From contig CAIWHR010000624.1 of assembly GCA_903912485.1 (NCBI GenBank), forward strand, positions 1 through 45,113: a stretch of 45,113 nt of DNA, written 5' to 3'. Position numbers and translations under genes: made by a program. Shown piece by piece: positions 1 through 45,113 of the stretch (positions within the stretch are counted from its first letter, which is position 1; the number at the start of each line of letters is the position of its first letter). Source of the stretch: an uncultured beta proteobacterium (GTDB lineage Bacteria; Pseudomonadota; Gammaproteobacteria; Burkholderiales; Casimicrobiaceae). The notes below the pieces were generated by a model, which made no database searches, had not been told where the DNA came from, and worked only from the letters and a program-made list of their open reading frames with translations.

Positions 1-1366
1 CATGGTCGGCCCCGACTACCAACGGCCGGCGGAGGATCTGCCGGCGGCGTATCCCGGCGCGGCGGCCGTGGCGCCCGACGCCGCCGCGCTGCGCAGCGAC
101 TGGTGGACGCTGTTCGACGATCCCGCGCTGAACGAACTCGTCGCGACGGCGCTCGCGAACAACAGCAACGTGCAGCGCGCCGTCGCGCGCATCGAGGAAG
201 CCGACGCCAATCTGCGCGCGGTCGACGCCGCACTGTTTCCCGAGGCCAACCTCAACGGCGCGGGGCTGCGGTCGCGTTCGAGCAGCGCGGTCGCTTCGCC
301 ACCGCCCGCGGGGACGCCCAGCATCAGGAACGACGTTCGCGTCGCGCTTTCCGCGTCGTTCGAGATCGACTTCTGGGGCAAGCTGCGCCGCGGCTCGGAA
401 GCCGCGCGTGCGCAGGCGTTGGGCTCGCGCTACGCCCGCGACGTCGTGATGCTGTCGCTGGCGGGCCTCACGACGCAGACCTATTTTTCGCTGCGCGCGC
501 TCGACGCGCAGATTGCGACCACGCGCGGCACGCTGGCCACGCGCAGCGACGGGCTGTCGCTGGTCAGGCGCCGCGTCGACGCCGGCTACGCGTCCGATCT
601 CGACCTGCGCCAGGCGGAAGGCGCGACCACCGACGCGTCGGCGCAGCTGAAGGACCTCATCCGGCTGCGCGCGCTGGCCCTGCATCTGCTCGGCGTGCTG
701 ACCGGCAGGCTCGATCTCGTCGTCGCGCCCGGCGACATCGCTCGGCTGCCGCTTCCGCCGCTGCCTCCGCCGGGCCTGCCGTCGACGCTGATCGAGCGCC
801 GGCCGGACGTCCGCGTGGCCGAGCAGGCGCTGATCGCCGAGAACGCGCTCGTCGGCGTCGCCGTCGCCCGGCGCTTTCCGACCCTCTCGCTGACCGGCAA
901 CTACGGCGGCGAGAGCGAGGCGCTGGCGTCGCTGTTCAGCGGTCCGGGCCGGATCTGGGCCGCCGGCATCGGGCTCACGGCACCCATCTTCGACGCGGGC
1001 AAGCTCGCGGCGCTGGCCGATGCCGAGCGCGCGCGCTACCGTCAGACGCTCGCGACCTACGACCAGACGATCCAGAACGCGTTCCGCGAAGTCGCCGACG
1101 CGCTCAACAACGTCGCCCAGTTCGCGGCGACCGAGACCGACCTGCGGGCGAGCGTGAATTCGGCGCGCGAGGCGCTGCGACTGGCGACGCGGCGCTACGA
1201 GGCCGGCTACTCGGGCTATCTCGAAGTTCTCGAATCGCAGCGCAGCACCAACGTCAGCGAATTGCTGCTGATCCGCAACCGGCAGGTGCTGCTCGGCGCC
1301 GAAGTCGACCTGATGACCGCGCTGGGCGGCGGCTGGCTGCCCGCGGACGCGGGCGCGGCGAGGTAG
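1..1366 (+). CDS. NodT-type outer-membrane efflux lipoprotein, 5' end outside the window
   Basis: Outer-membrane channel of a tripartite drug/solute efflux pump; the family forms trimers that connect to an inner-membrane pump through a periplasmic adaptor. The visible 454 residues open with MVGPDYQRP, which in this family directly follows the lipid-modified cysteine. Base 1 (c) fits the third base of that Cys codon, so the signal peptide and start codon lie upstream of the window. Two OEP repeats follow (about residues 35-215 and 260-440), with the family hallmark RRPDVRVAEQ near residue 270 and the helical C-terminal region before a weakly conserved tail. Pump and adaptor genes would be expected upstream. 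The family call is firm; substrate is unknown. The gene is followed by 189 bases holding a TACAAT -10-like element (1440-1445) without a good -35. Confidence 0.88.
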   Translation, partial: MVGPDYQRPAEDLPAAYPGAAAVAPDAAALRSDWWTLFDDPALNELVATALANNSNVQRAVARIEEADANLRAVDAALFPEANLNGAGLRSRSSSAVASPPPAGTPSIRNDVRVALSASFEIDFWGKLRRGSEAARAQALGSRYARDVVMLSLAGLTTQTYFSLRALDAQIATTRGTLATRSDGLSLVRRRVDAGYASDLDLRQAEGATTDASAQLKDLIRLRALALHLLGVLTGRLDLVVAPGDIARLPLPPLPPPGLPSTLIERRPDVRVAEQALIAENALVGVAVARRFPTLSLTGNYGGESEALASLFSGPGRIWAAGIGLTAPIFDAGKLAALADAERARYRQTLATYDQTIQNAFREVADALNNVAQFAATETDLRASVNSAREALRLATRRYEAGYSGYLEVLESQRSTNVSELLLIRNRQVLLGAEVDLMTALGGGWLPADAGAAR

Positions 1367-1555
1367 GATTCCGGCAGCCGCTTGCGGCAGGGCGTTCGCG
1401 GACGGATGCCGGCCCCGGGTCCGCCGGCACCGCTGCCGCTACAATAGGCAGCGCCCGCCGCACCGCAGGCTTCCCGGCGCGCCGGAGGCCCGCGGTCGGC
1501 GTCGATTGCTGCGGGGCCGCCGTTGCCGGCGCGCTGCCCGCTCCGAGGAGCTCGC

Positions 1556-2620
1556 GTGACCGCAACCGTATCGATTGTCCGAACCGCCAGCACGCTGCCC
1601 GACGCAGTGGTCTCCAATCGCGAGATCGGCGAGCGCCTGGTGGCCGACGTCCAGATCGACGACGAAGCCACCGCCGACATCGTCGCCAAGGTCCGCGAGC
1701 GCTCCGAACTCATCGAGAAGAAGACGGGGCTGCGCGCGCGGCGCTTCTTCGACCCGGCCGAATCGCCGGTCGCGGTGGGCCTCGAACTGCTGGAGCGCCT
1801 GATGGGCGACGACGCGTGGTCCGGCCTCGACGCGCTGATCGTCTCGTCGTCGAGCACGCAGGGCTTCCCCGGACTGTCGCAGCAGATCGTCGCGGCGGCG
1901 CGCGCCGGGCACGCGGACTTCGGCGCCCCTTTCGTCCTCGACATCGGCAGCAACGCCTGCACGAGCTTCATGTACGGCGTCGCGATCGGTGCGAGCACGC
2001 TGCAGGCGATGGGTTATCGCCGCGTCGCCTGCATCGCGATCGAATTCGCGTCGCGCTGCATTCCCTACGATCCGCTTCACTTCGGCACCAGCACGCTCTT
2101 CGGCGACGCGGCGGCGGGCGTGCTGCTCGGCAGCGACGGCCCCGGCGTCGCCGCGATCCGCTCGATGCGCGCGAGTTCGATGATCGACGCCCAGACGATC
2201 GGGATGATCAAGGGCGGCGGCGTTCAGGCCGCGAACCTCGCGCTCGCCGTGCCCGAGCCGGTCCGCTGGTACATGGCGGGCCCGCCCGTCGCCGTGGGCG
2301 CGACGCGGATCCTGATCGACGAGATCCAGCGCTACCAGGCCGCCGGCGCGCGCATCGACTGGCTGATCCCGCACCAGGCCAACCTGACGCGGATCCTGAT
2401 CCCCGCCTGCGAAAAGACGGGGATCGATCCGTCGCGGCTGTGCGCGTCGTTTGCCGACACGGGCAACACGTCGAGCGCGAGCATCCCGCTGCTGCTGGAC
2501 CAGCTGATCCGCAGCGGACGCGCGCAACCGGGCGAGTTCGCGCTGCTGATCGGCTTCGGTTCGAGCTATACGATCGGCTCAGCGCTGCTCGAGTTCGGCG
2601 CCGCGCCGCGCCCGGGCTAG
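1556..2620 (+). CDS. 3-oxoacyl-ACP synthase III (FabH-like) family protein
   Basis: Thiolase-fold condensing enzyme of the KAS III type, which joins an acyl-CoA to malonyl-ACP or a related acceptor. The Cys-His-Asn triad is complete: Cys135 in SNACTSF, His273 in IPHQAN and Asn304 in DTGNTSS, with spacing close to E. coli FabH (112/244/274). The start chosen is GTG at 1556 because GAGGAG lies at 1545-1550, five bases upstream; a longer reading from TTG at 1523 lacks a ribosome site. The protein is 354 residues, somewhat longer than FabH (about 317). No other fatty-acid genes (fabD, fabG, acpP, plsX) are adjacent, so this is probably not the housekeeping FabH but a relative making or modifying a specialised acyl chain. 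The following gene is convergent, 36 bases away. Confidence 0.85.
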   Translation: MTATVSIVRTASTLPDAVVSNREIGERLVADVQIDDEATADIVAKVRERSELIEKKTGLRARRFFDPAESPVAVGLELLERLMGDDAWSGLDALIVSSSSTQGFPGLSQQIVAAARAGHADFGAPFVLDIGSNACTSFMYGVAIGASTLQAMGYRRVACIAIEFASRCIPYDPLHFGTSTLFGDAAAGVLLGSDGPGVAAIRSMRASSMIDAQTIGMIKGGGVQAANLALAVPEPVRWYMAGPPVAVGATRILIDEIQRYQAAGARIDWLIPHQANLTRILIPACEKTGIDPSRLCASFADTGNTSSASIPLLLDQLIRSGRAQPGEFALLIGFGSSYTIGSALLEFGAAPRPG

Positions 2621-2656
2621 CCCGGGCAGGGGAGTGCGCCGGCGCGGCAGGACCGC

Positions 2657-3544
2657 CTACTTCGCCGGCGGGGAAGCGGGTGCCGGCGGCGCCGCAGCGG
2701 GGGCATCGGCGACGATTTCGATCTTGGCCTTGGCCTTGAGCGCATCCAGCTGCTTCATCACGTTCTGCTGCTGAAGCTGCTGCGTCAGCTGGGGCTTGAC
2801 CTCGTCCAGCGGCGGCGGCTCGATCGGCCTCGTGTCCTCGAGCAGGATGACGTGATAGCCGAACTGGGTCTTCACCGGCTCCTCGGTGAACTTGCCCTTC
2901 TGCAGCTTGGCGAGCGCGGCGCCGAACTCGGGCACCATCCTCCGCGGGTCGAACCAGCCCAGGTCGCCGCCCTTGTCCTTGCTGCCCTGATCCTTCGATT
3001 TCTCCATCGCCAGCTTGTCGAAGGCGCCCGGATTCTTGTTGAGCTTGGCGATGATGTCCCTGGCTTCGGATTCCTTCTCGACCAGGATGTGGCGCGCCTT
3101 GTATTCGGTCCCGGTCACGGTGGCCTTGACGCGCTCGTACTCGGCCTTCAGCGCGTCGTCGGTGACCGGATTGCTCTTGATGAAATCCCGGATGTAGGCG
3201 TTGGCGAGAATGGATTGCCTGACCGCATCGATCTGTTCCGCGACCTCGGGCGTCTTGTCCAGCCCCTTGCTGACCGCCTCCTGCGAGACCAGCACCTGCA
3301 GCGCCAGATGGTCGATGAGGGCTTTCCGCGATTCCGGCGTATCGGGACGGCCGGAAGCCGCGCTCTCCCTGACCATCATGTCGACCGCCCTGCGGCTGAT
3401 CGGCGTTCCGTTCACCGTCGCCGCAATCGGCTCGGCCGAAGCCTGCGCCGCGGGCTTGGCGTCCTTGCTGTGCTGGCCGCAGGCGCCGAGGGCGAGCAAC
3501 GAGGCCGCGCTGGCCAGGAGAATTCCGGATTGGATCAATCGCAT
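2657..3544 (-). CDS. Peptidylprolyl isomerase, parvulin/PpiC type, lipoprotein
   Basis: Periplasmic folding helper of the PrsA/SurA/PpiD group, catalysing cis-trans isomerisation of prolyl bonds in exported proteins. The 295-residue protein starts with a lipoprotein signal (lipobox LGAC, Cys22), then an alpha-helical N-terminal domain typical of SurA_N (about 40-135), and a parvulin domain (about 140-245) with the hallmark segments ARHILV, GGDLGWF and TQFGYHVILLED. The C-terminal tail is Ala/Pro-rich. The start at 3544 is preceded by AAGGA eight bases upstream. It stands alone between a convergent KAS III gene and a 224-base spacer. In that spacer (3545-3768) I see no gene. Family assignment is firm; client proteins cannot be inferred. 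Confidence 0.88.
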   Translation of the reverse strand: MRLIQSGILLASAASLLALGACGQHSKDAKPAAQASAEPIAATVNGTPISRRAVDMMVRESAASGRPDTPESRKALIDHLALQVLVSQEAVSKGLDKTPEVAEQIDAVRQSILANAYIRDFIKSNPVTDDALKAEYERVKATVTGTEYKARHILVEKESEARDIIAKLNKNPGAFDKLAMEKSKDQGSKDKGGDLGWFDPRRMVPEFGAALAKLQKGKFTEEPVKTQFGYHVILLEDTRPIEPPPLDEVKPQLTQQLQQQNVMKQLDALKAKAKIEIVADAPAAAPPAPASPPAK

Positions 3545-3768
3545 TCGTCGGTCCTTGGGAGTGGGTCTTGGCAGGAGTGGGGTCGGGTCGGCCTTGCGGC
3601 CCTCGTCGGCAAGCGCATCGTCGGCCGGCGAATCGGTGCAGCAGGGCGTGCAATCCAGCGTCGCGAGACGCCTGCTGCCGGAGCGTATCACGGCTTGAGC
3701 CGGAACGTCTGCCGCGCTGCCGGGAACGCCCGCTGCGGGACTTGCGCTGCCGCTGCGCGCGCCGTCGC

Positions 3769-4707
3769 TCACCCGTCGCCGGGCACCCGGGTCGAGGGCG
3801 GGGAACGGCGTCGCGGGCGGGAGGTCGGCGCAGGCGCCACCGGCAGCGGATCCCTGCGCGAGCCGAACCGGTGCGCGTAGGCCCAGGTGAACTCGGCGCC
3901 CAGCAGGAAGATCTGCGCCGAGTAGTAGACCCAGACCAGCACCACGACCAGCGACGCGGCGGCGCCGAAGCCCGACGCGATGCCGCTCCTGCCGATGTAG
4001 ATGCCGATCAGGAACTTGCCGATCGTGAACAGCATCGAGGTCGCCGCCGCGCCGATCCAGACGTCCTTCCAGTCGATGCGCACGCGCGGCATGATCTTGT
4101 AGATCATCGCGAATACGACGGTGATCGCGAGGAAGCTCGAGCCGAGCTCGATGGCGTTCACCAGCGCCGTCCAGTCGCCCAGCACCGGGCCCCACCACTT
4201 CCGCAACGCGGCCAGCGCGGCGCTGGCCACCAGCGACACCATCAGCAGGAAGCCGATCCCGAGGATCATGCCGAACGACAGCAGGCGCGCGCGTATCAGC
4301 CTCCACCACCCGGACGGCCCGGCCCTGACAGGGGCCCGCCAGATGCGGTCGAGCGCATCCTGAAGCTCGCCGAAGACGGACGTTGCGCCGATCAGCAGCA
4401 GGACGACTCCGAACGCGGTGGCGGTCACGCTCTCGGTCGGCCGGCGCATGCTTTCGAGCAGTGCCTGCACCGCGAGCGCGCCGGGGGCGCCGAGCATGCC
4501 TTCGATCTGGCTGAAGATCTCGCCGTGCGCGGCCTCTTCGCCGAATGCCAGCCCGGCGATGGAGATCACGATCAGCAGCAGCGGCGCGATCGAGAACATC
4601 GTGTAGTAGGCGAGCGCCGCGCCCATGCTCTGGGCGTAGTCGTCGACCCATCCCGACGCGGCCGCCTTGACGAGTTCCCAAAGATCCCTGACGGTCATCT
4701 GTGCCAT
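3769..4707 (-). CDS. YihY/BrkB family inner-membrane protein
   Basis: Polytopic membrane protein of the BrkB/YihY family (once annotated as ribonuclease BN; the molecular role remains unsettled). Hallmarks are the amphipathic N-terminal segment followed by AALAYYTMFSIAPLLL, the ATSVFGELQDALDRIW stretch near residue 105, and six hydrophobic segments spread over residues 30-275, ending in a short basic, Pro-rich cytoplasmic tail. I chose ATG 4707; ATG 4698 is an alternative and neither has a strong Shine-Dalgarno sequence. The gene is divergent from the lipoprotein/SLC13 pair. The 133 bases between them contain only a weak -10-like TAGAAT (4783-4788). At 312 residues it has the usual family length. 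Confidence 0.85.
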   Translation of the reverse strand: MAQMTVRDLWELVKAAASGWVDDYAQSMGAALAYYTMFSIAPLLLIVISIAGLAFGEEAAHGEIFSQIEGMLGAPGALAVQALLESMRRPTESVTATAFGVVLLLIGATSVFGELQDALDRIWRAPVRAGPSGWWRLIRARLLSFGMILGIGFLLMVSLVASAALAALRKWWGPVLGDWTALVNAIELGSSFLAITVVFAMIYKIMPRVRIDWKDVWIGAAATSMLFTIGKFLIGIYIGRSGIASGFGAAASLVVVLVWVYYSAQIFLLGAEFTWAYAHRFGSRRDPLPVAPAPTSRPRRRSPPSTRVPGDG

Positions 4708-4840
4708 CCACGCTGGCCTGCGCCCCGGTCGATGCCGGCGGCAAGGCACAGGCATCTTAATCCAGCGCCGGCGGCGAATCTGTAGAATCGGAAGCAGATC
4801 GTCATCTACCGTTGCGACGCCACAGGCGGGGGGTCAGCAC

Positions 4841-5431
4841 ATGATCACCATCACCGTGAAGGCAGACCGCCAGGCGCGGCAGCTGGCGCGCGGGTTGCGG
4901 ACAGCCGCTTGCGCCGCGATGCTGGCGCTGGCCGCGTGCGGCCCGGCGCCGCCGGCCGAGATGGCCGTCGCCGGCGGCGAGTGGCGCGAGTTTCAGGGCA
5001 CGTGGACCGCCACCGGGGAACGCCACAGGCTTCGCCTCGGCGCCGATCGGCGGGCTTCGATCGCGAATTTCGAGGGATCGCTGCTGCTCGGCGGATCCTC
5101 GCGCCCGGCCGCGGGTTTCCGCGCCGAGGCCATCGTGCTCAACGACAGCGTCACCGGCATGGTGGGCCGCGCCGTCTGGACCGACGAGCGCGGCGACGAG
5201 GTGTACAGCGAACTCAAGGGCGACGCCACGGCGACCGGCAGCCGGATCGTCGGGACCGTGCTCGGCGGCAGCGGGCGCTACTCGGGCGCGACCGGCGGCT
5301 ACGAGTTCTCGTGGCGCTTCATGCTCGAGGCCGAGGACGGGAGCGTGCAGGGCCAATCCGTCGGCCTCAAGGGGCGCGTGCGCAGCGGTCTGCCGCCGGC
5401 CGCGCCTGTCGCAGGAGGTCCGCGGTCATGA
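4841..5431 (+). CDS. Hypothetical lipoprotein with an allene-oxide-cyclase-barrel-like pattern
   Basis: A 196-residue secreted protein with a basic N-terminus and a lipobox LAAC (about residue 35), so probably anchored in the periplasmic face of a membrane. The mature part is rich in short beta-strand stretches and contains the pattern GSGRYSGATGGYEF near the C-terminus; this recalls the GTGxFxGATG motif of dirigent/allene oxide cyclase barrel proteins, but the similarity is only motif-level. A G-rich run (ggcgggggg) precedes ATG 4841. The stop codon overlaps the start of the downstream SLC13 carrier (ATGA at 5428-5431), so the two are translationally coupled and probably work together, for instance as an accessory lipoprotein for the carrier. 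No biochemical function can be stated. Confidence 0.7.
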   Translation: MITITVKADRQARQLARGLRTAACAAMLALAACGPAPPAEMAVAGGEWREFQGTWTATGERHRLRLGADRRASIANFEGSLLLGGSSRPAAGFRAEAIVLNDSVTGMVGRAVWTDERGDEVYSELKGDATATGSRIVGTVLGGSGRYSGATGGYEFSWRFMLEAEDGSVQGQSVGLKGRVRSGLPPAAPVAGGPRS

Positions 5432-6831
5432 TCGGTCCTGCTCTGCTGGTCCGGCGGGCCGCTCCTTTCGCGCTGGCGCTCGGCATCTGGTTCACGCCGG
5501 TGCCGGCCGGACTCACCGCGCCGGCGTGGCAGCTCTTCGCCGTGTTCGTCGCGTCGATCGCCGCGGTGCTGATCGGAGCCTTTCCGCTGCTGACGTCGAC
5601 GATGCTGGCGGTGGCGGCGGTGGTCCTCACCGGCACGATCTCGCCGGCGAAGGCGTTCGGCGGTTTCGCCAACGCCAGCGTGCTGCTGGTGGTGATCGCG
5701 TTCCTGGTCGCGCAGGCGGTCGTGAAATCCGGCCTGGGCGAGCGCATCAGCCTGTTCATGGTGAGCCGCTTCGGCCGCTCGTCGCTGGGGCTCGCGTACA
5801 GCATCGTGCTCACCGACGCGCTGATCGCGCCGGCGTTCCCGAGCAACACCGCGCGCGGCGGCGTGCTCTTCCCCATCGTGCTATCGGTGGCGCAGGGCTC
5901 CGGCTCGCGGCCCGACGATCCCGAGGGCCGCCGGCTCGGCGCCTACCTGATGTTCTGCGCGATGGCGAGCCTCGCCGTGTCGTCCGCGCTGTGGATGACG
6001 GCCACGTCGGCCAATCCGATCGGCATCCAGGTGGTGCGGGAATTCGGACTGGACATCGGCTTCGGCAAGTGGCTCATCGCGGCCTCGGTGCCGGCGCTGA
6101 CGGCGATCCTGCTGCTGCCGTGGGTCGTCGCGCGGCTGTTCCCGCCGGGCGTCGGCGAGACGCCGGAGGCGCCGGCCGCGGCGCGCAAAGCGCTCGACGC
6201 GCTGGGCCCGCTGACGCGCGACGAGCGGATCACCGCCGTGGCGTTCGTGGCGATGGTCTCCGGCTGGGTCTTCGCCGACGCGCTGGGGCTCAACGTCACC
6301 AGCATCGCGTTCGCCGGACTCGGGCTCCTGCTGATGACCAACGTGCTGACGGTGGACGACATCGCCGCACAGGGGGACACGCTGGCCACGTTCCTCTGGC
6401 TCGCGGTGCTGTTCGCGCTGTCGGGGCAGCTCAACGAGCTCGGGTTCATGGGCTACGCCGGCCAGCGGCTGGCGTCGCACCTGGGCGGAATGTCGTGGCC
6501 GACGACGTACGTGACGCTGGTCGTGATCTACGTCGCCATCCACTACATGTTCGTCAGCCAGTCGTCGCAGGTCCTCGCGCTGCTGGGCGTGTTCCTGGAC
6601 GTCGGTGTCCGCGGCGGCGTTCCCGCGCCGCTGATGGCGTTCGCGCTCCTGTTCGCGAGCAGCTACTTCTCGGTGATCACGCCGCAGGGCGGCAGCCAGA
6701 ACGTCATCTTCGTCGGCGCCGGCTACCTCACGCAGCGCGAGCTCTACCGGCTCGGCTTGCTGATGACGCTCTTTTTCCTCGCCGTGTTCCTGGTGGTCGG
6801 AACGGCATGGGTGCTGTTCATCACCGGCTGA
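5428..6831 (+). CDS. SLC13/DASS family dicarboxylate-type anion carrier
   Basis: Secondary transporter of the divalent-anion:sodium symporter (DASS) superfamily, subgroup of plastid 2-oxoglutarate/malate translocators and bacterial citrate/tartrate/succinate carriers. The 467 residues contain about 12 hydrophobic segments. The two substrate/cation-binding hairpin motifs are visible: SNTAR near residue 138 and TPQGGSQN near residue 418, both preceded by polar re-entrant stretches. The start ATG 5428 overlaps the stop of the upstream lipoprotein (ATGA). A dicarboxylate or tricarboxylate is the likely cargo by family, but the exact substrate and coupling ion are not determined by sequence. It is the last gene of this two-gene operon, with a 157-base spacer before the next gene, in which nothing else was recognised. 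Confidence 0.88.
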   Translation: MIGPALLVRRAAPFALALGIWFTPVPAGLTAPAWQLFAVFVASIAAVLIGAFPLLTSTMLAVAAVVLTGTISPAKAFGGFANASVLLVVIAFLVAQAVVKSGLGERISLFMVSRFGRSSLGLAYSIVLTDALIAPAFPSNTARGGVLFPIVLSVAQGSGSRPDDPEGRRLGAYLMFCAMASLAVSSALWMTATSANPIGIQVVREFGLDIGFGKWLIAASVPALTAILLLPWVVARLFPPGVGETPEAPAAARKALDALGPLTRDERITAVAFVAMVSGWVFADALGLNVTSIAFAGLGLLLMTNVLTVDDIAAQGDTLATFLWLAVLFALSGQLNELGFMGYAGQRLASHLGGMSWPTTYVTLVVIYVAIHYMFVSQSSQVLALLGVFLDVGVRGGVPAPLMAFALLFASSYFSVITPQGGSQNVIFVGAGYLTQRELYRLGLLMTLFFLAVFLVVGTAWVLFITG

Positions 6832-6988
6832 GCGGATCGAGGCGCGGCGTCGTCGCGGTTGCCCCCGAGCCTGCGGCCGCGGCAGGCGGGGAGCCGGGGC
6901 GGGCCGGCGCACCCGGGTCGACGCCGGGGCGTGCCTTGCGCTACGCTCGCACGATGCGCCGATCTTCCGCCGGCGCGAGGAGAGAACC

Positions 6989-7837
6989 GTGGCCCATGGA
7001 CGATGCCTTTGCGGTGCGCTGAACTACGAGCTCGACGGGCCGTTCACGGCCATGGTGCACTGCCACTGCTCGATGTGCCGCAAGCAGCACGGCACGGGCT
7101 TCGCCACCTTCGTCGTGGCGCCGGTCGCCGGCTTCCGCTGGATCTCCGGCGAAGACCGGCTGCGGCGCTATCAGTCGTCGCCGAACGGGGTTCGCAGCTT
7201 CTGCGGCGTGTGCGGCTCGGCGGGGCCGACGACGATGGCCGAACTCGGCATTGCCGTGGCGCCCGCGGCGAGCCTCGACGGCGAACTCGGCATCACGCCG
7301 CAGAGCCACATCTTCGCCGCCTCCAGGGCGCGCTGGGACGCCATCACCGACGACCTGCCGCAGTTCGACGCCTACCCGCCCGGGTTCGCCGCGCAGGCTG
7401 TCTCCCGCCCGGCCGTGACGCCGCGCGCCGGGATCACCGAGGGCAGCTGCCTCTGCGGCGAGGTCGGCCACGAGATCGCCGGCGCGCCGCTGCGCATGAT
7501 GAACTGCCACTGCAGCCGCTGCCGCCTCGGTCGCGCCGCGGCGCACGCGACGAACGTCTTTTACCGGCTCGATGCGTTCCGCTGGCTGCGCGGCGAGGCG
7601 CTGGTGACCGAGTACAAGGTGCCCGACGCGCGCTTCCACGGCGTGGAATTCTGCTCGCGCTGCGGCAGCAAGCTGCCCCGGCCGTCGCCCGAACGCGGCG
7701 TCGTCGTGGTCCCGGCGGGCTCGCTCGATACCGATCCCGGCATCTCGGCGCAGGCGCACATCTTCGTCGCGGACAAGGCGCCGTGGTTCGAAATCACCGG
7801 GCCGCTGCCCCGGTTTCCCGCCATGCCGCCCGCGTAG
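6989..7837 (+). CDS. Tandem GFA/CENP-V-domain zinc protein
   Basis: Contains two complete GFA (glutathione-dependent formaldehyde-activating enzyme / CENP-V) domains in one 282-residue chain; most bacterial members have one (about 120-190 residues). Domain 1 (1-130) has RCLCGAL, the zinc motif HCHCSMC (Cys25, Cys27, Cys30) and FCGVCGS. Domain 2 (about 148-275) has SCLCGEV, NCHCSRC and FCSRCGS. Both therefore keep the Cys sets for two zinc ions. GFA itself binds glutathione; most relatives have no proven activity, so a formaldehyde role should not be assumed. The GTG start at 6989 is preceded by AGGAGAG (6978-6984). It is convergent with the osmC-type gene, separated by hairpin-forming sequence. 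Confidence 0.82.
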   Translation: MAHGRCLCGALNYELDGPFTAMVHCHCSMCRKQHGTGFATFVVAPVAGFRWISGEDRLRRYQSSPNGVRSFCGVCGSAGPTTMAELGIAVAPAASLDGELGITPQSHIFAASRARWDAITDDLPQFDAYPPGFAAQAVSRPAVTPRAGITEGSCLCGEVGHEIAGAPLRMMNCHCSRCRLGRAAAHATNVFYRLDAFRWLRGEALVTEYKVPDARFHGVEFCSRCGSKLPRPSPERGVVVVPAGSLDTDPGISAQAHIFVADKAPWFEITGPLPRFPAMPPA

Positions 7838-7840
7838 GAC

Positions 7841-7886
7841 GCCGGCGCCGCCCGGCGGGGCGCCGGCCTCCCCGAGCGGTTCGGGG
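7841..7886. terminator. Hairpin cluster between convergent genes, possible bidirectional terminator
   Basis: The 68-base gap between two converging genes is made almost wholly of inverted repeats: a perfect 9-bp stem (7841-7849 with 7859-7867, nine-base loop), then CCCCGA/TCGGGG (about 7871-7886), then a self-complementary GC stretch around 7884-7900. No U-tract follows in either direction, so if it stops transcription it is not a textbook intrinsic terminator. Confidence 0.4.
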
Positions 7887-7905
7887 CGGCCGCCCCGGGT
7901 GCAGG

Positions 7906-8349
7906 CTATTTCAGCCGCTCTCCGGCGCTGTCGTATACCTCGACGTTCACGGGGATGGCGTGCCGCACGCTCTGGGTGACGGTGCAGAACTCCTCGAACT
8001 GCGCAAGGGCGCGCTCCAGGTGCAGGAAGGTCGCGCGTTCGGCACCCAGCGTCAGCCGCACGCCGATCTCGAGTATGCGCAGACGCTTTTCCTCGTTGCG
8101 GTCGATGACCGCCGCAGCCTCGGCAACGATCGGCTCGGGGGTCTGCTTGAACTTGCGCAGCGCGAACAGAAGGCTGTCCGCGAGGCAGTTCGCGACCGCC
8201 GCGACGAGCAGTTGCGACGGGGAAGGCCCGGTGCCGCCACCCAGGGGGGGCGGCTCGTCGCCGACGATCGGCGGTTGACCGTCGGCGAATTCGATGGCAA
8301 ACCGGAAGTCGTGCTCCTGCCTTAGCGATACCTTTGCCGTCTGCGACAT
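7906..8349 (-). CDS. OsmC family protein (peroxide/thiol-stress type)
   Basis: OsmC/Ohr superfamily member, 147 residues; characterised relatives are thiol peroxidases reducing organic hydroperoxides, with two conserved cysteines. Both are present: Cys55 in ANCLADS and Cys122 in EEFCTVTQSVR, as is the substrate-loop pattern GTGPSPSQLL. The sequence is closer to the YhfA/OsmC-like branch than to Ohr. The start at 8349 has AGGAGG seven bases upstream. It is transcribed divergently from the CsoR/FrmR-type repressor gene, with both promoters interleaved around one palindrome, so the repressor probably controls it. That context suggests reactive sulfur, aldehyde or metal stress rather than osmotic stress; this is inference. 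Confidence 0.87.
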   Translation of the reverse strand: MSQTAKVSLRQEHDFRFAIEFADGQPPIVGDEPPPLGGGTGPSPSQLLVAAVANCLADSLLFALRKFKQTPEPIVAEAAAVIDRNEEKRLRILEIGVRLTLGAERATFLHLERALAQFEEFCTVTQSVRHAIPVNVEVYDSAGERLK

Positions 8350-8404
8350 CGACTGCCTCCTGGGAGTTGCCCGCGCGCCGCTGCGGGAGGGGCGACGGCG
8401 AACG

Positions 8405-8438
8405 TTGAAATACTATACAGGGTATAGTATAACGTCAA
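8405..8438. promoter_or_regulatory. Interleaved divergent sigma70 promoters with a palindromic operator
   Basis: Plus strand: TTGAAA (8405-8410), 17-base spacer, TATAAC (8428-8433), reading toward the repressor gene at 8490. Minus strand: TTGACG (8438-8433), 17-base spacer, TAGTAT (8415-8410), reading toward the osmC-type gene at 8349. In the shared spacer lies a perfect inverted repeat, ATACTATAC (8410-8418) and GTATAGTAT (8422-8430), separated by AGG. One dimer or tetramer bound there would cover the -10 of both promoters. Predicted 5' leaders are about 50 bases on each side. Binding by the adjacent CsoR/FrmR-type protein is an inference from position. Confidence 0.68.
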
Positions 8439-8489
8439 TCGGCGTCACCGGAATTCCATTGCGTCCTTCCAGCCTGAAAGGGGACCGGG

Positions 8490-8756
8490 ATGATTCACAT
8501 CAGCGAGAAGCAGCACAAGAAGGCACTGGTCATGCGGTTGAAGCGGATCGAAGGTCAGCTGAGGGGAATCCAGCGGCTGATCGAGGAAGAAGCGGCGTGC
8601 GAGGCGATCGCCCAGCAGCTCTGCGCCGCGACGCGCGCGATGGAGAAGGCGCACAACACCATGCTGGGCTGCCTGATCGAAGCCCAGCTGACCGCGCGCG
8701 GCCTCAGCCGCGCCGAGGCGCAGCCGGTCGTGGACATCGTGTCGCGCTTCGGATGA
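8490..8756 (+). CDS. CsoR/RcnR/FrmR-family (DUF156) transcriptional repressor
   Basis: An 88-residue all-helical repressor of the family that senses copper, nickel/cobalt, formaldehyde or persulfides. Family signs are LKRIEGQLRGIQRLIEEEAAC at the N-terminus (DNA-contact helix and first ligand position) and the AEAQPVVDIVSRFG end. The first-position Cys is present (Cys37). The position that carries His in CsoR (His61) and FrmR (His60) aligns with Leu62 here, and the later Cys of CsoR/CstR aligns with Gln66. Instead there are Cys45, His55 and Cys61. The inducer is therefore not predictable from the usual fingerprints. ATG 8490 follows AGGGGA. Neighbours (an OsmC protein divergently, a YgaP-like DUF2892 protein downstream) point to thiol/sulfide stress. 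Confidence 0.87.
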   Translation: MIHISEKQHKKALVMRLKRIEGQLRGIQRLIEEEAACEAIAQQLCAATRAMEKAHNTMLGCLIEAQLTARGLSRAEAQPVVDIVSRFG

Positions 8757-8852
8757 GGCGCCGCCGGCAACGGCACGAACACAGCGCTGCGCGCACTCGG
8801 CGCAGCGACTGATTGCGGTCTGGACGGAATTTCACCACTCAGGAGATCGACC

Positions 8853-9047
8853 ATGAAGGCAAACGTAGGCGGAATCGACCGCATTCTTCGCATCGTCGCG
8901 GGCCTCGCGCTGATCGTGCTCGCCGTCACCGGCGCGGTCGGCGCATGGGGCTACATCGGCGTCGTGCTGGTCCTCACCGGCGTTGTCCGGTGGTGCCCGG
9001 CGTACCTGCCGTTCGGTTTGAGCAGCTGCAGGACGCCGAAGACCTGA
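8853..9047 (+). CDS. DUF2892 (YgaP membrane-domain) small inner-membrane protein
   Basis: A 64-residue protein with the DUF2892 pattern: an N-terminal KANVGGIDRILRIVAGLALI segment, two transmembrane helices (about 12-28 and 30-46) and the C-terminal motif RWCPAYLPFGLSSC, matching the CPxYxxxGxxTC end of the family. In YgaP the same two-helix unit is fused to a rhodanese domain; here it is free-standing, as is common next to sulfur- or thiol-responsive genes. The start ATG 8853 is preceded by AGGAGA (8841-8846). It lies 96 bases after the repressor gene in the same orientation and may share its promoter. Function is unknown; a role linked to sulfide or persulfide handling is inferred only from context. 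Confidence 0.82.
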   Translation: MKANVGGIDRILRIVAGLALIVLAVTGAVGAWGYIGVVLVLTGVVRWCPAYLPFGLSSCRTPKT

Positions 9048-9076
9048 CGCCCGTCGCCCTTCACCGGGGATTCGCC

Positions 9077-9232
9077 ATGACCAGATCGCCGGTCGATGCC
9101 GGCGTCTTCGCGCGAACGATCACCGCGCCGGACCGTGTCTGTCTCGACGCGCCCGTCGCGTTGGCCGAGGCGCCGCCGGACAGGGCTCGACTTCCGGTGG
9201 CGCGGGCTCGCTCCGCCGGCTTCGAGCATTGA
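9077..9232 (+). CDS. Possible small hypothetical ORF (51 aa)
   Basis: Open frame in the 191-base gap between the DUF2892 gene and sdaA, with ATG 9077 preceded by GGGGA at 9066-9070 and a stop seven bases before the sdaA start. The product (MTRSPVDAGVFARTIT...) has no recognised domain, signal or membrane segment. Codon third positions are GC-rich as in neighbours, but in DNA of this composition that is weak evidence. It may instead simply be the sdaA leader region. Confidence 0.22.
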   Translation: MTRSPVDAGVFARTITAPDRVCLDAPVALAEAPPDRARLPVARARSAGFEH

Positions 9233-9238
9233 CCGACG

Positions 9239-10630
9239 ATGGCCGTCTCGGCATTCGATCTGTTCAGGATCGGCATCGGCCCGAGCAGCTCGCACACCGT
9301 CGGGCCGATGCGCGCCGCGCGCCTGTTCATGCTGCGCCTCGCGCACGACCGCCGGCTCGACGCGACGGCGCGTGTCCTGTGCGAGCTCTACGGGTCGCTG
9401 GGCTCCACCGGCAAGGGGCACGGCAGCGACAAGGCGGTGGTGCTCGGGCTTCTCGGCCACGAGCCCGACAGCGTCGACGTCGACGCGATTCCGGAGATCC
9501 TTGCGGCCGTCCGTCGCCGCGGGGCGCTGACGCTCGCCGGCGGCCGGAGCATCGGCTTCCAGGAGCCTCGCGATCTCAAGTTCCTGCGCCGCAGGACCTT
9601 GCCCTTTCACCCCAACGGCATGGCCTTCACGGCGTTCGACGGCGCCGGCGCCACGCTGTGCAGCCGCATCTACTACTCGGTCGGCGGCGGCTTCGTCGTC
9701 AGCGATGAGGTGGCCGCGGACGGCAGCCGCCAGAAAGCGGTCGCGCCCGACGCCACCGTCCTCCCGTTCCCGTTCCGCAGCGGGCAGGACCTGCTGGAGA
9801 TGGCGCGCGCCGACGGCCTGACCATCGCCGCGCTGATGCGGCGCAACGAGCGGCACTGGCGCAGCGACGCCGAGATCGACGCCGGCCTCGGGCGCATCTG
9901 GCAGGCGATGCAGGATTGCGTGGCCCGCGGCTGTGCGGGAACCGGGGTGCTGCCCGGCGGATTCAAGGTCAAGCGCCGCGCCGCGGCGCTCTACCGCTCG
10001 CTCACCAGTCAGCCGGAGGCGGCGCTGCGCGACCCGCTGCAGGTGCTGGACTGGGTCAACCTGTACGCGTTCGCGGTCAACGAGGAAAACGCCGCCGGCG
10101 GCCGCGTGGTCACGGCGCCGACCAACGGCGCGGCCGGGATCATTCCCGCGGTGCTGCACTACTACACGCGTTTCGTGCACGGCAGCGGCGAGGCGGGTGT
10201 CTTCGACTTCCTGCTCACCGCCGCCGCGATCGGCATCCTCTACAAGGAAAACGCCTCGATTTCCGGTGCCGAAGTCGGTTGCCAGGGAGAGGTGGGCGTC
10301 GCCTGCTCGATGGCCGCCGGCGCGCTGTGCGCGGTGCAGGGCGGCACGCCGGCACAGGTCGAGAATGCGGCCGAGATCGGCATGGAGCATCACCTGGGCC
10401 TGACCTGCGACCCGGTCGGCGGCCTGGTGCAGATTCCCTGCATCGAGCGCAACGCCATCGCCGCGGTCAAGGCGATCAACGCCGCCCGCATGGCGCTGCG
10501 CGGCGACGGCACGCACTACGTCAGTCTCGACCAGGTGATCAAGACGATGCGCGAGACCGGCGCCGACATGCTGACCAAGTACAAGGAAACCGCCCGCGGC
10601 GGCCTGGCGGTGAACATCGTCGAGTGCTGA
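9239..10630 (+). CDS. sdaA: L-serine ammonia-lyase, single-chain [4Fe-4S] type
   Basis: Converts L-serine to pyruvate and ammonia in the cytoplasm with an oxygen-sensitive [4Fe-4S] cluster. The 463-residue chain has the N-terminal beta domain starting [19 protein letters not shown] and the C-terminal alpha domain. Cluster ligands are Cys348 (GCQGEV), Cys390 (LTCDPVGG) and Cys401 (IPCIERN); the 42- and 11-residue spacing equals that of the Legionella enzyme. The last residue is Cys463, matching the 'tail-in-mouth' C-terminal cysteine that occupies the fourth iron in that enzyme until serine displaces it. The gene appears monocistronic; ATG 9239 has only a weak ribosome site. This is an ordinary metabolic gene with high confidence. 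Confidence 0.95.
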
Positions 10631-10781
10631 ACCGGGGATCGCCGTCGAACGGCGCGGCCCGGCCGGGATTCGCGGCGCTTCGGCTGGGAGGACTTGGGCC
10701 GGGAGTGCGCGCGACGTCGCCTCGCCGGCTCAGCATTTCCGCCGGCATGCCGTAGAACTTCGATAGCGGAGGTGTCGAAGG

Positions 10782-12179
10782 GTGATCGCACGCACGGCAG
10801 TTGCCATCCTCGCGGTGGCGTTCCTGGGTTTCGGCTGCAGATCGGACGACGAAGCCCCCGCCATTTCCGGCGTCGTTTCGATCCAGGGTGCGGGGCTGGC
10901 CGAGGTCACCGTGAGCCTCTCCGGTGCCATGGAGGCGACCACCGCCACCGACGCGTCCGGCCGCTACCGTTTCCCGGTCGGGGCCGACGCGACCTATTCG
11001 GTGAGTCCGGCCAAGGCGGGCTACGTCTTCAGTCCGGCGGCGAGACCGGTGGCCGTGGGCAACCTGGAGGCGTCCGGCAACGATTTTGCCGGGAAGCTCG
11101 CGCCCGTCCCCGAGGCGATCGAGTTGCCGCAGACCGGACAGGTGCTGGTGCGCGGCAAGGGGGACGACGGCGACGTGCGGGCGGGCGTGCCGTGGCCCCA
11201 CCCGCGCTTCGCCGACAACGGCGACGGGACGGTCGGCGACCGGCTGACCGGGCTGGTATGGCTCAAGAACGCCGATTGCCACGGGACGAAGAACTGGGAC
11301 GGCGCGCTGGCCGCTGCCAACGGCCTGGCCGCCGGCGCCTGCGGCCTGGCCGACGGCTCGCGGCCCGGCGACTGGCGGCTGCCCAACATCAACGAGATCG
11401 CCAGCCTGATCTCGCTGGCATCGATCCTTCCCGCCATCCCGACCACGGCGGGAAGCACGACGTTCGCCAACGTTCGGTCAACGTATTACTGGTCGTCGAC
11501 GACGACCGCCGCGACCGACTACTACGCGTGGATGGCGTATCTCGACATGGGCTATCTCGACGTCGTGAGCAAGGTCCAGGCGCTGCACGTCTGGCCGGTG
11601 CGGGATGGCGCCGTGCCGGGAACCATCCGCCTGCCGCGAACCGGGCAGACCGTCAGCTACGCCGTCGGCGACGACGGCTATCTGCAGGCGGGTGCCGCCT
11701 GGCCGCAGCCGCGCTTCACCGACAACCGGGACGGTACGATCACCGACCGGCTGACCGCGCTGGTCTGGCTCAGGAATGCCAACTGTCTCGACGAGACCGT
11801 GGCCGGCGTATCGAAACAACGTTTCCACGGCCTGCTCATCTGGACGCAGGCGCTCAGCTGGACCGGCGGACTGGCTTCGGGCAGCTGCGGGCTGACCGAC
11901 GGCTCCCGTCCCGGCGATTGGCGGCTGCCCAACCGCAACGAGGTCGCGAGCCTCGTCGATCGTTCCCGCGTCGATCCGGCGCTGTCCGCGGGCGGGCTTC
12001 TGGACAACGTCGATCTGGACGGCTACTGGTCCGCGAGCAGCCTTCCTCCCTATCCGCCGCCCACGGCGGCGATCATTCCCTGGTTCGTCTACATGGGCGA
12101 CGCGCGAGTCACCGTGGGCCAGGTCACGGGTTACAGCGACCTGTTCTACGTGCTGCCTCTGCGCTCGCGAAGGCCGTAG
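10782..12179 (+). CDS. Secreted lipoprotein with carboxypeptidase-regulatory-like domain and two DUF1566 domains
   Basis: A 465-residue lipoprotein (signal with lipobox GFGC, Cys19). Residues 27-105 form a small beta-sandwich of the carboxypeptidase-regulatory/SdrD-B-like type (ASGRYRFPV...YSVSP...YVFSP). Then two copies of a DUF1566 (Lcl C-terminal-like) module follow at about 112-285 and 286-465, each with RF(A/T)DNxDGT, LVWLxNAxC and GSRPGDWRLPNxNE(I/V)ASL, and a YWS(S/A)S segment. DUF1566 modules are linked to C-type-lectin-like folds in surface proteins. GGAGG at 10768-10772 precedes GTG 10782. It faces the papain-like peptidase gene tail to tail with an 11-base gap and shares its N-terminal domain type with the C-terminus of that peptidase. 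Function unknown; cell-surface display is likely. Confidence 0.8.
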   Translation: MIARTAVAILAVAFLGFGCRSDDEAPAISGVVSIQGAGLAEVTVSLSGAMEATTATDASGRYRFPVGADATYSVSPAKAGYVFSPAARPVAVGNLEASGNDFAGKLAPVPEAIELPQTGQVLVRGKGDDGDVRAGVPWPHPRFADNGDGTVGDRLTGLVWLKNADCHGTKNWDGALAAANGLAAGACGLADGSRPGDWRLPNINEIASLISLASILPAIPTTAGSTTFANVRSTYYWSSTTTAATDYYAWMAYLDMGYLDVVSKVQALHVWPVRDGAVPGTIRLPRTGQTVSYAVGDDGYLQAGAAWPQPRFTDNRDGTITDRLTALVWLRNANCLDETVAGVSKQRFHGLLIWTQALSWTGGLASGSCGLTDGSRPGDWRLPNRNEVASLVDRSRVDPALSAGGLLDNVDLDGYWSASSLPPYPPPTAAIIPWFVYMGDARVTVGQVTGYSDLFYVLPLRSRRP

Positions 12180-12190
12180 CCGGCGGCCGT

Positions 12191-13561
12191 CTAGCCGTTC
12201 CTGCGGCCCGCGAACTCCATGCCGGTGAAGCTCTTCCCGGCGAGGGTCAGCTCGCGATACGGCGGCGAGAACGCGACGCCTGGCAGCGTGGGCGTGACCC
12301 GATACGAACCGGGATCGAGTGCCTGGAAGCAGAATTCCCCCGAGACCGGCGTGATCGCGAAGCTATCCGCACCGGTCAGCGTCAGCGTCACGAGGTCCAG
12401 GATGTCGACTCCCGCCCCGTCGATCGCCAGCGCACCGGAGATGGCGAGATCGCTCTCGCCCGGCACCAGGCCTTCGATGAAGGCGCCGAAGCAATTGACG
12501 CGGGCCGAGAAGTAACGGATGCGCATGTAGCCGTCCTCGCCCCAGGAGGTGCCCCAGCTGTTGCGCAGGATCCAGCAGCCTCCGCCCCCTTCCGGTGGAG
12601 CATCGTCCCAGCCCACGAGGCTGATGGCGTGGTTCGCGTGCGAACGAAAGTAGGGGGTCGCGTCGGTTTCGGTCAACGTGTCCTCGTAGACGCCCGATCG
12701 ATACGCGCAGACGGCGGCGTTGGTCTTCATGCTCGTCTGTACCGCGCCGTACTTCAGGATCGCCGCCTTGATCTGCGCGGTGGTATCCGGGTACCTGGCC
12801 GGATACACGCGACCGCAGCGGCGCAGATAGATCCGGGGCGCTTCGGTCGCGCGATCGATCACCTCCTTCGGCGGCGACGGGCCTCCCTGCCCGAACGATG
12901 CGACCGGAAAGTCGACCGCCTGGCACGCTCCCTCGCGCCCCGTGGGATAGCCGGCCGGATTGCCCGCCCTGGTGAGCCCGTAAAAGACCCCGAGGTCGGA
13001 ATCCGAGCCGGAACGCAGGATGTAGCGCAGGTAGAGCGGCGACAGGACGACGCAGTTCTCGTCGTACAGGCCGTTGCGGACGTTGTGAGCCACCGAAGCG
13101 ACGTCCGCGGTCGAGAAGGCCCAGCAGTTGTTCGACTCCGCCTGGTTCTCGATCGGGCCGATGAAGCTGCGTCCGCCACGGTCGCGCGCGTCGCAGCGCA
13201 GGGGAAGCGTGTCGGCTGCCGCCCCCAGCAGCGCGTCGGAAAACGGAAACGCGACGCTGTTCAGGCCGGGGTCGACGCCCGGCAGCAGCGCCGGAGTTCC
13301 CGGAAATCCGCTGAAGTCGTATACCGCGTTGCGCTCGACGGTGAACCGATACCCGTTCTGCCTGATCTTCTCCCGCAGCGAATCGAGCGTCTCTTTCTCG
13401 GCGAAGGCGATCCTGGCCGTTGGCGGCTGACCCAGTCCCTCGGCGATGCCGCCATCGCCGCCGCCCCCTCCGCCGCAGCCACCCAGGAGCAGCAGCGGGC
13501 TGCCGGTGGCCGCTGTCGCGGCAATGCTGCCAAGCGCCTTGGCAAAGGCCCGACGTTTCAT
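12191..13561 (-). CDS. Tat-exported C1 (papain-like) cysteine peptidase lipoprotein
   Basis: Papain-family peptidase of 456 residues. The N-terminus MKRRAFAKALGS is a twin-arginine signal ending in LLGGC, so the protein is probably a Tat-exported lipoprotein, followed by a Gly linker. The catalytic set is complete: Gln140 (oxyanion hole, six residues before the nucleophile as in papain), Cys146 in NNCWAFS, His311 in NHAISLVGWDD and Asn334 in RNSWGTSWGEDGY. The usual QGxCGSCWAF is altered to QAESNNCWAFS, losing the neighbouring disulfide Cys. Residues 374-456 are a small beta domain resembling the N-terminal domain of the adjacent DUF1566 lipoprotein. I chose ATG 13561 because the twin-arginine signal begins there; its ribosome site is weak. 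Upstream reading to 13627 adds 22 residues without a signal-like pattern. Confidence 0.85.
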   Translation of the reverse strand: MKRRAFAKALGSIAATAATGSPLLLLGGCGGGGGGDGGIAEGLGQPPTARIAFAEKETLDSLREKIRQNGYRFTVERNAVYDFSGFPGTPALLPGVDPGLNSVAFPFSDALLGAAADTLPLRCDARDRGGRSFIGPIENQAESNNCWAFSTADVASVAHNVRNGLYDENCVVLSPLYLRYILRSGSDSDLGVFYGLTRAGNPAGYPTGREGACQAVDFPVASFGQGGPSPPKEVIDRATEAPRIYLRRCGRVYPARYPDTTAQIKAAILKYGAVQTSMKTNAAVCAYRSGVYEDTLTETDATPYFRSHANHAISLVGWDDAPPEGGGGCWILRNSWGTSWGEDGYMRIRYFSARVNCFGAFIEGLVPGESDLAISGALAIDGAGVDILDLVTLTLTGADSFAITPVSGEFCFQALDPGSYRVTPTLPGVAFSPPYRELTLAGKSFTGMEFAGRRNG

Positions 13562-13901
13562 GCGCGCATCCCAGGAGGCCGGTCCGGCCGCACCGACGCG
13601 ATGCGGACCTGCGGCGCAACACCGCATATCAGCTCTTCGACGCGATGCCGGGAAACTTGAGCGCGGGCCCCGCGCCGTCCTCCCGCGGGACCCGCGACAA
13701 TTCGTTCACGGGGCACGTCGCAGCCGGCATGGCGGGCTGCGATCCTGCCTCCGGGCATCGTGCCGGGCAGTCACCCCGTTCAGGCGTCCACCGCCCCGGG
13801 CGCTGCACCGGCGGCACGCATAGCGCGCAAGCCTGCGCCCGACCCGCCGCAGCGGCACCCCGCGCCGCGGAACGGCCGCTGCGCAGCGCCGTCGAAAGCT
13901 G
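13562..13901. other. Intergenic stretch, no gene recognised
   Basis: Most of the 507 bases between the peptidase start and the ABC-transporter operon. Several short open frames run through it on both strands, but none has a ribosome site plus a recognisable product. The only structured part is the AT-rich promoter/operator segment described next. Confidence 0.5.
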
Positions 13902-13944
13902 TTGCGCAATCGCCGAGATATTTATATGATGCATTTTATAAATT
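13902..13944 (+). promoter_or_regulatory. Promoter and TGATGC-type operator (site A) of the ABC importer operon
   Basis: TTGCGC (13902-13907), 17 bases, TATGAT (13925-13930) fits a sigma70 promoter. The -10 is embedded in an AT-rich near-palindrome, TATATGATGCATTTTATA (13923-13940), centred on ATGCAT and flanked by TTATA/TATAA arms. The decamer TATATGATGC recurs at 22021-22030 and the 13-mer ATGATGCATTTTA recurs inverted within 22161-22184. Such AT islands are rare in this DNA, so a shared regulator site is likely. The leader to the first gene is about 130 bases. Confidence 0.5.
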
Positions 13945-14068
13945 CCTTCGGGGCATGCCCGCGCGGCGGGCGAGACCCCCGACGGCGACCCGCCGGCCCG
14001 GGGGCCGACAGCGACGACCGGCATGACCGGTCGCCCGGCGGGACCAACACACTGGAGGAGACCACGAG

Positions 14069-15640
14069 ATGCAGCCCAGCCGTTCGCTCAGAGTGACCAT
14101 CGCCGCCTTCGGGGCGCTGCTTTGCGCCGCGCCGGCGGTCTACGCGCAGACGGTGCGCGCCGTGATGCAGTCGGACCTGAAGATCGTCGATCCGATCTGG
14201 ACCACCGCGTACATCACGCGCAATCACGGCTTCATGATCTACGACACGCTGTTCTCCGAAGACGCGAGCGGCAACGTCAAGCCGCAGATGGTCGACAAGT
14301 ACGACGTCAGCGCCGACAAGCTCGTCTACACGATGACGCTGCGCGACGGACTGCTCTGGCACGACGGCCAGCCGGTGACCGCCGACGACTGCGCGATGTC
14401 GATCAAGCGCTGGGCGGCGCGCGATCCGGTCGGGCAGAAGCTGCTGCCTTTCGTCAAGTCGATCGACGCGGTCGACGCCAGGACGCTGCGCATCACGCTG
14501 AAGGAAGCCACCGGCATGGTGCTGCCGAGCCTGGCCCGGGCGACGGGACCCGCGTTCATCATGCCCAGGCGCGTCGCCGAGACGAGCCCGAACGAGCAGA
14601 TCTCCGAGTTCGTCGGCTCCGGCCCCTTCGTGTTCAAGAAGGACGAATGGAAGCCCGGCAACAAGGCGGTCTACGTCAAGTTCGCGCAGTACAAGCCGCG
14701 CGCCGAGCCGCCTTCCGGCCTGTCCGGCGGCAAGGTGGTCAAGATCGACCGCGTCGAATGGCTGACGATCGCCGACCAGCAGACCGCGGTCAGCGCGCTG
14801 CTCGCGGGCGAAGTCGATCTCATCGAGCAGCCGTCGCACGACCTGCTGCCGATGCTGAAGAAGGACGCGAACATGCAGTTCGGCGACTGGAGCTCGCTCG
14901 GCAACCAGTACGTGTTCCGCTTCAACTCGCTGACCAAGCCGTTCGACAACGTGAAGATCCGCCAGGCGATGTGGCATGCGCTGAACCAGGAGGACTTCCT
15001 CAAGGCGGTGATCGGCGACCCGCAGTACTACAAGGTGTGCAAGTCGATGTTCCTCTGCGGCACGCCGCTGTCGTCGACCAAGGGCATGAGCAACCTGCTC
15101 GAGTCCGATTTCAGGAAGGCCCGCGAGCTTCTCAAGGAAGGCGGGTACGACGGCACGCCGGTGGTCCTCCTGCAGTCGACGGACCGGATCGTGTACGCCA
15201 ACCTCGCGCCGGTCGCCAAGTCGCTGCTGGAGAAGGCGGGCATGAAGGTCGACATGCAGTCGATGGACTGGCAGACGGTCGTCGGGCGCCGCGCCAAGAA
15301 GGAGCCGGCGGCGCAGGGCGGCTGGAACATCTCGCTGACGTCGACCAACAACGCGCTGAACCCGGTGGAGTCGAGCTACCTCGACGCCGCCTGCGAAAAG
15401 ACGACGTTCGGCTGGCCCTGCGACGCCGAGATCGAAAAACTGCGCAGCCAGTACTTCCGCGAAACCGACCCGGCAAAGCAGAAGGCGCTCGCCGAGGCGG
15501 TGCAGCTGCGCGCGGTCGAGTACCCCGTCTACATTCCGCTAGGCCAGTGGTATCAGCCGATGGTTGCGCGCAAGAGCATCGGGGGCCTGCTGACCGCGCC
15601 GGCGCCGGCGTTCTGGAACATGACCAAGACGGGGCGCTGA
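14069..15640 (+). CDS. ABC transporter substrate-binding protein, family 5 (peptide/opine/nickel type)
   Basis: Periplasmic binding protein of 523 residues that delivers substrate to the permeases encoded next. A Sec signal peptide ends at about residue 26 (AVYA|Q). The SBP_bac_5 signature region is visible (RDGLLWHDGQPVTADDCAMSIKRW, given here as two parts: RDGLLWHDGQPVTA and DDCAMSIKRW), as is the lobe-II pattern LNQEDFLKAVIGD. ATG 14069 follows GGAGGAGACC. Family members carry oligopeptides, but also many non-peptide acids and glycosides. Here the operon sits beside CoA-transferase and thiolase-type genes, so an organic acid or conjugate is as plausible as a peptide. The upstream AT-rich element resembles those of the neighbouring catabolic operons. 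Confidence 0.9.
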   Translation: MQPSRSLRVTIAAFGALLCAAPAVYAQTVRAVMQSDLKIVDPIWTTAYITRNHGFMIYDTLFSEDASGNVKPQMVDKYDVSADKLVYTMTLRDGLLWHDGQPVTADDCAMSIKRWAARDPVGQKLLPFVKSIDAVDARTLRITLKEATGMVLPSLARATGPAFIMPRRVAETSPNEQISEFVGSGPFVFKKDEWKPGNKAVYVKFAQYKPRAEPPSGLSGGKVVKIDRVEWLTIADQQTAVSALLAGEVDLIEQPSHDLLPMLKKDANMQFGDWSSLGNQYVFRFNSLTKPFDNVKIRQAMWHALNQEDFLKAVIGDPQYYKVCKSMFLCGTPLSSTKGMSNLLESDFRKARELLKEGGYDGTPVVLLQSTDRIVYANLAPVAKSLLEKAGMKVDMQSMDWQTVVGRRAKKEPAAQGGWNISLTSTNNALNPVESSYLDAACEKTTFGWPCDAEIEKLRSQYFRETDPAKQKALAEAVQLRAVEYPVYIPLGQWYQPMVARKSIGGLLTAPAPAFWNMTKTGR

Positions 15641-15736
15641 TCCGGGCGACGCCGCCGCGCCGACGCCGCGCGTAGCCGGACGGCGCGGCCGGCGCCGCTC
15701 CGGCCGCGGTCCACCGAAAGCGCTGCGCGCCTTCCG

Positions 15737-16678
15737 ATGCTCAACTACATCCTCAAGCGCCTGCTCGCCACGATCCCGGTCGTTCTGGTCGTCGCGGTGT
15801 TCGTGTTCTCGATGCTGCGCCTGAGCTCGGCCGACCCGGCGGCGATCATCGCCGGCGACAACGCCAACGCGCAGCAGATCGCCGAGATCCGCGGCAAGCT
15901 CGGGCTCGACCAGCCGATCGTGACGCAGTTCGCGGTCTGGACCGGCAGGGCGCTGTCCGGCAACTTCGGCGAGTCGTTCTTCTTCAAGAAGCAGGTGTCC
16001 GAGCTGATCGTCGACCGGCTCGAGCCGACGCTGTCGCTGGCGCTGTGCACCATCGTCATCTCGGTGCTCATCGCCGTCCCGCTCGGCGTCCTGGCCGCGT
16101 ACCGGAGCGGCACCTGGCTCGATCGCATCGTCATGGGATTCTCGACGCTCGGCTTCTCGGTGCCGGTGTTCGTGATCGGCTACGTCCTGATGCTGGTCTT
16201 CGCGATCGAGCTGAGCTGGGTGCCGGTGCAGGGATACCAGCGGCTCGGCGAAGGCTTCTGGGGCTGGCTGCAGCGGATCCTGCTGCCGAGCGCCGCGCTG
16301 TCGGTCATCTACTGCGCGCTGATCGCCCGCATCACGCGCAGCAGCGTGCAGGAAGTGCTCGGCGAGGACTACATCCGCACCGCGCGCGCCAAGGGCCTGC
16401 GCAACCGGGTGGTGCTCCTGCGCCACGCGCTGAGCAACGCCGCGGTGCCGATCGTCACCGTCATCGGTCTGGGCATCGCGCTCCTCATCGGCGGCGTCGT
16501 CGTCACCGAGAGCGTGTTCAGCATTCCCGGGCTGGGCCGGCTCACCGTCGACGCCGTGCTCGCGCGCGATTACCCCACCGTGCAGGCGCTGGTTCTGCTG
16601 TTCTCGCTGGTCTCGGTGCTGATCAACCTGCTGGTCGATCTCTCGTACACGCTGTTCGATCCGAGGATCCGATATTGA
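15737..16678 (+). CDS. ABC transporter permease, DppB/OppB type
   Basis: Inner-membrane permease subunit (313 residues) of the peptide-type ABC importer. It has an N-terminal transmembrane helix, the TM_PBP1 domain preamble (GLDQPIVTQF), and six hydrophobic segments overall. The EAA loop that contacts the ATPase is EDYIRTARAKGL (about residues 210-221). The C-terminus ends with the usual DPRIRY. ATG 15737 has no strong ribosome site and lies 96 bases after the binding-protein gene; that spacer is GC-rich and may fold, which would lower permease expression relative to the binding protein. The stop overlaps the TTG start of the next permease (TTGA). Confidence 0.9.
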   Translation: MLNYILKRLLATIPVVLVVAVFVFSMLRLSSADPAAIIAGDNANAQQIAEIRGKLGLDQPIVTQFAVWTGRALSGNFGESFFFKKQVSELIVDRLEPTLSLALCTIVISVLIAVPLGVLAAYRSGTWLDRIVMGFSTLGFSVPVFVIGYVLMLVFAIELSWVPVQGYQRLGEGFWGWLQRILLPSAALSVIYCALIARITRSSVQEVLGEDYIRTARAKGLRNRVVLLRHALSNAAVPIVTVIGLGIALLIGGVVVTESVFSIPGLGRLTVDAVLARDYPTVQALVLLFSLVSVLINLLVDLSYTLFDPRIRY

Positions 16679-17607
16679 GCGGGCCGGCCACCCCGGGACT
16701 CGACGACCTCGCGCCGATCGATCCGTCGCGGCGCGCGGGCGCCGCGCGAACGCTGCTGCGCAGTCCCAGCGTGGTCATCGGCGCCGTCGTTCTGGCGATC
16801 ATCGCGCTGATCGGCCTGGCCGCGCCGCTGCTCAATACGATCGACCCCGCCGAGATCAGCCCGGCCAACCGCAACAAGGGCCCGGGCTACGAGGCGACCA
16901 TCCGCCAGGACGACGGCAGCAAGAAGGAATTCGTGTACCGGATGGGGTCCGATTCGCTCGGCCGGGACATCTACAGCCGGGTCGTGTACGGCGCCCGCGT
17001 GTCGCTGCTGATCGGCGTGACGGTCGCCGCGGTCAGCGTCGCGATCGGCCTCGTCATCGGCCTGCTGGCCGGGTACTTCCGGCTGCTCGACGGCGTGATC
17101 ATGCGCGTGATGGACGGCGTCATGGCGATTCCGGCGATCCTGCTCGCGCTGTCGCTGGTGTCGCTGCTGTCGGCAGGACTGAAGACGGTGATCATCGCCA
17201 TCGCGATCACCGAGATTCCGCGCGTCGTCCGCCTGGTGCGCTCGGTGGTGCTGTCGGTGCGCGAGGAGCCCTACGTCGAGGCGGCCATTTCGGTGGGCAC
17301 GCCGACGCTGCTGCTGCTGGTCCGGCACGTCGTCCCCAACACCGTGGCCCCGCTGATCGTGCAGACGACGTACATCGCCGCTCACGCCATCCTGATCGAA
17401 GCGGTCCTGAGCTTTCTCGGCGTCGGGATGCCGGCGGAAACGCCGACGTGGGGCAACATCATCGCCGAGGGCCGGGCGCTGTTCCGGATGTTCCCGCACA
17501 ACATCCTGTTTCCGGGCCTGTTCCTCGCGCTCACCGTGCTCGCCGTCAACATGCTGGGCGACGGCCTGCGCGACGCGCTCGATCCACGCATGAGAAAGCG
17601 CGTTTGA
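16675..17607 (+). CDS. ABC transporter permease, DppC/OppC type, TTG start
   Basis: Second permease (310 residues) of the importer. It shows the OppC_N transmembrane helix (about residues 33-55), a family-typical periplasmic insert, DSLGRDIYSRVVYGARVSLL, and the EAA loop EPYVEAAISVGTP, ending in DALDPRMRKRV. The start is TTG at 16675, whose last bases form the upstream stop codon (TTGA at 16675-16678). The next in-frame ATG would remove essential sequence, so translational coupling from TTG is the best reading. The stop again overlaps the TTG of the ATPase gene. A dimer of this subunit with the DppB-type subunit forms the channel. Confidence 0.9.
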   Translation: MSGPATPGLDDLAPIDPSRRAGAARTLLRSPSVVIGAVVLAIIALIGLAAPLLNTIDPAEISPANRNKGPGYEATIRQDDGSKKEFVYRMGSDSLGRDIYSRVVYGARVSLLIGVTVAAVSVAIGLVIGLLAGYFRLLDGVIMRVMDGVMAIPAILLALSLVSLLSAGLKTVIIAIAITEIPRVVRLVRSVVLSVREEPYVEAAISVGTPTLLLLVRHVVPNTVAPLIVQTTYIAAHAILIEAVLSFLGVGMPAETPTWGNIIAEGRALFRMFPHNILFPGLFLALTVLAVNMLGDGLRDALDPRMRKRV

Positions 17608-19292
17608 ATCCGCCGGACGCCCCCCGCCCCGCGCTCGAGGTGTGCGGGCTCAGGATCGCGCTGCCCGCCGGGAGCGACCGGCCGTTCGCCGCGCAGGACG
17701 TGAGCTTCACCGTCGATCGGCGCGAAATCGTATGCCTGGTCGGGGAATCGGGCTCGGGCAAGTCGGCCATCGCGCACAGCGTGATGGGACTGCTGCCCGC
17801 GGCGCTCGCCGCCACCGGCGGCCGGATCCTGCTCGACGGCGAGGACGTTCTGGCCGCCAGCGAAGCGCGGCTGCGCGAACTGCGCTGCACGCGGATGTCG
17901 ATGATCTTCCAGGAACCGATGACCGCGCTCAATCCGGTCTTCACCTGCGGCGACCAGATCGACGAGGTGCTGCGCACGCACACCCGGCTCCCCGCGCCGG
18001 CGCGGCGCGAGCGGGTGCTGGACATCATCCGCAAGGTCCAGCTGCCCGAACCGGAGCGGATGTACGGCTCGTATCCGCACCAGCTCTCGGGCGGGCAGCG
18101 GCAGCGCATCATGATCGCGATGGCGCTGGTGCTCGAGCCGGTGCTGCTCATCGCCGACGAGCCGACGACGGCGCTCGACGTGACCACGCAGGCGCAGATA
18201 CTGGAGTTGATCCGCGAACTGCAGCGCGCGCACGCCACCGGCGTGCTGTTCATCACCCACGATTTCGGCGTCGTCGCCGAGATCGCCGACCGCGTCGCGG
18301 TGCTGAGGCTGGGCGAACTGGTGGAGTTCGGCCCGACCCGCGAGCTGCTGACCGCGCCGCGCCACGAGTACACGCGGATGCTGATCGCGTCGGTGCCCAG
18401 CCTGACGCCGAAGCCGAGGCCGCAGGCGGCGGCTTCGGAAGTCATGCTGCGGACCGAGGGGCTGGGGAAGACCTACCCGCGCGGCCGGGTCGCGGCCGCG
18501 CGCGACGTCGCGCTGACGATCCATCGCGGCGAGACGCTGGGCATCGTCGGCGAATCGGGGTCGGGCAAGTCGACGGTGGCGCGCTGCATTGCCCAGCTGG
18601 TCCGGCCCAGCGAGGGCAGGATCCTCCTCGAAGGCCGCGACGTCGCGCAGCTGTCGACCCGGCAGATGCGGCCCTTCCGGCGCCACGTCCAGATCGTGTT
18701 CCAGGACCCGTACCGGTCGCTCAACCCGCGCCGCACGGTGGGAGATTCGATCGTCGAGGGGCCGATGAACTACCGGGTGTCGCGCGCCGACGCCTGGGAC
18801 CGCGCGCGCAGGCTGATGACGCTGGTGCGCCTCGATCCCGCCGTGCTCGACCGCTTTCCGCACGAATTCTCGGGCGGCCAGAGGCAGCGCATCTGCATCG
18901 CCCGCGCGCTGGCCATGGAGCCGGAGTTGCTGATCGCGGACGAAGCCGTGTCCGCGCTCGACGTGTCGGTGCAGGCGCAGGTGCTCGCGCTGCTCGAGGA
19001 AATCCGCACGCGGCTGAATCTGGCGATACTCTTCATCACCCACGACCTGCGGGTCGCGGCGCAGGTCTGCGATCGCATCGCGGTGATGTCGCGCGGCGAA
19101 GTGGTCGAGACCGGGCGCACCGCCGACATCTTCGCCGCTCCCAGGCACCCCTACACCAGGGCGCTGTTCGCCGCGGCGCCAGGCAGGGACTGGACGTTCG
19201 GCGGCAGCGCGGCGGTCTACGCGCCGGCGGCTGCGCCCGTTGCCGCCGGCGGTCCGCGGGACGTCTTCCCGGACACGGGGCGATCGGGCTGA
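17604..19292 (+). CDS. Fused double ATP-binding protein (DppD-DppF type) of the ABC importer, TTG start
   Basis: One 562-residue chain carries both ATPase domains that are usually separate DppD and DppF proteins. Domain 1 (about 1-265): Walker A GESGSGKSA (46-54), signature LSGGQRQR, Walker B LLIADEPTTALD. Domain 2 (about 280-540): Walker A GESGSGKST (315-323), signature FSGGQRQR, Walker B LLIADEAVSALD, in which Ala replaces the Pro commonly found after DE. Both have the oligopeptide-transporter C-terminal region (ELVEFGPTRELLTAPRHEYT and VETGRTADIFAAPRHPYT). The TTG start at 17604 overlaps the upstream stop (TTGA). Fused GsiA-like forms are well known. It completes a four-gene SBP-permease-permease-ATPase operon and converges on the CoA-transferase gene. 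Confidence 0.92.
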   Translation: MNPPDAPRPALEVCGLRIALPAGSDRPFAAQDVSFTVDRREIVCLVGESGSGKSAIAHSVMGLLPAALAATGGRILLDGEDVLAASEARLRELRCTRMSMIFQEPMTALNPVFTCGDQIDEVLRTHTRLPAPARRERVLDIIRKVQLPEPERMYGSYPHQLSGGQRQRIMIAMALVLEPVLLIADEPTTALDVTTQAQILELIRELQRAHATGVLFITHDFGVVAEIADRVAVLRLGELVEFGPTRELLTAPRHEYTRMLIASVPSLTPKPRPQAAASEVMLRTEGLGKTYPRGRVAAARDVALTIHRGETLGIVGESGSGKSTVARCIAQLVRPSEGRILLEGRDVAQLSTRQMRPFRRHVQIVFQDPYRSLNPRRTVGDSIVEGPMNYRVSRADAWDRARRLMTLVRLDPAVLDRFPHEFSGGQRQRICIARALAMEPELLIADEAVSALDVSVQAQVLALLEEIRTRLNLAILFITHDLRVAAQVCDRIAVMSRGEVVETGRTADIFAAPRHPYTRALFAAAPGRDWTFGGSAAVYAPAAAPVAAGGPRDVFPDTGRSG

Positions 19293-19299
19293 CGCGAAC

Positions 19300-19321
19300 G
19301 CCGGCGGGCCGGAGCGCCGGC
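19300..19321. terminator. GC-rich hairpin between convergent genes
   Basis: A perfect 7-bp stem, GCCGGCG (19300-19306) and CGCCGGC (19315-19321), with an eight-base loop, fills the 28-base gap between the converging ATPase and CoA-transferase genes. No U-tract is visible, so termination is only suggested by location. Confidence 0.3.
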
Positions 19322-21936
19322 TACAGCACGCCCTGCGCCGTCAGGTCGGCGATCTCGTCGGCCGAGTAGCCGAGCATGCGGCTCAGCAGGTGCGCGTTGT
19401 CCTCGCCGTAGCAGGGCGCGCCGCGGTCGATCGGCCCGCCGCTGTACGCGGGCGTGCGGCGGAGCTTCACCGGAAACTCGCCGACCGGCCAGCGGCCGAT
19501 CCTGGTGCCGGTCACCTCGGTCAGCCACTCGAGCTCCGCCAGTTGCGGATCGCGGTCGCAGCGGTCGGCCGCCGTCTGGCACACCCCCGCCGGCACGCCC
19601 TCGCGCTGCAATCGATGCATGCAGTCGAAGGCCTCCTGCCGCTCCGACCACGCCCCGACCGCGGCGTCGAGCGCATCCTGGTTCTGCAGGCGCAGCGCCA
19701 GCGTGCCGAAGCGGCGGTCGCGGCCCAGTTCGCCCAGGCCCGACACCCGCAGCAGCGCGGCCCATTCCTCGTCGTCGAAACAGGCGATCGCGATCCAGCG
19801 GTCGTCGCCGGCGCAACGGTAGGCGCCGTGCGGCGCGGCCGGCTTGTACGGCGAGCGATTGCCGTATCGCGTCCAGACGCGATCGTTGACCGACCAGTCG
19901 AGGATCGCGGTCGCGGTCTGGAAGATGCCCGCTTCGCACTGCGACGAATCGATCCACTGGCCTTCGCCGGTGCGCTCGCGATGGTAGAGCGCGCCCAGCG
20001 TCGCCAGCGCGAATCCGTAGGCGCCGACCCAGTCGAGGTACGAGTAGCCCCAGCCCGCCGGCGGCATCGGATCGGGCAGCCCGGACATCTCGGTGGTGCC
20101 TGCGAACGACGCGGCCACCGGGCCGACGGTCCGAAAGCGTCCGTAGGTGCCGAGCGTGCCCATGCCCGATTGCTGCACGTAGATGATGTCGGGGCGGATC
20201 GACTTCAGCACCTCGTAGCCCAGCCCGAGCCGCTGCAGCACGCCCGGCGAGAAGCCTTCGGCCACGATGTCCGACTGCCGCACCAGTTCCTTGGCGATCG
20301 CCAGCCCCTTCGGGTGGCGGATGTTGAGCGACATTCCGAGCTTGCCGGAATTCTTGTTGTTGAACTGGCCGCCCATGTCCGAATCGGTGACGCCGGGAAT
20401 CGGCCCGGTCGCCGCGTCGCGCGCCGCGCGCCCGCCGACCGGCGCCATCGCGGCCATCCGCGTGTCGGGATTCTCCTTCCATTCGACCTTGATGCACTCG
20501 GCTCCCAGCGCGGCCAGGATCCGCGTGCCGCCGGCCGAGGCGAGGAACCAGGAGAAGTCGAAGATGCGCACGCCCTGCAGCGCGAACGGGCGGCCGCGGG
20601 CGGACTGTCGCTCCGGCTCCCGGGGAACGCGGGGGACCGGGGCGGCGCGCGCCGCCGCTCCGCGTGCCGTTTGGGCCTGCGCCTTCACCTCCGCCGTGTG
20701 CTCGCCCAGCAGCGGGGCACGTGCGCCGACCTGCCAGGCGGTGGCCGTGCTCAGCCACTTGCTCGTCGGGTAGCGGAACGAACGCTTCAACTCCGGATGC
20801 AGGACGTCGCTGAACGACTGGCGCAGCAGCCAGTGCTCGTCGACCGCGTTCTCGTGCGGCTTGCGCACCGGCGCCCACAGCAGGCCGGCATCCTGCGCCT
20901 CGTGCCACGGCAGGTCCGCGTAGTCGTACGATCCGACGAACTGCTGGATCACGTCCAGCGTGTGCGCCGATTCCGCGTCCATCGGCGACGATCCCGGTGT
21001 GTTGCGCGCGGTCAGGTCCGCGTCCGCCGCCGGCGCCTTGAGGTCCGCCGCTTTGCCGTAGCGGTCGAGGAACGGCACCAGCTTCGCCTTGTCGCGCGCC
21101 GACACGCCCCAGGTCATGTTCCAGCGCCCGTCCTTCGTCGCGCTGAGGTTCTGCATCGGATTCGGCAGCTCGACCGCGTGGCGCGAAGTCTGGCGGTACA
21201 GCGGTGCGCGCCGCATCACCCACGACATCAGGTCGAGCTCGGTGTTCTTGGCCACCGCCTCGTGCACGGCGCAAGACACGTCCTGACCTTCGCCCGTCCG
21301 GTGCCGGTGCAGCAGCGCGGCCACGATCCCGGCCGCCGTCAGTTCGCCGGTGATGTGGTAGGCGTGCCAGACCTGCGGCGCGATCGGCGGCCACTCGTAG
21401 CGGCCCTCCGCGTTCCGGTCGTAGCCGCAGTTCATCATCACGCCGCCCAGCGCGAGGTGGATCAGGTCGGAGCTCTTGAAGTCCTTCCACGGGCCGGTGT
21501 CGCCGAACGGCGTGATGCGCGCCGTGATCAGCGACGGGAACAGCTCGTTCAGCGGCCGTTCGGGCTTCAGGTCGGCCAGGAACCGCCCGCAGCTGCTGTC
21601 CAGCAGCACGTCCGCATCCGCCACCAGCTGCAGGCACGTCCGCCGCCCCTCGGCCGTGGCCGGATCGGCGACGATCGACCGCTTGCCGCGGTTGTAGGCC
21701 CAGAAGAAGAGCGATTTCTCCGGGTCGGGTACGTCGCCGGCGAAGGGGCCGATCGCGCGCGTCGGACTGCCCCCCGGCGGCTCGATCTTGATCACTTCGG
21801 CGCCCAGCCCGGCAAGCAGCAGGCCGCAGTACTCGCCGAGCTCGTCGGCGACCTCGACGACGCGCACCCCCGCGAGCATGCCCGGCTTGCCGGCATCGGC
21901 GAATGGCCGCGAAGAATCTTCTGCGGATGGCGACAT
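19321..21936 (-). CDS. Double-length family III (CaiB/BaiF) CoA-transferase, one half lacking the catalytic Asp
   Basis: Two family III CoA-transferase domains in one 871-residue chain (about 20-415 and 450-870, joined by an Ala/Arg/Pro linker). The family moves CoA between carboxylic acids through an aspartyl-CoA intermediate. By aligning the D-x4-to-G-x5-GIxAAL segment, the catalytic Asp is Asp635 in the C-terminal half (YSYLDWVGAYG), while the N-terminal half has Tyr193 there (AYHITGEL). So the first half appears structural and the second active. Single-domain enzymes are about 400 residues. ATG 21936 follows GGAAAGG; a TTG at 22011 would add 25 basic residues without a ribosome site. The gene is divergent from the thiolase-like operon across a 525-base regulatory region. 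Substrate acid unknown. Confidence 0.88.
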   Translation of the reverse strand: MSPSAEDSSRPFADAGKPGMLAGVRVVEVADELGEYCGLLLAGLGAEVIKIEPPGGSPTRAIGPFAGDVPDPEKSLFFWAYNRGKRSIVADPATAEGRRTCLQLVADADVLLDSSCGRFLADLKPERPLNELFPSLITARITPFGDTGPWKDFKSSDLIHLALGGVMMNCGYDRNAEGRYEWPPIAPQVWHAYHITGELTAAGIVAALLHRHRTGEGQDVSCAVHEAVAKNTELDLMSWVMRRAPLYRQTSRHAVELPNPMQNLSATKDGRWNMTWGVSARDKAKLVPFLDRYGKAADLKAPAADADLTARNTPGSSPMDAESAHTLDVIQQFVGSYDYADLPWHEAQDAGLLWAPVRKPHENAVDEHWLLRQSFSDVLHPELKRSFRYPTSKWLSTATAWQVGARAPLLGEHTAEVKAQAQTARGAAARAAPVPRVPREPERQSARGRPFALQGVRIFDFSWFLASAGGTRILAALGAECIKVEWKENPDTRMAAMAPVGGRAARDAATGPIPGVTDSDMGGQFNNKNSGKLGMSLNIRHPKGLAIAKELVRQSDIVAEGFSPGVLQRLGLGYEVLKSIRPDIIYVQQSGMGTLGTYGRFRTVGPVAASFAGTTEMSGLPDPMPPAGWGYSYLDWVGAYGFALATLGALYHRERTGEGQWIDSSQCEAGIFQTATAILDWSVNDRVWTRYGNRSPYKPAAPHGAYRCAGDDRWIAIACFDDEEWAALLRVSGLGELGRDRRFGTLALRLQNQDALDAAVGAWSERQEAFDCMHRLQREGVPAGVCQTAADRCDRDPQLAELEWLTEVTGTRIGRWPVGEFPVKLRRTPAYSGGPIDRGAPCYGEDNAHLLSRMLGYSADEIADLTAQGVL

Positions 21937-22020
21937 GGGCCTTTCCGGTGATGGTCTGCGGATCGGAAGCCGGATCGCCGGCGAAGCTCGCCCCCGCCGG
22001 CTTTCATGCAATATATAAAG

Positions 22021-22040
22021 TATATGATGCCTTAATTATT
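22021..22040 (-). promoter_or_regulatory. TGATGC-type element (site B) upstream of the fused CoA-transferase
   Basis: TATATGATGCCTTAATTATT, read on the plus strand, lies 85 bases upstream of the CoA-transferase start. Its first ten bases are identical to 13923-13932. On the minus strand the same AT-rich stretch offers a -10-like TATACT, so a bound regulator would cover the promoter. The rest of the 22041-22144 spacer shows no gene. Confidence 0.4.
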
Positions 22041-22144
22041 CGGCCATCGTCAATCGCCGTGCGGCTGCACGTCGGCTTCGCCCCGGCGATCGACCGCAGG
22101 CGCCGGCCCCGCGGCGAAGGCGTCGATCGACCGCCGCAGCCGCT

Positions 22145-22184
22145 TTGACTTATACGAAATAGGATGTAAAATGCATCATTATCC
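22145..22184 (+). promoter_or_regulatory. Promoter and TGATGC-type operator (site C) of the thiolase-like operon
   Basis: TTGACT (22145-22150), 16 bases, TAAAAT (22167-22172): ten of twelve sigma70 consensus bases. The inverse complement of 22161-22184 contains ATGATGCATTTTA, identical over 13 bases with site A (13926-13938), and overlaps this -10. A regulator bound here should block initiation. The expected transcript starts near 22179, about 100 bases before the first leader ORF. Confidence 0.55.
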
Positions 22185-22280
22185 GCGCAACGCTGGCCGA
22201 CCCCGGCCGGCGAACGGTGCCGCGGAGGGCCGATCGGCACTCCGGGTCGAGCGCCTGCTGCGCCGCCAGGGAACTCGCAC

Positions 22281-22424
22281 ATGAGCGCTGTCGACGATCT
22301 CGGGCTCGGTGCCACGCAGAAGGCGGCGCGTCTCGGGCGCCGTGCGCGGCGTCTTCCGCCGGCGGGCGCCGCCTGCCGTTCAGCGGCTCAACGAAGAATC
22401 CCGACCAGGAGGAAATCCCCTTGA
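22281..22424 (+). CDS. Possible leader ORF 1 (47 aa, basic)
   Basis: ATG 22281 with AGGGAA eight bases upstream opens a 47-codon frame, product MSAVDDLGLGATQKAARLGR followed by an Arg-rich half. It has no recognised domain. Its stop (22422-22424) overlaps the TTG start of the next short ORF (TTGA). Position just after a good promoter and the overlap chain into the thiolase-like gene suggest a role in translational coupling, or a decayed gene end. Confidence 0.3.
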   Translation: MSAVDDLGLGATQKAARLGRRARRLPPAGAACRSAAQRRIPTRRKSP

Positions 22425-22465
22425 TTCTCTCGACAGCGTCCGCCCCTGCGGGGTCCCGGCCATGA
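22421..22465 (+). CDS. Possible leader peptide 2 (14 aa) coupled to the thiolase-like gene
   Basis: A near-perfect Shine-Dalgarno sequence AGGAGGAAA (22407-22415) sits eight bases before TTG 22421. The frame MILSTASAPAGSRP ends with TGA at 22463-22465, overlapping the ATG of the thiolase-like gene (ATGA). The strongest ribosome site of the region therefore serves this short frame rather than the enzyme itself, as expected for translational coupling. Confidence 0.38.
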   Translation: MILSTASAPAGSRP

Positions 22466-23592
22466 ACGACATCAAGTCGCTGAAGAACAGGATTGCAGTC
22501 GTCGGCGTCGGCAACACCAGGTACGGCAGCTTTCCCGACGTCAGCGATTACGGCCTCGGCGCGCAGGCGTTCAAGGCTGCGATCGCCGACTGCGGCCTGG
22601 ACAAGAACCAGATCGACGGGCTGGTGTGCTGCCGCGTTCCGTACTACGCGCGGATGGGCGAAGTGCTCGGGCTCAATCCGGCGTGGACGATCGCGCTGCC
22701 GGGGCACGGCCGGATGTCGGGCATGTCGATCATCGAGGCGATGCTCGCGCTCGAGACCGGCGCCGCGAAGTACGTCGCGCTGATCTACACGAACATCGGC
22801 CGCTCGCGGCGCATGAGCTACGGCGGCGAAGACAGCGCCAGCATCTGGGACCCGTGGGGATTCACTTCCCCCGGTGCCGCGCACGCGCTGATGTTCCGGA
22901 TGCACATGGAGCGCTACGGCACCACCACGCGCCAGCTCGCCGAGGTGTCGGTCGCGATCCGCGGCAACGCCATGCTGAACCCCGACGCGGTGATGAAGAA
23001 GCCGATCACGATCGACGACCACGAGGCTGCGCGCCGCATCGTCGAGCCGCTCGGCCTGCTCGACTATTGCCTGGTCAACGACGGGGCGGTGTGCATGATC
23101 ATGACCACCGCGGACCGTGCCCGCGACCTCGCCAAGCCGCCGGTGCTCATCTCGGGGTTCGGCGCGAGGGACGGGTTCGAGCGCAGCTCGATTTCCAATT
23201 TCGACGCCGATTTCTGGTTCAGCGAAGTCCGCGAGGCCGGCACGCAGGCGTTCCAGATGGCCGGTGTCGGGCACGACGACGTCGACGCCTTCATGTGCTA
23301 CGACAACTTCAGTCCCACCGTCCTGTTCAGCCTGGAAGGACTGGGCTATTGCGAACGCGGCGAGTCGGGTGCGTTCGTCGAGGGCGGCACGCTCGGCGTG
23401 CACGGACGCCTGCCGACCAATACCGACGGCGGCCACCTGTCCAATTCCTACATGCAGGGATGGGCGCTGAACATCGAAGCCGTGCGCCAGCTGCGCGGCG
23501 AGTGCGGGGCGCGGCAGGTGCCCGATTGCGAAGTCGTGCATTACGTGGCGGCGACGCCGTGCACGCGTTCCATCATCTACACCAAGGGCTGA
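22462..23592 (+). CDS. Thiolase-like protein of the Ltp2 (lipid-transfer/retro-aldolase) type
   Basis: A 376-residue thiolase-fold protein of the SCP-x/lipid-transfer group. The nucleophilic Cys of true thiolases is missing: the CxSG position reads RMSG (84-87). Tyr280 (MCYDNFS) and Tyr330 (HLSNSYMQ) have exactly the 50-residue spacing of Tyr294 and Tyr344, the catalytic pair described for the steroid side-chain retro-aldolase Ltp2 of Thermomonospora curvata. Ltp2 works only with a DUF35 partner, and a DUF35 gene follows five bases downstream. The likely reaction is retro-aldol cleavage of a 3-hydroxyacyl-type CoA ester, yielding a ketone or aldehyde and a shorter acyl-CoA. No steroid genes are near, so the substrate is open. 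The start overlaps the leader stop (ATGA). Confidence 0.85.
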   Translation: MNDIKSLKNRIAVVGVGNTRYGSFPDVSDYGLGAQAFKAAIADCGLDKNQIDGLVCCRVPYYARMGEVLGLNPAWTIALPGHGRMSGMSIIEAMLALETGAAKYVALIYTNIGRSRRMSYGGEDSASIWDPWGFTSPGAAHALMFRMHMERYGTTTRQLAEVSVAIRGNAMLNPDAVMKKPITIDDHEAARRIVEPLGLLDYCLVNDGAVCMIMTTADRARDLAKPPVLISGFGARDGFERSSISNFDADFWFSEVREAGTQAFQMAGVGHDDVDAFMCYDNFSPTVLFSLEGLGYCERGESGAFVEGGTLGVHGRLPTNTDGGHLSNSYMQGWALNIEAVRQLRGECGARQVPDCEVVHYVAATPCTRSIIYTKG

Positions 23593-23597
23593 TCATC

Positions 23598-24008
23598 GTG
23601 AACGTTACCTACACCAAGCCGTTGCCGGTGGTCGACTCGCTGACCAAGCAGTACTGGGAGAACGCGCGCTCGCACCGACTGTCCGTCCAGCGCTGCCGCG
23701 ACTGCGGCGACCGGCACTTCCCGCCGTGCGACGTGTGTCCGAAGTGCCTGTCCGACGACCAGGACTGGGAGGTGGTGAGCGGGCGCGGCACGCTGCTGTC
23801 GTGGGTGCGCTTCCACCGGGCCTACTGGGACGGCTATCGCGGCGAGCTGCCGTACGACGTCTGCCTGGTGAAGCTCGACGAGGGGCCGCTGGTGCTCAGC
23901 AATTTCAGCGGCAACGCGCCCGAGAATGCGCGCATGGGCATGCCTCTGCGCGCGGTGTTCGACGACGTGACCGAGCAGGTTTCGCTGGTGCGCTTCGCTC
24001 CCGAATGA
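23598..24008 (+). CDS. DUF35 Zn-ribbon/OB-fold protein, partner of the Ltp2-like enzyme
   Basis: A 136-residue protein with an N-terminal helix, a rubredoxin-like zinc ribbon (Cys33, Cys36, Cys47, Cys50: CRDC...CPKC) and a C-terminal OB fold (about 55-136). In steroid-degrading actinobacteria the DUF35 domain of ChsH2 binds the Ltp2 aldolase and is needed for its activity and CoA-ester binding. Here the domain is free-standing rather than fused to a MaoC hydratase. The GTG start 23598 follows the upstream stop by five bases, consistent with equal expression and complex formation. Family assignment is secure; the pairing with the upstream protein is a strong contextual inference. Confidence 0.88.
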   Translation: MNVTYTKPLPVVDSLTKQYWENARSHRLSVQRCRDCGDRHFPPCDVCPKCLSDDQDWEVVSGRGTLLSWVRFHRAYWDGYRGELPYDVCLVKLDEGPLVLSNFSGNAPENARMGMPLRAVFDDVTEQVSLVRFAPE

Positions 24009-24063
24009 TCGAACCCGCCGCGCGGCGTCCGGAGCCGGTGCCGCGCGCCGGCGAGGCGCTCCG

Positions 24064-25137
24064 ATGAACACGCAGACCGGCATTTTTGTCAGCGATCCGG
24101 CGCGCAGGCCGCGGCAGTTCGGCCGCATCTTTGCGCCCAACCGGGAATGGCTGGGCCGGCAGCCGGTCGAGGCCATCCTCGACCCCGGCATCGCCATCGT
24201 CGATGCGCACCATCACGTCTGGGATTTTCCAGGCAATCGCTATCTGATCGACGAGCTGGCGGCCGATCTGCAGAGCGGCCACAACGTCGTCGCGACCGTC
24301 TTCGTCGAATGCGAGGCGATGTATCGGCAGGACGGACCGGTCGCGATGCGCCCGGTCGGCGAAACGGAATTCGCAGCCGGCGTCGCCGCGATGAGCGACA
24401 GCGGGCACTACGGTCCGGCCCGCGTGGCCAGCGGCATCGTCGGCTTTGCCGACCTCGCGCTGGGCGACGCCGTGCAGCCGGTGCTGGAGGCTCACGTCGC
24501 AGCCGGCGGCGGCCGCTTCCGCGGCGTCCGCTACGCCGCTGGATGGGACGCGAGCGACGTGATCGGCAACAGCCACGGCGTTGCCGGACCGCAGCTCCTC
24601 CGACATCCCGGCGTCCGCGCGGGGTTCGCGCGCGTGGCCGCCCTCGGGCTGTCGTTCGACGCCTGGGCGTTCCACACGCAGCTCGCCGACGTCATCGACG
24701 TGGCACGCGCCTTTCCCGCGCTGAACATCATAATGGGGCATGCCGGAGGACCGCTCGGCTACGGCCCCTACGAGGGGCGGCGCGACGAGGTCTTCGCCGT
24801 CTGGAAAGCGGCGATGACCGAGCTCGCGCAGCATCCCAACGTGACGGTCAAGCTCGGCGGCATGCTGATGCGGCTGGCAGCCTTCGATTACCTTGCGCTG
24901 GAGGCGCCCCCCTCGTCGGCGGAACTCGCCGCCTGGTGGCGCCCCTGGATGGAAACCTGCATCGAGCTGTTCGGCGCCGATCGCTGCATGTTCGAGAGCA
25001 ACTTTCCCGTCGAGAAGATGGGCACCGGCTATGCAGTGCTCTGGAACGCGTTCAAGACCATCGCGCAGGGCGCCTCGCCGGGCGAAAGGCAGTCGCTGTT
25101 CAACGGCACCGCTCGCCGCGTCTATCGGCTGGACTGA
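24064..25137 (+). CDS. Amidohydrolase-2 family TIM-barrel metal-dependent hydrolase
   Basis: Predicted TIM-barrel hydrolase or lactonase/decarboxylase of the amidohydrolase_2 group (COG3618-like), 357 residues. Metal-site signs are the HxH of DAHHHVWD (His49, His51), FHTQLADV after strand 5 region, MGHAGGP, and the C-terminal FESNFPVEK, which takes the place of the SNFPVD segment with the last metal or base residue. Characterised relatives hydrolyse lactones (2-pyrone-4,6-dicarboxylate, sugar-acid lactones) or decarboxylate aromatic acids. It follows the DUF35 gene by 55 bases with GAGG upstream of ATG 24064, and so should be co-expressed with the aldolase pair. Which bond it cleaves is unknown; a lactone or enol-lactone upstream of the CoA steps is one possibility. 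Confidence 0.85.
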   Translation: MNTQTGIFVSDPARRPRQFGRIFAPNREWLGRQPVEAILDPGIAIVDAHHHVWDFPGNRYLIDELAADLQSGHNVVATVFVECEAMYRQDGPVAMRPVGETEFAAGVAAMSDSGHYGPARVASGIVGFADLALGDAVQPVLEAHVAAGGGRFRGVRYAAGWDASDVIGNSHGVAGPQLLRHPGVRAGFARVAALGLSFDAWAFHTQLADVIDVARAFPALNIIMGHAGGPLGYGPYEGRRDEVFAVWKAAMTELAQHPNVTVKLGGMLMRLAAFDYLALEAPPSSAELAAWWRPWMETCIELFGADRCMFESNFPVEKMGTGYAVLWNAFKTIAQGASPGERQSLFNGTARRVYRLD

Positions 25138-25195
25138 TAAGATGTTTTCTTTTGCGCAAACCGCGATCGACCGCTCAAGGACATCAGGCCCGTTC

Positions 25196-25918
25196 ATGCA
25201 TCGAAATCAGATCAAGGCGTCCCCGGAACTGGAATCCGGGATCGGAAGCGAGTTGAGCGGGATCGTTTTCAAGACCAAGGAAAGCCAGGTCGCCGAATTT
25301 CTGCGCGAACGGATCCTGTCGGGACTGTTCCAGCGCGGGCAGAAGCTGCGCCAGGCGGAAATCGCCAAGATGTTCAACCTCTCGATCACGCCGGTCCGCG
25401 AGGCGCTGAAGCTGCTGGAGGCGGAAGGCTACGTGCTCGGGGCATCGCACCGCGGGGCGATCGTGGCCCCGGTGGAACTCAATCAGGTGGAGGAATTGTA
25501 CGAACTCCGCCTGGAGCTCGAGACGAGGCTGGCGCGCGAAGCGGTCAAGCGGATGACGCCGCAGGACGTCGAATCGCTGATCCGGATGAACGACGAAATG
25601 ACCGCGGCGCTGGCGGCGAACGACATGGTCGCGTACCGCAGGACCAATTTCCGCCTCCATTTCCGCTTCTACGAAATGGCCGACCAGTCGGCCACGCTGC
25701 ACTTCGTCCGCATCCTGTGGGCGAAGTACCCGTTCGAATTGCTGGCGGTGATACCGAACCGGCTGGCCGACGTCATCGCGGAACACAGGATCTTTCTCGA
25801 TGCGCTGAAAAGCGGCGACGGCAAGGCGGTGATCCGCGCCGTGCAGGCCCACATCGAGAGCGGGCACCGCAAGTTCAGGAAGCACTACGCCGCCGAGCTG
25901 GGGCAGGCCCGGAAATAG
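25196..25918 (+). CDS. GntR-family transcriptional regulator with FCD domain
   Basis: DNA-binding regulator of 240 residues: a winged helix-turn-helix at about 25-90 (LRQAEIAKMFNLSITPVREA) and an all-helical FCD effector domain at about 95-230 with the metal/ligand-site pattern around NFRLHFRFYEMA and AEHRIFLDAL. FCD regulators commonly sense organic acids and repress nearby catabolic operons. It is the last gene of the aldolase/amidohydrolase operon and is the best local candidate to bind the TGATGC-type sites at 13923, 22021, 22161 and 38037. The start is uncertain: ATG 25196 gives typical length, whereas ATG 25142, just after the amidohydrolase stop, would add 18 residues; neither has a clear ribosome site. 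Confidence 0.88.
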   Translation: MHRNQIKASPELESGIGSELSGIVFKTKESQVAEFLRERILSGLFQRGQKLRQAEIAKMFNLSITPVREALKLLEAEGYVLGASHRGAIVAPVELNQVEELYELRLELETRLAREAVKRMTPQDVESLIRMNDEMTAALAANDMVAYRRTNFRLHFRFYEMADQSATLHFVRILWAKYPFELLAVIPNRLADVIAEHRIFLDALKSGDGKAVIRAVQAHIESGHRKFRKHYAAELGQARK

Positions 25919-25933
25919 GGAGGCGCCGCCGTT

Positions 25934-27088
25934 TCAGACGGCGAGCTGGAGGACCTCGCGGCTGACCTCCGGCGTCACGTCGCCGCGCTCGCCCAGCCCG
26001 GTCATGCCGTGCTCCTCGAGCTTGGCCACCAGCGTGGCGATGCTGCTGCCGTCGATCCGGTAATCGCTCAGGCGGGTGCCGATCGTCATCTGCTCGAAAA
26101 ACGCGCGCGTTGCCGCGATCCCGCCGGTGATCCGCTCGTCCTCGCTGCCTCCGGTGATGTTCCAAACGCGCTCGGCGTACTGCAGCAGCTTCGCCCGCTT
26201 GCCCTCGCGGCACCGCGTCAGCATCGCCGGCAGCACGATCGCCAGCGTCTGCGCGTGATCGAGCCCGTGCAGCGCGGTGATCTCGTGGCCGATCATGTGC
26301 GTCGACCAGTCCTGCGGCACGCCGGCACCGATCAGGCCGTTGAGTGCCAGCGTCGCCGCCCACATCAGGTTCGCGCGCACGTCGTAGTCGAGCGGCTCCG
26401 CCAGCGCGCGGGGGCCGATCTCGACGAGGGTGACGAGCAGTCCTTCGGCAAAGCGGTCCTGGACTTTCGCATCGACCGGATAGGTCAGGTACTGCTCGAC
26501 GACGTGGACGAAGGCGTCGACCACGCCGTTGGCGATCTGCCGCGGCGGCAGCGAAAAAGTCGTGGTCGGGTCGAGTATCGAAAATGCCGGGTAGGTGACG
26601 GCGGAGTTGAACGCCAGCTTGTCGCCTTTCGCGCGATGGCTGATGACGCCGCCGCTGTTCATTTCCGATCCGGCAGCGGGCAGCGTCAGCACGCTGCCGA
26701 ACGGCATCGCGTCGCTGACGACCGCCTGCCGCGCGAGGATATCCCAGGGTTCGCCCTCGAACTTCAGCGCCGCCGCGATGAACTTCGTGCCGTCGATCAC
26801 CGAACCGCCGCCGACCGCGAGCAGGAAGTCGACGTCCTTCGCGCGCGCGAGCGCGACGGCCTGCATCAGCGTTTCATAGGCGGGATTCGGTTCGATGCCG
26901 CCGAACTCGGACACCTCGCGGCGGCCGAGCGCCGTCCTGACCTGCGCGAGGACCGTGTTGCTCAGGATGCTGCCGCCGCCGTAGGTGACAAGCACCCGCG
27001 CGGACTGCGGCACCTCGGCGTCCAGCGCGGCGATCTGCCCGGCACCGAAGATGATCCTGGTCGGATTCTGGTAGGTGAAGTTTTGCAC
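25934..27088 (-). CDS. yqhD: YqhD-type iron/zinc-dependent alcohol (aldehyde reductase) dehydrogenase
   Basis: NADPH-dependent aldehyde reductase of the YqhD branch of group III alcohol dehydrogenases, 384 residues, closely matching E. coli YqhD along its whole length. The dinucleotide motif is GGGSVIDGTKF (93-103), and the metal ligands align as Asp191, His195, His264 and His278 (E. coli 194, 198, 267, 281). E. coli YqhD reduces many toxic short aldehydes. GTG 27088 is preceded by AGGGGA. It lies 47 bases after the SDR gene and probably shares its transcript. In this catabolic setting it could detoxify or process an aldehyde released by the crotonase or the aldolase; that is inference. Confidence 0.93.
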   Translation of the reverse strand: MQNFTYQNPTRIIFGAGQIAALDAEVPQSARVLVTYGGGSILSNTVLAQVRTALGRREVSEFGGIEPNPAYETLMQAVALARAKDVDFLLAVGGGSVIDGTKFIAAALKFEGEPWDILARQAVVSDAMPFGSVLTLPAAGSEMNSGGVISHRAKGDKLAFNSAVTYPAFSILDPTTTFSLPPRQIANGVVDAFVHVVEQYLTYPVDAKVQDRFAEGLLVTLVEIGPRALAEPLDYDVRANLMWAATLALNGLIGAGVPQDWSTHMIGHEITALHGLDHAQTLAIVLPAMLTRCREGKRAKLLQYAERVWNITGGSEDERITGGIAATRAFFEQMTIGTRLSDYRIDGSSIATLVAKLEEHGMTGLGERGDVTPEVSREVLQLAV

Positions 27089-27135
27089 GTGGAGTTCCCC
27101 TGGGTCATCGATGCGGGCAGCCGTGCGGAGGGCGG

Positions 27136-27990
27136 CTACGACTCCGGAAAATCCGCCGACAGCGTGACTTCCTCCCATTCGTCGATCGAACGCTGCAGCA
27201 GGGCGAGCTTGGCACGGACCCGGTTGAGGCCGCTGCGGCCCAGGATCAGGTGCAGCGGCGGATCGGCCGATTCGGCGACCTTGATGATCGCCGCGGCGGC
27301 GCGCAGCGGATCGCCCGGCTGCCGGCCGGCGCTGGCGAGCACCTGCTCGCGCCGGGCGCCGAAGGTTTCGGCGTAGGCATTCATCGGCTCCGCCACCAGC
27401 CGCAGCGACCTCCCGGCCCAGTCGGTGCGAAACGGTCCGGGCTCGATCAGCGTGACCCGAATGCCGTGCGGTGCGACCTCCTTGGCCAGCGCCTGCGTCA
27501 TCCCCTCGAGCGCGAACTTGGTCGCATTGTAGTAGCCCGAGCCGGGATTGCCCAGCAGGCCGCCGATGGACGAAATGTTGATGACGTGACCGCTGCCGCG
27601 CGCGCGCATGCCCGGCAGCACGCGCCTCAACAGCGCAGCGAGGCCGAAGAAGTTGGTCTCGAACATCGCGCGCACTTCGCTGTCCTCGCCTTCCTCGATC
27701 GCGGCGAGATAGCCGTAGCCGGCGTTGTTGACCAGCACGTCGATGCCGCCGAACGCCGCCTCGGCCGCCGCCACCGCCCGTTCGCGCTCCTCCGGTCGTG
27801 TGACGTCGAGCGCAAGCGCCAGCGACGCGGCCGGATACGCGGCCACGATGTCGCGGACCTGCGCCGGATCGCGGGCGGTGACGACGCAGCGGCGGCCGGT
27901 CTGCAATACCCGCTCGGCGAGTGCGCGGCCGAGTCCCGTCGAGCATCCGGTGATGAACCAGACGGGTGACAGATTGTGGCTCGAAGGCAT
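27136..27990 (-). CDS. Short-chain dehydrogenase/reductase (classical SDR)
   Basis: NAD(P)-dependent oxidoreductase of 284 residues with a Rossmann fold: cofactor motif TGCSTGLG (about 14-21), NNAGYGY, catalytic Ser in NISSIGG and YYNATK (the YxxxK pair), followed by PGPFRTDW. The TGxSxGxG variant and the Arg after the second strand (TARD) suggest NADP(H) preference. GAGGAA lies seven bases before ATG 27990. It is grouped with yqhD downstream, and 197 bases separate it from the CoA-transferase gene, in which no further gene was found (27991-28187). Substrate unknown; an alcohol or hydroxy acid/ketone of the local pathway is plausible. Confidence 0.88.
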   Translation of the reverse strand: MPSSHNLSPVWFITGCSTGLGRALAERVLQTGRRCVVTARDPAQVRDIVAAYPAASLALALDVTRPEERERAVAAAEAAFGGIDVLVNNAGYGYLAAIEEGEDSEVRAMFETNFFGLAALLRRVLPGMRARGSGHVINISSIGGLLGNPGSGYYNATKFALEGMTQALAKEVAPHGIRVTLIEPGPFRTDWAGRSLRLVAEPMNAYAETFGARREQVLASAGRQPGDPLRAAAAIIKVAESADPPLHLILGRSGLNRVRAKLALLQRSIDEWEEVTLSADFPES

Positions 27991-28187
27991 CGCGGATTCC
28001 TCGCTTTCAGTGGTGGACGGTCCGGCCGGCGCCGGCGCGAGCGCCGGGCGCGACCTCGGCGTGAAGCTGCGCGACTGCTGCGTCGGGCGCGTCGCGCGTC
28101 GGAGGCTCGAGCGCGCCCGCAGTGTACGCCGCAGCGGTTCTGCGCATCGCGTCTTCCCCGGCGAGTCCGGCGAGGTTCACCGGCAGC

Positions 28188-29342
28188 CTATCGCGGCCGG
28201 CAGGCCAGCACCCCGGCGGCGACCAGCGCCGCGTAGGCCGCCGCGTCGCGCTGCAGCAGGTCGACGACGATCGCGCGGTTGTCGGCGCCCAGCGCCGGCG
28301 CCGCGCGGTCCACCTGCAGCGGCAGTCCGTCCATCGTCCACGGCAGGCCCTTGACCGGGAAGCCGTCGGGTCCGGTGACGATGGCGACGCCCGCGTCGGC
28401 CGGCCCGCCGGCGCCCTGCATGTGCGCGACGTCGCGCACGACCTCGGCGGCGGCGCCAGCCTCCCGCAACTGCGCGACCGCCGCGTCGGCGTCGCGGGCC
28501 TCGATCCACGCGGCGAGCGACGCCTCGTCGCAGCCGCTCGCTCCGATCCCGGATCGCTCGGGTGGCCGCGGCAACGGCCGCGCGACGGTGACCGCCACCC
28601 ATCGTCGGTCGGCGGCCCGGTAGACGCCCTGACAGAGCGCCGGTCCGCCGGTCCGCGGCCCGGACGCGTCGGCGTCGTGCGCGGCGGCGACGACGTGCTC
28701 GCCCAGCAGGTACGAAGCGATCTCGCGCTGCGACAGGTCGATGTGCGCCGGGCGGCCCGCCGCGCGCGCGTCGATTACTGCGGCGACGATCAGGCCGCTG
28801 GCGAACAGCGATGCGATCTGGTCCGGATAGTTCAGCGCCTGGCCGCTGATCTGCGGTGCGCCGCCGTCGTAGCCGACCAGCGACGCCATGCCGCTGGACG
28901 CTTCGAGCGTCGAGCCGAACGAGGCGCCGCCCGCTTCGGGTCCGGTCGTGCCCTGGCTGGAGATCGAGGCGAGAACGATGCGCGGATTGGCCCGCACCAG
29001 CGCGCCGAAGCCCAGGCCGAGGCGGTCGAGCGCGCCGACCCGGAAATTCTCCACGACCACGTCGCTGATGGCGACGAGGTCGAGCAGCAACCGCTGTCCG
29101 TCGGAGCTCTTGAGGTCGACGCACAGGCTGCGCTTGTTGCGGTTGGTGAACCGGTAATACGGGGACTCGTCCCACCAGCCCTCGGCGCTGCCGGTTCCCG
29201 CCCATCGGCGGAACGGATCGATGTAGTCGGGACCTTCCACCTTGATCACCTCGGCGCCCAGGTCGGCGAGGATCGCGGAGGTGCTGGCGCCGGCGGTGAT
29301 GATGCCGAGGTCGACGATGCGCAGGCCGTGCAGGGGCTTCAT
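28188..29342 (-). CDS. Family III CoA-transferase subunit carrying the catalytic Asp
   Basis: CaiB/BaiF-type CoA-transferase of 384 residues starting MKPLHGLRIVDLG, with ADLGAEVIKVE (CoA/ADP contact region) and the family segment NRNKRSLCVDL. The nucleophilic Asp that forms the aspartyl-CoA intermediate aligns with Asp174 (LNYPDQIASL). Its start overlaps the stop of the upstream CoA-transferase-like gene (ATGA at 29342-29339 on the minus strand), so the two are made together. The arrangement resembles heteromeric family III enzymes such as benzylsuccinate CoA-transferase (BbsEF), where only one subunit bears the Asp. It likely activates the acid imported by the TRAP system encoded upstream. 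The middle domain is shorter than usual. Confidence 0.88.
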   Translation of the reverse strand: MKPLHGLRIVDLGIITAGASTSAILADLGAEVIKVEGPDYIDPFRRWAGTGSAEGWWDESPYYRFTNRNKRSLCVDLKSSDGQRLLLDLVAISDVVVENFRVGALDRLGLGFGALVRANPRIVLASISSQGTTGPEAGGASFGSTLEASSGMASLVGYDGGAPQISGQALNYPDQIASLFASGLIVAAVIDARAAGRPAHIDLSQREIASYLLGEHVVAAAHDADASGPRTGGPALCQGVYRAADRRWVAVTVARPLPRPPERSGIGASGCDEASLAAWIEARDADAAVAQLREAGAAAEVVRDVAHMQGAGGPADAGVAIVTGPDGFPVKGLPWTMDGLPLQVDRAAPALGADNRAIVVDLLQRDAAAYAALVAAGVLACRPR

Positions 29343-30379
29343 GGCGGAGGCCGCTGTCGGGGCGACGGTGCCGAATGGCGCGGCGCCGCGTCGGGCGCCG
29401 AGGCGGTCCAGACGGCCGGGAGACGCGGGTGGCCGAAGGTCGGCGACCCGCGGGCGAGGTCGATGAAACCGCGCGCCAGCATCTGCGCGTCGTCGAGCAG
29501 TTCACCGACCGCGAGCACGGGCCCGATCGGCAGGCCCATGCCGGCGGCCCGCGCCACGATCGCGTCGCGCGTCTGCCCGCCGGCCCAGTCGGCGATCAGG
29601 CGGCAGAACGCATCGATGTTCTCGCGCCGCGCGTTTTGGGTGGCGAACCGCGGCTCGGTGAACCGGGCGTCGCCGGTGAGGACGGCGATCTTGCCGAGAT
29701 CCTTGTCCTGGAAGACGAAGGCGATGTAGCCGTCGCGGCAGCGGTACGTCCTCCACTCCTCGGCGCGTCCGACGCCCGTGTTGGGCAGGTCGAGATACGC
29801 CGCGAGGTAGTGCTTCCAGTTGAGCCAGAAGGCGACGTCGAGCACGCTGACCCGGCTGTGCGAAAACGGCTGCCCGGCCGCGCGCGCGTAGTGAGCGCAG
29901 ATGAAGGCGTTGAACGCCGCGATGCCGGCGGCGTAGGCGGCCTGGTGACCGGGCAGCGGCAACGGCGGCGCGTCCCGGTCGCCGTAGATGTCGAGCAGGC
30001 CGCTCGCGGCCAGGATCGTGAGTTCGCTGTGCGCGATCGCCGGCGATTCCTGCGAGGACACGACGAGCACCGTGCTCCCGCCCGACCACCCGGCGGCAAG
30101 CGCCGGGTCGTCGGTGAGCAGGCTGCCGGCCGCCGTCGGCACGGCCGGCGCGGTGGTCTTCGCGTCGTTCAGGAAGCGGTGCAGTGCGCTGCTGCCGTCG
30201 GGCAGCAGCGGCGGCCACGACGCCAACGGATCGACGCCTCCGGCGAGCACGCGGGTCACCTCGCCGCCCAGCGCCGCGACCATCCGGCCCGCGAACGCCA
30301 CCGCGACCGCCGTGATGCCGGCGCAATCCGGCCGGACGACTTCGACGACGCGAACACCCGCCAGCGGCCTGGGCGCCAT
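29339..30379 (-). CDS. Family III CoA-transferase-like subunit lacking the catalytic Asp
   Basis: A 346-residue CaiB/BaiF-fold protein with a degenerate N-terminus (MAPRPLAGVRVVEVVRPD, AALGGEVTRVLAG) and the conserved C-terminal part (TYRCRDGYIAF, IGPVLAVGELLDDAQMLARGF). At the position of the catalytic Asp it has His145 (LPGHQAAYA). It is therefore probably the non-catalytic partner of the next gene's product, with which it overlaps by four bases. The C-terminus is an Arg/Pro-rich tail. It starts 48 bases after the TAXI binding-protein gene. A stand-alone enzyme with an unusual nucleophile cannot be excluded, but His cannot form the same mixed anhydride intermediate. Confidence 0.82.
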   Translation of the reverse strand: MAPRPLAGVRVVEVVRPDCAGITAVAVAFAGRMVAALGGEVTRVLAGGVDPLASWPPLLPDGSSALHRFLNDAKTTAPAVPTAAGSLLTDDPALAAGWSGGSTVLVVSSQESPAIAHSELTILAASGLLDIYGDRDAPPLPLPGHQAAYAAGIAAFNAFICAHYARAAGQPFSHSRVSVLDVAFWLNWKHYLAAYLDLPNTGVGRAEEWRTYRCRDGYIAFVFQDKDLGKIAVLTGDARFTEPRFATQNARRENIDAFCRLIADWAGGQTRDAIVARAAGMGLPIGPVLAVGELLDDAQMLARGFIDLARGSPTFGHPRLPAVWTASAPDAAPRHSAPSPRQRPPP

Positions 30380-30427
30380 CGTGTCGTCAGGAAATCGGCG
30401 GCGCTGCGGGCGCCAAGGCAGCTGCGC

Positions 30428-31387
30428 TCATTTGATCAGGCCGCGCTCGCGCAGGTACCGGGCGACGCCTGGGTGCAGCGGAGGATCGACGTCGATTGCC
30501 GCGTTCTGCAGCGTGACCTGCTTGAAGGCGGGGTTGTCGGGCTGAGGACCCGACCAGTACGCCTTGGTGAGCGCGTACACGAGGTCTTCCTTGGCGTCGG
30601 CGCGGACGAACAGCACTTCGGGGTAGGCAAACGTCTTCACGTCGGCGGTCTGCCCCGGGTAGGTGTTCGCCGGGATGGTCACCCGCAGCATCGTGCCGCC
30701 GTAGGTCTGGTTGAGCCGGGCGAAGGCGTCGTCGGGGATCGACAGCAGATTCACCGGCGTCGCGGCGCCCAGCTGCAGCAGCGGGCTTCCGGGCATCGGC
30801 AGGCCGTTGCAGGTCGCGTCGACGATGCGGTCGCCCAGCGAGTCGAAGCTCTTGCTGGTGGCGATCTCGAAGATCTTGAAGTCGGTCACCTTCATGCCCA
30901 GCGCGGTGATCATCGACCGGTTGATCTGCTGCGTCGACGTCGACGGCACGTTGATGTTGAGCTTCCTGCCCTTGAGATCGGCGAAGCTCTTGATGCCCGA
31001 GTCGGCGCGCACCGCGCAATGGAACGTGGCGGTCGTCACCGGAAACATCCGCCGCAGCACCGAGAACGTCTTCTTGGAGTCGGGGATCGCGGCGAACTTT
31101 CCCTCGCCGCGATACGCCTCGCTGAGGTCGGCCAGCAGCGTGAGCCCCGAGTTCGTCTGGCCCTGCACCACCAGCATCAGGTTCTCGTTGTAGCCGCCGG
31201 TCGTCTGCGCGGACACCGTGATGCCGGTCTGGCGCGTGTTGAGCGTCTGCGCGATCGACGAGCCGACGATGTAGGGTCCGGAGCCGGTGCTGGACGTGGC
31301 GATCGACCAGCGCTCCTGGGCCGCCGCGGGCGGCGGACACGCGATGACGACGGCAGCGACAGCGGCAGCAAGCGCGAGATGCTTCAT
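30428..31387 (-). CDS. TAXI-family TRAP transporter solute-binding protein
   Basis: Periplasmic binding protein of the TAXI class of TRAP transporters, 319 residues, with a Sec signal peptide ending near AAAQ (residue 24). Family patterns include ATSSTGSGPYIVGSSIA (the residue set after the first strand), ADSGIKSFADLKGRKLNINVPSTSTQ and the C-terminal LHPGVARYLRERGLI. TAXI proteins deliver carboxylate-type solutes (for example glutamate or 2-oxoglutarate) to a fused permease, which is the gene just upstream, overlapping by ATGA (31387-31384). AAGGAGGA precedes the start. The cargo is unknown; placement between a crotonase and CoA-transferases argues for an acid that is then activated to a CoA ester. 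Confidence 0.92.
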   Translation of the reverse strand: MKHLALAAAVAAVVIACPPPAAAQERWSIATSSTGSGPYIVGSSIAQTLNTRQTGITVSAQTTGGYNENLMLVVQGQTNSGLTLLADLSEAYRGEGKFAAIPDSKKTFSVLRRMFPVTTATFHCAVRADSGIKSFADLKGRKLNINVPSTSTQQINRSMITALGMKVTDFKIFEIATSKSFDSLGDRIVDATCNGLPMPGSPLLQLGAATPVNLLSIPDDAFARLNQTYGGTMLRVTIPANTYPGQTADVKTFAYPEVLFVRADAKEDLVYALTKAYWSGPQPDNPAFKQVTLQNAAIDVDPPLHPGVARYLRERGLIK

Positions 31388-33324
31388 GTGCTCCTCCTTG
31401 GTGTTCGACGAGTCTGATGCGCGTGCGCACGGCCCGCCCGATGGCGCGCGGACGCAACCGCTCCGGCGACGAGAACCATGCCGATCGCGTCGGGAATCAG
31501 GCCGAAATAGATGAGGCAGACGGCACCGACGAGAACCGCGCCGCGCTCGATCCAGTTGAGCGGCCACCCGAGCCATCCCTGCAGGCCGGCCGCGATCGAC
31601 ACGGTGCCGACGGTGGCGAGGCTGAAGGCGACCGCAATTTCGACCCAGGTGCCCTGGAACAGCAGCGGCGGCGAGTAGACGAACATGAACGCGACGACGA
31701 ACCCCGGCACCGCGTAGAGAAACGCGGTGACCCCCGTCTTCCAGAAATCCGCTTCGGCGATGGCCGCGGCGACCACCGCCACCATGGCCACCGGCGGCGT
31801 CGAGCCGGACTTGATGGCGAAGTAGAAGAGGAAGAGATGCGCGGCCAGCAGAGGAATGCCGATCGCCGTCAGCGCCGGCGCGACGAACAGCGCCAGCAGC
31901 ACGTAGGCGACCGGCGTCGGCATGCCCATGCCCAGGATCGTCGCGGCGACGAGCGCGAGGATCAGCGTCATCATCGGGCTGCCGAAGGTCGCGAGCAGGA
32001 TGATCTCGGTGAGCCGCGGGCCGAGGCCGGTGGTGACGATCGCCTGCTGGATGAAGCCGATCGCGGCGACCATCGCCGTCACCCCGGCCGCGCTCCTGGC
32101 GCCGGCGTCGAAGATCGCGAAGAAGCGCGCGAGCGTCAGCCGGGTGCAGGCACGGAACATCGCCACGACGACCGAGACCATGATCGCGACCATGCCGGCA
32201 TACGACGCCGACAGCCCTTCGCCCATGAGCAGGTAGAACAGCACCGCCGGTGCGATGAGCAGGTGCCAGCCGTCCTTCCACACCTGCTTCGCGTTGGGGA
32301 TCTCGGACGGGTCGAGGCCTTTCAGCCCCATGCGGACCGCCTCGATGTGCACGACGGTGAACAGCGACACGTAGTAGAGGATGGCCGGCAGCAGCGCGGC
32401 GAGGGCGATGGTCGCATAGGGAATCCCCGTCATCTCGGCCATGATGAACGCGCCGGCGCCCATCACCGGCGGCATGAACTGCGAGCCTTCGGACGCCGTC
32501 GTCTCGATCGCGGCGGCCTTGTACGCCGGCATTCCGGCCCGCTTCATCAGCGGGATGGTGAACGTGCCGACGGTGGCGACGCTGCCGATCGAGGATCCGA
32601 CCATCGTGCCCAGCCCCGCGCTGGCGATGACGGCCGACTTGGCCGGCCCGCCGACGCGGCTGCCGAAGAGGCCGTTGCACACGTTCATGATGAAGGTGGC
32701 GGTCTTGGTCTCCGCCATCGACGCGCCGAGCAGCATGAACATGAACAGGTAGCTCGCCGCGACCTCGAGGCCGAAGCCGAGGATGCCTTCCGACGTGTAC
32801 GCGGTGAGATAGATGAACCGGGGCAGGTCCATGCCGGGGTGGCCGAGAATGCCGGGCAGGCGGTTGCCGAACAGGATGTACGCGATGCCGGCGACGCTGA
32901 GGAAAAAGAAGCTCACGCTTTCGCGCCGGGCGGCTTCCAGCACGACCGCGACCAGAATGCCGCCGAACACGAGGTCCCCGGTGGTGAGAAAGGCGGCGCC
33001 CCAGGACGCCAGCAGGCGCTCGAGGTCGATCACGATGTGGCCGACGGCGGCGATGGTTCCCGCGACGCAGAGCCAGTTCACGATCCGGCGCCACAGCGGC
33101 CCGGGCGTGCGCGTGCCTTCGTCGCGCAGGAAATACAGCGTGAACGACGCCGCCAGGAAGATCGCCAGGTGAACGAGCGTGGTCCGGTAGGGGCCGAACA
33201 GCGTCGCGTAGATCATGTACGCGGAAAAGACCACCGCGACCGCGGTCAGCCCGACCTGGAAGCGGCCCTTGCGACCCGCGCCGGCGGCGACGTCGCTGAA
33301 TTCCGCCAAGCCGTCGACGGTCAT
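31384..33324 (-). CDS. TRAP transporter fused permease (4TM/12TM, TAXI-associated)
   Basis: A 646-residue inner-membrane protein in which the small (DctQ-like, about residues 25-150) and large (DctM-like, about 150-610) TRAP permease parts are fused, as is usual for TAXI systems. Hallmarks are FGSRVGGPAKSAVIASAGLGT, which I give in parts as FGSRVGGPAKSAV and ASAGLGTMVGSSIGSVAT, plus EGSQFMPPVMGAGAFIMAE and MGMPTPVAYVLLA. Transport is driven by an ion gradient, not ATP. Start and stop both overlap neighbours (ATGA at 33324-33321 with the crotonase, and at 31387-31384 with the binding protein), so import and enzyme are produced in fixed ratio. The basic C-terminal tail is typical. Confidence 0.92.
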   Translation of the reverse strand: MTVDGLAEFSDVAAGAGRKGRFQVGLTAVAVVFSAYMIYATLFGPYRTTLVHLAIFLAASFTLYFLRDEGTRTPGPLWRRIVNWLCVAGTIAAVGHIVIDLERLLASWGAAFLTTGDLVFGGILVAVVLEAARRESVSFFFLSVAGIAYILFGNRLPGILGHPGMDLPRFIYLTAYTSEGILGFGLEVAASYLFMFMLLGASMAETKTATFIMNVCNGLFGSRVGGPAKSAVIASAGLGTMVGSSIGSVATVGTFTIPLMKRAGMPAYKAAAIETTASEGSQFMPPVMGAGAFIMAEMTGIPYATIALAALLPAILYYVSLFTVVHIEAVRMGLKGLDPSEIPNAKQVWKDGWHLLIAPAVLFYLLMGEGLSASYAGMVAIMVSVVVAMFRACTRLTLARFFAIFDAGARSAAGVTAMVAAIGFIQQAIVTTGLGPRLTEIILLATFGSPMMTLILALVAATILGMGMPTPVAYVLLALFVAPALTAIGIPLLAAHLFLFYFAIKSGSTPPVAMVAVVAAAIAEADFWKTGVTAFLYAVPGFVVAFMFVYSPPLLFQGTWVEIAVAFSLATVGTVSIAAGLQGWLGWPLNWIERGAVLVGAVCLIYFGLIPDAIGMVLVAGAVASARHRAGRAHAHQTRRTPRRST

Positions 33325-34109
33325 GATCCGGTCCGTCCCTGTCCGGGATTGCGCTGCCCGGCGTGGAATCGCTCCATGCCGCCGCGCTGCGCGTCGGTCG
33401 TGTCGCGGATCAGCGCGTTGGTCGATTCGCCGAAGTCGAACGCCTGCCGCCAGTCGGTGACGACGGCCGGAACGGTGTCGAGAGCCCCCTTGCAGGCGGC
33501 GAGCGCGGTGGCGTCGAACTGCGCGACGTGGCGCGCCAGCGTGTCGGCGGCGGCCATGAGTTCAGCCGCAGGAACGCATTGGTTGACGAGCCCCCAAGCC
33601 TCGGCGGTGCGCGCGTCGATGCGCTTGCCGGTCAGGATCATCCACCCGGCGCGCTTGCGGCCGAGGCAGAGCTGGGTGGAGGGGCCGGCGAGACCGGGAT
33701 ACGTGGCGAAGCCGATCTCCGGCATGCCGAGTTCCGCGGTGTCCGCGGCGATCGCGAGGTCGCAGACGTTGATCAGCGTGACGCCGCCGCCCAGCGCGTA
33801 GCCGTTGACGGCAGCGATCATGATCGCCGGATGCCGGCGCATCGCCACGTTGACGTCGCGCCACTCCTGGTTGGCGGTCGTGATCCCCTGTTCGCGGTCG
33901 GTCACGCTCTCCTTGAGATCCATGCCCGCGCAGTAGCTCGCGCCGGTGCCGGTGATCACGATCGCCTTGGGGCCGCCCTGCAGCGCCGTCAGCGCCTGCA
34001 TCATCTCCGTCCGCGCCTGCCGATTCATCGCATTGCGCTTTTCGGGCCGGTTGATCGTCAGCAGCGCGTAGTCCTGCCGGTCCTCGACCACGATCACCGG
34101 CGCCGTCAT
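33321..34109 (-). CDS. Crotonase-fold enoyl-CoA hydratase/isomerase/lyase family protein with one catalytic Glu
   Basis: CoA-ester enzyme of the crotonase superfamily, 262 residues. The oxyanion-hole segments are SYCAGMDLKE (58-67) and NGYALGGGVTL (102-112). Of the two Glu of rat enoyl-CoA hydratase (144 and 164), the first is replaced by Thr111 while the second is kept as Glu131 (MPEIGFA). The same single-Glu pattern occurs in hydroxycinnamoyl-CoA hydratase-lyases, and the C-terminal TTDAQRGGMERFHAGQ resembles their DTEGGREQGMKQF stretch. A hydratase-lyase giving an aldehyde would fit yqhD and the SDR in the same block, but isomerase or hydrolase activity is possible. It opens the TRAP/CoA-transferase operon and overlaps a small leader ORF upstream (ATGA). 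Confidence 0.85.
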   Translation of the reverse strand: MTAPVIVVEDRQDYALLTINRPEKRNAMNRQARTEMMQALTALQGGPKAIVITGTGASYCAGMDLKESVTDREQGITTANQEWRDVNVAMRRHPAIMIAAVNGYALGGGVTLINVCDLAIAADTAELGMPEIGFATYPGLAGPSTQLCLGRKRAGWMILTGKRIDARTAEAWGLVNQCVPAAELMAAADTLARHVAQFDATALAACKGALDTVPAVVTDWRQAFDFGESTNALIRDTTDAQRGGMERFHAGQRNPGQGRTGS

Positions 34110-34219
34110 GATCGCGCTCCGGAGACGGGTCCGCGCGCGTCGCTGCGCGGGGCGGTTCGGCGGCCTGCCATGCCGGCGCCCGTCCTGCGGGCGGCATCGA
34201 CCGTTTCCTTGCTGGTCAT
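34106..34219 (-). CDS. Possible leader ORF (37 aa) overlapping the crotonase start
   Basis: ATG 34219 is preceded by AGGAG six bases upstream and opens a frame coding MTSKETVDAARRTGAGMAGR plus a basic tail. Its stop (34108-34106) overlaps the crotonase start as ATGA. No domain is recognised. By analogy with the leader ORFs at 22281-22465 it may couple translation of the first enzyme gene to an upstream signal. It could equally be a chance frame, although the good ribosome site argues otherwise. Confidence 0.33.
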   Translation of the reverse strand: MTSKETVDAARRTGAGMAGRRTAPRSDARGPVSGARS

Positions 34220-34529
34220 CCTGTGCTCCTGTCTTCGGTCAGCGGCACTTCGGCGGTGCCGAGATGCGGTCCTGCCGCGCCGACCAGGGCGAACGTCGCC
34301 GACGCCGCCATCGCTGCGGCAGGGCACAAGGGTCTCATCGGTCCTCCGGTCGGCGTCTGGTCGAGTGGCCGGCATTCGTGGCGTGCCGGCTCGGGTTGCT
34401 CTCATGCCGTTCGCGATTCTGGTCCCAATCCGGCACCGCTTCAAACGACGATTTCAGATCGACTGCATGACTTATACTCATGCGACCGCTTGCGCCACCC
34501 TGGCCGGGATTCGCCGTGGCACCCCAGAC
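34220..34529. promoter_or_regulatory. Divergent regulatory region with a candidate LysR-type site
   Basis: Intergenic DNA between the crotonase operon and the LysR gene. It contains the perfect inverted repeat GCATGA (34465-34470) and TCATGC (34478-34483) around CTTATAC, 47 bases upstream of the LysR ATG. LysR-type regulators usually bind such an imperfect dyad in the shared spacer, controlling both directions. No other gene is supported here. Confidence 0.45.
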
Positions 34530-35444
34530 ATGAGTTCGCTTCCCCCGCTTTCCGCGCTGCGCGCGTTCGAAGTCGCCGCGCGCCACGCCAGCTTCACCAA
34601 GGCCGCGGAGGAACTCTGCGTGACGCAGTCGGCGATCAGCCGCCAGATCCGCACGCTCGAAGACATGCTGGGGGTCCTGCTGTTCGAGCGGCGCCACCGG
34701 GCCGTGGTGCTGACTTCGGAGGGGGAGAACTATCGCCGCGAGGTGTCGGCGGTGTTTGCCCAGCTCGATCGGGCGACGCGGCGCCTGAGCCGCCGTCACG
34801 AGCGCGAGGTGCTCAACATCCGCGCCTACACGACCTTCGCCATGCGCTGGCTGATTCCGCGGCTGACGCGCTTTCACCGCCTCTACCCCGACATTCGCGT
34901 CCACCTCACGGCGTCGCTGCAGCCGCTGGATTTCACGAGTTCCGAGATCCACGGAGCGGTCCGCGCCGGATTCGGCGAGTGGCCGTGCCGGGCGGACCGG
35001 CTGTGCGAGACCTACATTTCGCCCGTGTGCACGCCGGAACTCCGGCACGGCGCCGAGCCGCTCAGGGTTCCCCTCGACCTCGCGCACGTGACGCTGCTGC
35101 ACTCGCTCGGACGCCCGACCGACTGGAGCGTCTGGTTCGGCGCCGTCGGCATGCCGGAGATCGACCTCAACAGCGGCCACCACTTCGAATCGTCGAGCAT
35201 GGCCTACCAGGCGGCGCACCTCGGGCTCGGCGTCGCCATCGGCCAGAAGTTCCTGGTCGACGACGACCTGAAAACCGGCCTGCTGGTGATGCCGTTCGAC
35301 CTCATGGTCCACCTCAAGGAAACCTACTACTTCCTGTCGTCGCCGAGCTACGTCGGCATGCCGATGCTCGAGGCGTTCCGCGAATGGATCCTGGTCGAAG
35401 CGAGCGCCACCGCCAGCGCGCTGCGCGCCGGGGCGGAAGGCTAG
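34530..35444 (+). CDS. LysR-family transcriptional regulator, GcvA-like
   Basis: A 304-residue LysR-type regulator: winged HTH at residues 5-65 (LPPLSALRAFEVAARHASFT, KAAEELCVTQSAISRQIRTL) and a substrate-binding effector domain (about 90-295) of the GcvA-like group. It is divergent from the crotonase/TRAP/CoA-transferase operon and is the natural candidate to activate it in response to the imported acid or its CoA ester. ATG 34530 matches the usual N-terminus of GcvA-like proteins; an in-frame ATG at 34467 would add 21 residues and run through the candidate binding palindrome, so it is less likely. It converges with the DhaL gene, 13 bases away. Confidence 0.9.
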   Translation: MSSLPPLSALRAFEVAARHASFTKAAEELCVTQSAISRQIRTLEDMLGVLLFERRHRAVVLTSEGENYRREVSAVFAQLDRATRRLSRRHEREVLNIRAYTTFAMRWLIPRLTRFHRLYPDIRVHLTASLQPLDFTSSEIHGAVRAGFGEWPCRADRLCETYISPVCTPELRHGAEPLRVPLDLAHVTLLHSLGRPTDWSVWFGAVGMPEIDLNSGHHFESSSMAYQAAHLGLGVAIGQKFLVDDDLKTGLLVMPFDLMVHLKETYYFLSSPSYVGMPMLEAFREWILVEASATASALRAGAEG

Positions 35445-35457
35445 CGCCCGCCGCGAA

Positions 35458-36084
35458 TCAGCCGGGCGCCGCGCCGTCGCGGCGCACCGCGGCCAGCAGC
35501 AGGACCGCGGCCAGCATCCCCGGATCGTCGTACCCCACCGACCGGGCGCCATACATGCGGGCGCGGCCCAGGCGGGATTCGCGGCCGCGAAATTCGTCGA
35601 GCGCGGCGGCGGCCGCGGCGGCCGCGGCGTCGAGCAGGTTCGCGGAGGCGTCGTCCGCGGCGAGGTCGCTCTCGACGCGCAGCAGCGAATCGAGAATGCT
35701 CTTGTCTCCCGGCGTTGCACCCGAACGCTCGGTGATCACCGCGGCGGCGGCATTGAGCAGGGCGACGACTTCGCTGCCGGCGAGCGCCTCCTTGCCGCGC
35801 GCGCTGCGGCCGGCTGCCGACAGGCCCATCGAAAGCACCGCGGCGAGACTTGAGCCGCTGGCCCGCCCCGTCTCGCGGCCCAGCGCCAGCAGCGCGGCGC
35901 CGACGTCGGGCGGCAGGCTCGGGCAGGCCGCCGCCCAGGCCGCGACGACCTGCGCGACGGTCATCCCGGTGTCGCCGTCCCCGAGCAGCCGGTCGGCGGC
36001 GTTGAGCTCCTCGGCGATCGCGGCGATGCCGGCGTGGATGCCGGCGATCGCGCGCGCGATCGCGGCGGTGGTGAGCATCGTCAC
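35458..36084 (-). CDS. dhaL: Dihydroxyacetone kinase subunit L-like (nucleotide-binding) protein
   Basis: DhaL-fold protein of 208 residues that binds ADP/ATP and works with the DhaK-type subunit. The Mg/nucleotide motif is present as LNAADRLLGDGDTGMT (three Asp), followed by GRASGSSLAAVLSMG and GATPGDKSILDSLL, which match the GGASGxL and GDKTMLDAL segments. The start is GTG 36084, overlapping the DhaK stop as GTGA (36084-36081); ATG 36078 is a near alternative. No DhaM phosphotransferase gene is present, so it is either an ATP-using pair or relies on a DhaM elsewhere. In other bacteria such pairs phosphorylate ketotetroses as well as dihydroxyacetone. Confidence 0.87.
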   Translation of the reverse strand: MTMLTTAAIARAIAGIHAGIAAIAEELNAADRLLGDGDTGMTVAQVVAAWAAACPSLPPDVGAALLALGRETGRASGSSLAAVLSMGLSAAGRSARGKEALAGSEVVALLNAAAAVITERSGATPGDKSILDSLLRVESDLAADDASANLLDAAAAAAAAALDEFRGRESRLGRARMYGARSVGYDDPGMLAAVLLLAAVRRDGAAPG

Positions 36085-37076
36085 CGCGGCCAGAACGGGC
36101 AGCCGGTCGGCGCCGCCAGCAGGTCCTCGATCTCTGCGTCCAGATCCAGCAGCGAGATCGAGCAGCCCGCCATCTCCATCGACGTCGCGTAGTGACCGAC
36201 ATAGCGGCGTGCAATGCCGATCCCCGCGGCGTCGAGCAGCCGGGCGGTCTTGCGATAGACGATCAGCAGTTCCTCGAGCGGCGTCGCGCCGAAACTGTTG
36301 ACCAGGACGGCGACCCGCTGCGGCCGGGCCGCACCGTCGTCGGCCAGGAGGCGCTCCACCATCGTCGTCGTCACCACGTCGGCAGTGGGCAGCGCCTGCT
36401 GCTCGATCCCGGGCTCGCCGTGTATGCCCATGCCGATCTCGACCATGCCCTCCGGAACGGTGAACCCCGGTGCACTCGCGCCGGGAATCATGCATGGCGA
36501 AAGCGCGACGCCGAGGGTGCGGGTCCGCCCGGCCGCGCGCGTCGCGAGTTCGGCCACGGTCGCCAGCGGCGCGCCGCGCGCGGCGCTGGCGCCGGCCACC
36601 TTGAACGCGAACACCATTCCCGCAACGCCGCGCCTCTTCTGCCGCTCGGCGGGCAGCGCGCTGGCGACATCGTCGGCAACGATGACGGTCTTGGTCGTGC
36701 CGCCTTCGTCCCCGAACTCCTCGCAGGCCTGCGCAAAGCTCATCCGGTCGCCGCCATAGTTGCCGAGCACGCAGACGACCCCCGCGCCGCCGTCGGCCGC
36801 GCGGATGGCCTCGGCGCAGATGTCCGCCGGGGGGCCCGCAAAGACGTTTCCAACGGCGCACGCATCCAGCATGCCGTCGCCGACATATCCCGCGAACACG
36901 GGCAGGTGGCCGAAACCGCCGCCGGTGACGACGCCGACGTTGCCCGCCACCGCTCCGGACGCGCGGGCAATGACGCGGCCTCCGCGACCGGTCCTCCGGT
37001 AGCCCGAAAACGCCGCGCACAATCCGTCCAGCGACTCGTCGACGTAGTCCGCCGGCTGATTCATGAGCTTCTTCAA
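36081..37076 (-). CDS. dhaK: Dihydroxyacetone kinase subunit K-like (substrate-binding) protein, TTG start
   Basis: DhaK-fold protein of 331 residues that binds the keto-substrate covalently as a hemiaminal on a His. That residue is His219 (GMGIHGEPG, E. coli His218), and the other active-site residues align as His57 (GGGFGH) and Asp110 (NYGGD). The usual GHEP appears as GHLP. I place the start at TTG 37076, which restores the family N-terminus MKKLMN and has GAGGAA six bases upstream; ATG 37064 would lose four conserved residues. It is coupled to dhaL by GTGA. Substrate could be dihydroxyacetone or another small ketose; nothing nearby decides this. Confidence 0.87.
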   Translation of the reverse strand: MKKLMNQPADYVDESLDGLCAAFSGYRRTGRGGRVIARASGAVAGNVGVVTGGGFGHLPVFAGYVGDGMLDACAVGNVFAGPPADICAEAIRAADGGAGVVCVLGNYGGDRMSFAQACEEFGDEGGTTKTVIVADDVASALPAERQKRRGVAGMVFAFKVAGASAARGAPLATVAELATRAAGRTRTLGVALSPCMIPGASAPGFTVPEGMVEIGMGIHGEPGIEQQALPTADVVTTTMVERLLADDGAARPQRVAVLVNSFGATPLEELLIVYRKTARLLDAAGIGIARRYVGHYATSMEMAGCSISLLDLDAEIEDLLAAPTGCPFWPR

Positions 37077-37366
37077 GGCGTTCCTCGCTCGTTTGGACCG
37101 CAAGACATCGTGGAATTCCGGGCACGCAGCTGCGGAATCGGCGCGTCGACGGCGGAATCCGTCGTTCGGCTCCCCGCCTGCCGGAACCTCGGACGGCCCC
37201 AAGGATGCCCTCGCGACCGAGGCCGAGTCAACCCGAGCCCCGCGACAGGCGGCGGCGCGCCGGGCGGCTGCGCCGGACCGAAAAGCCATAAGATGTGCGA
37301 TTCGTCGTCGGGACGGTCAACCGGGAGTCCCGACGTGATCGCCATAATCGTTGCAAGGAGACGTGC
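37077..37366. other. Divergent intergenic region, no gene recognised
   Basis: Spacer between dhaK and the DUF2889 gene. It is GC-rich apart from a short AT-richer patch at about 37281-37300 containing CATAAGATGTG; a similar ATAAGATGT occurs at 25137-25145 before the GntR gene. I see no ORF with a ribosome site and no convincing promoter. Confidence 0.4.
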
Positions 37367-37936
37367 GTGCCGCTCCCACCCTCGGTCGACCGCGAAGAGG
37401 TCCATCAGCGCCGCATCGAACTGCGCGGCTATCGGCGGCGGGATGGCGTGTTCGAGATCGAGGCACACCTCGTCGACACGAAGCCATTCCCGTTCCAGCG
37501 CCCGCTGCAGGAGGAGGAAACGCCGCCGGACACTCCCCTGCACGACCTGTGGGTTCGTCTCGTCGTCGATGAAGGCCTGGTCGTGCGCGACGTAGTGGTC
37601 GCCGCGGACACGATGCCGTTCGCGGTCTGCCTCGAGGCAACCGACACTCTGAAGACGATGATAGGCGAACGCATCGGGCACGGCTGGAGCAGGGCCGTCC
37701 GCGAACGGCTGGGCGGAAGCGCAAGCTGCACGCACCTCGCCGAGCTCCTCGGTCCGCTCGCCACGCTCGCATTCCAGTCCCTCGTTCTCGTGCGCCGCGC
37801 AAGACCCGAGGCGCTCGACGCGAGCGGGAAGCCGCAGCGCATCGACAGCTGCTACGCGTACGGAAGCGGACGCGACGTCGTGCGGCGGCTCTGGCCGCAG
37901 CATTACACCGGCCGGACCACGCCGGAATCTTCCTGA
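37367..37936 (+). CDS. DUF2889 domain protein
   Basis: A 189-residue protein of the DUF2889 family, recognised from the N-terminal pattern REEVHQRRIELRGYRRRDG and FEIEAHLVDTKPF, and the downstream segment ATDTLKTMIGERIGHGWSR. Members are single-domain cytoplasmic proteins often encoded beside CoA-dependent catabolic genes in proteobacteria, but no activity is established. The GTG start 37367 has AAGGAG (37355-37360) six bases upstream, a strong ribosome site. It precedes the B12-mutase operon by 205 bases and is in the same orientation, separated by a likely promoter, so it may be co-regulated rather than co-transcribed with it. Confidence 0.82.
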   Translation: MPLPPSVDREEVHQRRIELRGYRRRDGVFEIEAHLVDTKPFPFQRPLQEEETPPDTPLHDLWVRLVVDEGLVVRDVVVAADTMPFAVCLEATDTLKTMIGERIGHGWSRAVRERLGGSASCTHLAELLGPLATLAFQSLVLVRRARPEALDASGKPQRIDSCYAYGSGRDVVRRLWPQHYTGRTTPESS

Positions 37937-38036
37937 GCCCGCTCGCGGAGCCGGGCAGAAATCGCAGCTGCCGGATCTCCTTCACGTCGGGCCATCATCT
38001 GCCGGAGGCATCGGCTCGCGCCGGAAAACATCAAGA

Positions 38037-38064
38037 CATATGATGTGATGCCATCAATTAATAT
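38037..38064 (+). promoter_or_regulatory. AT-rich TGATGC-type element (site D) before the mutase operon
   Basis: CATATGATG (38037-38045) is followed directly by the perfect 5-bp palindrome TGATG-C-CATCA (38046-38056) and AATTAATATT. TATGAT at 38039-38044 is a possible -10 element, as at site A, though no good -35 lies 16-18 bases upstream. GATGCC followed by AATTA matches site B with a one-base gap. Located 78 bases before the mutase ATG. No cobalamin riboswitch core is visible in this spacer. Confidence 0.4.
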
Positions 38065-38141
38065 TGCTTGATCTGATGGTTCACCGTTTGCGATACTTCC
38101 TCCGTCCTGCATGACGGTCGGCTGATGGACGGGGGAAACGG

Positions 38142-39812
38142 ATGCATCAAGGCAAGCTCGAACTGACGCCCGACGAATGGCGCGCGCGGCACCGCGAAGA
38201 GATTGAACGCGCCGAGGGCTCGGCCGCCCAATGCGAGGACGGCCTGCCGCTGAAGCTCGTCTACACGCCGGCCGACGTGAGCCCGGCGGCGGCAGACATC
38301 GGTTTCCCCGGCGAGTTTCCGTATACGCGGGGCACCGAGGCGAGCGGGTACCGGAGCAAGCTCTGGACCATCAGCCACTACGCGGGGTTCGGCAGTCCGC
38401 GCGAGACGAACACGCTGTTCCGCAAGATGATCGATCACGGCGGCGTGCCGCCGTACATGGCGCTCGACCTGCCCACGCAGCTCGGTCTCGATCCCGACGA
38501 CCCGATGGCGGTGGGCGAGGTCGGGATGACGGGAACGTCGGTCACCTCGCTCGCCGACTGGGAAACGATCTTCGCGGACATCCGGCTCCAGGACACCTTC
38601 GTCGGCACCGTGATCAACGCGCCGGCGGCGGTGTTTCTCGCGATGCACGTGGTGCTCGCCGAGAAACAGGGCGCCGACCTGTCGCGCATCCGCGGCAACC
38701 TGCAGAACGACATCCTGAAGGAGTTCACCGCCCGCGGGAACTTCATCTTTCCGGTCGAGCCGTCGCTGCGGCTCGTCACCGACACGCTCGAGTATTGCGC
38801 GCAGCACCTGCCGTCGTACTGGCCGCTCAACGTCTGCGGCGGCCATTTCGCCGAGGCGGGAAGCAACCGTGTGCACGAGGTCGCGTTCGCCTTCGCCGAC
38901 GCGTTCACCTACGTCGAGCAGGCGCTCCAGCGCGGCGTCCCCATCGACCGCTTCGGGAAGGGAATCTTCTTCCTGATGAAGACCAACCACACCGACCTGA
39001 TCGAGGAGGTCGCCAAGTTCCGCGCGATGCGCAGGATCTGGTCGAAGCGCCTCGCCGAGCGCTACGGCGCGCAGGAGCCGGAGACGATGAAGTGCCGGAT
39101 TCTCGGCCACAGCGGCGGGTCGCTGATGACGCGCGAGCGGCCCGAGCTCAACATCGCCCGGACGACGATGGCCTGCCTCGCGGGCGTGCTGGGCGGCATC
39201 CAGCTCATCGGCCTGCGCACGATGGACGAGGTGTTCGGGATCCCGACGGAGAAATCGGAACTGATCGCGATCGGCACCCAGCACGTCGTCGCGCACGAGA
39301 CCGGACTGCCCGACGTCGTCGATCCGCTCGGCGGCTCCTACTACGTCGAGGCGTTGACGACCGAATTCGAGCAGCGCGTGCTGGAGGAGATCGAGCGCAT
39401 CGACGCGATGGGCGGCATGGTCAAGGCGATCGAGTCGGGCTACGTCCGCAAGACGATCGCGCAGGACGCCTACCTGACGCACCAGGCGTCGGAAAGCGGC
39501 CGCAAGGTGAAGGTCGGAGTCAACAAGTACCGCATCGACGAGGACGAGCCGCCGCGGCGCCCGTACGCGTACAAGCCGGAAGAGGAGTGCCGGCACGTGG
39601 AGGCGGTGCGCCGGCTGCGGCGCGAGCGCGACAACGACGCGGTGGCCGCGGCGCTTGCACGGCTGCGCGAGACCGCGAGCCGGCCCGCCGGCACCGCCAA
39701 CAACCTCGTGCCGCCGATCATCGACGCCGTGCGCGCGTACGCGACGATCGGCGAAATCTGCGGCGCGCCCCGCGAAATCTTCGGCGAGTACGCCGAGACG
39801 ACCCATTTCTGA
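38142..39812 (+). CDS. B12-dependent acyl-CoA mutase, large (catalytic) subunit, divergent
   Basis: Methylmalonyl-CoA mutase-superfamily TIM-barrel subunit of 556 residues, the size of the large subunits of two-gene enzymes (IcmA, HcmA, about 560). Conserved landmarks include LWTISHYAGFG (74-84), NLQNDILKEF (186-195), MGGMVKAI and VGVNKYR. Alignment without gaps to Propionibacterium MCM gives Tyr80 for Tyr89 and Arg198 for Arg207, the pair that marks carboxylated substrates (isobutyryl-CoA and hydroxyisobutyryl-CoA mutases have Phe or Ile, and Gln). But Tyr243 beside catalytic His244 is Gly234 here (CGGH), the PTMY loop reads EASGY, Arg87 is Ser78 and QSLHTN is QLIGLRT. The reaction type is secure; the substrate is probably none of the standard ones. 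GGGGGAAA precedes ATG 38142. Confidence 0.88.
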   Translation: MHQGKLELTPDEWRARHREEIERAEGSAAQCEDGLPLKLVYTPADVSPAAADIGFPGEFPYTRGTEASGYRSKLWTISHYAGFGSPRETNTLFRKMIDHGGVPPYMALDLPTQLGLDPDDPMAVGEVGMTGTSVTSLADWETIFADIRLQDTFVGTVINAPAAVFLAMHVVLAEKQGADLSRIRGNLQNDILKEFTARGNFIFPVEPSLRLVTDTLEYCAQHLPSYWPLNVCGGHFAEAGSNRVHEVAFAFADAFTYVEQALQRGVPIDRFGKGIFFLMKTNHTDLIEEVAKFRAMRRIWSKRLAERYGAQEPETMKCRILGHSGGSLMTRERPELNIARTTMACLAGVLGGIQLIGLRTMDEVFGIPTEKSELIAIGTQHVVAHETGLPDVVDPLGGSYYVEALTTEFEQRVLEEIERIDAMGGMVKAIESGYVRKTIAQDAYLTHQASESGRKVKVGVNKYRIDEDEPPRRPYAYKPEEECRHVEAVRRLRRERDNDAVAAALARLRETASRPAGTANNLVPPIIDAVRAYATIGEICGAPREIFGEYAETTHF

Positions 39813-39819
39813 GGCGACG

Positions 39820-40236
39820 ATGACTGAACGGCAGCGACCGATCCGGGTGCTGATGGGAAAGCCCGGGCTCTGCGGCCACGACCGCGGCATCGTCCTCGTC
39901 GTGATGGCGCTCCGCGACGCGGGGATGGAAGTGATCTACTCCGGCCGCCACAACTCGCCGGAAACGCTGGTCGAGGTCGCGGTGCAGGAGGACGTCGACG
40001 TCCTCGGCGTCTCCGTCCTCTCGGGCGCGCACATGGGCCTGTGCCGGCGGATCGCCGACGGTCTGCGGGAGCGAAACGCGTCCGACATCCTTCTCCTGGC
40101 CGGCGGATTCATCCCGCCCGAGGACATTCCGGCAATGAAGCAGTTCGGCGTGCACGAGGTGTTCCGCGACGGCGCGCGACTCGACGACATCGTGGCGTTC
40201 ATCCGCAGTGCGGTGCAGGCGCGGGCGGCAGCATGA
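39820..40236 (+). CDS. B12-binding small subunit of the acyl-CoA mutase, with Cys for Asp in DxHxxG
   Basis: Cobalamin-binding Rossmann-like domain of 138 residues, separate partner of the large mutase subunit seven bases upstream. The family motif KxGxDGHDRG, in which His coordinates cobalt and Asp and Lys complete the ligand triad (His610, Asp608, Lys604 in Propionibacterium MCM), reads KPGLCGHDRG: Lys14 and His20 are kept, but Asp is Cys18 (codon tgc at 39871-39873). The downstream B12-tail segments VLGVSVLSGAHM and LLLAGGFIPPED are normal. The rest of the protein is intact, so this is not decay. The stop overlaps the ligase start (ATGA at 40233-40236). Confidence 0.9.
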   Translation: MTERQRPIRVLMGKPGLCGHDRGIVLVVMALRDAGMEVIYSGRHNSPETLVEVAVQEDVDVLGVSVLSGAHMGLCRRIADGLRERNASDILLLAGGFIPPEDIPAMKQFGVHEVFRDGARLDDIVAFIRSAVQARAAA

Positions 40237-41762
40237 ACATCGCGCAGTGGGTGGTCGCGAACGCGGCGCGCCGGCCCGACAAGCCGGCGATCGTCTATGA
40301 AGGCCGGCAAATCACGCACGCCGGGCTGTGGGAGCAGGTCCAGCGCTGCGGCAACGCGTTTGCCCGGCTGGGCGTGAAGCCGAGCGACCGGGTCTCGCTG
40401 TTCCTGCCGAACTGCCCCGAGTGGTTGATCGCGCGCTGGGGCGCGCTGGCGATCGGCGCGGCCTCGTCGCCGATGAACGTGATGTTCCAGAAGAGCGAGA
40501 TCCGCTACGTCCTCAACAACGCCGCGCCGCGCGTGCTGGTCACGACCGCGGACAAGCTCGAGATCGTCGAAGAGCTGTGGAACGAATGCCCCGGCCTCGA
40601 GCACGTCGTCGTCGTCGGCGGGCAGGCGGTGTTCGGGACGCACGACTTCGACGCGCTGCTCGCCGACGCGCCGGCGGAGCTCGCGCTGCACGACTGCGCG
40701 CCGGACGCGATGTGCGATCTCTACTACACGTCGGGCACGACGGGGCGTCCCAAGGGCGTGATGTGCTCGCATTCGAACTTCGCGAGCCTCCTGTCCTACG
40801 AGACGATCGTCTGGCAGGCGAGCGAGGACGACCGCTCGCTGGTGGCGCTGCCGCTGTTCCACGCCAAGGGCCTCATCATCCCCAGCCTGATCGCGACCTA
40901 CGTCGGGGCGACGCAGTGGCTGCTGCCGCGCTGGGACACCGGGCGCGTGCTGCGCCTCATCCAGGACGAGAAGATCACCTTCTTCGCCGGCGTCCCGACG
41001 ATGTACACGTACCTCCTCGCGGACCCGCTGATCGAGCAGCTCGACCTGTCGTCGCTGCGGCTCGCGCGCGTCGGCGGCGCGCCGATTCCGGTCGAGGTGC
41101 ACCTGGAATTCGAGCGGCGCGCCCGCGTCAAGCTGATCGAGGGCTACGGCTGCACCGGCTGGACCGGCACCTCGCATCCGCTGGTGGGCGACCGCGTGGT
41201 CGGATCGATCGGCAAGGCGATGGGGCAGTACGACGCGCGGATCGACACGGAGGTCAGGATCGTCGACGCCGACGACAACGACGTGCCGACCAACGAGGAC
41301 GGCGAACTCGTCATTCGCGGCGGGCAGATTCCCAAGGGCTTCTGGCGCATGCCGGCCAAGACGCGGCACGACTATCGCGGCGGCTGGTTCCACACCGGCG
41401 ACATCGCCCGCCGCGACGAGGCGGGGTTCATCTTCCTCGTCGGCCGCAAGGACGACCTCATCATCACCGCGGGCTTCAACGTCTACCCGCGCGAGATCGA
41501 GGAGGTCCTCTACCAGCACCAGGCCGTCCTCGAAGCGGCGGTGATGGGCGTCGACGACCCGGCCAAGGGCCAGCTCATCAAGGCCTTCGTCGTGGTCAAG
41601 GAGGGCGCTCAGGCCACCGAGCAGGAGCTGATCGAGTTCTGCCGCGCGCGCATCGCGCACTACAAGGCTCCCCGCGCCGTGCAGTTCGTCGGGTCGTTGC
41701 CGAAGACCGGATCGGGCAAGATCCAGAAGAGGCTGCTGGTGACGCCGGCGAAGGCCGGCTGA
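40233..41762 (+). CDS. AMP-forming acyl-CoA synthetase (class I adenylate-forming)
   Basis: Activates a carboxylic acid to its CoA thioester through an acyl-adenylate; 509 residues. Core motifs: YYTSGTTGRPKGVM (about 164-177, P-loop), GYGCTGWTG (A5 motif), the Asp of WFHTGDIA that binds ribose, GRKDDLIITAGFNVYPREIE (hinge) and the C-terminal Lys in PKTGSGKIQKR. The A5 motif GYGCTGW differs from the usual GYGMTE, so the acyl pocket may be unusual. ATG 40233 overlaps the stop of the B12 subunit, tying ligase synthesis to the mutase, as in the 2-hydroxyisobutyrate system where ligase and mutase genes are also adjacent. It most likely makes the mutase substrate or its precursor. Confidence 0.92.
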   Translation: MNIAQWVVANAARRPDKPAIVYEGRQITHAGLWEQVQRCGNAFARLGVKPSDRVSLFLPNCPEWLIARWGALAIGAASSPMNVMFQKSEIRYVLNNAAPRVLVTTADKLEIVEELWNECPGLEHVVVVGGQAVFGTHDFDALLADAPAELALHDCAPDAMCDLYYTSGTTGRPKGVMCSHSNFASLLSYETIVWQASEDDRSLVALPLFHAKGLIIPSLIATYVGATQWLLPRWDTGRVLRLIQDEKITFFAGVPTMYTYLLADPLIEQLDLSSLRLARVGGAPIPVEVHLEFERRARVKLIEGYGCTGWTGTSHPLVGDRVVGSIGKAMGQYDARIDTEVRIVDADDNDVPTNEDGELVIRGGQIPKGFWRMPAKTRHDYRGGWFHTGDIARRDEAGFIFLVGRKDDLIITAGFNVYPREIEEVLYQHQAVLEAAVMGVDDPAKGQLIKAFVVVKEGAQATEQELIEFCRARIAHYKAPRAVQFVGSLPKTGSGKIQKRLLVTPAKAG

Positions 41763-41778
41763 CGAGGAGGCAAGCACG

Positions 41779-42939
41779 ATGTACGGCAGGAATCCCGCGG
41801 CTTTTCTTTCGGCCGAGCACGAGGCGCTGCGCGAGAGCGTCGCGCGGCTGGCGCGAGAGCGCATCGCGCCGCGCGCGGCCGAGGTCGACGCGAAGGCCGA
41901 GTACCCGCACGACGTGTTCGCGGCGCTGAAGGAGCACGGCATCATCGGGATGACGATACCCTCGCGCCTCGGCGGGTCGGACGCGTCGCTGTTCGAGCTC
42001 TGCCTCGCGATCGAGGAGCTCGCCAAGGTGTGCACGACCGCCGCGCTGATGCCGGTCATGACCAACATCGTCGGCCAGATGCTGCTCGCCGGAGGCACGC
42101 CCGAGCAGCAGGAGCGCTACCTGAAGCCTCTGGCCCAGGGCGAAATCCGCTTCTCCAACGCGGTGACCGAGCCGGAAGCGGGCTCCGACGCGTCGGCGAT
42201 GACCACGCGCGCCGAGGCGCGCGGCGACCGCTACGTCATCAACGGCAGCAAGTGCTTCATCACCGGCGCCGGTCTGTCGGATTTCTACATCGTGTTCGCC
42301 AAAGTCGCGATGGACGGCGAGCGCCGCGGCATCACCGCGTTCATCGTGCCGCGGGAGACGCCGGGAGTGGCGACCGGCCGCATCGAGAAGAAGATGGGCA
42401 TCCGCGGGATGCCGACCGGCGAGCTCTTCTTCACCGACTGCGAGGTGCCCGCCGGCGCGATGCTCGGCGCCGTCGGGGGAGGGCTGAAGCTGATGCTGGC
42501 GTCGATGACGCGCAACCGCCCCGCGATCGGCGCCCGCGGCGTCGGCCTCGCGCAGGGCGCTTTCGACGTCGCGCTCGACTACTGCAAGAACCGCAGGGCG
42601 TTCGGCGGCACGCTGTTCGACCTCCAGGCCGTCCAGTTCAAGCTCGCCGACATGGCGATGGAGATCGAGGCGGCGCGAGCGCTCGTGCACCGCGGCGCGA
42701 CGGTGCTCGACCAGGGGCACGACCCGCGCGGGCTGATCGGGCTGCTCTCCAGCGGCAAGTGCTTCGCGACCGACGTCGCGATGCGCGTCTCGACGGAAGC
42801 GGTGCAACTGCTCGGAGGCTACGGCTATTCCGCCGATTTCCCGGTCGAGCGCCTGATGCGCGACGCCAAGCACCTGCAGATCGTCGACGGCAGCAACGAG
42901 ATCCAGCGCGTGCTGATCGCGCGCGCGCTGGCCGACTGA
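41779..42939 (+). CDS. Acyl-CoA dehydrogenase with Asp at the catalytic-base position
   Basis: FAD-dependent acyl-CoA dehydrogenase of 386 residues with all three domains: N-terminal helical, beta domain (RFSNAVTEPEAGSDASAM, GSKCFITGA) and C-terminal helical (KNRRAFGGTLFDLQAVQFKL, LLGGYGYSADFPVERLMRDA). In most short- and medium-chain members the base is Glu in YEGTxxIQ; here the aligned sequence is IVDGSNEIQ, placing Asp370 there. Some ring-acting acyl-CoA dehydrogenases also use Asp, and others carry the Glu elsewhere, so activity is expected but the substrate may be branched or cyclic. GAGGAGG lies eight bases before ATG 41779, 16 bases after the ligase gene. Electrons would go to ETF. Confidence 0.9.
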   Translation: MYGRNPAAFLSAEHEALRESVARLARERIAPRAAEVDAKAEYPHDVFAALKEHGIIGMTIPSRLGGSDASLFELCLAIEELAKVCTTAALMPVMTNIVGQMLLAGGTPEQQERYLKPLAQGEIRFSNAVTEPEAGSDASAMTTRAEARGDRYVINGSKCFITGAGLSDFYIVFAKVAMDGERRGITAFIVPRETPGVATGRIEKKMGIRGMPTGELFFTDCEVPAGAMLGAVGGGLKLMLASMTRNRPAIGARGVGLAQGAFDVALDYCKNRRAFGGTLFDLQAVQFKLADMAMEIEAARALVHRGATVLDQGHDPRGLIGLLSSGKCFATDVAMRVSTEAVQLLGGYGYSADFPVERLMRDAKHLQIVDGSNEIQRVLIARALAD

Positions 42940-42950
42940 GGAGAACCCCC

Positions 42951-44336
42951 GTGACCGCGACCATCGCCCGGCGTCTGGCGCACTTCACCCACACGCTGGA
43001 GTACGAGGCGATCCCGCCGCCCGTCATCGAGAAGGCCAGGCACCTCGTCCTCGACACCGTCGGCGTGTGCATCGGCTCGACGCAGCTCGACTTCGGCCGC
43101 TCGGCGATCGCGCTGGCCACCGGCTGGGGCGGGCCGCCGCAGGCGTCCATCATCGGCGCCGGCGGCCTCGTCGCGGCGCAGAACGCGGCGCTCGCCAACG
43201 GGATTCTCGGTCACGGGCAGGACTACGACGACACGCATACCGAATCGGTCGTGCACCCCAGCGCCGCCATGGTGCCGGCCGCGCTCGCCGAGGCCGAGCG
43301 CAGCGGAAGCTCGGGCCGCGCGATGCTCGCGGCGCTGGTCGCCGGGACCGAGGCGACGATCCGCCTGGCGATGCCGGCTCTCAACCGCTTCCACCTGCGC
43401 GGCTTCCACACGACGTCGATCGCGGCGACGTTCGGCTCGGCGCTGATGAGCGCGCGGCTGCGCGGCATGAGCGAGGAAGAGGCCAATCAGGCGGTCGGCG
43501 TCGGCGGCAGCTTCACCTCGGGCCTGCTCGAATGCGTGCCCGCGGCGTCCGGCGCCAAGCGGCTCCACGCCGGCTGGGCGGCGCTCTGCGGCTTCGTCGC
43601 GGCGGACTTCGCGCAACGCGGCTTCACCGGGCCGGCGACCGTGTTCGAGGGCAAGCTCGGCGTCTACAACTCGTTCCTGCGCGACGAGAAGCTCGACCTC
43701 GCGGTGATCTTCGACCGCATCGGCGAGCGCTGGGAGATCCTCGATACGCGCCCGAAGCTCTACCCGTGCTGCCATTACCTGCAGTCGTTTCTCGACTGCG
43801 CTGCGAAGCTGCGGCGCGAGCACGCCATCCGGACCGACGACATCGCGAAGATCGAGTGCCGGATCGCCGCCGGCGCCGTCAACATGGTGTGCGATCCCTG
43901 GCCGCGCAAGATCGATCCGCGCACCGGCTACGACGCGCGGTTCAGCCTGCCCTTTGCGGTGGCGCTGATGTTCGCGCGGGGCCGGGCCGGCACGGCCGAG
44001 TTCTCGGAGGCGACGCTCCCCGATCCGGTGATCCGCTCGCTGATGCCGAAGGTGTCGTTCGAAGTCGAGCCGCGCTACGAGGTCAAGGACATGCCCGGCT
44101 GGGTGCGCGTGACGCTGGCGAACGGCGCCCAGCACACGGCGGAGAATCCGGCGGTGCGCGGCAACGCCGCCAACCCGATCCCGCTCGACGACCTGCTCGA
44201 CAAGTATTACGCCAATACCGGGTTCCTCGGGCGCGCGGCCAGCGAGCGGATCGCCGGGCAGATTCTCGCTCTCGACGAGAGCGACGGTGTCGGCGACCTG
44301 ATGGCCGCTCTGCGCGCCGTGCCGGCGGCGGCCTGA
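42951..44336 (+). CDS. MmgE/PrpD family protein
   Basis: A 461-residue member of the MmgE/PrpD family, which includes 2-methylcitrate dehydratase (PrpD) and cis-aconitate decarboxylase. Two domains are visible: the helical domain (about 1-265) with LDTVGVCIGS, LANGILGHGQDYDDTH and RGFHTTSIAATFGSA, and the lid-like C-terminal domain (about 270-405) with KLYPCCHYLQSFLD. The HGxDYDDTH segment is part of the proposed active site. GAGGAGA precedes GTG 42951, 11 bases after the dehydrogenase stop. In this operon it could hydrate/dehydrate or decarboxylate a branched di- or tricarboxylic acid; no methylcitrate synthase or prpB neighbour is present, so a standard propionate pathway is not indicated. 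Confidence 0.9.
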   Translation: MTATIARRLAHFTHTLEYEAIPPPVIEKARHLVLDTVGVCIGSTQLDFGRSAIALATGWGGPPQASIIGAGGLVAAQNAALANGILGHGQDYDDTHTESVVHPSAAMVPAALAEAERSGSSGRAMLAALVAGTEATIRLAMPALNRFHLRGFHTTSIAATFGSALMSARLRGMSEEEANQAVGVGGSFTSGLLECVPAASGAKRLHAGWAALCGFVAADFAQRGFTGPATVFEGKLGVYNSFLRDEKLDLAVIFDRIGERWEILDTRPKLYPCCHYLQSFLDCAAKLRREHAIRTDDIAKIECRIAAGAVNMVCDPWPRKIDPRTGYDARFSLPFAVALMFARGRAGTAEFSEATLPDPVIRSLMPKVSFEVEPRYEVKDMPGWVRVTLANGAQHTAENPAVRGNAANPIPLDDLLDKYYANTGFLGRAASERIAGQILALDESDGVGDLMAALRAVPAAA

Positions 44337-44414
44337 CCCCGCGCCGGCCGCCGCGAAGCCAGGCGCGCAAGCCGCCGTTCGCCGCCGGCACGACACCGAA
44401 AACGGGGGAACGCG

Positions 44415-45113
44415 ATGGCGGCCGGACCCATGGATGATCCTGTCGCCGGCGCGCGCGCAGCCGCCGCGCGACTGGTCGCCGGCGCAGGCCGGGGCGACCG
44501 CCGCGCCATCGGCCGCGCGATCTCGGAGGTGGAGAACGCGACCGCCGCCGGGGGGGAGATCGTGCGCCTCATCCGGCCGCTGGTCGGCCGTGCGCAGGTG
44601 ATCGGCATCACCGGGCCGCCGGGGGCGGGCAAGTCGACGCTGGTCGCGGCGCTGATCGGCGAACTGTGCTCCCGCGGCAGGACCGTCGGCGTCGTCGCCG
44701 TCGATCCTTCGAGCCCGCTGTCGGGCGGCGCCGTCCTGGGCGACCGCGTGCGGATGGATCGGCACTCGACCGCGGCCGGCGTGTTCATCCGCTCGCTCGC
44801 CGCGCGCGGACATCCGGGCGGATTGTCGCGGACCACGGGCCGCGTCGTCGAGGTTCTCGACGCAGCCGGCTTCGACGCGATCATCGTCGAGACCGTCGGC
44901 GCGGGGCAGTCGGAAGTCGAGATCACCGACGTCGCGGACACGCGCGTCGTCGTCTGCCCGCCGGGCCTGGGCGACGACATCCAGGCGATCAAGGCGGGCA
45001 TCCTCGAGATCGCCGACATCTTCGTCGTGAGCAAGGCCGACCTGCCGCTGGCCGACAAGACCGAGCGCGATCTCCTGTTCATGGTCGACCTGCGGCTCGG
45101 CGCAGCGACGCCG
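44415..45113 (+). CDS. meaB: MeaB/ArgK-type G3E GTPase chaperone of the B12 mutase, 3' end outside the window
   Basis: GTPase that loads or protects the B12 cofactor of acyl-CoA mutases. The visible 233 codons run open to the window edge. Motifs: P-loop GITGPPGAGKST (about 63-74), VDPSSPLSGGAVLGDRVRM (switch region), ETVGAGQSE (Walker B/switch) and the start of the base-recognition loop SKADLPLADK. The first ATG (44415) follows GGGGGAA; ATG 44430 is in frame five codons later. About 100 residues of the C-terminal dimerisation part should lie beyond base 45113. Its presence in the operon, as with MeaH beside hydroxyisobutyryl-CoA mutase, supports a functional mutase despite the altered B12 motif. 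Confidence 0.92.
   Translation, partial: MAAGPMDDPVAGARAAAARLVAGAGRGDRRAIGRAISEVENATAAGGEIVRLIRPLVGRAQVIGITGPPGAGKSTLVAALIGELCSRGRTVGVVAVDPSSPLSGGAVLGDRVRMDRHSTAAGVFIRSLAARGHPGGLSRTTGRVVEVLDAAGFDAIIVETVGAGQSEVEITDVADTRVVVCPPGLGDDIQAIKAGILEIADIFVVSKADLPLADKTERDLLFMVDLRLGAATP

Follow-up and report, generated by a model that had tools for sequence, protein, structure and literature searches.

Whether a radical B12 mutase can dispense with the aspartate beneath its cobalt, and what an enzyme that has done so has become, is the question raised by the small subunit of a predicted two-subunit acyl-CoA mutase, in which a cysteine stands in place of this aspartate. The weight of the Asp-His relay under the cobalt in B12 catalysis is controversially discussed, as the excerpt of PMC6013808 puts it, and enzymes with a conserved natural Asp-to-Cys exchange, together with relatives of about 50% identity that have Asp, offer a natural experiment on this relay. 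The clade described here may possibly bring a new acyl-CoA rearrangement as well. The window, by which we mean the whole stretch of DNA that was analysed (45,113 nucleotides), contains the following features, described by their putative functions:

38142..39812, + strand: large (barrel) mutase subunit, 556 aa (PF01642, model, clade-specific active-site substitutions)
39820..40236, + strand: B12-binding small subunit of a two-subunit acyl-CoA mutase, 138 aa (translation, TIGR00640, PF02310, model)
39859..39888, + strand: KPGLCGHDRG motif with Lys14, Cys18 (tgc, 39871-39873) and His20
40233..41762, + strand: AMP-forming acyl-CoA ligase (PF00501, PF13193), overlapping the end of the small-subunit gene
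41779..42939, + strand: acyl-CoA dehydrogenase (Pfam), with VDG where most have YEG
42951..44336, + strand: MmgE/PrpD-family protein (PF03972, PF19305), GTG start chosen by us
44415..45113, + strand: MeaB, GTPase chaperone of B12 mutases (PF03308; TIGR00750 above cut-off), 3' incomplete

Occurrence of the cysteine in the B12-binding subunit

The 138-residue translation of the open reading frame at 39820-40236 (+ strand) contains MGKPGLCGHDRG. A reading of this DNA from its letters alone (hereafter the sequence-only reading) had described a KPGLCGHDRG motif with Lys14, Cys18 and His20, in which Cys takes the place of Asp, and translation and alignment bear this out. In the printed alignment with chain 5req_A of the methylmalonyl-CoA mutase (MCM) of P. 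shermanii, K14, C18 and H20 lie, by counting, opposite chain residues 603, 607 and 609, which we take to be Lys604, Asp608 and His610 of the literature numbering. Alignment to solved mutases thus places Cys18 at the Asp position of the DxHxxG motif, two residues N-terminal of His20.

Family models recognize the subunit in spite of this exchange: it exceeds the curated thresholds of both TIGR00640 (129.2 bits vs 57.45) and PF02310 (69 bits). The motif reads CxHxxG rather than DxHxxG in all five members of the clade to which the subunit belongs, with His and Gly retained. Across all 39 small subunits of our alignment, K14, G16, H20, D21, G23, S65, H71, D89, G95 and G96 are invariant, among others, and L67 is conserved in at least 90% of the rows, so that the SxL and GG features, which we take to be those expected C-terminal of DxHxxG in this B12-domain family, are present. 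The cofactor-free structure prediction (pLDDT 93.5) superimposes on the small subunit of 2-hydroxyisobutyryl-CoA mutase (HCM, 4r3u_C) with a TM-score of 0.91 and 0.9 Å. The retention of Lys14, His20, Ser65 and Gly95-Gly96, together with the resemblance of the model to the HCM subunit, makes base-off/His-on binding of cobalamin via His20 likely. Residues fixed in the five Cys subunits and rare in the 34 Asp ones include M12, G13, I24, L26, M29, R43, N45 and F97.

To find further cases, we scanned genomes for the DNA pattern K-x-G-[codon with middle T]-C-G-H-D-R/S. The pattern was found in 3 of 64 family genomes, in 1 of 369 genomes of the class (the window's own) and in 3 of 399 of the order; over the union of the scans, 816 genomes (G000-G815), this amounts to five, in agreement with the earlier statement that replacement of this Asp is rare. 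Among the 64 family genomes, 21 had the Asp version of the pattern, at 33 sites in all. The five Cys-positive genomes are G000, G028 and G077 of family f1 (two genera) and G483 and G526 of family f6 (one genus); all Cys matches fall in one clade, which thus spans five assemblies from three genera, two families and one order. The four other Cys subunits share 72-81% identity with the small subunit of the window.

In the 39-row alignment (A1), position 18 is Cys in 5/5 clade members and Asp in 34/34 other subunits, the latter comprising 7 loci of the same order and 27 from the genome-contig scan, which gave at least 80 loci, 50-60% identical among the matches listed, with no further clade member among those. 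A tblastn search had B12-domain matches in 113 of the 115 first loci, with D in 109 and C in three (the window twice, G028 once), and one match that did not cover the site. Searching a phylum sample with the large subunit at E 1e-145 returned 1 of 299 genomes, the window's own, and of the plasmid records 414 matched the large subunit at E 1e-60, every one with less than 60% identity. In the mostly open-access literature that we consulted, no Cys was reported at the Asp site of DxHxxG.

The codon of Cys18 is TGC in four of the five genomes and TGT in one. Pairwise dN/dS lies between 0.04 and 0.26 in the small subunit and between 0.08 and 0.37 in the large one; these values, rough figures from the simple Nei-Gojobori method with dS up to 1.7, indicate that the subunits of the clade are under purifying selection. 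Since the Cys is present in five genomes of three genera and appears to be under such selection, it is not a sequencing error; the agreement of five assemblies and dN/dS well below 1 rule out a single-strain error likewise. The sequence-only reading had named a correction of tgc to gac, or Asp in all close homologues, as observations that would overturn it; neither holds, as five genomes share the Cys.

The large subunit, its relatives and its ancestry

The large subunit matches PF01642 over the whole domain (residues 32-548, 550.2 bits vs a cut-off of 22.1). Its cofactor-free model has a pLDDT of 88.5, with low values in part of the remodelled loops (block means of 70 at 321-330 and 63 at 361-370), and aligns to the large HCM subunit (4r3u_A) with 39% identity in the Foldseek alignment, a TM-score of 0.87 and an rmsd of 9.4 Å; the low loop values and this rmsd count against our preferred reading.

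For a first comparison we used 32 other large subunits (30 loci from the small-subunit search, HCM and human MCM). The five clade members share another residue at 58 columns whose conservation in these rows is 80% or more. The changed columns are concentrated at the barrel strands, that is at eight strands picked from the model plus three residues after each, with 24 columns changed and 18 kept there vs 34 changed and 120 kept in the rest of the chain (Fisher p 3.6e-5, the background being all columns that are conserved among the other rows and invariant within the clade; the rows are related and p is only a guide). At 234 conserved columns, the clade members deviate in 38-40%, human MCM in 26% and HCM in 19%, against a median of 5% for the other rows; that the two characterized enzymes deviate too was counted against our preferred reading.

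Tyr80, Arg198, His235, Asp362 and Glu363 are retained in 5/5 clade members. By alignment, we take four of these (Tyr80, Arg198, His235, Glu363) to be Tyr89, Arg207, His244 and Glu370 of MCM, residues to which we ascribe substrate roles. The retained Tyr80/Arg198 pair hints at a carboxylate-bearing substrate, and Glu370 of MCM interacts with the adenosyl group, according to the excerpt of PMC4413051. Among 48 rows, Ser78, Tyr105, Gly155 and Gly234 are confined to the Cys clade, and Leu108 occurs in one other row as well. Positions 321, 323, 357 and 359, however, proved to be altered in several Asp-bearing lineages also, once divergent rows of the same order had been added, and their changes are therefore not by themselves linked to the Cys. 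A simple coupling of the Cys to the loss of the QTxG and HTN loops is weakened by the same Asp-bearing lineages, which are without these loops too. Judged from the alignments, the large subunit is nonetheless strongly remodelled and its active site rebuilt, which the sequence-only reading had not noticed.

In a 47-row maximum-likelihood tree, the large subunits of the Cys clade form one branch (support 100/100). A further branch with 100/100 support puts L130 and L139, which have a GLRTMDE loop, and the long-branched L140 on the side of the Cys clade; as the tree is midpoint-rooted, these are sides and no proven clades, and the placement of the long L140 row is unsure. The mutases with this loop (L130 in G483; L139/L143 in G713) are the nearest relatives: their large subunits are 49-50% identical to that of the window and share the GLRTMDE loop with the Cys clade, whereas they have Arg, Ser, Phe and Tyr at 78, 105, 108 and 234, Asp in DxHxxG, and an AMP ligase that adjoins the small subunit but shares only some 30% identity with the ligase of the window. 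The small subunits of L130, L140 and G713 (L143) all carry Asp. Since the nearest relatives with the same loop retain Asp, a single Asp-to-Cys change on the stem of the Cys clade, later than its split from the GLRTMDE relatives, is the probable origin of the Cys. Within the clade, the rows closest to the window are the two of family f6 and not those of its own family (98/92), and this grouping would fit a transfer between families.

The top PDB match of both subunits, in sequence and in fold, is HCM (4r3u), which is likewise built from separate large and small subunits. HCM keeps the Asp of DxHxxG, however, and carries Ile, Asp and Gln at the sites occupied in the window by Tyr80, Ala107 and Arg198; we take Ile90 and Asp117 to be the substrate signature of HCM. 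We rejected membership in this group, as Tyr80 and Ala107 are found in 5/5 clade members and HCM groups with L142 (100/100), separately from the Cys clade. Human MCM has the same Tyr, Arg, His and Glu as the window at positions 80, 198, 235 and 363, but its Ser, Phe, Tyr, His, Gln and Asn correspond to Tyr105, Leu108, Gly234, Leu321, His323 and Arg359 of the window, and its Asp to Cys18. The large subunit matches MCM with 330 bits vs 432 for HCM. As human MCM groups with L127 (100/100), apart from the Cys clade, membership in MCM was rejected also. NF006944, a model of MCM as a fused chain and hence one on which split subunits are at a disadvantage, gave 423 bits for the large and 91 bits for the small subunit vs a cut-off of 876.

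The suggestion that the Cys might mark a new mutase class thus holds to the extent that it does mark a separate clade and is conserved in the nearest homologues. From the alignments, the Cys is conserved, rare among the genomes searched and embedded in a coherent subclass whose active site has been rebuilt. The Cys18 mutase pair is probably a new subclass of radical B12 mutases.

Neighbouring genes and the proposed role of Cys18

The sequence-only reading had also seen an operon with a functional-looking ligase, dehydrogenase and MeaB. Pfam supports all three, yet MeaB is not complete: its gene runs off the end of contig C624, which the window covers completely. The best NCBIfam matches of the ligase (40233-41762) are below their cut-offs. 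The genes for the two mutase subunits (mutL, mutS), the PrpD-like protein and MeaB are found in 5/5 clade loci; in all four relatives of the window, counterparts of the PrpD-family gene (54-65% identity) and of MeaB (58-75%) lie near the mutase pair, separated in G077 by a predicted major-facilitator transporter. Counterparts of the ligase (61-63% identity) and of the dehydrogenase (63%) follow the mutase pair in two of the four, G028 and G077; none was found in the 20 kb stretches around the mutase of G483 and G526, which counts against our preferred reading, as does the small size of the clade, with five members from a single order. L123 (10457-13303) and L124 (2844-5723) have two tandem MmgE/PrpD-like genes after the mutase pair, of which only the second closely resembles that of the window (64-65% identity). 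In the window, the DNA upstream of the mutase genes encodes a DUF2889 protein on the same strand (37295-37936) and, on the opposite strand, genes with Dak1 and Dak2 domains of the dihydroxyacetone-kinase type (35458-37289).

The clade dehydrogenases have VDG in place of YEG in 3/3 cases (the window, L121 and L122). In the excerpt of PMC8360864, loss of the Tyr in this motif is suggested to ease the uptake of α-substituted or bulky substrates, and cyclohexanecarboxyl-CoA enzymes are listed with GDG. The same excerpt describes benzylmalonyl-CoA mutase IaaGH of indoleacetate breakdown, two gene letters that we take as two subunits, whose operon follows a similar logic of ligase, mutase and dehydrogenase. 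The indoleacetate (iaa) pathway is not favoured, as its dehydrogenase IaaF has GGG (PMC8360864, excerpt) where the window, L121 and L122 have VDG. Nor is a pivalyl-CoA mutase coupled to an isovaleryl-CoA dehydrogenase, considered because of the set of ligase, mutase and dehydrogenase, since isovaleryl-CoA dehydrogenases carry GAG in that excerpt.

We consider it fairly probable that the pair is a working AdoCbl-dependent acyl-CoA mutase of a new subclass, with a Lys14-Cys18-His20-Co relay, a rebuilt barrel and a different substrate. This reading is built on sequence, conservation, clade, predicted fold and gene neighbourhood, from which we infer that B12 is bound, that the enzyme is active, that Cys and His are joined by a hydrogen bond with a redox effect, and which class of substrate is used. 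His20 would ligate the cobalt of a base-off/His-on cobalamin, and Cys18 would stand in for the Asp whose hydrogen bond engages the distal nitrogen of the ligating His, completing the relay. A cysteine could receive this bond less strongly as a thiol and more strongly as a thiolate. Being softer and, as a thiol, a weaker acceptor than Asp, Cys18 would leave the imidazole more neutral, and both the potential of the cobalt and the lability of its bond to carbon are expected to change; by general chemistry, the conserved Lys14 could favour its thiolate. The large subunit, which retains MCM-like catalytic residues and is altered near the barrel strands, would probably act on a different acyl-CoA, carboxylate-bearing or bulky, as the changes at conserved positions near these strands suggest. 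Where both genes are present, the neighbouring ligase may make this substrate and the dehydrogenase receive the product.

The hydrogen bond from Asp to the Co-ligating His, which the sequence-only reading had presupposed, agrees with a related protein, CobDH, for which the excerpt of PMC3727330 gives a distance of 2.7 Å. According to the excerpt of PMC6013808, Co(III) is stabilised and the Co(III)/Co(I) peak displaced by 180 mV when the imidazole of a model compound becomes an imidazolate, and replacement of the His or Asp of the network in MetH leads to a dramatic loss of activity, so that the Cys might also impair the enzyme. Redox tuning and thiol-based protection of the cofactor, both raised by the sequence-only reading, are hypothetical roles of the Cys. 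A bolder extension of the preferred reading, in which a Cys18 thiolate held by Lys14 would set or reversibly switch the Co-His bond while the rebuilt barrel performs a new rearrangement, seems to us improbable as a whole.

Several other accounts have to be weighed against these. The exchange could have been tolerated in an ordinary AdoCbl mutase, the hydrogen bond on the lower face being minor and the Cys having drifted in once and stayed; the disputed importance of the Asp-His network (PMC6013808, excerpt) speaks for this, as does the fact that the GLRTMDE-loop relatives work with Asp, but the Cys is fixed in five genomes despite a synonymous change in its codon, and Asp in 34/34 other subunits suggests a site that is normally constrained, which makes mere tolerance rather unlikely. 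Should the protein have left 1,2-mutase chemistry for another B12 reaction, the Cys and the rebuilt barrel would be adaptations to it, and the loss of invariant or near-invariant residues of the first comparison set (His to Leu321, Gln to His323, Asn to Arg359, Tyr to Gly234) could be understood; against the retention of Tyr80, Arg198, His235 and Glu363, the presence of MeaB nearby in 5/5 loci and the occurrence of part of these losses in Asp-bearing lineages, we find such a departure distinctly unlikely.

The chances of a redox switch, in which oxidation or modification of Cys18, perhaps together with Cys75, would detune or release the His-Co bond, are slim: Cys75 is fixed in 5/5 clade members and lies one helical turn past the invariant His71 (model helix 71-84), but it is also present in 5/34 Asp-type subunits. 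Least credible, to the point of being negligible, is a decaying pseudoenzyme or sequencing error, which would account for the missing key motif residue but is at odds with five concordant assemblies, dN/dS well below 1, open reading frames and the maintenance of the neighbouring genes.

Further mutases in the same and related genomes

The window's own genome (96% complete, in 644 contigs) contains two further matches to the small subunit, in frames of 772 and 1386 residues, so that no second stand-alone small subunit that could serve this large subunit was matched there. The B12-domain match of L001 in this genome has Asp, and that of L004 begins one residue past the site. PF02310 also matches frames of 370 and 313 residues on contigs C160 and C370.

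The Asp-type mutases L130 (8610-11593 in G483) and L143 (7007-11047 in G713), two-subunit enzymes with a GLRTMDE loop and an adjoining AMP ligase, possibly represent another subclass, as far as their sequences tell; near L130 there are genes for a UbiD-family decarboxylase and an enoyl-CoA-hydratase-like protein. A different mutase lineage with Asp in the B12 motif comprises L135, L136, L137, L138 and L141 from families f1 and f10, in which GGGG-type and ALC(S/C)YDE loops replace QTAGxxL and HTNSxDE. L131 (5597-7578 in G526) is a mutase on a long branch; its loops read VVCGGSSL and FTAAFDE, and an Asp-type B12 subunit adjoins it.
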